DNA of 64,000 bases from contig NZ_AUGC01000011.1 of assembly GCF_000426825.1 (NCBI RefSeq), positions 1 to 64,000 of the forward strand, given 5' to 3'. Source of the stretch: Thermonema rossianum DSM 10300. Its GTDB lineage: Bacteria; Bacteroidota; Bacteroidia; Cytophagales; Thermonemataceae. The stretch's first letter is position 1. Each line of letters opens with the position of its first letter. The notes below the pieces were generated by a model that saw only the letters and a program-made list of their open reading frames with translations, did no database searches and had not been told where the DNA came from. This document shows, in pieces, positions 1 to 64,000 of the stretch. A program made the translations under genes and the position numbers.

Positions 1-105
1 ATATGCGAGCCGAAGAGCTACAGAGTAGTAGGTGAGCCTTTCCCGGTACAAGATATCCTTGAGGTAAAAGAAGTACGGCAAGAAGTAAGTGAAGAGGAAG
101 AATAA
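1..105 (+). CDS. C-terminal tail of an unidentified protein (partial)
   Basis: An open frame from base 1 to a TAA at 103-105 encodes about 34 residues ending in an acidic EEEE tail. The start lies outside the window. A rho-independent terminator follows 26 bases later, which supports this being the true end of a transcribed gene. The fragment is too short for me to assign a family. Confidence 0.55.
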   Translation: MCEPKSYRVVGEPFPVQDILEVKEVRQEVSEEEE

Positions 106-130
106 CTAACGCTTTGTGAATCAAAAAAAT

Positions 131-165
131 GGGCAGGTGTTAGTCATGCCTGCCCAAATTTTTTT
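131..165 (+). terminator. Rho-independent terminator after the first partial gene
   Basis: A 7-bp stem (GGGCAGG at 131-137, CCTGCCC at 149-155) with an 11-nt loop is followed by AAATTTTTTT. It closes the upstream gene before tRNA-Val. Confidence 0.8.
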
Positions 166-225
166 AAAGAAATATTTGCATGATATGATACACTGCTCTA
201 TATTTGCATCAGCATTTGAGCAAAA

Positions 226-300
226 GGGTTCTTAGCTCAGTTGGTTCAGAGCACCTGCCTTACAAGCAGGGGGTCGCAGGTTCGAATCCTGCAGAACCCA
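226..300 (+). tRNA. tRNA-Val (anticodon TAC)
   Basis: A cloverleaf can be drawn: acceptor arms GGGTTCT and AGAACCC pair, the D arm contains AGCTCAGTTGGTT, and the T arm contains GGTTCGAATCC. The anticodon stem CCTGC/GCAGG closes the loop CTTACAA, giving anticodon TAC. The discriminator is A at 300 and CCA is not encoded. Any ORF reading through here is spurious. Confidence 0.95.
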
Positions 301-306
301 CGACAA

Positions 307-332
307 GCGGTATCAACGATGCCGCTTTTTTT
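307..332 (+). terminator. Terminator downstream of tRNA-Val
   Basis: GCGGTA and TGCCGC form a 6-bp stem with one G-T pair, followed by TTTTTTTG. It lies 6 bases after the tRNA. Confidence 0.75.
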
Positions 333-632
333 GTTTTATTTATGCTATCGTTTCTTATTTTTTTAAAAGTTGCCCTGCCGTTCATTCTTGCCTTGTCATT
401 TCGAGTTTTTACCCTTTGTTACTTCGAGCATTAGCGGGAAACCTATTTTTTTAGGAAAAAAGGCTTGGTTTGGCGGGACGTCTCACTTCGTTCGATATGG
501 CAAAATAAGCATGCCCGGTGTGAATGGGATTGTTCACTGCGCCTGCACTCCGTTCGAGATGCCCTGTTGCATTTTTGCTCAAAGCAACAGGGCTGCAAAG
601 AAACGACTTGGTTTTCCGCATACCTCTCTTCT
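333..632. other. Intergenic stretch with no supported gene
   Basis: This 300-base stretch separates the tRNA-Val terminator from the end of uvrC. Forward ORFs here look unlike proteins. The only structure I see is a 10-bp inverted repeat (561-570 with 584-593, GCCCTGTTGC/GCAACAGGGC). It could stabilise the uvrC transcript end but has no T-tract. Confidence 0.5.
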
Positions 633-2456
633 TTATTGTTTAGAGGCTTGCGGGGGCGTGGAGTGAAAAAAGCGATGGATTTGCCGCGCTTTGCTTTTAC
701 CTACTATTTGCGCGAGTGCTTCTTCGGATGCCTCGCGGACGGCTTGAACGCTGCGGAAGTGTTGCAGCAGTTTTTGAGCTGTTTTTTCTGCAACTCCGGG
801 AATTTGGGTCAAGACCGACTCAAAGCTTTCTTTACTTCTTTTGTCACGATGGAAAGTAATGGCAAAGCGGTGCGCTTCGTCACGCAGGTGTTGAATCAGA
901 CGGAGGGCCGGTGACTTTTTGCTTAAATGCAGGGGGTACTTATCGCCCGGACGGTAGATTTCTTCCAGTCGCTTGGCTATGCCTATGGTTGGTATCTGAA
1001 CTGCCAGGTTCAGTGCTTTTAAAGCATCGAGGGCAGCATTGAGTTGTCCTTTTCCACCATCGATGACTATGAGCTGAGGCAGCTCGCCCCCTTCTTCGAC
1101 TTGCCGCTTGTAACGCCGGTAGACCACTTCGCGCATCGAGGCAAAATCATCGGGACCTTCCACCGTTTTGATGTGAAACTTGCGGTACTCACTCTTTGCC
1201 GGTTTGCCGTCGATGAAGCAAACCATGGCAGCTACCGGGTGTTGTCCTTGTATATTGGAGTTATCGAAGCATTCAATGCGCCGTGGAAGCTGTGGCAATT
1301 GCAGGGCATCTTGTAGCTCTATGAGCGCTTGGTTTTTCTTCTCTTGCCGCTTGCCCTGTTTCTTCAGTTCTTCTTTGCGCAAGAGGTATATGTTATGCAA
1401 GCCCATTTCAATAAGACGGCGTTTGTCCCCAATTTGGGGGACTTGGGTTTGCAACTGTTCACCGTGTATTTCCAAATTGCTGAGTACAGGCACCCGTGCT
1501 TCGAAACGGTACTTGATTTTCATTTGTTCATAGACACGCTCGGCTATTTCGGCTTCGGTGTCTTCTAATGGGCACTGCACCGCAAATGTTTCGGTGTGGA
1601 TGATGGCACCTTCACGTATGTAAAAAAAGCAAGCATAAGCTTTGCCGGGTTGGGGTTTGTTGAGTACAATCACCACCAAATCGCCGTATTTAGGGTTGGT
1701 CACCGTACGCTTTTGTTGGAATACTTGCAGCTTGTCTATTTTTTCTTTCCAAAACTGCGCTTCCTCGAAACGTAGTTCAGCCGCCGCTGCCAGCATTTTT
1801 TCTTCAAAGAACGTCTTCACCTCCGATATTTGTCCTTTCAGCACACGGCGCACCTGTTCTATGTCGGCGCGATAGTCTTCGCGGCTTTGTTTTCCTTCGC
1901 AGGGGGCTTGGCAGTTGCCTATGTGATACTCCAGGCAGGCAGCAAACTTACCCTGTGCAATGCCTGTGGGGGTAAGGGGCAAGTGACATGAGCGCACCGT
2001 GAACAATTGCTTGAGCAGGTCTAAAAGCTCATACATGTCACCTGCCCGGGCGTAAGGACCGAAGTATTCGCCACGGTATTGGTCCAGCCGCCGGGTGGTC
2101 AATATGCGCGGAAAGTCTTCTTCCGTGATACAAATGTAGGGGTAGGTTTTGTCGTCTTTGAGCAGGATGTTGTATTTGGGCTGATGGCTCTTGATAAGGC
2201 TGTTTTCAAGCAGCAGGGCATCTTGCTCGGAAGGCACCACGGTATATTCTATGCGGTCGATTTGTTGCACCAGGCGTCGTGTCTTGCGGTTGAGCTGCTC
2301 CGGTGCCTTGAAGTAGGAGCGTACCCGCTTGCGCAGGGACTTGGCTTTGCCTACGTAAAGCAGCTTGCCGCCGGCATCATAAAAACGATAGACTCCTGCC
2401 TCGTCGGGCAAGAGTCTGAGCGTTTCTTCTATATGTGCTTTGCCTGTGTTGCTCAT
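633..2456 (-). CDS. uvrC: Excinuclease ABC subunit C (UvrC)
   Basis: 607 aa, the usual UvrC length. It makes the dual incision around DNA lesions after UvrA/UvrB recognition in nucleotide excision repair. The N-terminal GIY-YIG nuclease shows GVYRFYD and LLYVGKAKSLRKRVRSYF (residues about 20-50). A UVR motif lies near residues 210-235, the RNase H-like domain has ECFDNSNIQG (about 400), and a C-terminal helix-hairpin-helix region carries IPGVAEKTAQKLL. The ATG is 3 bases beyond the stop of the PBP1A gene, so the two are probably co-transcribed. Confidence 0.97.
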   Translation of the reverse strand: MSNTGKAHIEETLRLLPDEAGVYRFYDAGGKLLYVGKAKSLRKRVRSYFKAPEQLNRKTRRLVQQIDRIEYTVVPSEQDALLLENSLIKSHQPKYNILLKDDKTYPYICITEEDFPRILTTRRLDQYRGEYFGPYARAGDMYELLDLLKQLFTVRSCHLPLTPTGIAQGKFAACLEYHIGNCQAPCEGKQSREDYRADIEQVRRVLKGQISEVKTFFEEKMLAAAAELRFEEAQFWKEKIDKLQVFQQKRTVTNPKYGDLVVIVLNKPQPGKAYACFFYIREGAIIHTETFAVQCPLEDTEAEIAERVYEQMKIKYRFEARVPVLSNLEIHGEQLQTQVPQIGDKRRLIEMGLHNIYLLRKEELKKQGKRQEKKNQALIELQDALQLPQLPRRIECFDNSNIQGQHPVAAMVCFIDGKPAKSEYRKFHIKTVEGPDDFASMREVVYRRYKRQVEEGGELPQLIVIDGGKGQLNAALDALKALNLAVQIPTIGIAKRLEEIYRPGDKYPLHLSKKSPALRLIQHLRDEAHRFAITFHRDKRSKESFESVLTQIPGVAEKTAQKLLQHFRSVQAVREASEEALAQIVGKSKARQIHRFFHSTPPQASKQ

Positions 2457-2459
2457 GGC

Positions 2460-4712
2460 CTACAGGGCTTCTTCGTCTATGATCTCAATTTTGATTTTAT
2501 CGCTGGTGCCTTCGCGCAGCTTTTTACAATCAAGCTCTACACTGATTTGAGCGGGGCGGGGGAAATAACCGGGTTTATAAGGAATGTTTTTATCCTCGTA
2601 AATGGCTTTGGTGAAGTTGCCCCAAATAGGAAGTGCCAGCACGGCACCTTGCCCGTCGATGATGGAAGGGAAGCGTATGTGCATGTCGTCGCCGCCAACC
2701 CATACACCCGCCACATAATCTTTGGTAACGCCCATAAACCAACCGTCGGCATGGTTTTGCGTGGTACCGGTTTTTGCACCAATTTCGTTGTTGCGGGTAA
2801 TGCCATAGCTGTGCAGGCGCACGGAGGTTCCGCCTGGTTCCAGAGCTGCCTTCAACATGTGAAGCATCATATAGGCTTTTTCTTCGCTCATGACTTCGCG
2901 GGCATCCGGCACAAATTCTTCTATGACCTTACCATTGCGGTCGGTAATGCGGGTAATGTAAATAGGTTCGATGCGCTTGCCTTGGTTCAAAAAGACCGAA
3001 TAGGCTTGACACAGCTCATAAAGTGTGACGGCACTGGATCCCAAAGCCAAGGAACCTACGGGGTCCAAGGGGCTGGTAATGCCCAATTGCCGGGCAAACT
3101 TAACTACATTTTGCACGCCGATTTCCATAATGAGCTGGGCAGCAATGGTATTGATGGAGCGCCCCAAGGCTTCGCGTAAAGTATAGCTTTTTCCGGTGAA
3201 GCCACCGTAGCTGTTTTTGGGGCTCCAGTCGCCAAAGGTTACTTCCCGGTCCACCATCTCGTAGCAGGGGGTATAGCCCATATCGATAGCAGTGGCATAC
3301 ACAATAGGTTTGAAAGTAGAGCCCGGTTGGCGCCGCCCCTGCTTGACGTGGTCATAGCGGAAGTGCTTGAAGTTGATGCCACCTACCCATGCCCGCACTT
3401 TGCCCGTTTGGGCTTCCACACACAGAAAGCCGGCGTGCAGGAAGCGTTTGTAATAACGAATAGAGTCCATGGGACTCATGAGGGTGTCCTTTTCGCCTTC
3501 CCAAGAAAAAACAGTCATGGGCACCGGCTTGCGCATTTCGGCAAAAATGGCTTCTTCATCATCGCCATATTGTTGTTTAAGGGTACGGTAACGCTCCGAT
3601 TGCCGCGCAATACGTTCCAAGTAGCCGGGTACGTTATACCAGGGGTCGCGCCGGCTCCACACTTGATCGAAGCGCTTTTGCCGCTCTTTCATGTGTGCTG
3701 CCATGGCTTGTTCGGCATAGGCTTGCACGCGCGAATCGATGGTGGTGTAAATTTTATAACCGGCCGTATAGAAATTGTTTTCAGGCAGTCCGCGCTCTTT
3801 TTCCCATCGTTTCATGAACTCGCGCACTTCGGCACGGAAATAAGGGGCTATGCCTTCGCCAGGGTTGTCGGGGTGGTAGTCTATCTTCACCGGTGAGGCT
3901 ATGGCTTTGCGGTAGGTGTCTTTATCGAGGAATTGGTACTTGTACATTTGCCCCAGCACCACATTGCGGCGTTGGCGGCAGGCCTCCGGATGGGACACCG
4001 GGCTGTAACGCGAAGGGGCCTGCAAGAGGCCGACAAGTGTGGCTGCTTCAATGGCATCCAAGTCACTTGCAGACTTATTGAAGAAAGTGCGGGCAGCTGC
4101 TTCTATGCCAAAGGCGTTGTGTCCGAAGCTCACTTCGTTGAGGTACATGGTAATGATTTCGCGCTTGGTGTAGTTGCGTTCCAAACGCACAGCCGTAATC
4201 CACTCCTTGGCTTTGATGATAAGCATGCGCAGCCCCGGCACGCGGGCAAGCGGTCCCAGACTTTCCTTGGCGCGGGTTTCGAACAGGTTTTTTGCCAGCT
4301 GTTGGGTGAGGGTACTGCCACCGCCTGATTCCCGCTGTCCCAATAAAATGGTTTTAAAGAACACACGAGCCAGCCCTTTGAGGTCCACACCGGCGTGCTT
4401 TTCGAAGCGCACGTCTTCGGTTGCAATCAACGCATTGATGACATAGGGCGAAATTTCTTCGTACTCAACCGGTATGCGGTTGACCAGGTAAAGTTTGCCC
4501 ATGAGTTTGCCGTCGGCGCTGTAAATCTCCGAAGCCAGCTCACTGCGTGGGTTTTCGAGGGCTTGCAGCGAGGGAAGCTCGCCAAATAAGCCTAAAAAAT
4601 TAACGCTGACAGCCCAGATAAAAAGTGCACTGCCGAATACAGCCAATACAAAAAGAATCCAGATGGCTTTGATATAGCGCTTATATTTGCCGTTTTCCAA
4701 TACTATGCGCAT
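2460..4712 (-). CDS. mrcA: Bifunctional penicillin-binding protein 1A (transglycosylase/transpeptidase)
   Basis: About 750 aa. It polymerises and cross-links peptidoglycan at the outer face of the inner membrane. One membrane segment lies near residues 15-40. The GT51 domain shows TEDVRFEKHAGVD and GGSTLTQQLAKNL. The transpeptidase has SxxK in PGSTFKPIVYA, SxN in GRSINTIAAQ and KTGT in GAKTGTTQNHADGWF. I chose the ATG at 4712 (MRIVLENGKYKRYIK). The longer frame to 4775 would overlap the upstream gene by 38 bases and adds a non-membrane leader. The gene follows the SprE-like gene and precedes uvrC. Confidence 0.95.
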   Translation of the reverse strand: MRIVLENGKYKRYIKAIWILFVLAVFGSALFIWAVSVNFLGLFGELPSLQALENPRSELASEIYSADGKLMGKLYLVNRIPVEYEEISPYVINALIATEDVRFEKHAGVDLKGLARVFFKTILLGQRESGGGSTLTQQLAKNLFETRAKESLGPLARVPGLRMLIIKAKEWITAVRLERNYTKREIITMYLNEVSFGHNAFGIEAAARTFFNKSASDLDAIEAATLVGLLQAPSRYSPVSHPEACRQRRNVVLGQMYKYQFLDKDTYRKAIASPVKIDYHPDNPGEGIAPYFRAEVREFMKRWEKERGLPENNFYTAGYKIYTTIDSRVQAYAEQAMAAHMKERQKRFDQVWSRRDPWYNVPGYLERIARQSERYRTLKQQYGDDEEAIFAEMRKPVPMTVFSWEGEKDTLMSPMDSIRYYKRFLHAGFLCVEAQTGKVRAWVGGINFKHFRYDHVKQGRRQPGSTFKPIVYATAIDMGYTPCYEMVDREVTFGDWSPKNSYGGFTGKSYTLREALGRSINTIAAQLIMEIGVQNVVKFARQLGITSPLDPVGSLALGSSAVTLYELCQAYSVFLNQGKRIEPIYITRITDRNGKVIEEFVPDAREVMSEEKAYMMLHMLKAALEPGGTSVRLHSYGITRNNEIGAKTGTTQNHADGWFMGVTKDYVAGVWVGGDDMHIRFPSIIDGQGAVLALPIWGNFTKAIYEDKNIPYKPGYFPRPAQISVELDCKKLREGTSDKIKIEIIDEEAL

Positions 4713-4737
4713 AGATTTTACGGTTTCTAAGTTTTTT

Positions 4738-6924
4738 TTATGGTGTGTTTGCCGGTAATGAGCCTGTTTGTGCAAGCATTTGTTCTACGAGTTTGGTAAA
4801 GGCGCTTTTGGGATGAGAGAGCAAAAAGCGCTGTGCTAAGTCCTGCCATTCGGCTTTTTTGAGTGCGCGGCTGCATAAAATTACTAAAAAGTCTGCTTTC
4901 TCGCGCAGGTGGTTTTCAGGAAACTCTTTTTGCAGTTGCTCCAGCTTCTCCAACGCTTTGGCATACTGTTTTCGTTCATAATAAAGAAAGGCTTCACGAT
5001 AGAGCGCTTCTACCTCGGCGGCTTGCGCCTGCATCTTTTGGTAATAATTGGGGTCGTCTATGAGTTTAAGATAAATACTTTGCGGGTAGGCGCGCCGCAG
5101 CTCCTGCACTTGCGCTTGGGCAAGCGTTGGGTTTTTGTCTTTGTAAATCAAATAGCGCAAATAAAGGACTTCTTCCCGGAAGGGCGTTTGGGGGTAGCGC
5201 TCCAGCAACTCACGATAGTGGCGGTCGGCTGCTTGTGGTTCCAGCAGTTGAAACTGATAAATCTTTCCTAAGTTGAACAGCGCATTCTGTGTGCGTTGAT
5301 GTGAGGCAGCCAAAGCCTGTTCGGTACGGGGCAGCTTTTTCAAGAACTCTTCTTTGAGGGCTTCCACTTGCAAAGCCACGGGGTCGGTAGTGGCCGCTTG
5401 GGTAGCAGGCACAGACAAACTTTCATCTATGGGATATGAAGACGCCTTGGAAGATACGCGCCAGTAGTCAGAAAGTGGACGGTTGCCCCATTTTTGCCGG
5501 AAAGCACTTTTCCCTTTAGCCACTGCCAAGGGGTCATCGAAATACCAAATACCGCTGCCCTGTTGATTGATGGCCTCTTGCAGGCTGCTGCCCTGTTGAA
5601 TGCTTTGTTGTTGCAGAGCCTTCTTACGTGCCTCTTCTTCTTCCATTTGCTTGCGTACCTGCCGCGTAAGTACCTGTGAAAGTTCTTGATCGAAGGCTTC
5701 GGGGCTCATGCTTTTTTCTTTCTGTGCCCATAGCCGCAAGCTGTCTTCCAACTCAATGGTTTCTATGTACTCTACAAATTGATTGAGTACTTTGCTTCTG
5801 CGTTTTATGTTGTCGTAGAGTGGCTCGTCTTTGGGCAGAAATTGCAGGGTGCTGTCATAATAGGCCTGTGCTGCCCTGTATTTTTTAAGCTCTTCGTAAT
5901 GAAGGCGAGCCAGGAACAAATAGCTGTAGGCTTTATAAAGAGGGTCTTGGCTTAGCTGTGCCGCACGGCTAAAATCTTCTTTGGCCGCCTCGGGGCGTTG
6001 ACGGTAGAGCCAGTACTGTGCGCGGGTGTAGTAAATATTGCCCCGGTATTCGATGTTTTTCTCGTCTTTGAGTAATCGTTCAAATTGCTTTTCCACTTTG
6101 GCATAAGCCACCTTGCGGAAGTCGGCAAGCAACAGGGTTTGCAAACGTGCCATAAGAGAGAGCAGGTAGTCGGGGCGGTGCTTTTGCACCTCTTCAAAAG
6201 CTTCATAGGCTTTGTTGCGCTCGTTGGCTTGTTGGTACAGTTGTCCCTGCAAATAGTGCAGGCGGGCGCGGTAAGGGTTACTTTTGAGTAGGGGAAGAGC
6301 CAAGTCCAGGCTTTTGAGCGTACGCAGGGTGTCCCGGTTTTTCTGATAGTAAAAAGCCTGAGCCAGATAAAACTCTTTCAAGGCTTCTGCTTCGATGCCC
6401 TGCTTGCGTAAGTAGTTTTTTACGGTTTCGGCATTTTGCATTTCGCCTATGGTGGCATAGGTACGTATGAGCTCCGTAAGGGCAAGGTCTTGCACCAAGG
6501 CATTTTTGCTTTCTGCGTTCAAGTATTTGAAAGTGCTGATGGCATTTTCGTAGTCACGCAGGTAAAAGCGGGCTTTGCCTACTACAAGATAAGCCCAGTC
6601 TGTCCATTCACTATTGGGGTGGCGTTCAATGGCAAAAGCAGCTTTCTTGATGCAGTCTTTGAGTGTGGTTTCATACTGCTTCAATTGATTGGTATCTACT
6701 TCCGGATATACGGGCAGTAGGCGCAGGTAATGATCTTGACGATTGCGAAAGATGGCATATTCCACGCTGTCAAGACTTTGCTTGGCAAGGAAATAGCCGT
6801 TATAGTGCGCATTTAAATTGTGATAAAAACGCGCGACGGGTCCGGTGGATTCGGGGCTGCATCGCCAAAACAAGAGCCCCGCACCAAGACAAACAAGCCA
6901 ATGAAGCAATCCGGATACTTTCAT
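4738..6924 (-). CDS. SprE/PorW-like TPR lipoprotein (type IX secretion/gliding)
   Basis: About 728 aa, predicted lipoprotein made almost entirely of tetratricopeptide-like helices. The first residues (MKVSGLLHWLVCLGAGLLFWRCSP) resemble a lipoprotein signal, although the lipobox LFWRC is atypical. The sequence after the Cys (FYHNLNAHYNGYFLAKQ) and the overall TPR layout resemble SprE/PorW, a protein needed for T9SS secretion in Bacteroidota. The assignment rests on resemblance, not on a search. I chose the ATG at 6924 over a TTG five codons upstream. It sits 25 bases before the PBP1A ATG. Confidence 0.75.
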   Translation of the reverse strand: MKVSGLLHWLVCLGAGLLFWRCSPESTGPVARFYHNLNAHYNGYFLAKQSLDSVEYAIFRNRQDHYLRLLPVYPEVDTNQLKQYETTLKDCIKKAAFAIERHPNSEWTDWAYLVVGKARFYLRDYENAISTFKYLNAESKNALVQDLALTELIRTYATIGEMQNAETVKNYLRKQGIEAEALKEFYLAQAFYYQKNRDTLRTLKSLDLALPLLKSNPYRARLHYLQGQLYQQANERNKAYEAFEEVQKHRPDYLLSLMARLQTLLLADFRKVAYAKVEKQFERLLKDEKNIEYRGNIYYTRAQYWLYRQRPEAAKEDFSRAAQLSQDPLYKAYSYLFLARLHYEELKKYRAAQAYYDSTLQFLPKDEPLYDNIKRRSKVLNQFVEYIETIELEDSLRLWAQKEKSMSPEAFDQELSQVLTRQVRKQMEEEEARKKALQQQSIQQGSSLQEAINQQGSGIWYFDDPLAVAKGKSAFRQKWGNRPLSDYWRVSSKASSYPIDESLSVPATQAATTDPVALQVEALKEEFLKKLPRTEQALAASHQRTQNALFNLGKIYQFQLLEPQAADRHYRELLERYPQTPFREEVLYLRYLIYKDKNPTLAQAQVQELRRAYPQSIYLKLIDDPNYYQKMQAQAAEVEALYREAFLYYERKQYAKALEKLEQLQKEFPENHLREKADFLVILCSRALKKAEWQDLAQRFLLSHPKSAFTKLVEQMLAQTGSLPANTP

Positions 6925-6968
6925 TTCGACATTATTCAACGAATCATAAGCAAAAATGATACAGCAAG

Positions 6969-7994
6969 TTATTCATATTGCACATAGCGGCGCCATTTGT
7001 CGAGAGCCGCCTGCATATCTTCGGGCAACGGCTGCTCAAAATACAGCTTTTCTTTGGTACGTGGATGCACAAAGCCCAAGCTGGCAGCATGTAATGCCTG
7101 GCGGGGAAGCAATGCGAAGCAGTTTTCTACAAACTGTTTGTATTTGCTGAACGAAGTGCCCCGCAATATTTTGTCACCGCCATAAGTGGCGTCATTGAAA
7201 AGGGGGTGCCCCAAGTGTTGCATGTGGACGCGTATCTGGTGGGTACGTCCTGTTTCGAGGCGGCATTCAATCAACGACACATAGCGCAAGTCTTCTATCA
7301 CCTTGTAGTGAGTCACGGCATATTTGCCTTCCCCTTCATCGAGAACGGTCATCACACGCCGGTCCTTGGGCGAGCGTCCGATATAGTTGGCTATGGTGCC
7401 TTCGGCCGGGTCCGGCACGCCCCACACCAGGGCATAATATTTCCGCTCTATGCTGTGATCATAAAACTGCTTGGCAAGAAAGGTCATGGCCAGTTCGGTT
7501 TTGGCTATCACCAGCAAGCCGGAGGTGTCCTTGTCGATGCGGTGCACCAAGCCGGGGCGCGATGCCCCGTTTTGAGAAGTAGGCAAGTTTTCAAAATGAT
7601 ACATGAGGGCATTGACCAGGGTGCCTGTCCAGTTTTGATAGGCGGGGTGCACCACCATGCCTGCCGGCTTGTTGACTACCAGCACGTCTTCGTCTTCATA
7701 TACGATATCGAGGGGAATGTTTTCAGGGATAATCTCATCGACACGCGGTGGCTCGGGCAGGCACACGGTGATGACATCCAGGGGGCGCACTTTATAATTA
7801 GGCTTTACCGCCTTTTCGTTCACCTTTACAAACTCGGCATGAATGGCATTTTGTATCTTTGTGCGGGTGGCATTGGCCAAGCGTTCCATCAGGTATTTGT
7901 CAATACGCAACGGCTTTTGCCCTTTATCCACAATGATTTTGTGGTGCTCATACAAATCCAACTCTTCTTCTTCCATGAATGACTTGTCTTGCAT
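6969..7994 (-). CDS. rluD: RluD-family 23S rRNA pseudouridine synthase
   Basis: About 341 aa. It isomerises uridine to pseudouridine in large-subunit rRNA. An N-terminal S4-like RNA-binding domain (RIDKYLMERLANATRTKIQ, about residues 28-80) precedes the catalytic domain with the signature RPGLVHRIDKDTSGLLVIAK containing the catalytic Asp. A late GRTHQIRVHMQHLGHPLFND motif is present. The ATG at 7994 (MQDKSFMEEEE) is preferred because the longer frame runs into the divergent gene. A second ATG at 7976 is also possible. Confidence 0.94.
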   Translation of the reverse strand: MQDKSFMEEEELDLYEHHKIIVDKGQKPLRIDKYLMERLANATRTKIQNAIHAEFVKVNEKAVKPNYKVRPLDVITVCLPEPPRVDEIIPENIPLDIVYEDEDVLVVNKPAGMVVHPAYQNWTGTLVNALMYHFENLPTSQNGASRPGLVHRIDKDTSGLLVIAKTELAMTFLAKQFYDHSIERKYYALVWGVPDPAEGTIANYIGRSPKDRRVMTVLDEGEGKYAVTHYKVIEDLRYVSLIECRLETGRTHQIRVHMQHLGHPLFNDATYGGDKILRGTSFSKYKQFVENCFALLPRQALHAASLGFVHPRTKEKLYFEQPLPEDMQAALDKWRRYVQYE

Positions 7995-8910
7995 AGTCAG
8001 CAACTTTTTTGAAAAGGTAAATTTACAAGAATTTGCGCAAAGTGCCTTGCAGCCGTTGCCGGATGACCGCCTGGCAAGCCGGGGCATACGGGCAGAGGTG
8101 CTGCGCATAGACCGCCTGCATCCCCAAATCTCGGGAAACAAATGGTTGAAGCTGAAATACAACCTGATGGAAGCAGCACGGCAGGGTAAAAGACGCTTGC
8201 TTACTTTTGGCGGTGCTTATTCCAACCACCTGTATGCCACGGCGGCCGCAGGCAAGTTGTTGGGATTTGAAACCATTGGCATAGTACGGGGCGAGCGGGT
8301 AGAGCCGCTCAATAGCACTTTACGCTTTGCCGAAGAAGCCGGCATGCAGCTGCATTTCGTCAGCCGTGCGGATTACCGGCAAAAGCACAGCTCCGCATTT
8401 ATTGAACACCTGCATGCTCTCTTTGGCGACTTTTTTCTTGTGCCCGAAGGCGGCAGCAATGTGCATGCAGTGCCGGGATGCATGGAGTTGCCGGGCGAAT
8501 GGAGTTCTGCTTACGATTATATCTTGTTGCCATGCGGCACAGGTGGCACACTTGCGGGCTTGGCATTGGCTGCCGCGGCACACCAAAAGCTAATAGGGGT
8601 GTCGGTGCTCAAAGGTGGCGCTTTCCTTTATGAAGAGGTAAAGCGCCTGCAAGAAGCCTATGCCGGGCACCATACGCAAAATTTCGAGATATGGACAGAT
8701 TACGCCCATCGCGGCTATGCCAAGACAACCGAAGCACTGCGCCTTTTTATGCAAGATTGGCAGCGGCAATATCCTTCAGTGCCCATAGAACATGTGTATT
8801 CTGCAAAAATGTTTTATGCTTTCTTTGCCGAAGTGGAAAAAGGTTATTTCCCGTCCGGCAGCCGTGTCTTGTTAATTCATACGGGGGGCTTAAGGGTAGA
8901 ACATGAGTGA
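7975..8910 (+). CDS. PLP-dependent ACC deaminase / D-cysteine desulfhydrase family protein
   Basis: About 311 aa. A fold-type II PLP enzyme: HPQISGNKWLKLKYNL carries the PLP-binding Lys, followed by FGGAYSNHLYATAAAG and later LLPCGTGGTLAGLAL, which binds the PLP phosphate. Members deaminate 1-aminocyclopropane-1-carboxylate or desulfurate D-cysteine. Substrate cannot be told from sequence. The start is uncertain: the ATG at 7975 overlaps the divergent rluD start by 20 bases, and a later TTG (near 8047) would remove the overlap. It ends just before an unrelated SDR gene. Confidence 0.85.
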   Translation: MNDLSCIVSNFFEKVNLQEFAQSALQPLPDDRLASRGIRAEVLRIDRLHPQISGNKWLKLKYNLMEAARQGKRRLLTFGGAYSNHLYATAAAGKLLGFETIGIVRGERVEPLNSTLRFAEEAGMQLHFVSRADYRQKHSSAFIEHLHALFGDFFLVPEGGSNVHAVPGCMELPGEWSSAYDYILLPCGTGGTLAGLALAAAAHQKLIGVSVLKGGAFLYEEVKRLQEAYAGHHTQNFEIWTDYAHRGYAKTTEALRLFMQDWQRQYPSVPIEHVYSAKMFYAFFAEVEKGYFPSGSRVLLIHTGGLRVEHE

Positions 8911-9001
8911 TTTATTTGATTTTGAGTGAAAAAACATAGGCCGGCTTTGTGGTGACTTAGGCATAAATTGCGTATTTTGATGAGCACAGCTTATTTATGC
9001 C

Positions 9002-9778
9002 ATGTCCCGTACCTATCCTTTTTTTAACGGAAAACATGTGGTGATTACCGGTGCTGCTTCCGGTATAGGCTACGCCCTCACCAAAGCCTTACTGCCGGTG
9101 GCCGCTTCCATGCTGTTGGTAGATGTGAAGCGCGAAACACTGGAAACACTTCGCACGCAGAGTAGCCATGTACACATTTTGCAAGCCGACCTTTCGACAC
9201 GGGCAGGTTGTGAAGCCCTGCTCGAACACCTGCGTAAGGCATCCCGGGCGCCCGATGTGGTATTTTTAAATGCGGGGGTTGCTCTTTATGGACGTTTCGA
9301 TGCACCCGGTTGGCAACAAATAGAGTCGCTTTTGATGCTCAATGCCGGCGGCGTGATGTATATGAGTGGACAGCTGTTGCGGCTTTTTCCCGAGGTCAGG
9401 TTGTGCATCACGGCTTCTTCCATGGCTTTTTTGGGTATTCCGGGCTATGCCCTGTATGCAGCGACCAAGGCAGCTTTGCACCGCTGGGCGCAAACACTGT
9501 GGGCAGAGGGTGAGCGCCGCCTCACGCTGGTGTATCCCATAGCCACGCGCACGCGCTTTTTCAATGCGGCTCAAAGCCCCTTGCTTTTTCCCAACCAAAG
9601 TGCCACACAGGTGGTTAAAGCTATATTGCGGGGGATAAGCCGGGGGAAAAGGCGGATTTTCCCTTCAAGGCTTTTTTATTGCATCACAATCCCCGTATTT
9701 TTGTACGAATTTTTTATGCGCTTATATACCGCCTATGCGCGGCGGCTCTTAAATCAAAGAACATTGAAAAAACAATGA
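9002..9778 (+). CDS. Short-chain dehydrogenase/reductase
   Basis: 258 aa. NAD(P)-dependent oxidoreductase with the Rossmann motif TGAASGIG near residue 16, a NAG-type motif (FLNAGVALYG) near residue 95, catalytic Ser in TASSMAF and the YxxxK pair in YALYAATKAALH. The C-terminal part is hydrophobic with basic residues, which could mean membrane association. The stop overlaps the next start as ATGA, so the two genes are probably translationally coupled. Substrate unknown. Confidence 0.9.
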   Translation: MSRTYPFFNGKHVVITGAASGIGYALTKALLPVAASMLLVDVKRETLETLRTQSSHVHILQADLSTRAGCEALLEHLRKASRAPDVVFLNAGVALYGRFDAPGWQQIESLLMLNAGGVMYMSGQLLRLFPEVRLCITASSMAFLGIPGYALYAATKAALHRWAQTLWAEGERRLTLVYPIATRTRFFNAAQSPLLFPNQSATQVVKAILRGISRGKRRIFPSRLFYCITIPVFLYEFFMRLYTAYARRLLNQRTLKKQ

Positions 9779-10296
9779 TTGGAATTGTTGTAGGAACCAA
9801 CCGCAAAGAAGCCGTTTCGGAACAGGTAGCCGCCTATTATGCCGCCTTGCTGAATGAGAGAGGACAAACTGCCGATATTATACGCTTGACCGAACTGCCG
9901 CCTGATTTTATTGCAACGGCACTTTATGAGCATGCAGGCAAGAACGAGCAATTCAACCGTGTGCGTGACCGCTTATTGGCTGCTTCCCGCTTGGTGTTCA
10001 TCGTGCCCGAATACAACGGCTCTTTTCCCGGTGTATTGAAGGCTTTTTTGGACGGCTTCCCTTATCCCAGTGGCTTGGAAGGCAAGCGCATTGCATTGGT
10101 AGGTGTCTCTACCGGCATACAAGGGGGCGCTTTGGCGCTCAGTCACCTGAACGATATTTTTTCATACCTGCATGCCGACGTGGTAGGGGTCAGGGTAAAG
10201 TTGATGCAGATAGACCGGTACTTGCAAGAAGGAAAGATTACCCATCCGTTTTATAACCAACTGTTGAGCATGCAAATCGATGCCTTGCTGCGCTAA
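9775..10296 (+). CDS. NADPH-dependent FMN reductase family protein
   Basis: 173 aa. A flavodoxin-like fold: VVGTNRKEAVSEQVA near the N-terminus binds the FMN phosphate, and VPEYNGSFPGVLKAFLDGF is the family hallmark. It reduces free or bound flavin with NADPH. The ATG at 9775 overlaps the SDR stop by 4 bases. A longer reading frame to 9679 lies inside the SDR gene and is not supported. Confidence 0.9.
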   Translation: MIGIVVGTNRKEAVSEQVAAYYAALLNERGQTADIIRLTELPPDFIATALYEHAGKNEQFNRVRDRLLAASRLVFIVPEYNGSFPGVLKAFLDGFPYPSGLEGKRIALVGVSTGIQGGALALSHLNDIFSYLHADVVGVRVKLMQIDRYLQEGKITHPFYNQLLSMQIDALLR

Positions 10297-10375
10297 ATTT
10301 GTACTTCCTTACGAAGTTGCGTAACTTCGCATCCCATAGTGGTAGAAATACAACCTTCATAAGCATATAACCATT

Positions 10376-12013
10376 ATGGGCACGCAAACAAAATACATCT
10401 TCGTAACCGGTGGCGTTACTTCTTCCTTAGGCAAAGGCATCATTGCTTCTTCTTTGGCGAAACTGCTGCAAGCACGCGGCTTCTCGGTGACCATTCAAAA
10501 GTTCGACCCCTACATCAACGTGGACCCGGGCACGCTCAACCCCTATGAGCATGGCGAGTGCTACGTGACCGACGACGGTGCCGAGACAGACCTGGACTTG
10601 GGGCATTACGAGCGTTTTTTGAATATCCCTACTTCGCAAGCCAACAACGTGACGACAGGGCGCATTTACCATTCGGTCATTACCAAAGAGCGCCAAGGGG
10701 CTTATTTAGGCAAAACCGTGCAGGTGGTGCCTCATATTACCGATGAAATCAAAGCCAACTTCCGTAAGCTTGCCGAAACGGGCAATTACGATATCATCAT
10801 TACCGAAATAGGGGGCTGTGTAGGCGACATCGAGTCGCTTCCTTTTTTGGAAGCACTGCGTCAGTTCCGTTGGGAGGTAGGTGCCAACAACTCGCTGGTT
10901 GTGCATCTTACTTTGGTGCCTTATTTGAAATCGGCGGGCGAATTAAAAACCAAACCCACACAGCACTCGGTCAAAGAACTGCTGCAAACAGGTATTCAGC
11001 CCGATATACTCGTCTGCCGCACAGAATATCCCCTTCCTGCCGAAATACGAAAAAAAATAGCCCTGTTCTGTAATGTGAATATCAATTCGGTGATTGAAGC
11101 CATCGACGCCGATACCATATATGATGTGCCCTTGTTGATGCTGAAGGAAAAACTCGATGAGCGGGCGCTCATCAAACTCAAGCTGCCCCACAAGCGCGAG
11201 CCCGACATGGAAGCATGGAAACAGTTTTTGGGCAAGCTGAAAAACCCCACTTCTTCGGTCAACATAGGTTTGGTGGGTAAGTATGTAGAGCTGCACGATG
11301 CCTATAAATCCATTGTAGAAGCTTTCGTACATGCCGGCGCGTACAATGAGTGCAAAGTGAACATCCGCTGGGTGCAGTCAGACCACCTCACCGAAGAAAA
11401 TATAGAAAGCAAGCTGTCCGGCTTGGACGGCATCCTGGTAGCACCGGGCTTTGGCGAGCGGGGCATCGAAGGCAAGGTATTGGCAGTGCGCTATGCCCGC
11501 GAAAACAAAGTGCCTTTTTTTGGTATCTGTTTGGGAATGCAATGTGCCGTGGTGGAATTTGCCCGTCATGTGGCAGGCTTGGAAGGCGCCCACACCACGG
11601 AGGTAAACCCCGAAACGCCTCATCCGGTGATTCACCTGATGGAAGAACAAAAGCATATTCAGGACAAAGGGGGAACCATGCGCTTGGGAGCCTATCCTTG
11701 CGTGCTGGAGAAAGGCTCCAAAGCCTATCAGGCATACGGCAAAACAAAAATCAGTGAGCGCCACCGCCACCGCTATGAGTTCAATAATGAATACCGTGAA
11801 TTGTTTGAAAAACACGGTATGCGTGCAACCGGCATCAACCCCGACAAGAACCTGGTAGAAATCGTGGAGATAGAAGACCACCCTTGGTTTGTGGCTGTGC
11901 AGTTTCATCCCGAATTGAAAAGCACGGTGATGAACCCGCATCCGCTGTTTATGAAGTTTGTGCAGGCGGCGCGCAGCTATGCACAATCCCGCACCGGCGA
12001 GGTGCTTGCATAA
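10376..12013 (+). CDS. pyrG: CTP synthase
   Basis: 545 aa, full length. It aminates UTP to CTP using glutamine and ATP. The synthase domain starts with the P-loop-like [13 protein letters not shown] and includes [20 protein letters not shown]. The C-terminal class I amidotransferase domain (from about residue 300) contains the nucleophile in FFGICLGMQ and the His-Glu pair in VQFHPE. A terminator separates it from the convergent hom gene. Confidence 0.98.
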
Positions 12014-12051
12014 AGAAGGGGATAGTATTTTCAAAGCAAGCAAGCATAAGT

Positions 12052-12101
12052 AAGAAGGCATGTCAAGCAAGGAAGACGCTTCCTTTGCCGCATGCCTTCT
12101 T
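12052..12101. terminator. Terminator between pyrG and hom
   Basis: An 11-bp outer stem (AAGAAGGCATG at 12052-12062 with CATGCCTTCTT at 12091-12101) encloses a second hairpin (GGAAG/CTTCC). TTTG-rich sequence follows on the plus strand. Its position between convergent genes suggests bidirectional use. Confidence 0.7.
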
Positions 12102-12116
12102 TGTTTGTCCCGCCTT

Positions 12117-13352
12117 CTACACAGGCAGCAGGGCGCCCGCTTGCTTCACTTTGTGTTGTGTGAGCTGTGGGTGGTGTGCCACAAAGATACCTGCGCCGGG
12201 GTGTGCCTGCAGGAAGTCGCGCACTTGGTCGTAGCGGGCATATCCTTCGAAGGCAAAGCCGCGGGCATCGCTTATATGCGCGTGCAGCTCATGAAAGGGG
12301 AAATGCGTCAGCAGCCGGCGGGCGCTGCCGTTGCCGCTTACCCACAAGGGAAGCACCTCTTCTTCATAGAAATAGCGCTTCATATTCACTTTGCCGGTGG
12401 CTACATACCCTTTCAATACGCGCGCCACGTCTGCCATCACGGCGGCACCGGTGGGGGTGCTGCCGGCGCCTTTGCCACGCAACAACTGCGGGTGGGCATG
12501 GCGTAAGCCTATTTCTATGGCATTTTCTTCCTGCTCTACGCTTGCCAGCTGGTCCTGAACAGGCAAAAGGGCAGGGAGTACAAAGGCAGTAACGCTGCCG
12601 TCGCCACGCTCATACGCTTGGGCAAGCAGCTTTATACGGTAGTCTTTTCGTGCGCAGTAGCCGGTAGTCAGCGGGTCGAGGCGGTGAATGCCCTCGCGTA
12701 AAAGCCGCTCCGGCGATACCTCTATGCCAAAGGCATGATGCAGCAAGATGCTGAGTTTATAGCCGGCATCGAAGCCTTCAACATCCAAGGTGGGGTCCGA
12801 TTCGGCAAACCCCAAGGCTTGCGCCTCCTGCAGGGCAGCTTCGTAGGCAACCCCTTCGTTGTGCATCTTGCTGAGGATAAAGTTGGTAGAGCCGTTGATG
12901 ATGCCGCGCAACCATTCGATGTGGTCATAGCGGTAATAGTGTTGCAGCAGCTGCAGGATGGGTATGCTTCCGGCTACGGCTGCCTCATAAAGGAAGGCGC
13001 GTTGCCGGCTGCTTGCCAAGGCACGCAATTCGCGTCCGTAAAGCGCCACCATCTTTTTATTGGCACTGACCACATGCTTGCCCGACTGTAATGCCGTTTT
13101 GGCAATAAGATAAGCCGCCTCGGCATCATCAATAGCCTCCACTACCAAACTGATGGCAGGGTCGTTGAGTATGTCTTGTGCTTGAAAATAAAATTTGCCG
13201 GTAGCAATGGGACGCTCTTTGTTGGGGTTCTTTACTACTATCTTGCGTATTTGAGCCTGTATTTCACTTTGTTGCTCCTGAAAGATACGGTAAAACCCTT
13301 GCCCCACGCAACCAAAACCAAACAATCCAATTTGAACAGGAATATCACTCAT
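12117..13352 (-). CDS. hom: Homoserine dehydrogenase
   Basis: 411 aa. It reduces aspartate semialdehyde to homoserine, the branch-point precursor of methionine and threonine. The Rossmann motif GLFGFGCVGQGF is at residue 8. The catalytic domain includes AVAGSIPILQLL and GIINGSTNFIL, and the conserved TLDVEGFDAGYKLSILLHHAFG. It is monofunctional, with no aspartokinase domain. I see no clear ACT domain in the last 80 residues. It is the last gene after metY and metX, so it probably feeds the methionine branch and shares the SAM-responsive leader. Confidence 0.95.
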   Translation of the reverse strand: MSDIPVQIGLFGFGCVGQGFYRIFQEQQSEIQAQIRKIVVKNPNKERPIATGKFYFQAQDILNDPAISLVVEAIDDAEAAYLIAKTALQSGKHVVSANKKMVALYGRELRALASSRQRAFLYEAAVAGSIPILQLLQHYYRYDHIEWLRGIINGSTNFILSKMHNEGVAYEAALQEAQALGFAESDPTLDVEGFDAGYKLSILLHHAFGIEVSPERLLREGIHRLDPLTTGYCARKDYRIKLLAQAYERGDGSVTAFVLPALLPVQDQLASVEQEENAIEIGLRHAHPQLLRGKGAGSTPTGAAVMADVARVLKGYVATGKVNMKRYFYEEEVLPLWVSGNGSARRLLTHFPFHELHAHISDARGFAFEGYARYDQVRDFLQAHPGAGIFVAHHPQLTQHKVKQAGALLPV

Positions 13353-13417
13353 AGCCGGTTGAATTTATAACAAAAGAAAGACATGGGTGGTAAGTGAAAA
13401 TGTAGTGGTAGCTTCAC

Positions 13418-14461
13418 CTATGACACAGGAAACAAACAACTTTCGGTTTGGGCAAAGCAATCGAAGTAAAAGCGCTCGACGGCATCCGTCTCAATCAAGA
13501 AGGCGTCGTGTCCATATACCGAATGCAAAATGCGCAAATGTGCATGAGGAATGTAGTTTGCGAGCAGTTGCTGCTCGGCAAGCGGAAACAGGATGTCGGT
13601 ACTGATGCCCAGCACCAGCACCTGCGCACGTATGCGCGCCAGCGCTGCTTCCACACCGCCCCGCCCACGTCCCACGTCGTGGCTGTCCATGGCTTTCGAC
13701 AACCACCAATAACTGAACGCATGGAAGCGTTCACGCAACTTCTTGCCTTGATACTTTTGATAGGAGGCAGCCCGGAAGTTGCCTGTGGGAGGGCACCCCT
13801 CTGCGTCGCTCTGCGTGAGCGCATAGGTCTGGTAGTGGCGGTAGGAAAGCATGGCACAAGCACGGGCAGCTTCCATGCCTTTGAGCCCGGCACCGGGCGT
13901 GCGTTGCCCCCAGCTGCTGTCGGCTTCTATAGCCATGCGTTGCGCTTCATTGAAAGCAATGCCCCAAGGAGAATGGCGGGCATTGCAGGCAATCAAATAA
14001 GCCGAATCGAACAGCTCAGGGGCTTCTATCAGCCATTCGAGTGCCTGTTGCCCACCCATAGACCCCCCAATAAGGCAGCGAATGCGGCGGATGCCCAAGT
14101 GGCGGCGCAGCAACTCGAATCCCCGCATAATATCCCGGTTGGTAAGTACAGGAAAGTCATAATAGTAAGGTGTGCCGGTTGAAGGATTGGGAGACAGCGG
14201 GTTGGTCGAGCCGTAGCACGAGCCAAGCATATTGGCGCAAACGATAAATTGCCGGCTTGGGTCGAGCAGGCGCCCTTTGCCAAAGAGCCCTGCCCACCAA
14301 CGGTCAACGTCTGCGCTGCCCGTGAGGGCGTGGCATACCCACACCACATTGTCGGCGTTTGCATTCAGCTGCCCGTAGGTGCGGTATGCCAGCGTAAGCC
14401 CCTCGAGGGTATCGCCACACTCGGTAATAAAAGGTGCTTGATATTGGAAGGTCTTTAACAT
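13418..14461 (-). CDS. metX: Homoserine O-acetyltransferase
   Basis: 347 aa. An alpha/beta-hydrolase-fold enzyme that acetylates homoserine to O-acetylhomoserine, the substrate of the upstream MetY. The nucleophile is in IGGSMGGQQALEW, the acidic residue in STDILFPLAEQQ and the catalytic His in YGHDAFLIE. CHALTGSAD near residue 44 is also typical. It starts 4 bases after the metY stop, and hom begins 65 bases after its own end. Confidence 0.96.
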   Translation of the reverse strand: MLKTFQYQAPFITECGDTLEGLTLAYRTYGQLNANADNVVWVCHALTGSADVDRWWAGLFGKGRLLDPSRQFIVCANMLGSCYGSTNPLSPNPSTGTPYYYDFPVLTNRDIMRGFELLRRHLGIRRIRCLIGGSMGGQQALEWLIEAPELFDSAYLIACNARHSPWGIAFNEAQRMAIEADSSWGQRTPGAGLKGMEAARACAMLSYRHYQTYALTQSDAEGCPPTGNFRAASYQKYQGKKLRERFHAFSYWWLSKAMDSHDVGRGRGGVEAALARIRAQVLVLGISTDILFPLAEQQLLANYIPHAHLRILHSVYGHDAFLIETDAVERFYFDCFAQTESCLFPVS

Positions 14462-14465
14462 GCTT

Positions 14466-15829
<1,364 letters not shown>

Positions 15830-15858
15830 ATGCTATTTGATAATAACAATGCTCTGTT

Positions 15859-15878
15859 ATGCAGTATATTTACTGCAT
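15859..15878 (-). other. Leader hairpin between the metY leader ORF and metY
   Basis: ATGCAGTA and TACTGCAT form an 8-bp stem with a 4-nt loop. Its 5' arm on the minus strand is part of an 11-nt direct repeat (GCATGATGCAG, plus-strand 15874-15884) also found in the leader ORF (15941-15951). The 3' arm could therefore pair with either copy. No T-tract follows. Confidence 0.5.
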
Positions 15879-15884
15879 CATGCC

Positions 15885-15919
15885 TAAGGGGGTAAGATGC
15901 GATAAGAGGGGGAGGTTGA
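15885..15919 (-). promoter_or_regulatory. C-rich, G-poor tract after the leader ORF (possible Rho loading site)
   Basis: On the minus strand these 35 bases directly follow the leader-ORF stop codon and contain 17 C and only 1 G, with two runs of five C. This is the composition of a rut site. The role in Rho-dependent attenuation is inferred. Confidence 0.4.
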
Positions 15920-16036
15920 CTACATACAACAACAGCACATCTGCATCATGCGGAAGCGGGGAGAGGCATGAAGATGCTTGCTTGCAAGAGCTGCGAAAGA
16001 GTGTTTGTGTTGAGTGTGTTTGTTGATAAGAAACAT
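15920..16036 (-). CDS. Met/Cys-terminated leader peptide of the metY unit
   Basis: A 38-codon ORF (ATG at 16034-16036, TAG at 15920-15922) lies between the SAM riboswitch and metY. It begins MFLINKHTQHKHS and ends MMQMCCCCM: codons 30-38 contain four Met and four Cys. The start is 9 bases after the 3' strand of riboswitch helix P1, preceded by GGAAAAG, a possible ribosome site. Placement and codon content match an amino-acid-responsive attenuation peptide. The function is inferred and I know no named family. A longer overlapping frame from 16121 crosses the aptamer and is rejected. Confidence 0.65.
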   Translation of the reverse strand: MFLINKHTQHKHSFAALASKHLHASPRFRMMQMCCCCM

Positions 16037-16045
16037 GACTTTTCC

Positions 16046-16154
16046 GGTTTATATTTCCTAAATGACCTTCATTTAGGCGGGATTTGGCACCTTGCCGTGC
16101 GGCAGGTTGCCAGCGCTTCACAGAGCCCGTTCTCTCTGCGCTTCTCTATAAACC
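16046..16154 (-). ncRNA. SAM-I riboswitch aptamer (S-box) controlling metY
   Basis: On the minus strand all four helices can be drawn. P1 is GGTTTATA/TATAAACC (8 bp). P2 is GCGC/GCGC with inner CAGAG/CTCTG. P3 is built from GGCAACCTGCCG and CGGCAAGGTGCC. P4 is CCTAAATG/CATTTAGG. The conserved core strings GTGAAGCGC, GGCAACC and GGTGCCAAATCC match the SAM-I clan. It binds S-adenosylmethionine and should repress the metY-metX-hom unit. The helix P1 3' strand lies next to the leader-ORF start. Confidence 0.9.
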
Positions 16155-16224
16155 TTTTACTTTCGTGAAAAAGTAAAAGTAAGAGGTTCGATGCTGCAAT
16201 GATAAATAAGCTTTCTGACTTGTG

Positions 16225-16232
16225 CAAATTTA
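16225..16232 (-). promoter_or_regulatory. Candidate -7 element of the metY leader
   Basis: The minus strand reads TAAATTTG, a match to the Bacteroidota -7 consensus TAnnTTTG, about 70 bases before the riboswitch. No good TTG -33 element is visible. A 10-bp hairpin (16154-16179) lies between it and the aptamer. Confidence 0.5.
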
Positions 16233-16272
16233 TTTTAAAAAAATCGCTTTACCTTGTGGGTAAGTTGCCCGT

Positions 16273-17010
16273 TTACCGCCAGTCATAGGTGAATAATACA
16301 GTACGACTTTCTGGTTCGTAAAATGTTAAAATAGCGTCGGCGCCATGTCCACAATAGTGATAGCCGGCAACTTCTGCAACGAGAAAAAAATGGTTGCCCT
16401 TATAGGAAATTGAAATTCCATCGCTGGGCAGGTTTTCCCCGGCAGTTTCGTGAAAAAACATATCAAAGGCGGGAGGAGGGAGAGCGCTGTCCGTCCAATT
16501 TCCGTAGTGAATCTCTCCGCCCAGTCTGTCGATAAAATCTTGCGGGTTATCTGCTTGCCATGGCAACAATTGCCCTTTGCTTTTATAGCCGGATTTTACT
16601 TTCCGGTAGGTATCCTTTACCTCTTTAATATGCTCAAGCAAGAGTTCGTCTATTTTGTCTTTATGATTATGAACAGGCGCCGATAAAAAGTAGCCTTCAT
16701 CACCTAAAAATTGATATTTATTGTCCTTTGTGAGCTCCAAGGTAAGCCAATTTTCCCCACAAAATGCATTATGGAACTCGGCTGTTTCTTCTCCTATAAA
16801 GCCTTCGTAAGGTTCTACCGGGTTGAGAATATGCACAGTAGTACCCTGTAAGTCGCTCCTTAGTAAGCCCAAGTCTATGGAAATGAGGGGCAGTAAATAA
16901 TTTTCCAGCGAAGCTTGAGCAGGTATAAATATATCTTCGGGAAAAGGAGTTAAGTCTCTTATTGGTCTTTTGATGCTTTTTCCGTGATAGTTTGCGTTCC
17001 TGTCTTCCAT
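16273..17010 (-). CDS. Hypothetical protein, unrecognised
   Basis: 245 aa, with no signal peptide or membrane segment. It is rich in acidic and aromatic residues (e.g. LGGEIHYGNWTDSALPPPAFDMFFHE, AGYHYCGHGADAILTFYEPES) and its codon use looks more A+T-rich than its neighbours. I do not recognise a family. The soluble, acidic, single-gene character would fit an immunity-type or SMI1-like protein, but no motif shows this. It lies alone between the methionine leader and the divergent TonB receptor gene. Confidence 0.7.
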   Translation of the reverse strand: MEDRNANYHGKSIKRPIRDLTPFPEDIFIPAQASLENYLLPLISIDLGLLRSDLQGTTVHILNPVEPYEGFIGEETAEFHNAFCGENWLTLELTKDNKYQFLGDEGYFLSAPVHNHKDKIDELLLEHIKEVKDTYRKVKSGYKSKGQLLPWQADNPQDFIDRLGGEIHYGNWTDSALPPPAFDMFFHETAGENLPSDGISISYKGNHFFLVAEVAGYHYCGHGADAILTFYEPESRTVLFTYDWR

Positions 17011-17337
17011 TGTTTTATTGCTGTGGTTAAGTCAATCTGAGAGGGTCCCTTTGCCCACTATCATCGGCTTTATGGGCACCCTCAATATAGTTTACACGAG
17101 AGAGCTGCAAAATATACTTTCAGTGGCTATATCCTACGAATATGCCCGATTGAAAGTTTATGTGTTAATGTTTTTCATGAGCTTTTAAGCAAGGTGCAAG
17201 AGGATAATAGTTACTTTTTTATAGACATTCATACATGAAAATATTTTCTTTTTGATAAAGCCTACTTGTCTTTCTGGTAGGCTTTCTTTTGATTTGCATC
17301 ATAATTTAAAACAAGTCTAAATAAAAATAACTTAATC
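17011..17337. promoter_or_regulatory. Divergent intergenic region with hairpin and TonB-receptor promoter
   Basis: Holds a 9-bp hairpin (AAAGCCTAC at 17257-17265 with GTAGGCTTT at 17277-17285) followed by CTTTTG. A candidate promoter for the TonB receptor overlaps it: TTG at 17266-17268 and TTGATTTG at 17289-17296, 20 bases apart. AGTCTAAATAAA at 17314-17325 repeats one half of the metY palindrome. No gene is seen in the rest. Confidence 0.45.
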
Positions 17338-19674
17338 ATGAGAAACATCACACTTACTTTCTGGATTTTGCTTGCAACTGCTTTGGGAGCATACGCCCAA
17401 GGTAGCTTGCAAGGCGTAGTTTATGATGATGAGGGGCAGCCGTTGCCGGGTGCTCAGCTCCATTTGAAGGAGGCGGGTTTGAGTGCCGTCAGCGATGAGA
17501 CCGGAGCTTTTGTCTTTCGACACCTGGCGCCGGGCACTTATACCCTGCAAGTACATTTTATCGGTTTCCGTGCGTGGCAGCAAATCATTCCCCTTCGTGA
17601 GGGCGAATCGAAGAGCATAAAAGTGCAGTTGCAGGCAGATATTGCCGCTTTGGAAGAGGTGGTAGTAACCGATAATAAAAGCCTGCCTGCGCCACCCACG
17701 CAGTCTTCGCCTTCTTTGCGTATGGAACGTGCCGTTCTGGAGATTCCTCAAAACGTGCAGCTCATAGACAAGCAGCTTCTGCAGCATCAACAAGTGGTGG
17801 AAATGCTGGAGGGCGTCAACAAGAACGTGAGCAATGCCCAATTGATTGAGCACTGGGGCAACTTCGCCCGTGTCAATATGCGGGGATTCAAAGTGCCGGC
17901 ATTCCGTAACGGTTTGAATGTGGATATGCCCTGGGGACCGCTGAGTGAGGACATGGCGATTGTCGAACGCATAGAGTTTGTGAAAGGACCTGCTGCTTTC
18001 TTGGCACCCTCGGGCGATGCGGGCGGGCTTTATAATGTGGTGACCAAAAAAGCCTCACCGCTTACTTCTAACGAGGTATCACTTCTGTATGGCAGCTTTC
18101 AGACCCTGCGGGCGGCTTTCGATGTAGGCGGCAGCTTGCCCAACCGCAAGCTGCATTATAGGCTGAATGTAGCTGCTTCTACCAAGGGGTCGCATCGCCC
18201 TTATGAGTACTCCGAGCGCTTTACTTTGATGCCTTCTTTACGCTATGATATTGACGAGCGCACTTCGATTACCGCTGAGTATATTTATCAGCAGGCAGAT
18301 ATGACGCCATTGGGCACGGCTTATGTTTTTTCGCCTAACAAAATAGGGGAGCTGGACCGTGACTTTACCTTGGCGGAGCCCAATTTACCGTTGACTCATA
18401 TTGCCGAGCACAACGCCATGGTGGAGTTGCGTAGAGCTCTTTCCAAAGACTGGACAGCCACTGCCAAACTGGCTATTTTCCGCTACGAGCAAGAAGGTAA
18501 TACGCTTTGGCCTTTGCAGGTGGCACCCAACGGCGATGTACTGCGGGGCATGAGCATCTGGGATGCTCTGCAGTCCTCTAAGATGGGACAAGTGACTGTA
18601 AACGGTGCCTTTCAAACGGCTGCCGTACAGCATCATGTGATGATAGCTGCCGACTTTTATGACAAATCTTATTTTGCAGATTGGAACCAAAATGCTCTCT
18701 TGGCAGGTATGACGCCTTTCAACATTTACAAGCCGGTATATGGCGTACCTGCTGACTCTATTCCTACGTTTGACCGCAGCAAAGACTTGCGTATTAGAGC
18801 CGGTTTCAACCAAGTGGGGCAGCAAAGTCAAAGTATCTTTGTGCAAGATGAGATTGCACTGCTTTCTAATCTGTTCTTGACACTGGGTGTGCGTTTTACC
18901 GATGTGAGAGAATGGAGCTATGGAAACACAGTAAGCTCCCAAGCATGGAGCCCGCGGGCATCGTTGCTATGGAAGGCTTCGAACCAACTAAGTGTCTATG
19001 CTCTTTATGACCGTTCGTTTCAGCCGCAAGTAGGTACCGATGCACAAGGCAACGCTTTCGACCCGATATATGCCAACCTGCTGGAGGGCGGCATAAAAAC
19101 AAGCCTGTTGAACAATCAGCTGCAGGCTACCTTGTCGGCTTTCCAAATTACAAAAGAAAATGTGTTGACTGCTGACCCCAACAATCCCCAATACTCCATT
19201 CAGCTGGGCGAAGTGCAAGGACAAGGTGTGGAATTTGACTTGCAGGGTAACCTGAACGACGACTTCTACATACTTCTAAACTATGCCTTCAACGACTTGA
19301 GCATTTCAGAAGACACCGACCCCAACAAGGTAGGGCAGAAGCTGCCGGGATATGCCACCCATTCCGCAAACCTGTGGGCAGAGTACAAGTTCACTAAGCT
19401 GCCGGCCATCAAGCATTTCTTTGTGGGAGTAGGCTCGCAACATGCTTGGGAGCGCTCTTCTTGGGCGTGGGGTGAAGACAATCAGTCTATCTTGCCCGAC
19501 TACTGGCGCATGGATGCTTCCATCGGCTGGCAGAAGGGTCCTGTTACTTTGATGGCAAAGGTAAACAACCTTATAGACGCCTATTTGTATTCTGGAAGTG
19601 CTTACTCTGCCTTCTACTACTGGCAAACCGAACCCGGACGCAACTACCGCTTCTCCTTGAACTACAGATTTTAG
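17338..19674 (+). CDS. TonB-dependent siderophore receptor
   Basis: 778 aa outer-membrane receptor for ferric siderophore uptake. A signal peptide ends near AYAQ (residue 21). Residues about 22-105 form a carboxypeptidase-regulatory-like beta domain (GVVYDDEGQPLPGAQLHL), typical of Bacteroidota receptors. The plug follows (ERIEFVKGPAAFLAPSGDAGGLYNVVTKKA) and then a 22-strand-type barrel. The last residues NYRFSLNYRF end in the aromatic barrel-closing strand. The next gene encodes a PepSY protein often paired with such receptors. A half-palindrome 12 bases upstream may link it to metal or sulfur regulation. Confidence 0.93.
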   Translation: MRNITLTFWILLATALGAYAQGSLQGVVYDDEGQPLPGAQLHLKEAGLSAVSDETGAFVFRHLAPGTYTLQVHFIGFRAWQQIIPLREGESKSIKVQLQADIAALEEVVVTDNKSLPAPPTQSSPSLRMERAVLEIPQNVQLIDKQLLQHQQVVEMLEGVNKNVSNAQLIEHWGNFARVNMRGFKVPAFRNGLNVDMPWGPLSEDMAIVERIEFVKGPAAFLAPSGDAGGLYNVVTKKASPLTSNEVSLLYGSFQTLRAAFDVGGSLPNRKLHYRLNVAASTKGSHRPYEYSERFTLMPSLRYDIDERTSITAEYIYQQADMTPLGTAYVFSPNKIGELDRDFTLAEPNLPLTHIAEHNAMVELRRALSKDWTATAKLAIFRYEQEGNTLWPLQVAPNGDVLRGMSIWDALQSSKMGQVTVNGAFQTAAVQHHVMIAADFYDKSYFADWNQNALLAGMTPFNIYKPVYGVPADSIPTFDRSKDLRIRAGFNQVGQQSQSIFVQDEIALLSNLFLTLGVRFTDVREWSYGNTVSSQAWSPRASLLWKASNQLSVYALYDRSFQPQVGTDAQGNAFDPIYANLLEGGIKTSLLNNQLQATLSAFQITKENVLTADPNNPQYSIQLGEVQGQGVEFDLQGNLNDDFYILLNYAFNDLSISEDTDPNKVGQKLPGYATHSANLWAEYKFTKLPAIKHFFVGVGSQHAWERSSWAWGEDNQSILPDYWRMDASIGWQKGPVTLMAKVNNLIDAYLYSGSAYSAFYYWQTEPGRNYRFSLNYRF

Positions 19675-19710
19675 TCAATATTAAAGCTTAAAATAAGGAC
19701 AGTAGAAACA

Positions 19711-20898
19711 GTGAAGAAGTTGATATTGAGCATACACCGCTGGCTCGGTCTTGGCACCGGGCTGGTGGTGTTTATCGTAGCCGTTACAGGGGCCCTCTTT
19801 GCTTTTAGTGACGAAGTCAAAGACTACCTCCGCCGTGACTATCGTTGGTTGGCAGCAGAAGAACAGCCCCCCCTGCCGTTGGACTCCCTTTTGCACAAAG
19901 TGCAAAGCCGCTATGAAATGCAGTTCTATCAAGTGGTGGTGTACAATCATCCGCGGCGCAGTGTGGAATTGCGGGTTTATAAGCAAGCCGAAGATGCCGG
20001 TACCGCTTTTTGGTATCTCGATACTGTAGAGGCTTATTATACGCTCTATGTGCATCCGGCTACTGGACAGGTGCTGAAGGTCATCAACGAAAAGTATGAT
20101 TTCTTTCACTTGGTAAAGATGATGCATTGGAGTTTGCTTCTGCATAATGACATTGGGCAGCCCATTGTGGGGTATTCAACGCTTTTGTTTGTTTTGTTGC
20201 TGCTGACCGGCTTGTGGCTGTGGTACCCCAAAAGCAACAAAGGGTGGAAGCAGAGATTTTGGTTCTACTGGACGAAAACCACTGGACGAAAACGCAAAAA
20301 TTATGACTTACACAATATAGGTGGCTTCTATGCTTTTATACCGGCTTTGGTGCTGGCTCTTACCGGTATGGTTTGGGCTTTCCCCTGGTTTCGCATGCTG
20401 GTGTATGTGTTGGTAAGCATGAGCACCACGCCACCCGATTTGGCCCCTCCGCCTTTTGCCGATACGCTCCGTCAAGAAAAAATCTCTTATCAAAAAGCCT
20501 TAGACACAGCCCGCCGCTTGTATCCCGCCGCCGCCGCTTACGGTATTGCCCTCACACAAGAGTACAAGCCATTAGCAGTTACTGTGCAACAAACAGAGCA
20601 TCGATACGCCGTATTACATCAACTGTATGTACACCCCTCTACCGGCGAGGTGCTGAAGCACAGAACCCATGCGCAAAAAAATACAGGCGAAAAACTGATT
20701 ACCGCCAATTATGATATTCATGTGGGGGCTATCGCCGGCTTTGCCGGCAAGCTGCTTGCTTTTGTGGTGAGCCTTCTGGTGGCTATGTTGCCCGTTACCG
20801 GCTTTTATATTTGGTGGGGTAGGCGGAATAAAAAGAAACGCAAGGGCAAGGGACGTACCAAAACATACCGCACCGGCGTTCTTAAAGAAAAAACATGA
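19711..20898 (+). CDS. PepSY-associated TM helix protein (siderophore-linked)
   Basis: 395 aa inner-membrane protein. The N-terminal SIHRWLGLGTGLVVFIVAVTGALFAF is the first PepSY-TM helix, further helices lie near residues 145-175, 205-235 and 345-375, and periplasmic PepSY-like segments sit between them. Such proteins are thought to act as ferric-siderophore reductases or uptake partners of TonB receptors. The start is GTG at 19711, with no better ATG. The C-terminus is highly basic (KKKRKGKGRTK). The stop overlaps the next gene's ATG (ATGA). Confidence 0.88.
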   Translation: MKKLILSIHRWLGLGTGLVVFIVAVTGALFAFSDEVKDYLRRDYRWLAAEEQPPLPLDSLLHKVQSRYEMQFYQVVVYNHPRRSVELRVYKQAEDAGTAFWYLDTVEAYYTLYVHPATGQVLKVINEKYDFFHLVKMMHWSLLLHNDIGQPIVGYSTLLFVLLLLTGLWLWYPKSNKGWKQRFWFYWTKTTGRKRKNYDLHNIGGFYAFIPALVLALTGMVWAFPWFRMLVYVLVSMSTTPPDLAPPPFADTLRQEKISYQKALDTARRLYPAAAAYGIALTQEYKPLAVTVQQTEHRYAVLHQLYVHPSTGEVLKHRTHAQKNTGEKLITANYDIHVGAIAGFAGKLLAFVVSLLVAMLPVTGFYIWWGRRNKKKRKGKGRTKTYRTGVLKEKT

Positions 20899-22271
20899 TG
20901 AAACAACTGTTACTCTTTGGCGTATGGTTGATTGGCGCATTACAGCCGCTTCGTGCGCAAAATGATTCTCTTTTGATTCGCAAAATCTATGATGAAGCGC
21001 TTGACAGCCATGTGGCTTACAATTATTTGGAATATTTGAGCAACCGCATCGGTGGGCGTTTGAGCGGCTCACCACAGGCCGCTGCTGCCGTTGAATACAT
21101 GCGCGCGGTTATGGATACCTTGCCCTTCGATACCGTCTATTTGCAACCGGTGATGGTGCCGCACTGGGTGCGTGGCGACAAAGAAGAAGCACGCGCCTTG
21201 TCTGACCGCCGTGGAAGTATCGACCTACGCATATGTGCTTTGGGTAACTCCGTAGGTACAGGCGAAGGGGGCATTTCGGCACCTGTGGTGGAAGTGCACA
21301 GCTTCGACGAGCTCAAAGCTTTGGGGCGGAAAAAAGTAGAGGGCAAAATAGTGTTCTTCAATGTGCCCATGAACCAGCATCATATAGAGACGTTCCCTGC
21401 TTACGGCGAGGCAGTGCGTTACCGTGTGTTGGGCGCTTCGGAAGCTGCCAAGTTGGGGGCAGTGGCTGTGGTGGTGCGCTCGGTGGGTACCGCCCTCGAC
21501 GATGAGCCACATACCGGCTCTTTGCGCTATGAAGAAGGGGTGCCGCCAATCCCGGCCGTGGCAGTTAGCACCAAAGGGGCAGAGCAGCTCAGTGCTTTAT
21601 TGCGGCAAGACCCGTCCACCCGCCTCTTTATTGAAACCCATTGCCGCATGCTGCCCGATGTGCTTTCTTACAATGTAATAGGAGAGGTATGGGGCACGCA
21701 GCGCGATACCATCATTGCCGTAGGTGGCCACCTCGATGCCTGGGACAACGGCGACGGTGCCCATGACGATGGAGCCGGCTGTGTGCAGTCTGTGGAAGCC
21801 ATACGCCTACTGCGTAAGCTTGGGGTAAAGCCGCGCTACACTTGGCGTGTGGTTTTATTTATGAATGAAGAAAACGGTTTGCGTGGCGGCATGGAATATG
21901 CCCGTGTGGCGCGCGAGCGCGGCGAGCATCACTTGCTGGCTTTGGAGTCCGATGCCGGCGGCTTTTCGCCCCGTGGCTTTAGCTTCGACATGGCGCCGGA
22001 GCATTTTCGCCGGATACAAGCGCTTTTGAAAAATACTTTGGAGCCCTATGGGCTGCATATCTTCCGCTTGGGCGGCAGTGGTGCCGACATCAGCCCTCTG
22101 AAAGGCAGCGCAACCATCTTGGCCGGCCTGCGTCCCGATTCGCAGCGCTATTTCGACTACCATCATACCGCCATCGATACCTTCGACAAAATCAACCGGC
22201 GCGAATTGGCGCTGGGAGCTGCTGCCATGGCAAGCCTTGTTTATCTTGCCAATCAAGGGTTGTTGCACTAA
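20895..22271 (+). CDS. Secreted M28 family zinc aminopeptidase
   Basis: 458 aa. A signal peptide ends near LRAQ. A protease-associated (PA) domain appears around residues 115-240. The M28 catalytic domain has zinc ligands in AVGGHLDAWDNGDGAHDDGAG, FMNEENGLRGG and ESDAGGF, and a late YHHTAIDTFDKI. It probably trims peptides in the periplasm or outside the cell. It overlaps the PepSY gene by 4 bases, so it is translationally coupled to an iron-uptake pair. Confidence 0.93.
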   Translation: MMKQLLLFGVWLIGALQPLRAQNDSLLIRKIYDEALDSHVAYNYLEYLSNRIGGRLSGSPQAAAAVEYMRAVMDTLPFDTVYLQPVMVPHWVRGDKEEARALSDRRGSIDLRICALGNSVGTGEGGISAPVVEVHSFDELKALGRKKVEGKIVFFNVPMNQHHIETFPAYGEAVRYRVLGASEAAKLGAVAVVVRSVGTALDDEPHTGSLRYEEGVPPIPAVAVSTKGAEQLSALLRQDPSTRLFIETHCRMLPDVLSYNVIGEVWGTQRDTIIAVGGHLDAWDNGDGAHDDGAGCVQSVEAIRLLRKLGVKPRYTWRVVLFMNEENGLRGGMEYARVARERGEHHLLALESDAGGFSPRGFSFDMAPEHFRRIQALLKNTLEPYGLHIFRLGGSGADISPLKGSATILAGLRPDSQRYFDYHHTAIDTFDKINRRELALGAAAMASLVYLANQGLLH

Positions 22272-22422
22272 GGTTGAAATATAAAAACAGAAGGTGTACT
22301 CACGCCCTGTTGGCAGTTGCAGCCGGCAGGGTGTATCGCTTTCTACCTGTCTTGAAAGGAAAAGAATAGATGGGTGCTTATATGGTATCGTGGTTTGTGG
22401 GAACCCCGCACTGCATTCATGC

Positions 22423-22935
22423 TCATGAATTCTTGCCATCTAAGGCAGGGGCAACCCCCATGCATATGCCGCCTATGACAAAAGCCATGAATAAGTTGCC
22501 TCCGACCGAGCTTATGCGCAGGGGCTGCTCGTAAGAGGCAAGGAAGTTTTCTCTTTGCGCCTCTATTTCTTCCGGACTCACTGTCCTGCCTCTTTGCCGA
22601 AAGCGCTCCTGCCATCGTTCCATGGCTTGCTCTACCTGCCGGCTTTTGGCATCGGGCTCTACCCAATGATAAAAAGCCCAGCGGCTGAGGTCCCAAGCGG
22701 TCATGCCCAAAAAAAGACTCAAGGTGATGGTCCAAAAGAGTTTGCGTCTTTGTGCTTTAGCTGAACGGTACAATACCCGTATGCCGGTAGCTGTGTAGGC
22801 AAGCAAGAAGAAAGCAAGCAGGAGCAGCCCGGGGAGCTCTATGTCCCAGAGGTGGTTCAACAAAAACACAAGTGCGTGGGCAAGCCATATCCAAGCGATG
22901 GCTTCTATGTCGGGGAGAAAGCGTCGCATGTTCAT
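22423..22935 (-). CDS. Small integral membrane protein, possibly DUF4199-like
   Basis: About 170 aa with four likely membrane segments (residues about 10-30, 33-55, 68-90 and 145-165) and a charged region between helices 3 and 4 (QAMERWQERFRQRGRTVSPEEIEAQRE). Length and layout resemble Bacteroidota DUF4199 proteins, but this is a weak call. The ATG at 22935 overlaps the stop of the upstream permease (ATGA), so it belongs to the ABC-2 transporter operon. Confidence 0.65.
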   Translation of the reverse strand: MNMRRFLPDIEAIAWIWLAHALVFLLNHLWDIELPGLLLLAFFLLAYTATGIRVLYRSAKAQRRKLFWTITLSLFLGMTAWDLSRWAFYHWVEPDAKSRQVEQAMERWQERFRQRGRTVSPEEIEAQRENFLASYEQPLRISSVGGNLFMAFVIGGICMGVAPALDGKNS

Positions 22936-23660
22936 CGGGTATATAGTTGAAACAATGTTTTTCTTTTGAAATAGGCAATAGCCGTACAAGCCATCAAGTA
23001 CAGGAGACTTGTTATGAGGTAGGGGGGCAGTAGCTCTGCCATGGGGCGTTGTATAAGCTCCAGCGAAGCCTTGGCAAAGCCGAATGCCGTACTGCAAGGC
23101 AGCAGCTCATGTACCGGGATAAGCAGTAAGCCTGCAAGCAGTTGGATGGCGCCCCATATGCGCGTGGGCGGCAGTAGCATAGACAACAACACCACCAAAG
23201 ACAAATAGCCGATTTGGGTGCCCAGAAAGCCGGTCCCCAGTTGTAAACAGAGCGGTATAGTTTGCGACAAAGAAAAGCCTTTGAGCAGGCTGCTTAATAA
23301 AGCATAGAAAAGCATAATCACCAGATAATAGCTACCCAGCAGTAAAGTGCCGGCTTGCAGGCGATGAAGATAAAGCTCAAAAAAATTGACAGGCAGCAGC
23401 AGGTATCTTCGTCTTCCTTTTTGTCGTGCTTCTGTGTGTTCATAGAGGTAGAAATAAGCAAAAAAGACAAGCTGTGTAAGCGGTATCAGCCCCATGGCAA
23501 ATACCGGGATGAAGACGACCCACTGCATGTGGGGACTGAGCCAAGGACTTGCTTCTTGCTTGGCAAAAAGCAAAACAAGCATCAGTAGCAGGGCACAAGC
23601 CATGCTCGTGGCAATTGCGGCTAAAGCATGACGGTAGCGTTTTATCCAAAGGCTTTTCAT
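22932..23660 (-). CDS. ABC-2 type transporter permease subunit
   Basis: 242 aa, six predicted membrane helices with short loops and an N-terminal cytoplasmic basic stretch (MKSLWIKRYRHALAA). Similar in size to permeases of lantibiotic/bacitracin-type ABC exporters. It starts 7 bases after the upstream permease stop. Both pair with the ATPase at 24419. Substrate unknown. Confidence 0.75.
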   Translation of the reverse strand: MKSLWIKRYRHALAAIATSMACALLLMLVLLFAKQEASPWLSPHMQWVVFIPVFAMGLIPLTQLVFFAYFYLYEHTEARQKGRRRYLLLPVNFFELYLHRLQAGTLLLGSYYLVIMLFYALLSSLLKGFSLSQTIPLCLQLGTGFLGTQIGYLSLVVLLSMLLPPTRIWGAIQLLAGLLLIPVHELLPCSTAFGFAKASLELIQRPMAELLPPYLITSLLYLMACTAIAYFKRKTLFQLYTR

Positions 23661-23667
23661 ACTTGTT

Positions 23668-24417
23668 TCATTTGTTTAGTGTATAATAAAAAAGAGCGTG
23701 CTTTTGAGCTATCAGGAGAGTGTAGGCAAGCAAAGCAGGCGGCAGCAAAAGCCAAAAGACGGTCAAGGTGGTAAGCGACATGCCGGATAAGATAAATGCC
23801 CTGTTCCAAACGACAGCAGGCAAGTAGGCGGGCGGGGTGGGCAAAAGCAAAGCAAGCAATACACTGCCGGTTGTAAGCAAGGGCCAGTGGCGTGGAAACC
23901 ACAAAAACAACACCACTATAAAGCATAAGTAAAGCAGCAAGACGGGGAGAAGCCGCAGGCAAAATAGCCAAAAGTCTAATGCCGTAGTATGCCGGAGCTC
24001 CTCCTCATAGTACAATACACAGCCGCCGAGACTTAGTGAAAATGCCACCCATAAAATGATGGTACACAGGCTTGTCCAAAGCAGCTTGCTTTTAAATACC
24101 TCTCCGGGGCGGACGGGCATCCACCATAGCAATGCCCAGTGTGCTTTGGACGGTTTGTCTATGCTTATGGCAGCATGCCATAGTGCGGGGACGACTATCA
24201 GCCATAAAGGGGCAAACACCCAAGATCCTTTGGTGAGAAAATAGACAAGTGGCTCTTTGAAGCCGGTATTATTTTGCCACCTTGCAAAAGCCGAATGCCA
24301 GAAATTAGCAGCTTTGGTCAGGCTGTATATCCAAGGTGCAAAAGCAACCAATAGTAGTAAAGCCTTGTGGGTGAGTGTATGGCGCTGTTTGAGATACTCT
24401 GCTTTGAGATATCGCAT
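23668..24417 (-). CDS. ABC-2 type transporter permease subunit
   Basis: 249 aa, six predicted membrane helices, beginning MRYLKAEYLKQRHTLTHKALL, which matches the usual ABC-2 N-terminal amphipathic start. Different from the second permease in sequence, so the transporter is probably a heterodimer. It begins 1 base after the ATPase stop codon. Confidence 0.8.
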   Translation of the reverse strand: MRYLKAEYLKQRHTLTHKALLLLVAFAPWIYSLTKAANFWHSAFARWQNNTGFKEPLVYFLTKGSWVFAPLWLIVVPALWHAAISIDKPSKAHWALLWWMPVRPGEVFKSKLLWTSLCTIILWVAFSLSLGGCVLYYEEELRHTTALDFWLFCLRLLPVLLLYLCFIVVLFLWFPRHWPLLTTGSVLLALLLPTPPAYLPAVVWNRAFILSGMSLTTLTVFWLLLPPALLAYTLLIAQKHALFYYTLNK

Positions 24418-24418
24418 A

Positions 24419-25159
24419 TTATGCTTCTTGATGAACTGCCAGGAAAATGTCTTTTATGCTGAGAGGAAGGGGGCTGTCCGTTTCTTGGGCAGCTGCCGGG
24501 TCTTCACTTCGAAAAACAATTTCGCCTTCCTTTAAGATTACCCAGCTGTCGGCTACTTCCTCCACCTCATGAAAGTTATGGGTGTTGATGAGGAAGCTTA
24601 TTTGCTCTTTTTCTTTCAGTTGCCGGATGAGCGCATACCACGACTGCATAAAAGCAGGGTCCAGGTTAGAGGTGGGCTCATCGAGTAGCACCACTTTGGG
24701 GCGGTGCAAGATGGCAATAGCCAAGCCCAAGCGTTGGCGCTTGCCCTGTGACAACGCCCGTACACGCTTTTGTCTTTCATCTTGCAAGCCAACCATAACC
24801 AACACCTCTTGGATGCGGTTTGCCGTAATGCCGGTTTCTTTGGGATAGTATTGGGCAACCACCCGCAGGTTCTCCTCCACACTCAGGTGGTCATATAGTG
24901 CCGGCGTTTCAATAATTCCGCCGATACCCTGCATGTATTTCCTGCGCGGGTGATGACGCAACGAGCAGCCTGCTACGATGGCATCGCCCTCGAAATGCGG
25001 GTAAAAGCCGGTCAGTGCACGCATTAGGGTGGATTTCCCGGCGCCATTTTTTCCTAATATGCATACAGCCTGCCCACTTGGCACCTGCAGCACAATGTTT
25101 TTGAGTAGTTGTTTGCCGCTATGGTTGACGGAAAGTTTGCGTATATCCAATATAGACAT
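24419..25159 (-). CDS. ABC transporter ATP-binding protein
   Basis: About 246 aa. Walker A GKNGAGKSTLMRAL (residue about 36), signature ALSQGKRQRLGLAIAI, Walker B VVLLDEPTSNLDP and switch His in INTHNFHEVEE. It powers the two adjacent permeases. The ATG at 25159 (MSILDIRKLSV) is preferred because the longer frame crosses a strong hairpin. The best resemblance is to ABC-2 exporters of the antibiotic/peptide-resistance type. Confidence 0.92.
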   Translation of the reverse strand: MSILDIRKLSVNHSGKQLLKNIVLQVPSGQAVCILGKNGAGKSTLMRALTGFYPHFEGDAIVAGCSLRHHPRRKYMQGIGGIIETPALYDHLSVEENLRVVAQYYPKETGITANRIQEVLVMVGLQDERQKRVRALSQGKRQRLGLAIAILHRPKVVLLDEPTSNLDPAFMQSWYALIRQLKEKEQISFLINTHNFHEVEEVADSWVILKEGEIVFRSEDPAAAQETDSPLPLSIKDIFLAVHQEA

Positions 25160-25183
25160 GGTAGGGGTAAGTTTAAAGTCAAA

Positions 25184-25221
25184 AGATAGCCGTTTGCACT
25201 TTAAAAGCCAAACGGCTATCT
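25184..25221 (-). terminator. Strong hairpin between the peptide gene and the ABC operon
   Basis: A 13-bp perfect stem (AGATAGCCGTTTG/CAAACGGCTATCT) with a 12-nt loop, followed on the minus strand by TTTGACTTT. It could terminate most transcription after the small peptide gene while letting some through to the transporter. Confidence 0.65.
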
Positions 25222-25230
25222 GCCCTGATT

Positions 25231-25425
25231 TTACTTGATATACACGTCTGCCTCTACCTTTCTGTTGCACTCCCACAAATCTACGGTGTAGAGACCTATT
25301 TGGCAGCTTCCCAACTTAGTGCATTCAATAACAACAGGCTCTAACTCGATTTGAGCGAACAAATGGGGGACGCCTGCTGCACTTGCAAGCAGGGCTAAGG
25401 CTAAGATGTTTTTGATCCTTTTCAT
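25231..25425 (-). CDS. Small secreted Cys-containing peptide
   Basis: 64 aa. The first 25 residues are a clear signal peptide (MKRIKNILALALLASAAG, cleavage near LFAQ). The mature part is about 39 residues with three Cys (VIECTKLGSCQIGLY and LWECNRKVE). I do not recognise a family. It is short, secreted and sits 71 bases upstream of the ABC-2 transporter genes on the same strand, separated by a hairpin. A peptide handled by that transporter is possible but unproven. Confidence 0.7.
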   Translation of the reverse strand: MKRIKNILALALLASAAGVPHLFAQIELEPVVIECTKLGSCQIGLYTVDLWECNRKVEADVYIK

Positions 25426-25741
25426 ATGTGTTGAATTTTGGTTTACAGTGCATATATATATATATATATGCTTGCAAGTTTTTTAGTGATTTTTTTTTAT
25501 TGCAAAATGTTGTAGATGTTATTCACTCTTCTTGTATCCTGCTTCCCTGCTTATGAAGCGCTGCATGAGGGCGATGCCTGCCGGCAGCCGCTTTGTAGTA
25601 AAGCCGGGGTGAGATAGGAATATTCCCCCGGAGTATAGCAACAATCTCAATGCTTCGCCTGCCATAAAATACAAAAGCCTTCCTATGCAGGAAGGCTTTA
25701 TATGTGTTTTTTAGGCTTTAACAAGTAGCTCTTCGGCAGCC
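25426..25741. other. Intergenic region with TA repeat and nhaD terminator
   Basis: An (AT)9 run at 25452-25469 lies just upstream of the small peptide gene. The region 25500-25665 has no convincing gene; a 48-codon minus-strand frame there looks random. The nhaD terminator is at 25673-25699. Confidence 0.5.
25673..25699 (-). terminator. Terminator of nhaD
   Basis: AAAGCCTTCC and GGAAGGCTTT form a 10-bp stem with a 6-nt loop. Read on the minus strand it is followed by TTGTATTTTA, 42 bases after the nhaD stop. Confidence 0.75.
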
Positions 25742-27055
25742 TTAAAACATAGCCGCCACCGTGTCGAAGTGCTCAATAAGCAAGTACACTATAGCACCGG
25801 CCAAATAACCAATCAATGCCAAGAGTGTCATTTTTCGCAAATACCAGATGAAGTCTATTTTCTCCATGCCCATAACTGCCACGCCGGCCGCCGAGCCAAT
25901 GATGAGCAGGCTGCCACCGGTACCGGCAGTATAAGCAAGAAATTCCCAGAAAAGACCATCGGTGGCAAAGATGCCCTCAGGGGCAAGGTCATACATCCCC
26001 ATGGCACCGGCAACCAAAGGCACGTTATCGATGATAGCCGAAAGCACGCCGATGATCAAGTTGATAAATACCGGGTTGTGCAGTGTATTGTCCAGCCATT
26101 CGGCCATGGCACGCAAAGCCCCAATCTCTTGCAAGCTGCCAATAGCAAGCAGAATACCAAAGAAGAAAAGGATGCTGGCGGTGTCGATGCGGGACAGAGC
26201 TTTGGCAGCCGAAAACTCTTTGCGCTCTTCTTCGTCTTTATCACTGTTGATTACTTCCGATACAATCCAAACGATGCTCAAACCCAACATCATGCCCATA
26301 TAGGGCGGCAAGTGGGTGATGGTTTTGAATACAGGCACGGAAATAAGTGCGAGTATGCCCGTGATGAGCATGGCGCGGCTGCCGGCAAGATTTTCATATT
26401 CGCCGTTGCTGCCTTTGGTGTGCTCGGGGCGTACTACTTCCGCCTTGGGCATCATGAGCGAAGTAACGGCCAGGGGTACCAGCAGGCAAACCAGGCTGGG
26501 GAAGAACAAAGAGGTGACCACGCCTTGTGCCGTAATGAATTGTTTAATCCAGAGCATGGTGGTGGTTACATCACCCATGGGCGACCAGGCACCACCTGCA
26601 TTGGCAGCAATCACTATCATACCGCCGAAGAAAAGGCGACGCTCACGATCGCTGATGAGCTTTTGTGTCAAAGACATCATCACTATAGAAGTGGTGAGGT
26701 TGTCCAGTATAGGCGACAGGAAAAAGGTAACCAAAGAGATAATCCAAAGGAGTCTTGTGGCATCTTTGGTGCGTATGCGGTCGGTAATCAGGCGGAACCC
26801 TTCATGTACATCTATGAATTCCACGATGGTCATGGCACCCATCAAGAAAAACAGAATTTCGGCGGCTTCTTTCAGGTGCTCACTAAGTCCTTCTTCCACG
26901 TGGTGAATATCGTGCGAAAAGAGGGCAAAAATAGTCCAGCAGATGGCAGCAGTGAGGATCGCCGTTGCTGTTTTATTGATGCGTATGGGGTGCTCCAGAG
27001 CAATGCCAAGATAACCCACTACAAAAACGGATATGATAGCAATTTCCATAGACAA
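25742..27055 (-). CDS. nhaD: NhaD-type sodium:proton antiporter
   Basis: 437 aa polytopic inner-membrane protein of the ion-transporter superfamily. It should export Na+ in exchange for H+. Typical segments are AVGYLGIALEHPIRINKTATA-like residues near the start, FFLSPILDNLTTSIVMMSL and GVLSAIIDNVPLVAGAMGMY, which are the paired ion-binding re-entrant motifs. Family length. It is monocistronic and divergent from the Fur-like regulator gene. Confidence 0.92.
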   Translation of the reverse strand: MSMEIAIISVFVVGYLGIALEHPIRINKTATAILTAAICWTIFALFSHDIHHVEEGLSEHLKEAAEILFFLMGAMTIVEFIDVHEGFRLITDRIRTKDATRLLWIISLVTFFLSPILDNLTTSIVMMSLTQKLISDRERRLFFGGMIVIAANAGGAWSPMGDVTTTMLWIKQFITAQGVVTSLFFPSLVCLLVPLAVTSLMMPKAEVVRPEHTKGSNGEYENLAGSRAMLITGILALISVPVFKTITHLPPYMGMMLGLSIVWIVSEVINSDKDEEERKEFSAAKALSRIDTASILFFFGILLAIGSLQEIGALRAMAEWLDNTLHNPVFINLIIGVLSAIIDNVPLVAGAMGMYDLAPEGIFATDGLFWEFLAYTAGTGGSLLIIGSAAGVAVMGMEKIDFIWYLRKMTLLALIGYLAGAIVYLLIEHFDTVAAMF

Positions 27056-27201
27056 ATATTTAAATTTGGTTCTCTGATGAAAGACAAGCCAAAATTACAG
27101 GCAATTTGTAAAAAAGCAAATTCAGTTGTAAGGTTGCGACTTTAAATAGTTTTTTTTGCACGACCTTAACAATGGACCCGGCGGGTCACAGGGAACCTCA
27201 C

Positions 27202-27232
27202 TTGACAGTCCGGCGTTTAATGTGTAGATTTG
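27202..27232 (+). promoter_or_regulatory. Promoter of the fur-like gene
   Basis: TTG at 27202-27204 and TAGATTTG at 27225-27232 are separated by 20 bases, a good match to the Bacteroidota -33/-7 consensus. It lies 37 bases before the GTG start. Confidence 0.75.
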
Positions 27233-27269
27233 CAAAAAAGTGTGAAGTAATATAAATTCCTTATTAGCA

Positions 27270-27713
27270 GTGAGCATTCGTTTAGTTGATATTCAGGGGA
27301 AATTGGCAGAGGCAGGCTTAAAGGCAACCCAGCAACGTTTGGTAATATATAAGGCGCTGCATGATAGCCGCCAACATTTAAGTGCCGAGCAATTGTACCG
27401 TATTATTTTACCCGACCATCCGACCATCTCTTTGGGAACGGTCTATAAAACACTGGATACTTTTGTAGAAAAAGGCTTGATTCGCCGTGTGCCATGCGAA
27501 GACGGCACCCTGCGTTTCGATGCCCGCATGGACATGCACCACCATATTTTTTGCGAAGACACCGGCGAAATTATGGATTGGGATGATGCCGAGCTGAATG
27601 CCTTGCTTGCAGAATACTTAAAAAAGAAACAATTGCCCGGCTTGGAGGTTGTAGGTGTGCAGCTGCAAATCACCGCGCGCCGTCAGGCATCCAAGCCGGA
27701 TACAGAAGCATAA
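27270..27713 (+). CDS. Fur-family transcriptional regulator, PerR-like
   Basis: 147 aa. A winged-helix DNA-binding half (ATQQRLVIYKAL, LGTVYKTLDTFVEKGLI) and a metal-binding dimerisation half (RFDARMDMHHHIFCEDTGEIMDWDD). The HHH cluster and the following Asp match the regulatory site of PerR/Fur. The C-terminal CxxC pair that binds structural zinc in most members is missing; only two Cys are present. The start is GTG. It sits 64 bases upstream of a peroxiredoxin gene, which suggests control of peroxide defence. Confidence 0.9.
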   Translation: MSIRLVDIQGKLAEAGLKATQQRLVIYKALHDSRQHLSAEQLYRIILPDHPTISLGTVYKTLDTFVEKGLIRRVPCEDGTLRFDARMDMHHHIFCEDTGEIMDWDDAELNALLAEYLKKKQLPGLEVVGVQLQITARRQASKPDTEA

Positions 27714-27777
27714 CTTCTTTTTCATTTAACCGGAATCGTTTTTATTCAAATCAAACCATAAAAAAACAAGACGAACT

Positions 27778-28407
27778 ATGAACTTGGTATTGCAAAAAGC
27801 CCCGAAATTTACTGCTCCTGCCGTTATAAACGGCGAAGAAATCGTGGAAAACTTCTCTCTGGAGCAGTATCTTGGCAAAAAATACGTGGTGTTTTTCTTC
27901 TACCCGAAAGACTTCACCTTCGTGTGTCCTACTGAAATCTTGGCATTCCAAGAGAAACTTGCTGAATTTGAAAAACGCGATGCCGTAGTGGTAGGTTGCT
28001 CTACCGACACCGAAGAGGTGCACTTGGCTTGGTTGAACACCCCCAAGAACCAAGGTGGTATTCAGGGCGTTACCTATCCGCTGGTAGCCGATGCTTCGAA
28101 GACCATTGCCATGAACTACGGCGTATTGGCAGGACACTATGATTATGACGAAGAAGGAAATCAAATTTTCGTTGGTGCGCCCATCGCCTTGCGTGGTACT
28201 TTTATCATCGACAAAGAAGGCATCGTGCGTCATCAGGTAATCAATGATTTCCCCTTGGGTCGCAACATCGACGAGGCATTGCGCATCCTGGATGCCATCC
28301 GTTATGTAGAAAAGCATGGCGAAGTGTGCCCTGCCAACTGGAAAGAAGGTGAAGAGGCTATGAAGCCCAACCGCGAAGGCGTGGCCGAGTACTTGTCGAA
28401 GCACTAA
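27778..28407 (+). CDS. 2-Cys peroxiredoxin (AhpC/TSA family)
   Basis: 209 aa. It reduces hydrogen peroxide and organic hydroperoxides using a thiol donor. The peroxidatic Cys is in YPKDFTFVCPTE (near residue 48) and the resolving Cys in HGEVCPANW (near residue 180). Length and the FVCPTE context match typical 2-Cys Prx. Downstream of the PerR-like gene and followed by a terminator. Confidence 0.95.
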   Translation: MNLVLQKAPKFTAPAVINGEEIVENFSLEQYLGKKYVVFFFYPKDFTFVCPTEILAFQEKLAEFEKRDAVVVGCSTDTEEVHLAWLNTPKNQGGIQGVTYPLVADASKTIAMNYGVLAGHYDYDEEGNQIFVGAPIALRGTFIIDKEGIVRHQVINDFPLGRNIDEALRILDAIRYVEKHGEVCPANWKEGEEAMKPNREGVAEYLSKH

Positions 28408-28448
28408 TCCGCTTGCCCGGTGAAAAGCCGGACAAGAATATAACGAAG

Positions 28449-28472
28449 GGGCTGCAAAAGCCCCTTTTTTGT
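28449..28472 (+). terminator. Terminator after the peroxiredoxin gene
   Basis: GGGGCT and AGCCCC form a short G+C-rich hairpin followed by TTTTTTG. It insulates the peroxiredoxin gene from the thiamine promoter. Confidence 0.75.
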
Positions 28473-28473
28473 T

Positions 28474-28503
28474 TTGCAGCAAACCAATCTTTTTTTAACT
28501 TTG
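28474..28503 (+). promoter_or_regulatory. Promoter of the thiamine operon
   Basis: TTG at 28474-28476, 19-base spacer, then TAACTTTG at 28496-28503. Predicted transcription start is just before the TPP riboswitch. Confidence 0.75.
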
Positions 28504-28516
28504 TTTTTAACACGCA

Positions 28517-28606
28517 GCACCTTAGGGGTGCTCAACCACTGCCGGTTGGGCTGAGAAAATACCCTCACTACCTGATCCGGGTAATACCGGCGAAGGGAAC
28601 AGGTGC
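28517..28606 (+). ncRNA. TPP riboswitch (THI element)
   Basis: The conserved strings GGGGTGC, GGGCTGAGA, ACCC and CTGATCCGGGTAATACCGGCGAAGGGA are all present in order. Helix P1 is GCACCT (28517-28522) with AGGTGC (28601-28606). It senses thiamine pyrophosphate and should repress thiS and the genes after it. A second TAAGGTGC at 28673-28680 is fully complementary to GCACCTTA at 28517-28524 and may form the alternative structure. Confidence 0.95.
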
Positions 28607-28713
28607 AACAGCAAAGTAAGTGAAGGGGGCATCCCCGCTTTTCTGTTGCTTCCCGGTTGGGCACATCCTCCATAAGGTGCTTAGGCTTTCACCTGCACAA
28701 AAAGCATAAGCGC

Positions 28714-28926
28714 ATGCAACAAATACGCATACAAGTAAACCGGGAAGAACGCAGTATCCCACCCCAAACCACCCTCACCGCACTGCTTGATTTATTGGGC
28801 ATAGAACAACACCGCGGCATAGCCTTGGCGGTGAATGAGCAGGTAGTACCCAAAAGCAAGTGGGCTGAGCATATCCTCCAAGAAAATGATCGTATCACTC
28901 TTATCAGAGCCACCCAAGGTGGGTGA
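28714..28926 (+). CDS. thiS: Thiamine biosynthesis sulfur carrier ThiS
   Basis: 70 aa, ubiquitin-like fold, ending in the required GG (RATQGG), which is adenylated by ThiF and thiocarboxylated to give sulfur to ThiG. The start at 28714 (MQQIRIQVNREE) fits family length. A longer frame runs upstream into the leader. First gene after the TPP riboswitch. Confidence 0.93.
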   Translation: MQQIRIQVNREERSIPPQTTLTALLDLLGIEQHRGIALAVNEQVVPKSKWAEHILQENDRITLIRATQGG

Positions 28927-31414
<2,488 letters not shown>

Positions 31415-32078
31415 CACGCTTGCACTTTATCACTCAAGGCGATACACCGGACGAACACCTTCGTCAGATAGAGGACGTACTGGCAGCGGGTGTACGTTGG
31501 GTACAGCTGCGCATGAAAAAACAACCTTTGACGGTGGTGGAAGAGACCGCCCGCCGCGCCTTGGAAATGACACGGAGTGCCGGCGCTTGCCTTATCCTGA
31601 ACGACTATGTGGAGGTCGCTGCCCGCACAGGAGCCGATGGCGTACATGTAGGAAAAGAAGACATGCCTTTGGCAGAAGTATTGGAGCATATGGGGCAGAC
31701 AGCTTTTGTTGGTGCTACTGCCAATACGTTTGAAGACATACAAGCCCATGCGCGCCACCCGCTTAGCTACGTGGGGCTGGGGCCTTATCGTTTCACCCGG
31801 ACCAAAGAAAAACTAAGCCCAGTTTTGGGTTTGGAAGGCTACCGGCAAATTGTGCAACAAATGAAAACAGCCGGCATACAGCTGCCCGTCATTGCTATTG
31901 GCGGCATTCGCCTGGACGATATCCCTGCCTTGCTGCAAACAGGCGTGTGGGGCATTGCCCTTTCTTCCTTGATAGCACATGCACCCGACCGGAAAGCACA
32001 AGCCCGCCGGGTGCTCGATGCCATCGAAGCGGCACTGCTTCGCTCATCCAATCATTCATCATAAAAGCAGAAAAAACC

Positions 32079-32846
32079 ATGTTGAAAATAGCCGATAAAG
32101 TATTTCATTCGCGTTTGTTTACGGGCACCGGCAAATTTAGCAATGCCCGTGTCATGCAGGAAGCTCTGCAGGCCAGTGGGTCGGAACTGGTAACTGTCGC
32201 TTTGAAACGGGTGGACATGCAAGAAAAAGACGACGATATTTTGCCCTACTTGAACTGGGAAGGCCTGAACCTGTTGCCCAATACGTCGGGCGTGCGCACG
32301 GCCGAAGAGGCAGTGTTTGCAGCCGAGCTGGCGCGCGAGGCGCTGGAAACCCACTGGGTGAAACTGGAAATACACCCTGACCCGCGCTATCTGATGCCCG
32401 ACCCGGTGGAAACACTCAAAGCCACTGCCGAGCTGGCAAAGCGCGGCTTTGTGGTGCTGCCTTATGTGCATGCCGACCCGGTGTTGTGCAAGCGTCTGGA
32501 AGAAGCCGGCGCCGCCGCAGTCATGCCTCTGGGGGCACCCATCGGGAGCAACCTCGGCTTGGAAACCAAGGTGTTTTTGGAAATCATCATTGAGCAGAGC
32601 AACGTGCCGGTAGTAGTAGATGCCGGCATAGGTACCCCTTCCGATGCCGCTTGGGCAATGGAGTTGGGCGCCGATGCCGTCTTGGTCAATACGGCAATAG
32701 CCGCTGCCGATGACCCCGTGTTGATGGCCAAGGCATTCCGTTTGGCAGTGGAAGCCGGGCGCATGGCTTATGAAGCTAAACCGGCAGCTGCAGGTCTCAA
32801 GGCTTCGCCTACCAGCCCGCTTACCCAATTCTTAGACGAACTTTAA
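32079..32846 (+). CDS. thiG: Thiazole synthase ThiG
   Basis: 255 aa. It forms the thiazole phosphate from DXP, dehydroglycine and ThiS thiocarboxylate. The N-terminus [12 protein letters not shown], the Lys-containing [39 protein letters not shown] and a C-terminal [11 protein letters not shown] are family-typical. Start at 32079; a longer upstream frame lies in thiE. Thirteen bases separate it from thiH. Confidence 0.96.
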
Positions 32847-32858
32847 TCTTTCACAGCT

Positions 32859-34013
32859 ATGAGCTTTAGAGAAATATTTGAGCAGCATTCGTGGGAGGCA
32901 GTGCAAGAAAGCATATACAGCAAAACGAGCGCCGATGTGGAACGGGCTTTGGCAAAAAGAAAGCGCGACATAGAAGACTTTAAAGCGCTTATTTCACCTG
33001 CGGCGGCGCCTTACTTGGAACAGATGGCACAGCTGAGCCACCGGCTTACGGTGCAGCGCTTTGGCAAGGTCATTAGTCTGTATGTGCCTTTTTACTTGTC
33101 GAACGAGTGCCAAAACATATGCACCTATTGTGGGTTTAGCTTCACCAATAAAATTCCGCGCCGTACACTGAACGATGCCGAGATACAGCGCGAAATAGCA
33201 GCTATCAAGGCCATGGGCTTTGAGCATGTGTTGCTGGTAACGGGCGAAGCCAACAAAACAGTGGGCATGGATTATTTCGAACATGCCTTGGACCTGATAG
33301 TGCCCCATTTTGCCAATGTATCGATGGAAGTGCAACCGCTCGATGAACCGGATTATCGCCGTTTGGTTGCCAAAGGGGTGTATGCCGTCTTGGTGTATCA
33401 AGAAACCTACAGACAGGCGACCTACAGAGAATATCACCCCAAAGGGAAAAAGTCAAACTTCTTTTACCGCCTCGACACGCCCGACCGCTTGGGGCGTGCC
33501 GGCATTCATAAAATAGGCTTGGGGGCACTCATAGGATTGGAAGACTGGCGCACCGACAGCTTCTTTGTGGCACTGCATTTGGACTATCTGAAACGGCGCT
33601 ACTGGCAAACAAAATACTCTATCTCTTTTCCGCGCTTGCGCCCTCATGAAGGGGAGTTTGAGCCCAAAGTGCATATTACCGACCGCGAACTGGTGCAGCT
33701 CATTTGCGCTTACCGTCTGCTTGATGGCGACGTGGAGCTCTCACTCTCTACACGTGAGTCGCCCAAGTTTCGCGATCACGTCTTGAAACTGGGCATTACT
33801 TCGATGAGTGCCGGTTCGCGCACCAATCCCGGAGGATATGCCGTGGACCCGCAAACGCTTGAACAGTTTGAAACCGACGACACACGCAGTCCGCAGGAGG
33901 TGGCAGCCATGATTCGCCGTCAGGGCTACGAGGCAGTATGGAAGGACTGGGATGCTTCTTTGTTTTTAAATCAAGCCAAACATGCTTTCGACAGAAGAAA
34001 ACTTACGATATGA
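32859..34013 (+). CDS. thiH: 2-iminoacetate synthase ThiH
   Basis: 384 aa radical SAM enzyme that cleaves tyrosine to dehydroglycine for ThiG. The cluster motif CQNICTYC (CX3CX2C) is near residue 83 within YLSNECQNICTYCGFS. GEANKTVG and SMSAGSRTNPGGYA match ThiH. Its 3' end overlaps thiF by 32 bases. The oxygen-sensitive ThiH rather than ThiO suggests tolerance of low-oxygen conditions. Confidence 0.95.
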   Translation: MSFREIFEQHSWEAVQESIYSKTSADVERALAKRKRDIEDFKALISPAAAPYLEQMAQLSHRLTVQRFGKVISLYVPFYLSNECQNICTYCGFSFTNKIPRRTLNDAEIQREIAAIKAMGFEHVLLVTGEANKTVGMDYFEHALDLIVPHFANVSMEVQPLDEPDYRRLVAKGVYAVLVYQETYRQATYREYHPKGKKSNFFYRLDTPDRLGRAGIHKIGLGALIGLEDWRTDSFFVALHLDYLKRRYWQTKYSISFPRLRPHEGEFEPKVHITDRELVQLICAYRLLDGDVELSLSTRESPKFRDHVLKLGITSMSAGSRTNPGGYAVDPQTLEQFETDDTRSPQEVAAMIRRQGYEAVWKDWDASLFLNQAKHAFDRRKLTI

Positions 34014-35073
34014 CAGGCACTTGCGCCTGCAGGGCTTTGGTTTGGATGCCCAACTGCGTCTAAAGCAAGCCAAAGTGTTGGTGGTAGGTGCCGGTGGCTT
34101 GGGATGCCCCGTGTTGCAATACTTGGCGGCTGCCGGGGTGGGCACCTTGGGCATCGTCGATGGCGATACCGTCTCTTTGTCTAATCTGCAGCGCCAGCCA
34201 CTTTACACCCCCGCCGACATAGGCAAAAATAAAGCAGAGACCGCAGCGGAGCGTTTAAAGGCTTTCAACCCCTTGATAGCCTATGAGGTTTATCCCTTCT
34301 TTTTGACGGCAGACAATGCCATTGACTTGATTGCCCGTTTCGATGTGGTAGTTGACGGAAGCGACAGCTTTGCTACGCGCTACCTGGTAAACGATGCCTG
34401 TGTGATTGCGCAGAAACCATTGGTTTATGGAGCAGTCTTTCGTTTTGAAGGGCAGGTGGCGGTTTTCAACTATAAGGGAAGTGCTACCTACCGTTGTTTG
34501 TTCCCCGAGCCCCCTTTGCCACACGAAATGCCGGCTTGCAGCGAAGCAGGTGTATTGGGCATATTACCGGGCATTGTGGGCATGTGGCAGGCCAATGAAG
34601 TCATTAAATTGCTGACAGGCATTGGTCAACCCCTGGTAAACACACTGATGACCCTTGACTTGCTGACGAACCAAACGAACTGTTTTCGGTTTTATGCAAA
34701 TCCGGAAAACCTGCAGCTTGACCGCATACGTCCCGTAGAGTGGGCTTGCTCTGCCGACACGGTACGGACATTAAAAGCAGAGGATTTTTTGCGTTGGCAG
34801 GCAGAGCAGAAGCCTTTTGCCTTGCTGGATGTGCGCACGGAAGAGGAGTATGCGCAGGAAAATATAGGAGGGAGTTTGTGTCCTTTGTCACAGGTGGAGC
34901 AACAGTTTGTACCGCCTGCTCATACACAAACGGTGGTAGTGCTTTGTCAGGGGGGCGTCCGTGCACGACAGGCAGCAGCGCGGCTTCAGCAGCTTTATCC
35001 ACAACATGAATTTTGGGTGCTTGAAGGCGGGCTGAACGCACTGCGGCAATATCAAGCGGCGCACTCTAAGTGA
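33982..35073 (+). CDS. thiF: ThiF-type adenylyltransferase with C-terminal rhodanese domain
   Basis: 363 aa. Residues about 5-245 form the E1-like domain: VVGAGGLGCPVLQYL, DGDTVSLSNLQRQ and a Cys region CLFPEPPLPHEMPACSEAGVLG. It adenylates the ThiS C-terminus. The usual zinc CxxC pairs are absent. Residues about 260-360 are a rhodanese domain with FALLDVRTEEEY and the active-site loop VLCQGGVRARQ, which could deliver sulfur directly. Last gene of the thiamine operon, overlapping thiH. Confidence 0.92.
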   Translation: MLSTEENLRYDRHLRLQGFGLDAQLRLKQAKVLVVGAGGLGCPVLQYLAAAGVGTLGIVDGDTVSLSNLQRQPLYTPADIGKNKAETAAERLKAFNPLIAYEVYPFFLTADNAIDLIARFDVVVDGSDSFATRYLVNDACVIAQKPLVYGAVFRFEGQVAVFNYKGSATYRCLFPEPPLPHEMPACSEAGVLGILPGIVGMWQANEVIKLLTGIGQPLVNTLMTLDLLTNQTNCFRFYANPENLQLDRIRPVEWACSADTVRTLKAEDFLRWQAEQKPFALLDVRTEEEYAQENIGGSLCPLSQVEQQFVPPAHTQTVVVLCQGGVRARQAAARLQQLYPQHEFWVLEGGLNALRQYQAAHSK

Positions 35074-35091
35074 CAAAAGGCTGCTTTTGTC
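35072..35091 (+). other. Hairpin after thiF
   Basis: GACAAAAG and CTTTTGTC form an 8-bp stem with a 4-nt loop over the thiF stop codon. There is no T-tract, so it may be a transcript-end stabiliser rather than a terminator. Confidence 0.4.
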
Positions 35092-35118
35092 GTAAGTGCG
35101 CCATATGAAGAGAACTGT

Positions 35119-35126
35119 TATCTTTG
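35119..35126 (+). promoter_or_regulatory. Candidate -7 element for the nucleotide-sugar dehydrogenase
   Basis: TATCTTTG matches TAnnTTTG, 37 bases before the ATG. No TTG at the expected -33 position. Confidence 0.4.
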
Positions 35127-35163
35127 TGCATCTTTTATTTTTCACAAAAGCACCAATAGTAAT

Positions 35164-36468
35164 ATGAGCCAATTATATCAAGAAATTATCGAGAAAAAAG
35201 CCCCCATCGCCGTGATTGGACTCGGTTATGTGGGCTTGCCTATTGCTTTGGCTTTTGCCTCGAAAACCCGGGTGGTTGGTTTTGACATCAACAGCAAGCG
35301 CATTGAAATGATGCGCCAAGCCATTGACCCGAGCGGGGAAGTGCCACCGGCCGATTTTGAAGGGAAAGACATTGTTTTTACAGACCGGATAGAGGACTTA
35401 AAACGTGCACGTTTTTATATTGTGGCAGTACCCACGCCCATCGATCGCCATGCCCAGCCTGATTTGCGCCCCCTGCTTTCGGCTACGGAAACCGTAGGAA
35501 AAGTATTGAAGAAAGGCGATTATGTGGTTTATGAATCTACGGTGTATCCGGGTTGTACCGAAGAAGACTGCGTGCCTATCTTGGAGCGCCTCTCCGGTTT
35601 GCAGGCATGCCGCGATTTTAAGGTGGGCTATTCACCGGAGCGTATCAATCCGGGCGACAAAGAGCATACCTTACGCACAATAGTGAAGGTGGTGGCAGGT
35701 TGTTGCCCCGAGTCACTCGATACCATCGCCCGGGTATATGAGCTGGTGGTAGATGCCGGCGTGCACCGCGCCCCTTCCATTAAGGTGGCAGAAGCAGCCA
35801 AGGTTATAGAAAACACACAGCGCGATTTGAATATTGCCCTCATGAACGAACTGTCGATGATTTTCGACAAGATGAACATCAATACCTACGATGTGTTGGA
35901 AGCAGCGGGCACCAAGTGGAATTTTTTGCGTTTTGTGCCGGGCTTGGTAGGGGGGCACTGCATCGGTGTGGACCCTTACTATCTGACCTACAAAGCCAAG
36001 GCAATTGGGCATTACCCCGAAGTGATATTAAGTGGACGGGGCATCAATGACCGCATGGCAGCACATGTGGCCAAGCGTGTGGTGCAGTTGTTACTCGAAG
36101 AAGGGCATGACCTGCGGACTGCCAAAGTATTGGTTGCCGGCATTACTTTCAAAGAAAATGTGAAGGATATACGCAACTCCAAAGTAGCTGATTTGATACA
36201 CGAGCTTCGCTCTTTTCATTTGCAGGTGGATGTCATTGACCCGCATGCCGAAGAGGAGGAGGTAAAAGAAGAGTATGGTTTGCAGTTGAGTCAAGCCCCG
36301 CAAGGTCCTTATCAAGCAGTTATATTGGCTGTGGCTCATAATGAATACAAAGCATGGAATGAGCAAACACTTGCCGGCTTATTACAAAACGGGGGCTTGT
36401 TGGTTGATTTGAAGGGAATCTGGCGCAAGATGGCAGAAAAAACGCCTTACCGGTATTGGAGCTTGTAG
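35164..36468 (+). CDS. UDP-N-acetyl-hexosamine / nucleotide-sugar 6-dehydrogenase (TviB/WbpA type)
   Basis: 434 aa. Oxidises a UDP-sugar C6 alcohol to the uronic acid for capsule or O-antigen synthesis. The NAD-binding motif IGLGYVGLPIALAF is near the start, followed by YESTVYPGCTEE and YSPERINPGDK. The catalytic Cys is in GGHCIGVDPYYLTYKA, and VAGITFKENVKDIRNSKV is typical. The closest group by motif is the UDP-GlcNAc/GalNAc dehydrogenases. It stands alone, ending in a terminator. Confidence 0.92.
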   Translation: MSQLYQEIIEKKAPIAVIGLGYVGLPIALAFASKTRVVGFDINSKRIEMMRQAIDPSGEVPPADFEGKDIVFTDRIEDLKRARFYIVAVPTPIDRHAQPDLRPLLSATETVGKVLKKGDYVVYESTVYPGCTEEDCVPILERLSGLQACRDFKVGYSPERINPGDKEHTLRTIVKVVAGCCPESLDTIARVYELVVDAGVHRAPSIKVAEAAKVIENTQRDLNIALMNELSMIFDKMNINTYDVLEAAGTKWNFLRFVPGLVGGHCIGVDPYYLTYKAKAIGHYPEVILSGRGINDRMAAHVAKRVVQLLLEEGHDLRTAKVLVAGITFKENVKDIRNSKVADLIHELRSFHLQVDVIDPHAEEEEVKEEYGLQLSQAPQGPYQAVILAVAHNEYKAWNEQTLAGLLQNGGLLVDLKGIWRKMAEKTPYRYWSL

Positions 36469-36532
36469 GCAATGCTTGATACATGCTAAGAGGGTGGCGC
36501 ACTCAACAATCCCAAGCAGCAGAGAACAAGTA

Positions 36533-36561
36533 AACGGTATCGGGTGACACTCGATACCGTT
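36533..36561. terminator. Bidirectional terminator
   Basis: AACGGTATCG (36533-36542) and CGATACCGTT (36552-36561) form a 10-bp stem, followed by TTATAAATT on the plus strand. It lies between two convergent genes. Confidence 0.7.
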
Positions 36562-36588
36562 TTATAAATTGCAGTGGTGCCTGCCAAA

Positions 36589-37017
36589 TTATTGGCACTG
36601 CTTAAGCCAATCGATGGCTTCTTGAGTGCTGCGGAAATAGTTTGTTTCTAAGGGGCGTATTTTTTGTGACTCTTCAATGCTTTGTTCAGCAGACACTTCC
36701 GCAAAGATATCTTCCGATACCACATTGGCTACATACCGCAAACTTAAGGTACGAGGAGTTACTTTTTGGGTAATCCATTCCTGCATTTCCGGTACTACGA
36801 TGTATCTTAGTTCGCGGTTGTCCAACAATAGTTTACTAATGCCGTGCTGTTCCACCCAGCGGGCATAGGTTTGCATGATTTCCCGGAAGTGCTCATCGCT
36901 CATTTGGGCACTCTCTGCTTTGAAACGCAATACAATGCAATCTGCTTCTGGCTGATAAAAAATATCTGCGTAAGTATTGCTTAGGATGCTTGTAGAAAAT
37001 TCGCTACTTGTTGTCAT
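36589..37017 (-). CDS. STAS-like family protein, paralogue 1
   Basis: About 142 aa, soluble. It shares with two neighbours the block KLLLDNRELRYIVVPEMQEWI, then RTLSLRYVANVVSEDIFAE and EQSIEE, and a C-terminal F-x(2,4)-EAIDWL. The predicted alternation of strands and helices and the length resemble single-domain STAS/SpoIIAA-like proteins, but this is inference. The start at 37017 (MTTSSEF) is chosen because the longer frame adds an unlikely hydrophobic leader. It lies left of tRNA-Glu. Confidence 0.75.
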   Translation of the reverse strand: MTTSSEFSTSILSNTYADIFYQPEADCIVLRFKAESAQMSDEHFREIMQTYARWVEQHGISKLLLDNRELRYIVVPEMQEWITQKVTPRTLSLRYVANVVSEDIFAEVSAEQSIEESQKIRPLETNYFRSTQEAIDWLKQCQ

Positions 37018-37346
37018 AGGGTTTAAACTTGTTTGGTGAGCAAAGCCAAATCTATGAATCAGTAGGCTTGCATACAATAGGCAGATCGGCACCTTTGGGT
37101 AAGGTACCGGTCTATATCATAAGGTTTCTGCAGGAAGGATATGGACAGGACAACAAGGATAACATAACGGAGTCCATTATGGAGTGTAGTAAAGCAAGGT
37201 AAATTACTCAAGCTTATGCTACATAAAAACGGTAGGGTTTTAATAGTTTTGAATATCAGGCGGTTGCTGTTTTTTTCAAAAAAAAGCAAAGATTTTTTTG
37301 GAGTATATAAAAATATACCCTACCTTTGCACAACCAAATGACACAA
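37018..37346. other. Intergenic region ending in the tRNA-Glu promoter
   Basis: No convincing gene; a 76-codon minus-strand frame at 37059-37289 has random-looking composition. The last 50 bases hold the tRNA-Glu promoter. Confidence 0.45.
37297..37328 (+). promoter_or_regulatory. Promoter of tRNA-Glu
   Basis: TTTG at 37297-37300, 20-base spacer, TACCTTTG at 37321-37328. A textbook match to the Bacteroidota consensus, 18 bases before the tRNA. Confidence 0.85.
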
Positions 37347-37422
37347 GGCCCGTTCGTCTAGCGGTCTAGGACGCCACCCTTTCACGGTGGAAACACGGGT
37401 TCGAGTCCCGTACGGGTCACCA
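37347..37422 (+). tRNA. tRNA-Glu (anticodon TTC)
   Basis: Acceptor arms GGCCCGT and ACGGGTC (one G-T pair), anticodon stem CCACC/GGTGG with loop CTTTCAC giving TTC, and T arm GGGTTCGAGTCCC. The 3' CCA is encoded (37420-37422). Confidence 0.95.
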
Positions 37423-37453
37423 AAAGCGACTTTCAGCTGAAAGTCGCTTTTTT
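37422..37453. terminator. Perfect-palindrome bidirectional terminator
   Basis: AAAAGCGACTTTCAG and its exact complement form a 30-base palindrome, followed by TT on the plus strand and preceded by A-runs. It serves tRNA-Glu on the plus strand and the convergent STAS-like gene on the minus strand. Confidence 0.85.
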
Positions 37454-37454
37454 A

Positions 37455-37880
37455 TTACTCTTCCAGCAGCCATTTTTGGGCCACCTCTATGTCCTCAAAT
37501 GAGCGCGTTTGCACGGGGCGCACCTGTTGTATTTCATCCAGCCCTTGTTCCGTGGAGATTTCAGCAAACAGATCCGGCGATATGACCACCGCCACGCGTT
37601 TTACGCTATGGGTACGGGGAGATATATGCCGGGTAACCCATTGCTGGATCTCCGGGGATACGATATAGCGCATCTGCCGGTTGTCCAGTAGCAGGCGGGT
37701 AGGCCGGTTTTTTTCTACCCATCCGGCGTACGCCTCCATGGCCTCTTTGAACTCCTCGTCAGATAAGAGGTCGCTGTCTATGCTGTACTCCATCACCAGG
37801 CTTTGCAGTTGCTCGTCGAAATAAAAATGTATGTAATCGTTTTGATATACTCTTAGTTTCCCTATCGTCTCTTTCTGCAT
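37455..37880 (-). CDS. STAS-like family protein, paralogue 2
   Basis: 141 aa. Shares with paralogue 1 the core RLLLDNRQMRYIVSPEIQQWV, RTHSVKRVAVVISPDLFAE, EQGLDEIQQVRPVQTRSF and a C-terminal AQKWLLEE. No signal peptide. Its stop is directly beside the palindromic terminator. Paralogue 3 ends 51 bases upstream of its start codon, on the same strand. Confidence 0.78.
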   Translation of the reverse strand: MQKETIGKLRVYQNDYIHFYFDEQLQSLVMEYSIDSDLLSDEEFKEAMEAYAGWVEKNRPTRLLLDNRQMRYIVSPEIQQWVTRHISPRTHSVKRVAVVISPDLFAEISTEQGLDEIQQVRPVQTRSFEDIEVAQKWLLEE

Positions 37881-37931
37881 ACGCTGATATTATAACTGAA
37901 CAACCAAGTATAAATATAATTTTTGAAAAAC

Positions 37932-38360
37932 CTAAGGAGCAGAAGTTGAATTCGAGCCCTGCAACCAGGCAAATGCTTCTTCTTTGTTGTCGAAGTAGTG
38001 CACCCGTATGAGATGCTTTACTTGTATGATTTCTTCAAGTGCCTGTTCTGTGGCCACTTCGGCAAACACATCGCTGCTCAATAAAATGGCTATCTCTTCA
38101 ATGGTATTGATGCGGGTGTAGATATCGGTAGCTACCCACTTCTGCAGTTCCGGTGAAATGGTGAATTGCATATGGCGGTTATCTACAAACAAACGCTTGG
38201 CTTGCAGGCGCTCTGCCCAATCAGCATACAAATTAAGGTTTTCTTTGAAGTCTTCATCGGTCATTTCTGCGGTAACTCCCGGCTTGTACAAAAAGTGAAT
38301 GGTTTCGTTGGGGTAGTCATACCACATTTCCATGAAACGGTTTTCTGCTAATTTTTCCAT
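37932..38360 (-). CDS. STAS-like family protein, paralogue 3
   Basis: 142 aa. Core RLFVDNRHMQFTISPELQKWV, then EIAILLSSDVFAEVATEQALEEI and YFDNKEEAFAWL, matching the same pattern as its neighbours but the most divergent of the three. Probably first gene of a two-gene unit with paralogue 2. Function unknown; the invariant DNR, FAE and EQ-EE positions suggest a shared binding surface. Confidence 0.76.
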   Translation of the reverse strand: MEKLAENRFMEMWYDYPNETIHFLYKPGVTAEMTDEDFKENLNLYADWAERLQAKRLFVDNRHMQFTISPELQKWVATDIYTRINTIEEIAILLSSDVFAEVATEQALEEIIQVKHLIRVHYFDNKEEAFAWLQGSNSTSAP

Positions 38361-38431
38361 CTTTCTTGTCGGTTAATTGAGTAATAGTATTCTTAAGTTA
38401 AGAATACCGGAATTTTTATTCAAAGAAATAG

Positions 38432-38463
38432 TTTGGTTTTATCAGCAAAAACTCGTAAACTTG
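38432..38463 (+). promoter_or_regulatory. Promoter of the 49-aa basic protein gene
   Basis: TTTG at 38432-38435, 20-base spacer, TAAACTTG at 38456-38463 (one mismatch to TAnnTTTG). Confidence 0.6.
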
Positions 38464-38507
38464 CGATTCCAAATCAGGAAATGTGGATTATTTAACGATA
38501 AGAAGTC

Positions 38508-38657
38508 ATGGCAAAGAAATTGACAACCAAAGAACTTAAGCGTCGCCGCAGAGCAGTAAATCGCATCAAAGAAATCAAGCGCTTGAACTTCGTGCCCCCT
38601 ATGAAAACCGTAGATGTGGAGGCAGTGAAAGCAGAATTTGCAGCCAAGAAAGCTTAA
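38508..38657 (+). CDS. Small basic protein (49 aa)
   Basis: ATG at 38508, TAA at 38655-38657. It begins MAKKLTTKELKRRRRAVNRI and is rich in Lys/Arg, with a middle LNFVPPMKTVDVE segment and a Lys-Ala tail. It has its own promoter 45 bases upstream and a terminator 25 bases downstream, so it is a free-standing expressed gene. Size and charge recall a small ribosomal or nucleic-acid-binding protein. I do not recognise the family. Confidence 0.75.
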   Translation: MAKKLTTKELKRRRRAVNRIKEIKRLNFVPPMKTVDVEAVKAEFAAKKA

Positions 38658-38681
38658 GAATTGGACGCAAAGACATAAGTC

Positions 38682-38712
38682 AAAAGGCTATCCTTTTCCG
38701 GGATAGCCTTTT
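38682..38712. terminator. Bidirectional terminator
   Basis: AAAAGGCTATCC (38682-38693) and GGATAGCCTTTT (38701-38712) form a 12-bp stem with a 7-nt loop, T-rich on both strands. Shared by the 49-aa gene and the convergent symporter gene. Confidence 0.85.
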
Positions 38713-38738
38713 ATTATTTTGTACAGGTGGTCAAACTA

Positions 38739-40526
38739 CTATTTCTGCAGGCGTTTCATCACAAAGAACAAAGTACCACCACAAACCACCGCAATGAAGA
38801 AGTTGATTGCCATGGGCAGGAATTCAAGTAAAACGGCATAGCCGATGCCGAACAGGAGGCTATAGACAAGACCCACACCCAGCCCCCAAGCAATGAGAAG
38901 TCCCAGCAACGGGCGTCTGCCATCCTGTCCGCTGATAGGCTTCCACCAGCCCAGAGGTTGCACTTTTTCATAGAAAGCTTTGAGTTGAGCGATATCGGTA
39001 GGGGGTGTCAGAAGGGTTACGCCAATCCATGCCATCGTAGTCATTCCCACAGTGAGATAGTAGGCGTGCGGGGCTTCCCGCAAAGATAATCCCCAGACCG
39101 GGTCCCATTGCACCAGCACAAACTTGGCAATAAAATATACGATTAAAGGCACGATGGTAGCGGTGATTTCACTCCACGCATTCACGCGCCACCAGTACCA
39201 CCGTAAAATCAGAACCAAACCCAAGCCGGCGCCACATTCAATGATAAATTCCCAAATGCCTGTGATACTGTTGGCATAAAGTGTCGTTATCAAGCCGGCG
39301 ATTGCCAGCAGGACGGTGAATAACTTTGAGACCACCACATAATGACGATTGAGGGCTGCCTGCCCGGAGAACTTGGCAGGGGGCACTAAGAAGCGACGAT
39401 ACAAGTCACCGGTTAGGTAAGAAGCCCCCCAGTTGAGTTGCGTAGAGATGGTGCTCATATAGGCAGCCATAAAAGCAACCAGCAGCAAGCCTCGCAAGCC
39501 TTCAGGTAGAAAGTCACGCATGACATACACAAAACCATAACGGGCTTCATTACGGGCCAGTAAGTCGGGATACAGCACCACCGCACAAAGCGCAACCACT
39601 ATCCATGGCCAAGGACGCAGGGCATAGTGGAGGATTTGAAAGAAAAGCCCTGCCTTTACGGCTTCGGTTTCGCTGCGCGTGCTCATAAGACGCTGCGCAA
39701 TGTAACCACCGCCCCCCGGCTCGGCACCCGGCATCCAACTTGCCCACCATTGCACGCCTATGAATGCCAAAAAGCTGCCTATACCTATGGTCATGGCATG
39801 CCCGTTTTCTGCTGCTTTCCCTATGGCAGGGAAAAAAGAAAGACGGTCTTCTGCCAGCCTGCTTTTCAAGGCTTGCATGCCACCTACCGATTCCGAGTGC
39901 AGCACAAACAGCGCCAAGGCAATGCATCCGCCCATGGCAACCACAAACTGTACTACATCGGTAGCCGCAATGCCTTTCAATCCCGACAAAGAAGCATAAA
40001 ACATCACAAGCACCATCATGCCGGCAAGCCAAAGGAAAGCTTCCGTGTCTTGCAAGTCAAAAAAAACTTTTAACAAGGACAGCATGGCCAGGTTGACCCA
40101 GGCAATGATGAGCACATTCATGAACAAGCCCAGATATACCGCCCGGAATCCACGCAGAAAACGCGCGGCTTTGCCGCTGTACCGCAGCTCTACCAGCTCA
40201 GCGTCCGTCATCACACCAGAACGGTGCCAATAGGCAGCAAAAAAGAACACGGTAAGCATGCCGCCGGCTACGGCATTCCACCACAGCCAGTTACCGGCAA
40301 TCCCATTTTTGTAAACCAGTTCAGTCACAGCCAGGGGCGTGTCGGCAGCAAAAGTAGTGGCCACCATAGAGCCGCCTGCCAGCCACCAGGGAAGACGCCG
40401 CCCCCCCAAAAAGTACTCTTGTATGTTCAGGGCACTACTTTTCCCCGCCTTCACGCCAATGCCTACAAACAGCAATAAAAAAAATACGATGATGCCCCAA
40501 TCCCATAGCGTTAAAGCACTGCTCAT
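38739..40526 (-). CDS. Sodium:solute symporter (SSS family)
   Basis: 595 aa, about 13-15 predicted membrane helices. The N-terminal NIQEYFLGGRRLPWWLAGGSMVATTFAADTPLAVTELVYKNG covers the first conserved helices of the family, with Na+-site residues. AAYMSTISTQLNWGASYLTGDLYRRF is the family signature near residue 370. It imports an organic solute with Na+. The substrate is not readable. Single gene, divergent from polA. Confidence 0.92.
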   Translation of the reverse strand: MSSALTLWDWGIIVFFLLLFVGIGVKAGKSSALNIQEYFLGGRRLPWWLAGGSMVATTFAADTPLAVTELVYKNGIAGNWLWWNAVAGGMLTVFFFAAYWHRSGVMTDAELVELRYSGKAARFLRGFRAVYLGLFMNVLIIAWVNLAMLSLLKVFFDLQDTEAFLWLAGMMVLVMFYASLSGLKGIAATDVVQFVVAMGGCIALALFVLHSESVGGMQALKSRLAEDRLSFFPAIGKAAENGHAMTIGIGSFLAFIGVQWWASWMPGAEPGGGGYIAQRLMSTRSETEAVKAGLFFQILHYALRPWPWIVVALCAVVLYPDLLARNEARYGFVYVMRDFLPEGLRGLLLVAFMAAYMSTISTQLNWGASYLTGDLYRRFLVPPAKFSGQAALNRHYVVVSKLFTVLLAIAGLITTLYANSITGIWEFIIECGAGLGLVLILRWYWWRVNAWSEITATIVPLIVYFIAKFVLVQWDPVWGLSLREAPHAYYLTVGMTTMAWIGVTLLTPPTDIAQLKAFYEKVQPLGWWKPISGQDGRRPLLGLLIAWGLGVGLVYSLLFGIGYAVLLEFLPMAINFFIAVVCGGTLFFVMKRLQK

Positions 40527-40627
40527 AAGCCTTCCGGTTTTGTTTTGAATGAATGTGTATGTTCAAAAGATGAATTGTATTCTTGGTAAAAAAATTGCAA
40601 CTTCCAGCCCAAAGAAAATATTTTTTT

Positions 40628-43459
40628 ATGAAAAAACTATTTCTTTTAGACGCTTTGGCGCTGATTTACCGTGCCTATTATGCTTTTATCAACAACCCAC
40701 GCCGAAACTCTAAAGGACTTGACACCAGTGCTATTTACGGTTTTACCAACACTTTGTTGGAGGTATTGCAAAAAGAAAAACCCACGCACATAGGTGTAGC
40801 CTTTGATACGGCTGCCCCTACTTTTCGCCACGACAGCTACGAAGAGTACAAAGCCCACCGTCAAGAGCAGCCCGAAGGCATCAGCGTTGCTATTCCTTAT
40901 ATTAAAAAATTACTGCAGGCAATGCATATTCCTATTTTGGAGATGGACGGCTACGAAGCCGACGACATCATAGGCACCTTGGCAAAGCGTGCCGAAAAAG
41001 AGGGATTTCAGGTTTACATGATGACTTCCGACAAAGACTACTGCCAGTTGGTAAGTGAGCATATTTTTCTTTACAAACCCGCTACCAAGACCAAGCCGGT
41101 AGAGGTGATGGGCGTGCCCGAAGTGCTCAAGAAATTCAAAATTCAGGAAGTAAAACAAGTGATTGACATCTTGGCTCTGCAGGGCGATAGTGCCGACAAC
41201 ATACCGGGCATACCGGGCATTGGTGAGAAGACCGCACAGAAGCTCATTGCACAATACGGAAGTGTGGAAAACCTGATAGCCCATGCCGATGAATTGACCC
41301 CACGCCTGCGCGACAAGGTGAAAGAGCATGCACAGCAAGCCTTGCTTTGCAAAGAGCTGGTGACCATTCATACCGAAGTGCCCATAGAAATAGATTTGGA
41401 AGCACTGCGCTACGAGCCTTTCAATGCGGAGGAGCTCTTGCCGCTTTTAGACGAGCTGGAGTTTCGCAGCATTAAAAACCGTTTGCTTGAACACAAAGCT
41501 TTTAAAAAACCCGAAGTGGTGAAGCAAGCACAAAAGCAAGCGGCCGATAATGGTCAATTGGGGCTTTTTATCAGTGAACGGAATGAAGAAAGCCGGGCTG
41601 CGGTAGCCAACGAGCCGGCAACAGAGGAAACTGCGGCAACTACCCTGCGTAATATTTACACCACCCGCCATTTCTACCACTTGATAGACACCCCGGAGCT
41701 TATACAACTGCTGGCAGATAAATTATCACACCTGAAGGCTTTTTGTTTCGATACCGAAACCACGCACATAGAGGCACTGCAGGCAGAACTGGTAGGCATT
41801 GCTTTCGCTTGGCATCCCCACGAAGCCTACTATTTGCCTTTGCCCGAAGACCGCAAGCAAGCAATGAAGCTCTTGGAGCCTTTGCGCCCCGTCTTTGAGT
41901 CGCCGGCTATTATCAAAGTGGCTCAAAACCTGAAATACGACATGGCTGTATTGGCAAACTACGGCATACAGCTAAGCCCCCCTTTCTACGATACCATGCT
42001 GGCAGCCTACCTGCTTGACCCGGACGAAAAGCATGGCATGAACTTCCTGGCAAAGAAGTTTCTTCGCTATGAGCCTGTCAACATAGAAACCCTGATTGGC
42101 AAGCGGGGAAAAAATCAAGGTAACATGCGGGATGTGGCACTGGATGAAATCAAAGAATATGCTGCCGAAGATGCAGACATTACCTGGCAGCTGTATGCCG
42201 TATTGCAACAAAAAATGAAGGCCTACCCTCGCTTGCAAGAGGTACTGCAAGAAATAGAGCTGCCTTTGGTGCCCGTGCTCGAAGCCATGGAGCGCTGTGG
42301 CATTAAAATAGACGTGGCGGTGCTTCAGCAGTTGTCGGAGCGCTTAGGTGAGGAAATAGAGGCGCTTGAACAACAGATTTACGCACTGGCCGGCGAACAG
42401 TTCAATATCGCTTCACCCAAACAGCTGGGCGAAATCCTGTTCGATAAACTCAAACTCGATAAAAAGCCCAAAAAGACACCTTCCGGACAATATGCCACAG
42501 GGGAGGAAATCCTCGCCAAGCTGGTGGACAAGCACCCCATCGTGGCTTTGATTCTCGACATCAGGGAGCTGCAAAAGCTGAAATCTACTTATGTGGACCC
42601 CTTGCCTTCTATGGTAGATGCGCAGGGCAAGTTGCACACTTCCTTCAATCAGGCGGTAACAGCCACCGGGCGTCTTAGCTCTACCAATCCAAACCTTCAA
42701 AACATACCCATTCGCACGGAACGCGGACAAGAGATTCGCAAAGCCTTTGTTCCTTCCTATGAAAATGGTTATATCGTATCGGCAGACTACTCGCAGATAG
42801 AACTGCGCCTGATGGCGCACCTGAGCGGCGACCCCACCATGCAGCAAGCTTTTGCCGAGGGCAAAGATATTCATGCCATTACGGCAGCGCGCATCTTTCA
42901 TGTGCCGGTAGAAGAAGTGACGCCGGCCATGCGCCGGGCAGCCAAAACGGCCAACTTCGGCATCCTGTATGGTGTATCTGCTTTTGGCTTGGCCGAGCGC
43001 CTGCGCATCAGCCGCACCGAAGCAAAGAAAATCATTGATGAATACTTTGCACAGTTCCCTGCCGTGCGGGAATATCAAGAAGAAATCATACGCAAGGCAA
43101 GAGAGCAGGGCTATGTGGAAACCATCTTTGGCCGGCGGCGTTATTTGCGCGGCATCGACTCACGCAACCAAACCGTGCGGGGGCATGCCGAGCGCAACGC
43201 CATCAATACCCCCTTGCAGGGAAGCGCTGCCGACATTATCAAGCTGGCGATGGTGAAGGTGTACGACTGGCTGTGCCGTGAAGGATTGCGTTCGAAGATG
43301 GTGCTGCAGGTGCATGACGAGCTGTTGTTCGATACCCACCCGGAGGAAGTAGAGCAGCTGATGGCAAAAGTGCCTGCGCTCATGAGCGGTGTAGTGAAGC
43401 TGTCCGTTCCTTTGAAGGTGGATATAGGCAAGGGCGCCAACTGGTTGGAAGCACACTAA
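40628..43459 (+). CDS. polA: DNA polymerase I
   Basis: 943 aa. Three domains are visible: 5'-3' exonuclease (FLLDALALIYRAYYAF, MDGYEADDIIGTLAKRA, GIPGIGEKTAQKLI), 3'-5' proofreading exonuclease with intact acidic residues (FDTETTHIEAL, AQNLKYDMAVL, AAEDADITWQL), and family A polymerase (SADYSQIELRLMAHLSGD, RRAAKTANFGILYGVSAFGL, QVHDELLFD). The ATG at 40628 (MKKLFLLDALAL) is preferred to one at 40583 on family alignment. It repairs gaps and removes primers. Confidence 0.97.
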   Translation: MKKLFLLDALALIYRAYYAFINNPRRNSKGLDTSAIYGFTNTLLEVLQKEKPTHIGVAFDTAAPTFRHDSYEEYKAHRQEQPEGISVAIPYIKKLLQAMHIPILEMDGYEADDIIGTLAKRAEKEGFQVYMMTSDKDYCQLVSEHIFLYKPATKTKPVEVMGVPEVLKKFKIQEVKQVIDILALQGDSADNIPGIPGIGEKTAQKLIAQYGSVENLIAHADELTPRLRDKVKEHAQQALLCKELVTIHTEVPIEIDLEALRYEPFNAEELLPLLDELEFRSIKNRLLEHKAFKKPEVVKQAQKQAADNGQLGLFISERNEESRAAVANEPATEETAATTLRNIYTTRHFYHLIDTPELIQLLADKLSHLKAFCFDTETTHIEALQAELVGIAFAWHPHEAYYLPLPEDRKQAMKLLEPLRPVFESPAIIKVAQNLKYDMAVLANYGIQLSPPFYDTMLAAYLLDPDEKHGMNFLAKKFLRYEPVNIETLIGKRGKNQGNMRDVALDEIKEYAAEDADITWQLYAVLQQKMKAYPRLQEVLQEIELPLVPVLEAMERCGIKIDVAVLQQLSERLGEEIEALEQQIYALAGEQFNIASPKQLGEILFDKLKLDKKPKKTPSGQYATGEEILAKLVDKHPIVALILDIRELQKLKSTYVDPLPSMVDAQGKLHTSFNQAVTATGRLSSTNPNLQNIPIRTERGQEIRKAFVPSYENGYIVSADYSQIELRLMAHLSGDPTMQQAFAEGKDIHAITAARIFHVPVEEVTPAMRRAAKTANFGILYGVSAFGLAERLRISRTEAKKIIDEYFAQFPAVREYQEEIIRKAREQGYVETIFGRRRYLRGIDSRNQTVRGHAERNAINTPLQGSAADIIKLAMVKVYDWLCREGLRSKMVLQVHDELLFDTHPEEVEQLMAKVPALMSGVVKLSVPLKVDIGKGANWLEAH

Positions 43460-43476
43460 AAAAACGGGATAAAAGC

Positions 43477-44319
43477 ATGGAAAGCAAAAGCTATGTGGTA
43501 GCGTTAAGCATAGCCGGCTCGGATTCGGGCGGTGGCGCAGGCATTCAAGCCGACATCAAAACCATGAGTGCCTTGGGCGTATTTGCTACTACTGCCATTA
43601 CGGCTGTTACTGCTCAAAACACCTGTGGTGTGCGCATGGTGCAGGCCATGCCCCCGGAGGTAGTGCATGCGCAAATCGAGGCAGTCATGGAAGACATGCC
43701 GGTGCGCAGCATCAAGATAGGCATGCTTTTTAGTGCCCCCATCATAGAGGCGGTGGCGGCTGCTTTGAAGCCCTATGCTGCGGAGGTGCCCATTGTGCTG
43801 GACCCCGTGATGATAGCCCAAAGTGGCGACCCGCTCATCCGGGAAGAGGCCATTGAGGCAATGAAAAAGCAACTATTCCCCTTGTCCACCTTAATTACCC
43901 CCAACCTGCCTGAAGCGGCTGCTTTGCTGGGCACTGCCTTCGATGAAGAGCACCCTACCCAAAGCATGGAAGCGTGGGAGGAGCTACAAGCCCGGGCGGT
44001 ATTGATTAAGGGCGGACACAACCAAGCAAGCAGCCAAATTGTAGATTATTTGCTTGTACCCGGCAAGCATCTGGTGCATCGTTTTGAACATACCCGTATT
44101 TTAACCAGCAATACCCATGGCACGGGCTGCACCCTTTCTTCTGCCATTGCTGCTTATTTGGCACATGGCTACGAGTTGATGGAAGCCGTAGAGCGTGCCG
44201 AAGATTATCTTGTGCAGGCTTTGGAAAAAGGTGCAGGATGGCGTTTGGGGAAGGGCGCCGGACCGGTACACCACTTCCATGCCTTTTGGCAGACACTGCC
44301 CGGCACTGAAAACAATTGA
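43477..44319 (+). CDS. thiD: Hydroxymethylpyrimidine/phosphomethylpyrimidine kinase ThiD
   Basis: 280 aa. Ribokinase-like fold; phosphorylates HMP and HMP-P for ThiE. SIAGSDSGGGAGIQADIKTMSALG at the start, DPVMIAQSGDPLI and the late anion-hole motif SNTHGTGCTLSSAIAAYLA match ThiD. It lies outside the main thiamine operon, 17 bases after polA, with no riboswitch of its own. Confidence 0.96.
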   Translation: MESKSYVVALSIAGSDSGGGAGIQADIKTMSALGVFATTAITAVTAQNTCGVRMVQAMPPEVVHAQIEAVMEDMPVRSIKIGMLFSAPIIEAVAAALKPYAAEVPIVLDPVMIAQSGDPLIREEAIEAMKKQLFPLSTLITPNLPEAAALLGTAFDEEHPTQSMEAWEELQARAVLIKGGHNQASSQIVDYLLVPGKHLVHRFEHTRILTSNTHGTGCTLSSAIAAYLAHGYELMEAVERAEDYLVQALEKGAGWRLGKGAGPVHHFHAFWQTLPGTENN

Positions 44320-44352
44320 GCCACCCTTGCTGTTTTTTAACTTAAAAAGAAA

Positions 44353-44813
44353 ATGATGTTAGGAAGACTGCAATTTTTCTCATACTCAACTTTGCTGCTT
44401 TGGGCATTGGTGGTTTATTTACGGGCAGTGGTGTGGCATCGGCATGGTATGCAGGCTTGGACAAAGCACCTTGGACACCCCCCGGCTGGGCTTTTGGCGC
44501 AGCATGGACTACCATCATGCTGTGTTTTTCGTTGTACATGGCTTACTTGCTGCCGCAAGCAGAAAACAAAACCTTGTTGTGGGAGCTATACGCCCTGCAG
44601 TGGCTTCTCAACGTTGCGTGGAATCCGCTTTTCTTTCATTTTAGAAAACCTGCATGGGCGCTGACCGTCATCTTGTTATTGACGCTGCTCATAGGTTTCT
44701 TCCTGTGGAATTACCGGCAGAGCCTTGGCTTGAAGTCGCTTTTATTGTTGCCTTATTTCTTGTGGCTGCTGATAGCCACTTCCTTGAATGCTTTTATTGT
44801 ACTGAAAAACTGA
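44353..44813 (+). CDS. tspO: TspO/MBR family protein, apparent N-terminal frameshift
   Basis: About 150 aa membrane protein of the tryptophan-rich sensory family, with five helices. GGLFTGSGVASAWYAGL, APWTPPGWAFGAAWTTIM and LQWLLNVAWNPLFFHF are clear family motifs in one frame. That frame is open upstream to 44346 and codes helix 1 (IFLILNFAALGIGG) but has no ATG before it. The nearest ATG-ATG pair (44353-44358) is in another frame and would join with one extra base near 44360. So there is a one-base deletion, a sequence error or a non-canonical start. TTG at 44400 would truncate helix 1. Confidence 0.75.
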
Positions 44814-44919
44814 CGGACAGCGAGCGATTCTTTTTTAAGGGCTTCTTTTTTGGTATTATTGCCGCTGCCGGACCATGTCCTGCACCAAGTGATGATTTCA
44901 TACATAAGCGGTTTCATTC

Positions 44920-46005
44920 ATGATGGAGAAGCAAACATTTACCTTCAGTCAGCTGTACGACTTTGCCGTATCGGTTTTCCAGTCTATTGGTTTCCGGGAA
45001 GAAGATGCCCGCTTGGCAGCCGAAGTGCTGTTGGCTGCCGACCTGCGCGGTATTGACTCGCATGGCATTGCCCGCTTGTCGGGCTATGTGCGCTTGTGGG
45101 AGGCCGGACGGCTGAACGCCCGCCCCAATATTCGCATTGTGCACGAAACGCCTTCCACTGCCACCGTCGATGGCGATGCAGGTGTGGGTTTGGTGGTAGC
45201 GCCCTTTGCCATGCGTGTGGCTATAGACAAAGCCAAGCAGGCAGGCAGCGGCTGGGTGGCCGTGAAAAATTCCAACCACTTCGGCATAGCCGGCTACCAC
45301 GCCATGATGGCGCTTGCCCACGATATGATAGGCATGGCTATGACCAATGCCAGCCCCATAGTGGCACCTACCTTCTCGGTAGAGCGTTTGTTGGGCACCA
45401 ACCCCATTGCGTTGGCGGTGCCGGCAGGTGAAGAGCCCCCCTTTGTAGCCGATTTTGCCACTACTACGGCTGCCAACGGAAAGTTTGAAATATTGGAAAG
45501 AGAAGGACGCGAAGCCCCTCTTGGGTGGTTGCAAGATGCCGAAGGAAAGCCTACTACCGACCCCCAAGCACGTAAGCAAGGCGGTGCTTTGTTGCCTTTG
45601 GGCAGCGACTACGAGCACGGCAGTCATAAAGGGTATTGCTTGGGCGCCATGGTTGACATCTTAACGGCGGTGCTTTCCGGTGCCAACTACGGTCCTTGGG
45701 TGCCGCCTTTTGTGAGTTATCTGCCTTTGCCCCAAGACCCGGTAGGAGAGGGCATCGGTCACTTTTTGGGCGCCATGCGGGTCGATGCTTTCCGTCCGGC
45801 AGATGAGTTCAAAAAGCATATGGACAACTGGATTCGCCGCTTTCGTGCATCGAAAGCCGTAGAAGGCAAGCAGGTGCTTATTCCGGGCGACCCGGAGCGT
45901 GCCAACGAAGCACATAGGCGCCGGGCGGGCATTCCCCTGATGCCGCAAGTAGTGGAAGACCTGAAACAGCTGGCAGAAAGATTTTCGCTTCAATCGTTGC
46001 TTTAA
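44920..46005 (+). CDS. Ldh2/malate-L-lactate dehydrogenase family oxidoreductase
   Basis: 361 aa NAD(P)-dependent dehydrogenase of the MDH/LDH2 fold, distinct from classical Rossmann MDH. DLRGIDSHGIARLSGYVR holds the conserved Asp-His region, VAVKNSNHFGIAGYHA and MTNASPIVAPTFSVERLLGTNPIA match the family. Substrate could be malate, lactate or a ureidoglycolate-type acid. It ends just before a terminator shared with pyrB. Confidence 0.9.
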   Translation: MMEKQTFTFSQLYDFAVSVFQSIGFREEDARLAAEVLLAADLRGIDSHGIARLSGYVRLWEAGRLNARPNIRIVHETPSTATVDGDAGVGLVVAPFAMRVAIDKAKQAGSGWVAVKNSNHFGIAGYHAMMALAHDMIGMAMTNASPIVAPTFSVERLLGTNPIALAVPAGEEPPFVADFATTTAANGKFEILEREGREAPLGWLQDAEGKPTTDPQARKQGGALLPLGSDYEHGSHKGYCLGAMVDILTAVLSGANYGPWVPPFVSYLPLPQDPVGEGIGHFLGAMRVDAFRPADEFKKHMDNWIRRFRASKAVEGKQVLIPGDPERANEAHRRRAGIPLMPQVVEDLKQLAERFSLQSLL

Positions 46006-46012
46006 AAGAAAT

Positions 46013-46048
46013 GCCCTGTGGGCTTTGGCTGTCCCACAGGGCTATTTT
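46013..46048. terminator. Bidirectional terminator between ldh2-type gene and pyrB
   Basis: GCCCTGTGGG (46013-46022) and CCCACAGGGC (46033-46042) form a 10-bp stem, followed by TATTTT on the plus strand. Confidence 0.8.
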
Positions 46049-46066
46049 ACAGGAAATATGCTGAAT

Positions 46067-46990
46067 TTACCTTTGTCCTGCAAGCAGGTAAAGCACAGCC
46101 ATGCGCACGGCTACGCCATTTTCCACTTGGTCTAAAATGATGGAATGGTGCGAGTCGGCGGCATCGCTGCTTAGTTCCACGCCCCTGTTGATGGGACCGG
46201 GGTGCATCAATACAATGGGGCGATCGAGGGCGTCGAGCATGGCTTTGTTGATGCCGAAGTAAAGACTGTACTCTCTTAACGAAGGAAAATATTTGATTTG
46301 TTGCCGTTCCAGCTGAATACGCAGCACATTGGCCACATCGCACCAAGCCAGTGCCCGGCGTACGTCGTAAGTGATTTGTACGCCCAGTTGTCCTACATAT
46401 TTGGGAAGAAGCGTAGGCGGTGAGCAAAGCATCACTTCGGCGCCCATCTTTTTAAGTAAAAATATGTTGGACAAGGCTACACGCGAGTGCAATATGTCAC
46501 CAATGATTGCCACGCGTTTGCCGCCCAAGTCCCCCAGCTTTTCACGCATAGAGTAGGCATCCAACAGTGCCTGTGTGGGGTGTTCGTGAGTGCCGTCGCC
46601 TGCATTGATGACATTGGCTTGAATGTGTTTGGCTAAAAAATGAGGGGCACCGGGACTTGAGTGGCGCATCACCACCATATCTACCTTCATGGCCAGTATG
46701 TTTTGCACCGTATCGAGCAGCGTTTCCCCTTTTTTAACAGAGGAAGAGCTTGCCGAAAAGTTGACTACGTCGGCAGACAGGCGTTTTTCAGCCAGCTCGA
46801 AAGACAGGCGGGTGCGGGTTGAATTTTCAAAAAACACATTGGCAATGGTGATGTCGCGCAAAGAGGGCACTTTTTTAATAGGGCGCTGCAGCACTTCTTT
46901 GAACTGGTCAGCAGTAGAAAAGATGAGCTCTATATCTTTTACACTCAATTCTTTGATGCCCAACAGGTGGCGTACGCTAAGGCTCGACAT
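46067..46990 (-). CDS. pyrB: Aspartate carbamoyltransferase catalytic subunit
   Basis: About 307 aa. It joins carbamoyl phosphate and aspartate, the committed step of pyrimidine synthesis. FFENSTRTRLSFELAEKRL is the carbamoyl-phosphate motif and GDGTHEHPTQALLDAYS the aspartate-loop region; MHPGPINRGVELS is near the end. Start at 46990 (MSSLSVRHLLG); the longer frame enters pyrR. It follows pyrR by 10 bases. Confidence 0.97.
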   Translation of the reverse strand: MSSLSVRHLLGIKELSVKDIELIFSTADQFKEVLQRPIKKVPSLRDITIANVFFENSTRTRLSFELAEKRLSADVVNFSASSSSVKKGETLLDTVQNILAMKVDMVVMRHSSPGAPHFLAKHIQANVINAGDGTHEHPTQALLDAYSMREKLGDLGGKRVAIIGDILHSRVALSNIFLLKKMGAEVMLCSPPTLLPKYVGQLGVQITYDVRRALAWCDVANVLRIQLERQQIKYFPSLREYSLYFGINKAMLDALDRPIVLMHPGPINRGVELSSDAADSHHSIILDQVENGVAVRMAVLYLLAGQR

Positions 46991-47000
46991 AGTTATATGC

Positions 47001-47549
47001 TTATTTTTCGTCTTGTGAAACCAGTTGTATGCTATCGGAGGCAAAGCCTTGTTCGCAGAGTTGCACCACAATGCGTTCGGCAGGTAAAATACTGACTCGA
47101 CGCCCTACGTAGTCGGCTTGTATGGGTAAGTCGCGGCTATATTTTCTGTCAACAAGCACCAGCAGTTCTACTTTTTGCGGACGCCCAAAGGCTATCATGG
47201 CATCGAGGGCGGCACGCACGGTGCGCCCGGTATAAAGGACGTCATCGATGAGCACTACTTTCTTATCTTCAATGATAAAATCAATGTGTGTGCGGTTGGC
47301 TTGTATGGGTTGGGTGCGGCGCCGGAAGTCGTCGCGGAAGAAGGTGATATCCAAAAAACCGAGAGGTATATTTTTGCCCGTAATGTCTTGCAAGCGGCAA
47401 TGGAGGCGCCGGGCCAAGAAGGAGCCCCGGGGTTGAATGCCTATCAAAACGGTGTCTTCAAAAGTATCGTGGTTTTCAATCAGTTGCCGGCATAGGCGCT
47501 CAATGGTAATGGACAACTGGGGGCTGTCGAAGAGTTGTTTTTTGGACAT
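47001..47549 (-). CDS. pyrR: Bifunctional pyrimidine regulator / uracil phosphoribosyltransferase PyrR
   Basis: 182 aa. The PRPP-binding motif VVLIDDVLYTGRTVRAALDA is intact, and DITFFRDDF matches PyrR. In many bacteria it binds pyr mRNA to cause attenuation. There are only 39 bases upstream and no obvious attenuator, so it may act here mainly as a UPRT. Paired with pyrB. Confidence 0.94.
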   Translation of the reverse strand: MSKKQLFDSPQLSITIERLCRQLIENHDTFEDTVLIGIQPRGSFLARRLHCRLQDITGKNIPLGFLDITFFRDDFRRRTQPIQANRTHIDFIIEDKKVVLIDDVLYTGRTVRAALDAMIAFGRPQKVELLVLVDRKYSRDLPIQADYVGRRVSILPAERIVVQLCEQGFASDSIQLVSQDEK

Positions 47550-47588
47550 AATGAAGCCGGTTTTCGGCTGTAAAGTTAAACAAGAATT

Positions 47589-49166
47589 TTAATTTGCTTC
47601 ATCCTGTGGGGGTGGGGGCACTACTTTTAACTTCATCAAATAAAAAGTGGGGCGGTCGCTGAACTGAAGGGGTTCCTGGTAGGGGAACCATAGAAGGAAA
47701 TAATCGTCGTACCAAAAGAAAGCATCGGCATCTTGCGGGCGTATCTTTTGCCCCTCTTCCGCAGCATAGGTTTTACGATAAGGTACACGTTTTTCTTCGA
47801 ATACAAGGCTGTCGCCTTCCATCACTTTTACATGAATGCCGCTTTTGTGGGGGTGCAGCAAGGCAAAGCCTTTGCCGGCAGGCACAAAACGCACCATGGG
47901 TTTGAGCTGTGTGCTGCGCGAATACTCGCTATCCAATTCCATGGTGTAGTCGTCCACATATTGCCCTTCATGATTGAAAACGAAGAGGTGGGCATGCAAG
48001 TAATCGTAGATGCTAAGCACGGAGCGCCCGCGCATGGCTATGTTCAGATTGTTGTTGTTGCTTGTTCTATAATTGAGACGATAGACTTCGCCAAGTAAGT
48101 AGATGTGTTGCTGCCCTGCAATGGGCTGCTGCAACAGCATTTTATGTTGTTTGGGGTTGTCTTTTCGTTTTTGGTTTTGTTGTCTGCGCTCTGCTTTTTC
48201 CGATAGCTTTTCTTGGCGCCTGTCGGGCAAATAATCGTAGAAGTGTCTGAAATCGACAAAGGGCATATATTGCAAGCGGGGGGGGACGTTCTTACGGATG
48301 AGACCGAAAGCCAACCCTTCGGCGTCATCGTCGCAGCGGAAAGCATAGCTGCCTGCCATGAAAAGCCCTTTGCCGGGCAGGGCAAGCAGGCGCACGTGGT
48401 CGAAGGTGCGTTCTTGAAAGCGCGGGATGGATAACTCGCTGACCATCTCGCCATTGCTCAAAAATTCGCGCAACAGCAGGTAGCAGTCTTTGGTTTTGGC
48501 ATACTGAAACGCAATGTAAGCCTTAAACTCTTGTGGAGCGATGGTATAACTTACCGGCTCCAGCCATTTTTCGTATATCTTAGGTATGGCTTTTACCGAG
48601 GCATCGAAAAAGCTGAAGTCGTAACCTATCAAATGGCGCTTGTAGTAGCCGAGCAGAAAGGCGTTTTTCCCGCATACCAAGAACTCATCTACGTCCAGCG
48701 GAGTGGGCAGTGTGGTGCTTAGCCATTGCAACTCGCCGTTGTCGAGCTGTACACTGAGCACACCATATTCGCGGAAGTTGCGCCGGAACAGCAAATGAAA
48801 GTATTCTTCACCTTCCAGAAAAACATGCTGCAATTCCCAAGACAGGCGCAAGGCGTAGGTAGTATCCCAGCGGGGTCGCAGCTCTTCGTCGAGCAACTCA
48901 AAAAAATAACCTTGAGTGGAGCCGCTTAAATTTTTTTGAGGTGAAAAAAGGGTGCCGTAGAGCAGCACCGCCCGCTTTTTTTGCAAAGGAATCACGCGGA
49001 ACTCTTTGTTTTCGCGCTTCTTTTCCCTGTATTGATAGCGGGCAAGCTCTTGAAACTGCCCATAGGCAACCGGCGTGCCGGAACACAGGCACACGAAAAG
49101 ACTAAGCATCCACAGGCAGTAGCTCTTTCTTTTGCATTTGCCGGCAAATCTGTTCCACAATGTCAT
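47589..49166 (-). CDS. Secreted hypothetical protein
   Basis: About 525 aa. The N-terminal WNRFAGKCKRKSYCLWMLSLFVCLCSGTPVAYGQ looks like a long signal peptide cut near YGQ. The rest is beta-rich with repeated short segments (YIAFQYAKTKDCYLLLREF, RLLALPGKGLFMAGSYAF) that suggest a beta-propeller-like scaffold, and a charged insert of Lys/Gln/Glu near residue 330. Not recognised. The ATG at 49166 overlaps coaBC by 65 bases; 49109 would shorten the overlap but lose the charged leader. It takes the place where Bacteroidota often carry a DUF4835 gene. Confidence 0.72.
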   Translation of the reverse strand: MTLWNRFAGKCKRKSYCLWMLSLFVCLCSGTPVAYGQFQELARYQYREKKRENKEFRVIPLQKKRAVLLYGTLFSPQKNLSGSTQGYFFELLDEELRPRWDTTYALRLSWELQHVFLEGEEYFHLLFRRNFREYGVLSVQLDNGELQWLSTTLPTPLDVDEFLVCGKNAFLLGYYKRHLIGYDFSFFDASVKAIPKIYEKWLEPVSYTIAPQEFKAYIAFQYAKTKDCYLLLREFLSNGEMVSELSIPRFQERTFDHVRLLALPGKGLFMAGSYAFRCDDDAEGLAFGLIRKNVPPRLQYMPFVDFRHFYDYLPDRRQEKLSEKAERRQQNQKRKDNPKQHKMLLQQPIAGQQHIYLLGEVYRLNYRTSNNNNLNIAMRGRSVLSIYDYLHAHLFVFNHEGQYVDDYTMELDSEYSRSTQLKPMVRFVPAGKGFALLHPHKSGIHVKVMEGDSLVFEEKRVPYRKTYAAEEGQKIRPQDADAFFWYDDYFLLWFPYQEPLQFSDRPTFYLMKLKVVPPPPQDEAN

Positions 49167-50331
49167 AAGCAATTTCTTTTTTTGATTTCAGGCCCGAGCG
49201 GTAGCTTTCCTTGTCGGCCGTGAGTATGGTGATGCTGTTGGTGTCGTGCCCAAAGCCGGCGCCTTCATCGTTCAGTGAATTCAGCACGATGAAATCGAAG
49301 TTTTTCTTCCGTAGTTTTTCCCGGGCGTTGGCTTCTTCGTTTTCGGTTTCCAAAGCAAAACCTACCATGAACTGATAAGGTTTTTTGTGTTGCCCCAGTG
49401 TGGCTGCAATGTCGGGATTCTTCACCAGTTCTATTTGCATGCTGTCGCTTTTCTTTTTGATTTTCTGAGTGGCCGCTTCTTTGGGGCGGTAGTCAGCCAC
49501 GGCAGCTGCCAATACGGCTATGTCGGCTTCGCGGAAGGCATCCAGTGCCACTTCCAGCATCTCGCGGGCGCTGGTTACTTTGAACAGCTCTATGTTGGGG
49601 TGCTTGGGAGGAGCAATGGCGGTGGGTCCGCTGACCAATACCACTTCGGCACCATACTGTGCCAGCGCTTCGGCAATGGCATAGCCCATTTTGCCGGTAG
49701 AGTGATTGCCAATGAAACGCACGGGGTCGATGGCTTCGTAGGTAGGACCGGCCGTTACAATCGCTTTTTTGCCTTTGAGCTTTTGTCTGTGCGCGAAATA
49801 GTCGTACAGATGACGTACGATATGTTCGGGTTCTGCCATACGCCCTTCGCCTACCAAACCACTTGCCAGCTCGCCGTGTTCGGCGGGTATGATGTGGTGC
49901 CCGTCGGCGGTGAGTTGTTGCAGGTTGCGCTGGGTGGCCGGGTGCAAATACATGTCTCTGTCCATGGCAGGTGCAAAAAACACCGGGCACTTGGCTGAAA
50001 GAAAAGTGGCCGTGAGCAAATTGTCGCACAGCCCTTGGGCACACTTGGCCAGGGTGTGGGCAGTGGCGGGGGCTATGAGCAGCACGTCTGCCCATAAGCC
50101 CAAATCCACGTGGTTATGCCACTCACCGGTCCGGGCGTCATACAAGTCGCTATATACAGGGTGTTTCGACAGGGTGGCTAAAGTCAATGGCGTGATAAAT
50201 CCTTTGGCAGCTTCGGTCATGATGACACGCACCTGTGCCCCTTCTTTAATCAACAGACGGCAAAGCAAGGCACTTTTGTAAGCAGCGATGCCGCCGGTGA
50301 TTCCCAGCAGTATTTTTTTGTCTTTCAGCAT
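49102..50331 (-). CDS. coaBC: Bifunctional phosphopantothenoylcysteine decarboxylase / phosphopantothenate-cysteine ligase
   Basis: About 409 aa. The N-terminal flavoprotein half (GITGGIAAYKSALLCRLL, APAMDRDMYLHP, CDNLLTATFLS) decarboxylates PPC. The C-terminal half (TAGPTYEAIDPVRFIGNHSTGKMGYAIAEAL, KKPYQFMVGFALETEN) ligates cysteine to phosphopantothenate. Two steps of coenzyme A synthesis. Start at 50331 (MLKDKKILLG) fits the family; the longer frame crosses the rpoZ terminator. Confidence 0.96.
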   Translation of the reverse strand: MLKDKKILLGITGGIAAYKSALLCRLLIKEGAQVRVIMTEAAKGFITPLTLATLSKHPVYSDLYDARTGEWHNHVDLGLWADVLLIAPATAHTLAKCAQGLCDNLLTATFLSAKCPVFFAPAMDRDMYLHPATQRNLQQLTADGHHIIPAEHGELASGLVGEGRMAEPEHIVRHLYDYFAHRQKLKGKKAIVTAGPTYEAIDPVRFIGNHSTGKMGYAIAEALAQYGAEVVLVSGPTAIAPPKHPNIELFKVTSAREMLEVALDAFREADIAVLAAAVADYRPKEAATQKIKKKSDSMQIELVKNPDIAATLGQHKKPYQFMVGFALETENEEANAREKLRKKNFDFIVLNSLNDEGAGFGHDTNSITILTADKESYRSGLKSKKEIAYDIVEQICRQMQKKELLPVDA

Positions 50332-50497
50332 AATAACTAATCGTTTCAGCTTGGGTTTTGAGCTACATGACTTTACCGGCAGACTTCCATAAAGCTGCCT
50401 TCGATTTTTATCAAAAATACAAAAAGCAACAAAATACTTAAACGCCAAGGCCCTTGCTTTGCTCATTGAAAGGCATGAAAGAGACGGAAAAACAAAA

Positions 50498-50526
50498 TCC
50501 CCACTGCTTTCCGGAAGCAATGGGGA
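50498..50526 (-). terminator. Terminator after rpoZ
   Basis: A near-perfect 12-bp stem (TCCCCATTGCTT/AAGCAGTGGGGA, one G-T pair) is followed on the minus strand by TTTTGTTTTT. It partly separates rpoZ from coaBC. Confidence 0.7.
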
Positions 50527-50552
50527 TGCGGCAACAGATGATGCGCGAGTTA

Positions 50553-50888
50553 TTAGAGCTGTTCGGCATCGCCTTTTTCTTCTTCTCTAAGGCGCCACAT
50601 GAGTTTGTCTTGTAAAAACTCTTCTATGGCTATTGCCGTTGGCTTGGGCAGACGCTCGTAATATTTTGAAATTTCGATTTGCTCTTTGTTTTCGAATACC
50701 TCTTCCAAATTGTCATGCGGCATGCTGAAATCGCGCAGTTTTTCGTGCAATTCTTCCTTGAGCTGTTGCGAAATCTGGTTGGCACGCTGTGCAATGATAT
50801 GTACCGACTCGTAGATATTGCCGGTTTTGGCTGCAATCTGGTTGGTGTCGCGTGTGACAATAGAAATCGGTGCTTGTATCTTTTTCAT
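50553..50888 (-). CDS. rpoZ: DNA-directed RNA polymerase subunit omega
   Basis: 111 aa. Bacteroidota-type omega: the conserved TGNIYESVHIIAQRANQIS near residue 22 and an acidic C-terminus. It helps assemble RNA polymerase. It sits directly after bamD, an order conserved in the phylum. Confidence 0.88.
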   Translation of the reverse strand: MKKIQAPISIVTRDTNQIAAKTGNIYESVHIIAQRANQISQQLKEELHEKLRDFSMPHDNLEEVFENKEQIEISKYYERLPKPTAIAIEEFLQDKLMWRLREEEKGDAEQL

Positions 50889-50922
50889 AGGATTTGGGTT
50901 TTCAGCAAGTTTTTTACTTAAC

Positions 50923-51792
50923 TTAAAATGAAGGCTGGGCTTTATCTTCTTCCTCTTCTTTTTTCGGCTTCTGCAGTTTTTCCAGTTCTTTCATTTGCTC
51001 TTGAGCAGTGCGCAAGCCTTCCACTGCTTTTTCGTAGATGTTGCTGGCTTTTGACAACCACTCGCTTTCCGGATAGCGTTCGGCAAACTCTTCATAATAG
51101 TTGATAGCCTCTTGATAACGCTCTGCCTGTTTGTTTAGAATACTGTTCTTGGCAAACAGATAAGCACTTTGCAAGCGCTTGTAGAAAGCCTCTTCACGGT
51201 AATCAGAGTCAGGATATTTTTCTATGAAGTTTGAAAGTGTGATGACCGCCGCTTGGTAAAGGTCACGTTTGTAGTATTGGTTGGCCAAATCATAGGCTTT
51301 GATTTCCAGCTTGCTGCGCAACTCTTTGATGAGCCGGTTACACTCTTCGGTGCGGCTGCTGGTGGGGTAAGCGTTCAAATAAGATTGAAAGGCCGTAATG
51401 GCTTTTTCCGTATCGGTTTGGTCCAGATTGGGTTCAGGTGAGTTCTTGTACAGCGAATAGGCATACATATACATAGCCTCTTCAGCTTTGGGGCTTCGCC
51501 CGAAGGTCTGGTAGAAACGCTTAAAGTAAAAGGCAGAAAGGGTATAATCTTTTTGATAGTAATAACAATAAGCCAAGGTGAGCTGTGCTTCTTCTGCCTG
51601 AGTTGTCCCGCGTAGAATAGGAATGATTTCTTCCAAAAGCAGGCTGGCTTTGTAGTAGTCTTTGTCTTCGTAAAACTCCATGGCGCCCGCATATTTTTCT
51701 TGCACGTCGTTGCTACGTTGCAGGCGGGTAAACTTACTACAGGCACTCAACAGCAAGGCAAATGTGAGAAGCAGTAGATGTGTGCGCGTCAT
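50923..51792 (-). CDS. bamD: Outer membrane assembly lipoprotein BamD
   Basis: About 289 aa. The lipoprotein signal has a proper lipobox (LLLSAC at residues 14-19). TPR-like repeats follow (YYKASLLLEEIIPILRGT, AYDLANQYYKRDLYQAA, YQEAINYYEEFAERYP). It is a component of the beta-barrel assembly complex on the inner face of the outer membrane. Start at 51792 (MTRTHLLLL). The C-terminus is charged (KKEEEEDKAQPSF). Confidence 0.92.
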   Translation of the reverse strand: MTRTHLLLLTFALLLSACSKFTRLQRSNDVQEKYAGAMEFYEDKDYYKASLLLEEIIPILRGTTQAEEAQLTLAYCYYYQKDYTLSAFYFKRFYQTFGRSPKAEEAMYMYAYSLYKNSPEPNLDQTDTEKAITAFQSYLNAYPTSSRTEECNRLIKELRSKLEIKAYDLANQYYKRDLYQAAVITLSNFIEKYPDSDYREEAFYKRLQSAYLFAKNSILNKQAERYQEAINYYEEFAERYPESEWLSKASNIYEKAVEGLRTAQEQMKELEKLQKPKKEEEEDKAQPSF

Positions 51793-51842
51793 AAATGGTA
51801 AATATCTGTGAACTATTGCAATGCGCAAAGGTAGGGAAAAAA

Positions 51843-52319
51843 TCAATGTTTTACAATTAGTTTGCGCGTGGCTATCACACGGTCATCCATCCACAGAGAG
51901 TAAAAATAAATGCCTGACACCATCTCGTTCAGGTGGATGCGTATTTGCCGGCTGTCGGGATCCAAGGGATACATGCGCGACTGCGCCCCCAGCACGTCGC
52001 TGATGCCAATGAAATAACGGTGGGTGCGGTCTTGAATTTGATAATTGAAAAACACGTACTCGGAAGCAGGATTGGGATAAGCCAATGAAATGCTGATTTG
52101 TGGCAGATTAACTAAAAACTCTTCCGGTTCTTCGCCGGTTTTTTTGTCCGTTGCATTGGGGTTGTCCTTGTCGTTCATTGGAACGGCTACTGCTGCATGG
52201 GCAGTGCGCTTGTACACCGATGCCACATAATCTTGCATCGGCCGTTTGGCAATGCCACTGAGCAGCCCTACAACGAGCAGCCCCAAAAAGAACGATATGA
52301 CGGAGTATGAGTGTTTCAT
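51843..52319 (-). CDS. Short protein consisting mainly of a T9SS C-terminal sorting domain
   Basis: 158 aa. A membrane-like N-terminus (SVISFFLGLLVVGLLSGIA) precedes a charged linker and then a type A sorting domain over the last 75 residues: ISLAYPNPASEYVFFNYQI, SDVLGAQ, and the terminal SGIYFYSLWMDDRVIATRKLIVKH. That domain normally targets cargo through the type IX system to the cell surface. Here there is almost no cargo domain between leader and tail. It lies 50 bases upstream of bamD. Confidence 0.8.
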   Translation of the reverse strand: MKHSYSVISFFLGLLVVGLLSGIAKRPMQDYVASVYKRTAHAAVAVPMNDKDNPNATDKKTGEEPEEFLVNLPQISISLAYPNPASEYVFFNYQIQDRTHRYFIGISDVLGAQSRMYPLDPDSRQIRIHLNEMVSGIYFYSLWMDDRVIATRKLIVKH

Positions 52320-52520
52320 GAATATGACTTAACCTTCTGCGTTTATTTTGTTCACTTTTATAACAAAAGTTAGCGATATTTTATTGCAATTGCACTATAC
52401 AAAGATACGTATAAGTTTGCATTCTGTTCGAAAGTTTACAGAAAAATAATCTGCCGTTTTTTGCTTTTCATTCAATTAGATGCATCAAGGAGGGAAAAGG
52501 TTGCATGGCAGGGTGAATTT

Positions 52521-52564
52521 TTTTTAAAAAAAAGCTGCTTCGCCCTGTCATCGAGCAAAGCAGC
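52521..52564 (-). terminator. Terminator after the CnoX-like gene
   Basis: GCTGCTT and AAGCAGC (52534-52540, 52558-52564) form the stem; on the minus strand eight T follow directly. Confidence 0.75.
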
Positions 52565-52588
52565 ACTATATTAAAACAGACAGTGCCT

Positions 52589-53377
52589 TTAGTACAAAGC
52601 CATATCGAAGCGGCGGCGGTATTGTTTGACCAATGGATGGCTTTCGCCCAAGAGCTGAAAAAGCGCAATGGTTGCGCGGCGGGGCAACTCGTCTTGAAAG
52701 CGTTTGTCCAGCATGACCGCTTGAATCAGGTGTTCGATGGTTTGTGCCAAGTTGCCGCTGTGCCATGACTGTTGCGCCTGTTCAATGGCGGTTTGAGCGG
52801 CACCTTCGGCTTGGCAGTCAAGGAATTCGGCGAGGGTAAGCAACTGCTGTTTGCGCTCAATCCACAACATCTCTTGTGGATGGGCTTCCTGCAATAGTTG
52901 TTGCGCTTCTTGAGCTTTGTCTTGGCGTAAAAGCAAAAGCGCCTGCAGGAGCTTTACTTCTTCTTTGTCGCCGTGTTGCCGGTAAAGAGCTTCTATGCTT
53001 TCTGCTATTTCGGCGGGGGCTACCTCAAGTAATTGCACAAATAATGCTTCTATGCGTTCGCGCAGCGGATCGGGCAAGTGTTTGGCCAACCACTGTTTGA
53101 GTTGAAACTCCGGCATGGCACCCGTGAATTCGGCTATTACCTCGCCACGATGAAACAGCTTTACGGCCGGAATGCCTCGAATATGGTATTGGGCGGCTAT
53201 TTCCGGCTCTTCATCGGTATTGACTTTGACCAACGCCCATTGCCCTTGTGCTTCGGCTGCCAGCTTTTCAAGCACCGGTGCCAGAAACTGGCAAGGACCA
53301 CACCATGGCGCCCAAAAATCAACCAATACCGGTACTTCGTGGCTGCGCGCAATGACTTCTTTTGCAAAGTCCATCAT
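52589..53377 (-). CDS. Thioredoxin-TPR protein, CnoX/YbbN-like
   Basis: About 262 aa. An N-terminal thioredoxin domain with intact WCGPC (FWAPWCGPCQFLAPVLEKL near residue 22) and RGIPAVKLF cis-Pro loop, followed by a C-terminal TPR-like helical domain. YbbN/CnoX proteins protect folding clients under oxidative stress. A full Shine-Dalgarno (AAAGGAGGAAAGC) ends directly before the tandem ATGs at 53377 and 53374, which is rare in this window. Confidence 0.88.
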   Translation of the reverse strand: MMDFAKEVIARSHEVPVLVDFWAPWCGPCQFLAPVLEKLAAEAQGQWALVKVNTDEEPEIAAQYHIRGIPAVKLFHRGEVIAEFTGAMPEFQLKQWLAKHLPDPLRERIEALFVQLLEVAPAEIAESIEALYRQHGDKEEVKLLQALLLLRQDKAQEAQQLLQEAHPQEMLWIERKQQLLTLAEFLDCQAEGAAQTAIEQAQQSWHSGNLAQTIEHLIQAVMLDKRFQDELPRRATIALFQLLGESHPLVKQYRRRFDMALY

Positions 53378-53455
53378 GCTTTCCTCCTTTTTTTGTATGA
53401 TGTTTCTTTCATTCGATGCAACAAAAGAAGTCTGCAAATCATTCCAAGGCAGGGG

Positions 53456-53983
53456 TTACTTCTTTTTTTCGAAATCTTTGTACAAAAGGCTGGGTTGCAC
53501 GTCACGGTTATTCTGGTATTTACCACTGCGGTAACGCTCGTAGTCGCCTTCTATGGTGTGATAATAGATTTGGCAAATTTCTACGCCTGCATAGATGCGT
53601 ATGGGCTGCACACAGAATATCTCGAGTGTCCAATAGCCGGCAAAGCCCACGTCGCCAAAGCCGGCAGTCACGTGGACGAAGAGTCCCAAGCGCCCCACCG
53701 ATGAGCGCCCTTCGAGCATAGGCACCAGCCCTTCGGTGGCGGTGTATTCCATAGTGCGCCCCAAATACAGCTTGTTGGGTTCGAGCACCAAGCCCTCTTC
53801 CGGAATGCGGATGCGCTCATAGGCATTGGGCTTTTTCATATCCAGTACGGGGTCGCTATATACCAGCAACTCATCGTGCAGACGCAAGTTGTAGCTGTTG
53901 GGGTTCAGTTGCTCGGGGTTGAATGGCTCGATGATGATGTCTTTGCCAATGCGGCGTGCAATCTCTTTACCTGAAAGTATCAT
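53456..53983 (-). CDS. dcd: dCTP deaminase
   Basis: 175 aa. It deaminates dCTP to dUTP. The catalytic Arg/Ser region is VPMLEGRSSVGRLGLFVHVTAGFGDVGFAGYWTLE. Start at 53983 (MILSGKEIARRI), where the ATG gives family length. It is divergent from the SRPBCC gene, 106 bases away. Confidence 0.94.
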   Translation of the reverse strand: MILSGKEIARRIGKDIIIEPFNPEQLNPNSYNLRLHDELLVYSDPVLDMKKPNAYERIRIPEEGLVLEPNKLYLGRTMEYTATEGLVPMLEGRSSVGRLGLFVHVTAGFGDVGFAGYWTLEIFCVQPIRIYAGVEICQIYYHTIEGDYERYRSGKYQNNRDVQPSLLYKDFEKKK

Positions 53984-54089
53984 AGGGCAGTTGCCTGTTT
54001 GTGCAGATGATGAACGTTGCCGCAAAGCTACAAAAAACAAAAAGGTATTACATCGGGTTGAAGCATAGAATTTAAAAGCAAATAAAAGC

Positions 54090-54596
54090 ATGAAAGTGTA
54101 TCAGTTAAAACGAGAGCAGTATTTGCCCATCACTCTTGCCGAAGCATGGGATTTTTTCTCTTCGCCCCGCAATTTAAAAGACATTACACCGCCGGATATG
54201 GGATTCGATATTGTACTTATCGAAGAAAGCAAAGCCATGTATCCGGGCATGATTGTTGGCTATGTGGTGCGCCCGTTGTGGGGCATCCCCATGCGCTGGC
54301 TCACTGAAATTACGCATGTGCAGGCACCTCATTATTTCGTAGATGAGCAGCGCTTTGGTCCTTATGCGCTGTGGCACCATCAGCATTGGTTCGAAGAAGT
54401 GGAAGGGGGCGTTAAGATGACAGACTTGGTGCATTATGCTCTGCCAATGGGTGTGCTGGGACGCCTGGCACATGCTTTGTTCGTAAGGAAACGCCTCGAG
54501 CAAATCTTCGACTACCGTTTTCGCACTTTGGAACGCCGCTTCGGCAGCTGGCAGGCGCAAAATGAACTAAAACAAAAAAGCAGCCTCTCTGCATGA
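54090..54596 (+). CDS. SRPBCC (START-like) ligand-binding protein
   Basis: 168 aa. A helix-grip fold: VYQLKREQYLPITLAEAWDFFSSPRNLKDITPPDMGF at the start is typical of SRPBCC proteins sometimes annotated as cell-division inhibitors, and FGPYALWHHQHWFEEVEGGVKMTD is the second half. It binds a hydrophobic ligand of unknown identity. The stop codon lies inside the following terminator hairpin. Confidence 0.85.
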   Translation: MKVYQLKREQYLPITLAEAWDFFSSPRNLKDITPPDMGFDIVLIEESKAMYPGMIVGYVVRPLWGIPMRWLTEITHVQAPHYFVDEQRFGPYALWHHQHWFEEVEGGVKMTDLVHYALPMGVLGRLAHALFVRKRLEQIFDYRFRTLERRFGSWQAQNELKQKSSLSA

Positions 54597-54612
54597 GGCT
54601 GCTTCCTTTCTG
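54579..54612 (+). terminator. Terminator at the end of the SRPBCC gene
   Basis: AGCAGCCTC and GAGGCTGCT form a 9-bp stem followed by TCCTTTCTG. The SRPBCC stop codon sits in the 3' arm. Confidence 0.7.
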
Positions 54613-54617
54613 TTTGG

Positions 54618-54691
54618 TAGCGAGGGGGGGACTTGAACCCCCGACCTCCGGGTTATGAATCCGACGCTCTAACCAGCTGAGCTACCTCGCC
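54618..54691 (-). tRNA. tRNA-Met (anticodon CAT)
   Basis: On the minus strand the acceptor arms GGCGAGG and CCTCGCT pair (one G-T), the anticodon stem CCGGG/TCGGA region closes loop TTCATAA giving CAT, and the T arm holds GGGGGTTCAAGTCCCCC. CCA is encoded at 54615-54617. Elongator Met is the likely identity; an Ile (lysidine-CAT) tRNA cannot be ruled out. Confidence 0.9.
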
Positions 54692-54770
54692 ATTTGGTGT
54701 TGCAAAAGTAGGGCTTATTTTCCTTTTGTGCAAGAAAAAAATCTACTTTTTTACACCGCCTTTGTTCTCT

Positions 54771-55679
54771 TTATTGATTTTCAGTTTTTTGTTTTTCGAA
54801 CTTCTTTTTCCAGTAGCGCAACAAACCTGCCACGCTCATAAAAGACGGATTGGCTGCTTCATAGCGTGCGATTTGCTGTTCGTTCAGGCCGGCAGCGCGC
54901 AATTGGCTGTGCACAAAGTCTTGAAAGAGGGGTACTATCTCTTGTGCGGGGCGTCCGGTTTCGGCATGGGGGCGCATCCAGTCTGCCCAAGCATGCAGGC
55001 GCTCTTGTAGCTCTTGCAAATGAGGCAGCACATCGGTGTATGCGCCAAAATGAGTGAGCAGTAATTGCCCGGGCGCTTGCCTGCGCAGGATTTCGATGGA
55101 TTGGTCCCAGGCTTCCACGTCTATGTCGGGTGGAGGACAGGGCGGCACCACCAAGCTGCCGCCGATACGCACGCCGGCCACATCGCCAGTAAACAAATGG
55201 TCTTCTATTTGCCACGCCACATGATGAATGGCATGGCCGGGTGTATGCCATGCCTTTATGCGGCAGTTGCCAATGTGCAGCTCTTCGCCGTGCGACACCG
55301 TGTGCAAGCATGCTTCTGGAATAGGCTTGAGTGTGCCCCACAGGCGTTCCATTTGGTCGCCATAGATGCGCTGCGCCGATTGTAGCAGCTTGGAAGGGTC
55401 GGCCATATGGGGCGCGCCAATGGGGTGCATATACACCGGAATGCCTTTTTGTGCGAAGTACCATGCAGCGCCGGCATGGTCTAAGTGAATATGTGTAACC
55501 AATACGGCATCAAGCTTAGCGGCAGACTTGCCCAGGGCCTGCAGGCTGCCTTCAAGCTGCCGGATGGTAGAGTAAGGACCAGTTTCTATCAAAATATGGG
55601 TGTCGCCGGCTTCAACCAAAAAAGCAGCAATGGCTTGTGGAATATCCAGAAAAGAAAGGTCAAGCGTGTATACTTTCAT
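54771..55679 (-). CDS. MBL-fold metallohydrolase
   Basis: 302 aa. The metal motif THIHLDHAG (residue about 62), then HTPGHAIHHVAW and FTGDVAGVRIG supply the zinc ligands. A C-terminal helical extension of about 100 residues ends in a basic KKKFEKQKT. Substrate unknown. Divergent from the DUF5686-like gene. Confidence 0.9.
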   Translation of the reverse strand: MKVYTLDLSFLDIPQAIAAFLVEAGDTHILIETGPYSTIRQLEGSLQALGKSAAKLDAVLVTHIHLDHAGAAWYFAQKGIPVYMHPIGAPHMADPSKLLQSAQRIYGDQMERLWGTLKPIPEACLHTVSHGEELHIGNCRIKAWHTPGHAIHHVAWQIEDHLFTGDVAGVRIGGSLVVPPCPPPDIDVEAWDQSIEILRRQAPGQLLLTHFGAYTDVLPHLQELQERLHAWADWMRPHAETGRPAQEIVPLFQDFVHSQLRAAGLNEQQIARYEAANPSFMSVAGLLRYWKKKFEKQKTENQ

Positions 55680-55733
55680 GTTACTTTTTATCTTTGATTT
55701 CCGTTTGGAAAGGAAGATACTAAATTTTGCCTT

Positions 55734-58142
55734 ATGCGTTGCGCTGCGTTGTGCTTATTGGGAATGCTTTTATACTTACCGCTATTGGCTCAACAAAAGG
55801 GGCGTTTGATTGATGCTCAAACCAAGGAACCCCTGCCTTTTGCCAACATATGGGTAAGCGACTACCAGCTGGTATTTACTACAGACGACAGGGGCTACTT
55901 CAGCCTGCCCGATAGCCTTACCAAAGGTAAGGTGGTGTTTTCTTATGTAGGATACGAAACACTGACCGATACACTGCCGCTAAGACGGCGTGTGATTGGT
56001 CTGCTGCCTACCAGTTATGCCATTGGCGAAGTGGTGGTGGCAGCTGCCGAAGACCCGGCGGTGGGCGTTATGCGTGAGGTAATACGCCGCCGAAAGCAGC
56101 ACAATCCGGCGTTTTACGATTCTTACCGCTTTAAAAGCTACAATCAGCAGCTGGCTACTGTCGATTTGCCGGCCGACCTCTACGAAAAATCATTGCTTGA
56201 CACGGTCACCCGGGAATTGATAGAATTCTTGGATAAACGCTACTTCTTTTTTGCTGAAAACATCAGTGTCAGCGAGTACAAGCGCCCGGGCTATGTGCAT
56301 ACGGAAGTGATAGCCAACAAAATGATGGGTTTTCAAAGACCGGAGTTTGCCTTGTTGGGTGAGCAGATTATGCCGTTTTCTCTTTATGAAAGCCCGTTGA
56401 AGATTTTGGGGCGCACGTATGTGAATCCTGTGAGTCCGGGGAGCTGGCGTATTTTCGACTTTGTTTTAAAAGATACTTTGGCGGGCATAAACGACACCAT
56501 TTTGGTGGTTGCCTTCGAGCCATGGGAGGTCAATACCGCTGAAACACAGCTGAAAGGTATTTTGTATGTGCACCTGCCCGACTATGCCTTGAAAGGGGTA
56601 ATGATAAAAAACGCCACGCCCAAAGTGGAAGTTGCTTTTCAGATACATCAACTTTACGAAAAAGTGGAGGGGTACTGGTTTCCGCGTCAGTTATCGGTAG
56701 ATTATGTATTCAACGAGATACGTCTCAGCACGCAGGACAGCACCGGTTCGGGAGGGGCTTATCCTTTGCGTTTTGTCAACCGCACACGCATAGAACAAGT
56801 GGCGTTGGGGGTGCAGTTGAAAAAGAAAGCAGCCGTAGCTTTTGAAATCCATCCGCAGGCGCATCGCTTCAATGAGTGGGAAAAGGTGCGCCCCGATTCT
56901 CTTTCCGAAAAAGCCATGGCCACCTATGCTTGGGGCGACTCGGTGAGTAAAGCTACCGGTTTTGAAAAGAGAATAAATAACCTTTTATCTACGGCTTGGT
57001 ATCAAAGCATTCCTTTGTTGCACTATTTTGAGGTTCCTTTCAATTCCCTGCTTCATTACGACCAATACCAAGGTTTGCGCCTGGGGGCGGCACTCTACAC
57101 CGGTCATCGCTTGTGGGCGCCGTTGCGTGTGGGCGGCTACGCAGCCTATGGCTTTCGAGATGCTGCCTGGAAATATGGAGCTGACGGAAGCCTTCTGCTG
57201 TGGAAAGACATCAACCTGTCTGTTTGGGGCGGCTTTAAGCATGATGTGGAGGAACCGGGACAACTGCACTTTGAACATGACCTGCATGCCGGTGCGATGG
57301 CGGGCGGCTGGCGTGCGTTCTATGCCGAGCGTATGAGCGTGGTAGATAGCTGGCGTGCCGGCATAGCCTTGCAGCCTTTGCCGGCTTGGCACCTGCTCGT
57401 AGGTTGGGAAGAAGGACGTTACCGCCCACAATTTGACTATGCTTTCATGCAGGAGCCCGGTAGAAACGATTTTCTGTTTGCAGAAAGCAAGCTGCAGTTG
57501 AGCTACACCTTCGGGGAGCGCTATGCCTGGACTGCCGGGCGCCCCCGTTTGATAGCGGCAGCTTATCCCCAATTGCTGCTTGCTTATGCACAGGGCTGGC
57601 GTGTGGGCAATGAAGGCTATGATTATCGCCGTCTTCAGTGGATGGGGCGTTGGAACCTGCCTTTGCTGCGCCTTGGCGAATTGCGTTTACGAACCGAAGG
57701 CGCGCGCGTGTGGGGCGAAGTGCCGGCTTTGAAACTGATGCATGGGGCGGCTGCTTATGACCCGGACCTTTGGTTTGAAGCCCCGGAGAACTTTCAAACC
57801 ATGGGGCTGTATGAGTTCCTTTCCGATACCTACATCATGGGGGCTGTGGAATTATGGTCGCCTACCTTGAATCTTTTTATCATTCGTCCGCGCGTGGGAG
57901 TGTTGCAGAAAGCGGCTTGGGGCACCTTGGCAGAACCTGCTCTGCACGGCAATATTGCCTTTCAAACCATGGAAAAAGGGTATTGGGAAAGCGGTTGTGT
58001 GCTCGATGGGCTTTATAGCATGGGCAGCTTTTTTTCGAAGTTACGTATAGGTGCCGGGGTTTTTTACCGCTATGGTGCTTACCACCTGCCCGCTGCGTCT
58101 GATAATTGGGTGTTCAAAGTGTCATTCCGGACAGGATTTTAG
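55734..58142 (+). CDS. DUF5686 / carboxypeptidase-regulatory-like outer-membrane protein
   Basis: 802 aa. Signal peptide to about residue 20 (LLYLPLLAQ), then a carboxypeptidase-regulatory-like domain (GRLIDAQTKEPLPFANIWV, YVGYETLTDTL) and a long region (VMREVIRRRKQHNPAFYDSYRFKSYNQQ) characteristic of DUF5686 proteins. The C-terminal third looks like a beta-barrel, ending in VFKVSFRTGF with aromatic closing residues. Probably an outer-membrane protein of unknown function. It converges on the glycosyltransferase gene, overlapping its 3' end by 21 bases. Confidence 0.85.
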   Translation: MRCAALCLLGMLLYLPLLAQQKGRLIDAQTKEPLPFANIWVSDYQLVFTTDDRGYFSLPDSLTKGKVVFSYVGYETLTDTLPLRRRVIGLLPTSYAIGEVVVAAAEDPAVGVMREVIRRRKQHNPAFYDSYRFKSYNQQLATVDLPADLYEKSLLDTVTRELIEFLDKRYFFFAENISVSEYKRPGYVHTEVIANKMMGFQRPEFALLGEQIMPFSLYESPLKILGRTYVNPVSPGSWRIFDFVLKDTLAGINDTILVVAFEPWEVNTAETQLKGILYVHLPDYALKGVMIKNATPKVEVAFQIHQLYEKVEGYWFPRQLSVDYVFNEIRLSTQDSTGSGGAYPLRFVNRTRIEQVALGVQLKKKAAVAFEIHPQAHRFNEWEKVRPDSLSEKAMATYAWGDSVSKATGFEKRINNLLSTAWYQSIPLLHYFEVPFNSLLHYDQYQGLRLGAALYTGHRLWAPLRVGGYAAYGFRDAAWKYGADGSLLLWKDINLSVWGGFKHDVEEPGQLHFEHDLHAGAMAGGWRAFYAERMSVVDSWRAGIALQPLPAWHLLVGWEEGRYRPQFDYAFMQEPGRNDFLFAESKLQLSYTFGERYAWTAGRPRLIAAAYPQLLLAYAQGWRVGNEGYDYRRLQWMGRWNLPLLRLGELRLRTEGARVWGEVPALKLMHGAAAYDPDLWFEAPENFQTMGLYEFLSDTYIMGAVELWSPTLNLFIIRPRVGVLQKAAWGTLAEPALHGNIAFQTMEKGYWESGCVLDGLYSMGSFFSKLRIGAGVFYRYGAYHLPAASDNWVFKVSFRTGF

Positions 58143-59306
58143 CAAACCATATTTATGCAGGGCGCTTAACCACTTACGTGTGAGCTGCCTTCTATGAAAA
58201 TAGCGCTGTGCCACCCAGCGTGCATTTTGTTGCATGCTTGTGCGCAATTGGGCGTCCAGTAGCTTTTCTATGCTTTTTTGCAACTCTTCGGCACTGTGCA
58301 CAACAAAGCCACAGCGATAGCGCCGCAACACATGGGCAGTCCATCCGGGTAGCGTCGATAAAGCAATGCGTCCGGCGGCCAATCCTTCAAAAAACTTATT
58401 GGGACTGCCCGTATCTATCCATGGAATAGGTGCAAAGCAGACCCAAAACGCATCGTGCCCGGCAAATGCCTCTTGCACGGCTTCGGCATTGCCGGCCGGC
58501 AACCACCGGACCATCTTTTGCATGCCGTATTGGTCAATATACGCTTGCATGGCTTGTTTTTGTTTGCCGTTGCCCATGATGCTGAGCCGCACCTGCTGTT
58601 GCAAAGATGGCGGCAAGGCATGCAGCCATTGAAGCATACGCAGACAGTCATTGGCTTCGCCCAAACTGCCGGCATACAGCATACGCAAAGGCACGGAGGC
58701 AGAGCAATGAAGCGGCACTTGAAAAAATAAGTCATCCGCCATATTGGGAACACACACTACATGCTGAATACCGTAGCGTTGTTTGATATAGGCTTTCATG
58801 GAGGGCGATACGGCTACTACCAGCCGTGCATGCCGGTACACTTTTGCCGTGAGGCTGTATAGGAGTTTTTGCAGCAAAGGCAGCCGCTTGAAGAATCCCA
58901 AAGCAAAAGGAATTTCGGGCCATAAATCCCTTGCTTCAAACACATAAGGCTTGCCGCGCAGGCGGTGGGCAAAATAAGCCACAAAACCTACGGTGAGCGG
59001 CGTGGAGGTGGCATACAACCAGTCGTAGCGGTCAATGAAGGCATGATATAAAGCGAGCCCGGCATACTGAACGAATGCCCACAAACGTTTTATCCAAGAA
59101 AAGTGGTTGTCATAAGGAATATAGTAAGCCTTCACTTGCAGGCGCTTGGGCAGTGGGGGACCGGAAGGGGTGCTCTTTTGTTGCCGGCTGCTGATAACCT
59201 TTACATGACAGCCCGCTTCGGCAAGTGCCGTGGCCAGGTAATAAGAGCGGCGCGCACCATTTTGTGCCGGCGTTTTGAAGTATTGATGCAGGTATAAAAT
59301 CTTCAT
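58122..59306 (-). CDS. Glycosyltransferase family 4 protein
   Basis: 394 aa. GT-B fold: LYLHQYFKTPAQNGARRSYYLATALAEAG at the N-terminus, a C-terminal AGSLGEANDCLRMLQWLHAL and a late DTGSPNKFFEGLAAGRIAL donor-binding region with the conserved Glu. It adds a sugar to a cell-surface glycan. Neighbours give no pathway clue. Confidence 0.92.
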   Translation of the reverse strand: MKILYLHQYFKTPAQNGARRSYYLATALAEAGCHVKVISSRQQKSTPSGPPLPKRLQVKAYYIPYDNHFSWIKRLWAFVQYAGLALYHAFIDRYDWLYATSTPLTVGFVAYFAHRLRGKPYVFEARDLWPEIPFALGFFKRLPLLQKLLYSLTAKVYRHARLVVAVSPSMKAYIKQRYGIQHVVCVPNMADDLFFQVPLHCSASVPLRMLYAGSLGEANDCLRMLQWLHALPPSLQQQVRLSIMGNGKQKQAMQAYIDQYGMQKMVRWLPAGNAEAVQEAFAGHDAFWVCFAPIPWIDTGSPNKFFEGLAAGRIALSTLPGWTAHVLRRYRCGFVVHSAEELQKSIEKLLDAQLRTSMQQNARWVAQRYFHRRQLTRKWLSALHKYGLLKSCPE

Positions 59307-59364
59307 TTTTGAAAAATTGCCCTTGTGAATTTTTGCCTTATTTAAAGGTTTGTAAAACTTTCTA

Positions 59365-59393
59365 TTGCAAAAAAGATGAATTTTCTATCTTTG
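59365..59393 (+). promoter_or_regulatory. Promoter of the MORN-like pair
   Basis: TTG at 59365-59367, 18-base spacer, TATCTTTG at 59386-59393, 52 bases before the ATG. A good -7 match with a slightly short spacer. Confidence 0.6.
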
Positions 59394-59445
59394 TTAATCA
59401 AGGCTTAACCGTTTCATTACACAGTATAAATTAAATGTAAGCAAT

Positions 59446-60816
59446 ATGAAAAAACTTAGACTATTTGTAGCGACCATGCTTTTGGGAGTGAGCCTTGCAT
59501 ATGCTCAAACCGTTGAAAAGAAGACCTTACAGACCGATGAGTATCAAGGGGAAGTGGAAGTATGTATGGACTGCCGGGTGCAGCCGCAGGCAGCGCTTAC
59601 TTATTATTTCCTAAAAGACGGTAAAGTAGAGAAAAGCAAGGGAAAAGTAGAGGGCACAGTACTCCATGGCAAAGCCAAGCTTTTTAATGAAGGCATGGAG
59701 CCCGGCACCGAAGAGTTGATTATGGAAGGCACTTTTGTGCAGGGGCTGCCCGATGGTGAGCTTAAGCACTATGTGTTTGGTGTGCTCGAGCTGGTGGAAG
59801 TCTTCGACAAAGGGCAGCTTAAAAAACGAGTATATTATGCTCCCAAGTCGGAGGGCGAAGGGGTAGAGATAGACCACACCGTGGAATACCTGGGCAAAGG
59901 ACCGGAAGGCGCCCGTGTAAAGGTGGCCTATCATACGTTTGCCAGCCGTATTGAGGGCGAAGGTATTGAACAGGAGCGCAACGGCGAACTGATTCACATC
60001 TTCGACGGCGTGTATAAGCGCTTCTATTTCTACAAAGACCAGGAAGAGCTCAAAGAAGAAGGTACCTACCGCATGAACAACCGGGTAGGCGAATGGAAAA
60101 CTTACTACAACGATGGAGTAGTGGGCATACGTACCTATGACGAGCAAGGCTTATTGGTGTCAGAAAAATTCTTGAAAGACGGGCAACCTTTCACCGGAAC
60201 GGTGGTGGATGAAATCTTTAACCATCGTATCCGTGTGGGGGAATATGAGGTGAAAGACGGCTTGCGCAATGGGGTATCCAAGTTTGCCTATCGCAAAGAC
60301 ACTTACCAAAAGCAAGTGAACTATGCCAACGGCGTACCCATAGACAACTATAACGACACGCATGCCTTTCGTGCTTTTCTGAAAAACCGCACCATCGTAA
60401 AAGAAGCCAAGTTGAAGCTGCAATGCGACCAGCGTGGAGGCGGGCTCTTTATTGATAAGATTCAATATACCGATAAAAACGAAGCCATTGTGTATGTGCA
60501 CTTCCGGGCGCTTTCGCTGAAGCCCTACTCAAGCGTCTTTACCGGAGCACCCGGAGCGGACGATGCTTTTGCCGCTATTGACATAGCTACACAGAAAGTG
60601 TTTCCTGTAAAAGCAATTTTCAACATAGAGTTGCCCCCTTCATTTTATCCCATCACCTTTGGCGAGCAAATCAGTTTTCAGTTGGTGATTGACGGCTTAA
60701 GTCCTGCCAATCGTTTCATCAGCATAGTTGAAGGTGACCCATTAAATTCGTATATTGTAAGAGAAGACGGCACCGCTCAGTATCTATGGGGGTGCTACGA
60801 GGTCAATGTGAAATAA
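59446..60816 (+). CDS. Secreted MORN-like repeat protein with N-terminal CxxC, paralogue A
   Basis: 456 aa. Signal peptide to about residue 22 (LAYAQ). Next DEYQGEVEVCMDCRVQP carries a CxxC pair. Repeats of the MORN/YwqK type follow (KDGKVEKSKGKVEGTVLHG, NRVGEWKTYYNDG, EVKDGLRNGVSKFAYRKD). A conserved C-terminal half holds CDQRGGGLFIDKIQYTDKN and a terminal YLWGCYEVNVK. No enzymatic motif. Probably periplasmic or surface; function unknown. Confidence 0.8.
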   Translation: MKKLRLFVATMLLGVSLAYAQTVEKKTLQTDEYQGEVEVCMDCRVQPQAALTYYFLKDGKVEKSKGKVEGTVLHGKAKLFNEGMEPGTEELIMEGTFVQGLPDGELKHYVFGVLELVEVFDKGQLKKRVYYAPKSEGEGVEIDHTVEYLGKGPEGARVKVAYHTFASRIEGEGIEQERNGELIHIFDGVYKRFYFYKDQEELKEEGTYRMNNRVGEWKTYYNDGVVGIRTYDEQGLLVSEKFLKDGQPFTGTVVDEIFNHRIRVGEYEVKDGLRNGVSKFAYRKDTYQKQVNYANGVPIDNYNDTHAFRAFLKNRTIVKEAKLKLQCDQRGGGLFIDKIQYTDKNEAIVYVHFRALSLKPYSSVFTGAPGADDAFAAIDIATQKVFPVKAIFNIELPPSFYPITFGEQISFQLVIDGLSPANRFISIVEGDPLNSYIVREDGTAQYLWGCYEVNVK

Positions 60817-60838
60817 CAACTCTAAATCTCTATGTACC

Positions 60839-62191
60839 ATGAAAGCTTACCTGCTCTGCTTGGCGCTGGGCATTCCCTTGTGGGGAGCTGCCCAACAGTT
60901 TCAGTCAAAAATGGAAAAGATTGAAACGGATGAATACAAGGGCGAAGTATCGGTATGCATCAACTGCACCGGTATCAAGCCTGAGCCTTCCAAGGAGTAT
61001 TTTTGGTTGGAAAACAACACAGTGCAGAGTGGGGTGGGTATGCTTAAAGGCAAACCTCTCCATGGTGAAGTGAAGCTTTACATAGAAGGACTCGATGGCG
61101 AAAAGCAGCTCATCATGGAGGGGCATTTTTTTGCCGGTTTGAAAGACGGCATGGTAAAAAACTATGTGTTTGGCGAACTGGAGACAGAAGAGCTTTATGA
61201 AAAAGGTGAATTGAAGCGTGTTGACTACTACTTCCCCGGTAAAGAAGGCGTTGATAAAAGGGTAGAGTATTTAGGACGGGAAGGACAACAGTGGAAAGTA
61301 CGCTTTACCTTTTTCTCTACGGCCGGCGAAGTGCAAGCCGAAGGCTACCGCAAGCCTGTGGGCGACAGTTTCAATGAGTTTTTTCATGGGGCCTATAAAA
61401 AAATATTCATAGACAGCACCGGAAGCCCCTATGTAAAAGAAGAAGGGCGCTATGATATGAACCGCCGGGTAGGCGAGTGGAAAGAATACTATCCAAACAA
61501 CAATGCCTATTGCCTGCGCATTTATGATTATGACATACTGAAGCAAGAAACTTTTTTGACTGCCTCGGGGCAGCCATTTACCGGGGTCATTGAAGACCGC
61601 AACGCCCCTCTAAGCCGTGTGTATGCACGCATAGAAGTGAAAAATGGATTAAGAGACGGCAAAACCGAAGACAGCTATCGTAGTGGTAAACCTTCACGCA
61701 CTCTGCTTTTTGCTCAGGGCAAGTTGAAAGAAGGGGCAGAGCCTTTGGAAAGCTTTTTGGCACAAAACCCCGTGCAAAAAGAAAAGCAACTTTCTTTTCA
61801 GTGTGACCAACGGGGCGGTGGCTTGTATGTCGATAAAATTCAATATACCGCCAATGGTGCCTTGGTATATTTTCACTTCCAAAACATTACACTGCATAAC
61901 GGGGCAATAGTATATACCCCGCCACCCGGCACCGACAACGCTTTTACAGCCTACGACATAGCTTCCGCCACTAAATTTCCTGTAAAAAAAGTGTTTGGCA
62001 TCCCCACAGCTCCGGCGTATATGCCCATGGTTTATGGGGAGTTGATACCTTTTGTGCTGTACTTTGAAGGGCTCAAAGAAAACCATCGCTTCATTTCTTT
62101 GATAGAAGGCGACCCCGAAAACCCCTATATTATCGATGACAACGGAAATACCACCTATAACTGGGGGTGCTACGAGCTGAGTATCAGATAA
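60839..62191 (+). CDS. Secreted MORN-like repeat protein with N-terminal CxxC, paralogue B
   Basis: 450 aa. Same layout as its neighbour: signal peptide, DEYKGEVSVCINCTGIKPEP, MORN-like repeats (NRRVGEWKEYYPNN, EVKNGLRDGKTEDSYRSG), CDQRGGGLYVDKIQYT and a terminal YNWGCYELSIR. It starts 22 bases after paralogue A, so the pair is an operon from tandem duplication. The CxxC, the CDQRGGG core and the final C-Y are invariant in the two, suggesting shared structure, perhaps disulfides. Confidence 0.8.
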   Translation: MKAYLLCLALGIPLWGAAQQFQSKMEKIETDEYKGEVSVCINCTGIKPEPSKEYFWLENNTVQSGVGMLKGKPLHGEVKLYIEGLDGEKQLIMEGHFFAGLKDGMVKNYVFGELETEELYEKGELKRVDYYFPGKEGVDKRVEYLGREGQQWKVRFTFFSTAGEVQAEGYRKPVGDSFNEFFHGAYKKIFIDSTGSPYVKEEGRYDMNRRVGEWKEYYPNNNAYCLRIYDYDILKQETFLTASGQPFTGVIEDRNAPLSRVYARIEVKNGLRDGKTEDSYRSGKPSRTLLFAQGKLKEGAEPLESFLAQNPVQKEKQLSFQCDQRGGGLYVDKIQYTANGALVYFHFQNITLHNGAIVYTPPPGTDNAFTAYDIASATKFPVKKVFGIPTAPAYMPMVYGELIPFVLYFEGLKENHRFISLIEGDPENPYIIDDNGNTTYNWGCYELSIR

Positions 62192-62281
62192 GCCATGCGC
62201 TTGATTGATAAGTAAAAAACTTGTTTATAGAAAAAATATTTTCTATACTTACAGTGTAGTATGGCAAATAGCGTGTAAGTT

Positions 62282-64000
62282 ATGCAAAGAATAAAAATCG
62301 CTTTTTTACTGTTGCTTGCCTGCCTCTTGTGGGCAGTAGATGGCCGGGCACAGAACGTAGAGCAGCTGATTGAACAATACAATACAGCTACTTCGCCTGA
62401 AGCAAGGGCTGAAATAGCCTATCAGATAGGGCTGACCTACGAAGCGCAGCGTGTCTATTCCAAAGCAATAGAGTATTATGAAAACGCTGCGAAAATGATG
62501 CAAAACGTCCCGGTTGACCGTTTTGGCTTTGAGCAGCGCATCAGCGTGATGGAGCGAAACGCTATTTGTCATGCTGAATTGAAAGAATACAAGAAGGCAG
62601 AAGCAATTTATAAGCAGATTCTCTTCATTTACCGTCAGTGGGGCAATAAAAATGGGGAGCTTCGCACTTTGGAAGCCCTTGCAGAAGTGGCATCCAAGGC
62701 CGAAGATTACCGCCGTGCGCTTGAATATACCGAAGAGGCTTTGACCTTGGCCCGGCAGATAAACGACAAACGCAGTCAATTTAAGTTGTACAACAACCTT
62801 GGTTTTTTGCATAAGAAAGTGAGTTCGCCGGAGCGTGCACTTGAAGCCTTTGAGAAAGCCTACGCTTTGGCAACGGGAAACCCCGACATCTTTAAAAAAG
62901 CCGAACAGGCAGTGGTCTTGCAAAACATAGGGGTATTGTATACCAACTTGCGGCAATACGATAAGGCAGCCGATTATTATAACCGGGCTTTGGCGATTGC
63001 CACCGAAAGCGGCGATAAGTCGGAGATGGCCAATATATACAACTACATAGCCATCAACGAAATGCTTTCCAACCGCATGAATAAAGCCTTCGATGCGGCT
63101 GAAACTGCCATTAAGCTGGCGCAGGAAGCCGGCGACAAACAAACGCTGGTCTTCAGCTATAAAGTAATGGAAGACCTTTACAAAAGCCGCAAGCGTTACG
63201 ATAAAATGGCTGAATATGAGCAAAAACGTTTGGAAGTAGAAAACGAACTGCGTGTACAAGAAGAAATTCGTCAGCGCGAGCAGCTGCGCTATCAGCTGGA
63301 GCTGACACAGCGGGAAGCTCAATTGCGGGAAGCACAGCTGGCAAGAGAAAAAGAACGCGCCGAGCGTGAGCGCTTGGCAAAAGAAAAGGAGCTACAAGAT
63401 GCACAACTCAAATTGGCAGAAGAAGAACGCTTGCGGGCAGAAAGAGAAGCTGAGCTCGAACGCCAGCGACGCCTTGCCTTGGAGCGCCAGCGGACCATTG
63501 AACTGGAGCGGGCACGTGCCGAAGCAGCCCGCGAAAAGGCTGCCGCTGACTCTATTGCCAAACTGCAGGCAGAAAAAGCAGCCGCCGAGGCGCTGAAAGC
63601 ACAACAAGAAGCGCAAGCCCGTGCCAAGGCCGAAGCCGAAGCCCGTAAGCAGGCAGAATTGGCAGCTGAAAGAGAAAAAGAAATTAAAAAGTACTACATA
63701 CTGGTATTGGGCTTGGCAGCAGCGGTCATTGTGTTGGTGATCGTAGGGTTGATACAAACCCGTAAAACCAACCGTGCTTTGGCGAAGAAAAACGAAGAAA
63801 TCGAAAGGCAAAGAAAAGAGTTGGAGCTGCAAAACGAACGCATCCAAAGCAGTATCAAAGCAGCTAAAACCATTCAACAGGCAGTCTTGCCCAGCAATGC
63901 TATCTTTAGTGTGCTCTTCAAAGAGTATTTCGTGATTTTCTGGCCACGCGACGTTGTTTCCGGCGACTTCTATTGGGTATATCTCAAAGGCACCAAAAAA
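62282..64000 (+). CDS. TPR sensor protein with SpoIIE-type phosphatase domain (partial)
   Basis: 573 codons in frame to the window end; the 3' end is missing. Signal peptide MQRIKIAFLLLLACLLWAV to about residue 24. Six or so TPR units follow (e.g. YSKAIEYYENAAKMM, YDKAADYYNRALAIA). A long charged coiled coil of about 140 residues, rich in R/E/A/Q, leads to one membrane helix (YYILVLGLAAAVIVLVIVGLI) and a short coil. The start of the PP2C/SpoIIE phosphatase is visible at the end (AAKTIQQAVLPS, WPRDVVSGDFYWVYL). Probably a membrane-bound signalling phosphatase. Confidence 0.88.
   Translation, partial: MQRIKIAFLLLLACLLWAVDGRAQNVEQLIEQYNTATSPEARAEIAYQIGLTYEAQRVYSKAIEYYENAAKMMQNVPVDRFGFEQRISVMERNAICHAELKEYKKAEAIYKQILFIYRQWGNKNGELRTLEALAEVASKAEDYRRALEYTEEALTLARQINDKRSQFKLYNNLGFLHKKVSSPERALEAFEKAYALATGNPDIFKKAEQAVVLQNIGVLYTNLRQYDKAADYYNRALAIATESGDKSEMANIYNYIAINEMLSNRMNKAFDAAETAIKLAQEAGDKQTLVFSYKVMEDLYKSRKRYDKMAEYEQKRLEVENELRVQEEIRQREQLRYQLELTQREAQLREAQLAREKERAERERLAKEKELQDAQLKLAEEERLRAEREAELERQRRLALERQRTIELERARAEAAREKAAADSIAKLQAEKAAAEALKAQQEAQARAKAEAEARKQAELAAEREKEIKKYYILVLGLAAAVIVLVIVGLIQTRKTNRALAKKNEEIERQRKELELQNERIQSSIKAAKTIQQAVLPSNAIFSVLFKEYFVIFWPRDVVSGDFYWVYLKGTKK

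Follow-up and report, generated by a model that had tools for sequence, protein, structure and literature searches.

In attenuators of the trp and his type, a leader peptide carries codons of the regulated amino acid, and to our knowledge no ligand aptamer controls the start of such a leader. Cys-codon leaders are said to have been tested in mycobacteria by Canestrari in 2020. Bacteroidota start translation without strong Shine-Dalgarno sites. In this phylum, leader-peptide attenuation of amino-acid operons was suggested for Flavobacterium psychrophilum, in an account whose available text gives no sequence detail (PMC9723704), short ORFs reminiscent of leader peptides were described in Bacteroides (PMC7366714), and the Bacteroid-trp motif corresponds to RF01692 (PMC2864571). 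In Mycobacterium tuberculosis, the riboswitch of Mbox-rv1805A-pe20 controls translation of a conserved upstream ORF (uORF), with Rho-dependent termination in the leader; the main 3′ end was placed upstream of rv1805A and, in the available text, two models are left open by the authors (PMC12810186). Cys-codon leaders precede the cys operons of Mycobacterium and P. acnes and cbs of B. longum; for the mycobacterial ones, where the available part of the report finds no conserved terminator, its authors suggested Rho in 2005 (PMC1262725). Finally, direct-type SAM-I riboswitches, as described in the available text, have the ribosome-binding site (RBS) inside the 3′ strand of P1 (PMC2258182).

The locus considered here lies in a window of 64,000 nucleotides from Thermonema rossianum DSM 10300 (contig NZ_AUGC01000011.1). 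Rfam detects one complete SAM-I aptamer at this locus, on the minus strand (16154-16046), scoring 82.8 bits where the gathering score is 44.4, so that the complete minus-strand P1-P4 fold of the original prediction is borne out over the full model. In a narrow scan of the leader region (E = 4.6e-20 for RF00162) SAM-I alone reached a gathering score. Membership in RF00162 is by sequence and fold, above the curated score and at full length, and the window aptamer is a predicted SAM-binding SAM-I riboswitch. Its P1 pairs GGTTTATA (16154-16147) with TATAAACC (16053-16046), and the end of P1 is separated by 9 nt from the ATG of a leader ORF encoding the 38-residue peptide MFLINKHTQHKHSFAALASKHLHASPRFRMMQMCCCCM, which closes with MMQMCCCCM before TAG (Table 1). 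Thus, the 38-codon ORF with its ATG at 16036 and 9 bases past P1, its codons 30-38, and the 140 bases between its stop and metY (start at 15779), all read earlier from the letters, are placed correctly. A known peptide family was rejected for the leader on the basis of zero NCBIfam matches among the four leader peptides tested. metY, a metX-like gene with MetX as its best match, and hom share this strand, 4 nt separating the first two and 65 nt the last two, and the homoserine dehydrogenase gene probably belongs to the metY-metX operon. Other features of the window include a 10-bp hairpin, CTTTTACTTT/AAAGTAAAAG (16154-16179), read by eye directly 5′ of the aptamer and having its last base in common with P1; a 245-residue protein encoded on the riboswitch's own strand, upstream of it (16276-17010), without NCBIfam or Pfam match at E 0.001; and a TPP riboswitch on the plus strand (28514-28616). 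One other SAM-I riboswitch (L002) was found in the search of the same genome; it precedes metH and is without such a leader ORF.

Table 1. Features of the riboswitch-leader locus and the genes behind it (window coordinates).
Feature	Position	Strand	Basis
SAM-I (S-box) riboswitch aptamer, P1-P4	16046..16154	-	RF00162, 82.8 bits, full model 1-108
P1 3′ strand TATAAACC, weak, A-rich	16046..16053	-	sequence; leader-type P1 unlike metH-type P1
38-codon leader ORF, ATG to TAG	15920..16036	-	sequence; ORF kind kept in relatives
Codons 30-38, Met-Met-Gln-Met-Cys-Cys-Cys-Cys-Met, proposed sensing run	15923..15949	-	sequence; Met enrichment in relatives
Pyrimidine-rich, G-poor stretch, possible Rho-binding	15886..15919	-	sequence; putative function
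Perfect 8-bp hairpin ATGCAGTA-AATA-TACTGCAT, terminator-like core	15859..15878	-	score -11.0 kcal/mol; putative function
metY, O-acetylhomoserine aminocarboxypropyltransferase	14466..15779	-	TIGR01326, 706 bits, over cut-off
metX-like homoserine O-acetyltransferase	13418..14461	-	TIGR01392 342 bits, NF001209 309 bits, both below cut-offs
Homoserine dehydrogenase (hom)	12117..13352	-	NF004976 over cut-off; PF00742

Like trp/his-type attenuators, the locus has a leader with the relevant amino-acid codons, but here an aptamer stands before its start. With Mbox-rv1805A-pe20 it has in common a riboswitch joined to a conserved uORF, the control being known there by experiment and deduced here from sequence, whereas the mycobacterial element has Mg2+ as its ligand, belongs to another phylum and, in the available text, is not said to carry an amino-acid-sensing run (PMC12810186). 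The B12 riboswitches of M. tuberculosis metE and ppe2 also show an interplay of riboswitch and translated uORF, in one case before a methionine gene; according to the available text, however, the metE uORF is located inside the aptamer and reduces expression, and the ppe2 uORF works mainly by termination-reinitiation at an overlapping stop and start, while here 140 nt lie between leader and gene (PMC11260477). The actinobacterial leaders are likewise short ORFs ending in Cys codons before sulfur genes, but the available part of that report mentions neither a riboswitch nor Met enrichment (PMC1262725). Similarly, uORFC-8-2 (before cysS in Rhodobacterales) has tandem Cys codons and predicted ribosome-mediated attenuation, but only two Cys codons and an intrinsic terminator, with no riboswitch described in the available text (PMC8632094). 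As in the SAM-I riboswitches with the RBS in P1, P1 itself would occlude initiation; the regulated start is that of the gene in those described, and that of the leader peptide here, where the A-rich strand is not a Shine-Dalgarno sequence (PMC2258182). The pairing of a SAM riboswitch with a Cys/Met leader was not found in the open-licence literature, covered mostly at the level of titles and abstracts and without supplements, and is absent from the available text of PMC11109978 and PMC9373788. The original prediction that no described system combines the two sensors therefore holds, within that coverage, for this particular pairing; it has to be qualified, because riboswitch-uORF systems (PMC11260477, PMC12810186) and Cys leaders (PMC1262725) are both published, as far as the available texts go. 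Both halves are thus of known kinds, and their coupling is, as far as searched, new. We propose that the locus is a two-input leader, in which the SAM-I riboswitch gates translation of the leader and the ribosome on the Met/Cys codons sets read-through into metY, and assign to this reading a probability of about 0.68.

To place the locus in its order, we searched its own genome and 58 relatives with RF00162, under stricter filters with which some weak matches were lost, and collected 107 SAM-I matches in 47 of the 59 genomes. A leader was scored when a start lay at +3 to +19 after P1 and the ORF had 15-75 codons with at least three Cys within six residues. This rule was passed by 38 of the 107 loci, and 26 of the 47 SAM-I-bearing genomes have a leader. 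By class of downstream gene, assigned in tblastn searches of about 1300 nt with a small set of reference proteins, leaders precede 24/40 metY-like, 12/26 unclassified and 2/2 APC permease genes, and 0/34 metH and 0/5 metX genes; for four of these 34 metH loci, P1 and the start of the metH match are more than 400 nt apart. Close metY genes (at least 55% identity) have a leader in 23 of 32 cases, distant metY relatives in one of eight. The nine close metY loci without a Cys cluster by the rule are L012, L026, L036, L055, L056, L060, L073, L101 and L106. On inspection by eye, L106 does have a leader, its P1 having been placed some 36 nt too early by the covariance model, whereas at L101 there is an open frame that ends in CWCCCCR and has no ordinary start codon. 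Two weak passes of 16 residues (L067 and L083) were excluded from the peptide and folding statistics, but are still counted in the census and in the comparison of P1 composition and energy. Runs of four Cys codons, (TGY)x4, within 260 nt of P1 were found in none of the 34 metH leaders; in the census as a whole 25 such runs are in frame with a start at +5 to +15, one is out of frame and two have no start in that interval. The three that deviate are L101, L106 and L107; by eye, P1 seems to be misplaced at two of them. Taken together, frame, spacing and gene-specific occurrence led us to reject a chance ORF.

The leader start occupies a narrow position relative to P1. Although the rule allowed +3 to +19, all 38 leaders (31 ATG, 6 GTG and 1 TTG starts) begin at +7 to +14, with 27 falling on +9 or +10, that is, within reach of the ligand-controlled helix, as in riboswitch-controlled uORFs. 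The same position stands out without selection for a leader: ATG occurs at +6 to +14 in 52/73 non-metH switches versus 2/34 metH switches, and in the control windows +20 to +28 and +32 to +40 it occurs in 2/73 and 7/73 non-metH and in 2/34 and 2/34 metH switches. Leader-type P1 is a nearly uniform TTTATA/TATAAA helix with 58% A in its 3′ strand. The GC content of this strand is 10% in leader-bearing switches versus 31% in metH switches, and the duplex energy is -3.4 versus -6.9 kcal/mol. Across the order, metH switches, the class of L002 in the own genome, have a stronger and G-richer P1. Conventional anti-P1 switching was rejected: no complement of the P1 3′ strand exceeds shuffles in the leader, being in fact weaker (-1.27 versus -1.59). 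A start adjoining a weak, A-rich P1, together with the lack of an anti-P1 complement, points to direct occlusion, whereby a closed P1 would prevent initiation of the leader. In this arrangement, a second role is proposed for the P1 3′ strand, which would form the upstream portion of the site where ribosomes land to start the leader. The earlier suggestion that P1 could control translation of the peptide has thus gained support from start spacing and the weak A-rich P1.

A rival explanation is control by SAM alone. The leader would then be a riboswitch target whose translation shields the transcript from Rho, and its Met/Cys end a fixed pause with no sensing. Consistent with this, ATG or GTG at +6 to +14 is also found at loci without a cluster (9/16 metY-like, 12/14 unclassified), and 20 short ORFs near P1 that are without a cluster show no Met enrichment at their ends (8/240 in the last 12 residues versus 11/411 earlier), with Cys mildly raised there (22/240 versus 13/411). 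We regard this explanation as unlikely, since leaders with unconserved N-termini still retain the Cys cluster and the Met enrichment, and since the cluster goes with sulfur genes and was seen at 0/34 metH switches.

The peptides themselves were compared using 121 leaders, 119 of them distinct, drawn from the census without L067 and L083 and from the named-genome matches listed (see below). They have a median length of 38 codons, and their final cluster opens with a Cys at median codon 32; the last residue is Cys in 91/119, and the peptide ends at most three codons past the last Cys in 119/119. N-terminal parts differ between clades by eye, and an alignment of 13 flavobacterial metX-type leaders (L224, the fourteenth, being left out) is divergent. 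Met accounts for 27/2925 N-terminal residues and for 95/714 in the six codons that precede the cluster (Fisher p 1.6e-45), an enrichment of about 14-fold beside the Cys cluster. From the start of the cluster onwards, 54 of 142 non-Cys residues are Met. At least one Met lies near the run in 86/119 leaders. After grouping by N-terminal similarity into 85 clusters, Met is higher near the run in 60, lower in 2 and tied in 23. As our filters selected for Cys and not for Met, the label "Met/Cys run" given to the window's codons 30-38 is right as a description. Its conservation had been put forward as a check, and indeed the ORF frame, the P1-adjacent position, the Cys cluster and the Met enrichment are kept in many Bacteroidota. 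A short leader ORF with a run of relevant codons kept in relatives, as is characteristic of attenuators, is therefore present.

Two further explanations bear on the run. It might be a non-coding RNA element, either a UGY-repeat protein site or a hairpin loop: the last 16 codons fold somewhat better than codon-permuted versions in 82/119 leaders (mean z -0.75). In some metX-type leaders of flavobacteria, moreover, ATG codons on either side of the Cys run form a stem, so that the Met signal could in part be structural. However, the run is in frame with a start by P1, mixes Cys codons (TGT 426, TGC 274 over 119 leaders) and has a stop adjacent, and Met is enriched without having been selected, which makes a purely RNA role very improbable. 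We consider it equally improbable that the peptide itself functions, for instance as a microprotein rich in thiols that binds metal or sulfide. A cysteine cluster could coordinate metal, but N-termini differ between clades, the Cys cluster abuts the stop, and the four leaders tested gave no NCBIfam match.

Genes behind the leaders were clustered using 119 downstream proteins from the census and the named-genome matches listed, including those of L217, L067 and L083. Most are metY-like (74) or metX-like (15), followed by RimK-like ATP-grasp (6), sulfite/nitrite-reductase-like (5), SusC-like (4) and CysH (3) proteins; M14 peptidase, NhaC-like, APC permease and cysteine-desulfurase-like clusters have two members each, and CysD, a pyridine-nucleotide oxidoreductase, OsmC and the protein behind a chance match are single. 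Names rest on cluster representatives, those of CysD, CysH and metY being over curated cut-offs and those of the reductase, antiporter, permease and ATP-grasp clusters matching below NCBIfam cut-offs; the metX-like cluster and the desulfurase were named by eye, and for L119 Pfam gives only alpha/beta hydrolase. Attenuators precede genes which make or import the relevant amino acid or its precursors, and this fits the 98/119 downstream proteins that are metY-like, metX-like, CysH, CysD or sulfite-reductase-like. An APC permease, NhaC-like antiporter, SusC-like or M14 peptidase gene lies behind the leader at L027, L029, L034, L080, L087, L162, L176, L188, L199 and L223; these are candidate Met/Cys uptake genes. 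The RimK-like ATP-grasp genes (L046, L052, L062, L085, L187 and L195) perhaps encode a cysteine-linked peptide ligase.

The identity of these genes also bears on the sign of the response. MetY uses sulfide, so that cysteine and homocysteine synthesis compete for it. Based on this pathway knowledge, a stall caused by starvation for Cys-tRNA could expose RNA or block antitermination, thereby lowering metY and sparing sulfide for cysteine, and the lack of a common antiterminator (see below) is compatible with such an opposite sign. However, leaders are also found before cysD, cysH, sulfite-reductase-like and possible uptake genes, which a Cys-starved cell should induce, and we consider the opposite sign distinctly improbable. 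The analysis establishes the parts of the leader, their spacing, frame and codon content, and their association with metY and sulfur-assimilation genes. It is at the level of this conserved anatomy that the original interpretation is supported, and the mechanism built on it is likely. We infer that the leader is translated, that ribosomes stall on it, that stalling acts in the ON direction, and that transcription ends through Rho and/or lineage-specific terminators.

The RNA following the leader stop was analysed for signals of termination. In the window, a T-rich stretch starts 9 nt after the hairpin of Table 1, at 15849. Post-stop RNA is more structured than shuffles in 97/118 leaders (mean -20.8 versus -16.7 kcal/mol), and hairpins gather at +30 to +95 (83/118, p 1.7e-8). 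Terminator-like sites were found in 25/118 leaders versus 10.3 expected, the window's own leader among them at stop+73; by the rule used, 93/118 leaders are without such a site. A single trp-type antiterminator formed by the Cys run is unsupported, as pairing of the end of the run with the next 40 nt is not above shuffles (54/118, p 0.58); the averaged pairing map has only a small excess, and no uniform terminator/antiterminator arrangement was found across the 118 leaders. Plausible alternative folds are nevertheless seen in individual leaders such as L219 and L173, where sequence around the final sensing codons or the stop could base-pair with sequence at or beside the 5′ arm of the terminator. 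Fourteen Mucilaginibacter-type leaders (13 from Mucilaginibacter and L218, labelled Bacteroidetes) have a CACGT/ACGTG-type stem about 7-12 nt past the stop, with modest covariation: 82.0% of cells are paired versus 79.8% in shuffles (44 of 500 shuffles as high), and pairs changed on both sides number 6 versus 3.8. C exceeds G after the stop (0.28 versus 0.13 at +10 to +19, 119 leaders). Over the first 90 nt, census and metH leaders have the same G content (0.173 each) and differ in C (0.278 versus 0.213), so that base composition gives little support to the Rho idea, and Rho inferred from low G was rejected. We suggest that termination varies by lineage, being intrinsic in some and perhaps Rho-dependent in others.

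Named genomes were also scanned for a conserved SAM-I core followed by an RTG and then four Cys codons, the frame not being required. At least 120 stretches matched. Among the matches listed, 60 have an exact GGYAACC at most 70 nt upstream, and in 60/60 the Cys run is in frame with a nearby start, with no stop between; among the other 60, without this exact motif, the run is in frame in 26 and not in 34. SAM-I was confirmed by Rfam in 25 of the 26 in-frame matches and in none of 10 checked of the 34. The remaining in-frame match, L217 from a cyanobacterium, was discarded as a chance match for which Rfam finds no SAM-I; it is the only in-frame match listed that is not from Bacteroidota by name. 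Accordingly, the named genomes contribute at least 85 further riboswitch-leader cases (25 by Rfam, 60 by motif), all 85 among the matches listed carrying Bacteroidota names, several of them metagenome bins. Genera among the matches listed include Mucilaginibacter, Pontibacter, Chitinophaga, Chryseolinea, Fulvivirga, Rufibacter, Lewinella, Psychroflexus and Chryseobacterium. At one of the loci, L223 (Pontibacter ramchanderi), a pair of SAM-I aptamers lies with one member on each strand and about 270 nt between them.

In a phylum-wide SAM-I search of 118 genomes, 70 of the matches were examined, class and order being taken from kinship labels. In other classes, a leader was found in 0/33 matches examined, though 27 of them precede metY and 6 metX. 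In other orders of the own class, 2/37 matches examined have one (L311 and L318), both before metY; close metY genes (at least 70% identity) number four among these 37, and two of the four have the leader. At L288 and L305, also from other orders of the class, a start lies at +9 or +8, but there is no Cys cluster. The metY leader L305 has a Met-rich, Cys-poor end, MRMRMPMSCFSYMCA, and is possibly a mainly methionine-sensing form. Thirty loci with Cys runs and no riboswitch were also inspected, of which one, L246, resembles a leader: its frame ends PCCCCCC before a SusC-like gene, without GGTGCYAA in the 300 nt upstream, and it is a possible Cys-only leader. Overall, the leader seems to have arisen within a single class.

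The two-input leader would work as follows. With SAM bound, the weak A-rich P1 would be held closed 9 nt before the start, on ground that the 30S subunit needs, and the leader would therefore stay untranslated. With SAM low, the leader would be translated, and the speed of the ribosome on the terminal Met/Cys codons would report charged tRNA-Cys and tRNA-Met. A ribosome stalled on these codons would let RNA polymerase continue into metY-metX-hom, whereas with the ribosome absent, or finished and gone, transcription would stop within the structured 140 nt. Full expression of the operon would require SAM and charged sulfur amino acids to be low at the same time. Extending this proposal beyond the window, we consider it somewhat more probable than its negation that Bacteroidia have a SAM-I subtype with a weak TATAAA P1 whose expression platform is the start of an attenuator, acting as a logical AND over SAM, charged tRNA-Cys and charged tRNA-Met and serving the sulfur assimilation/methionine regulon, not metH.

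The recurrence of the riboswitch-leader pair in front of sulfur genes of many Bacteroidota makes it probable that these cells read out two sulfur signals from a single message. If true, this would be a natural two-layer RNA gate, with a riboswitch acting on translation of an attenuator peptide and not on the gene. Such a gate would sit in 26 of the 47 SAM-I-bearing genomes sampled in the order and in several other groups of Bacteroidota, tied to sulfur genes, and would offer a genetically simple system with ribosome, RNA polymerase and aptamer on one transcript. It would thereby give a testable answer to the question of how methyl donor, methionine and cysteine are jointly taken into account by these bacteria.
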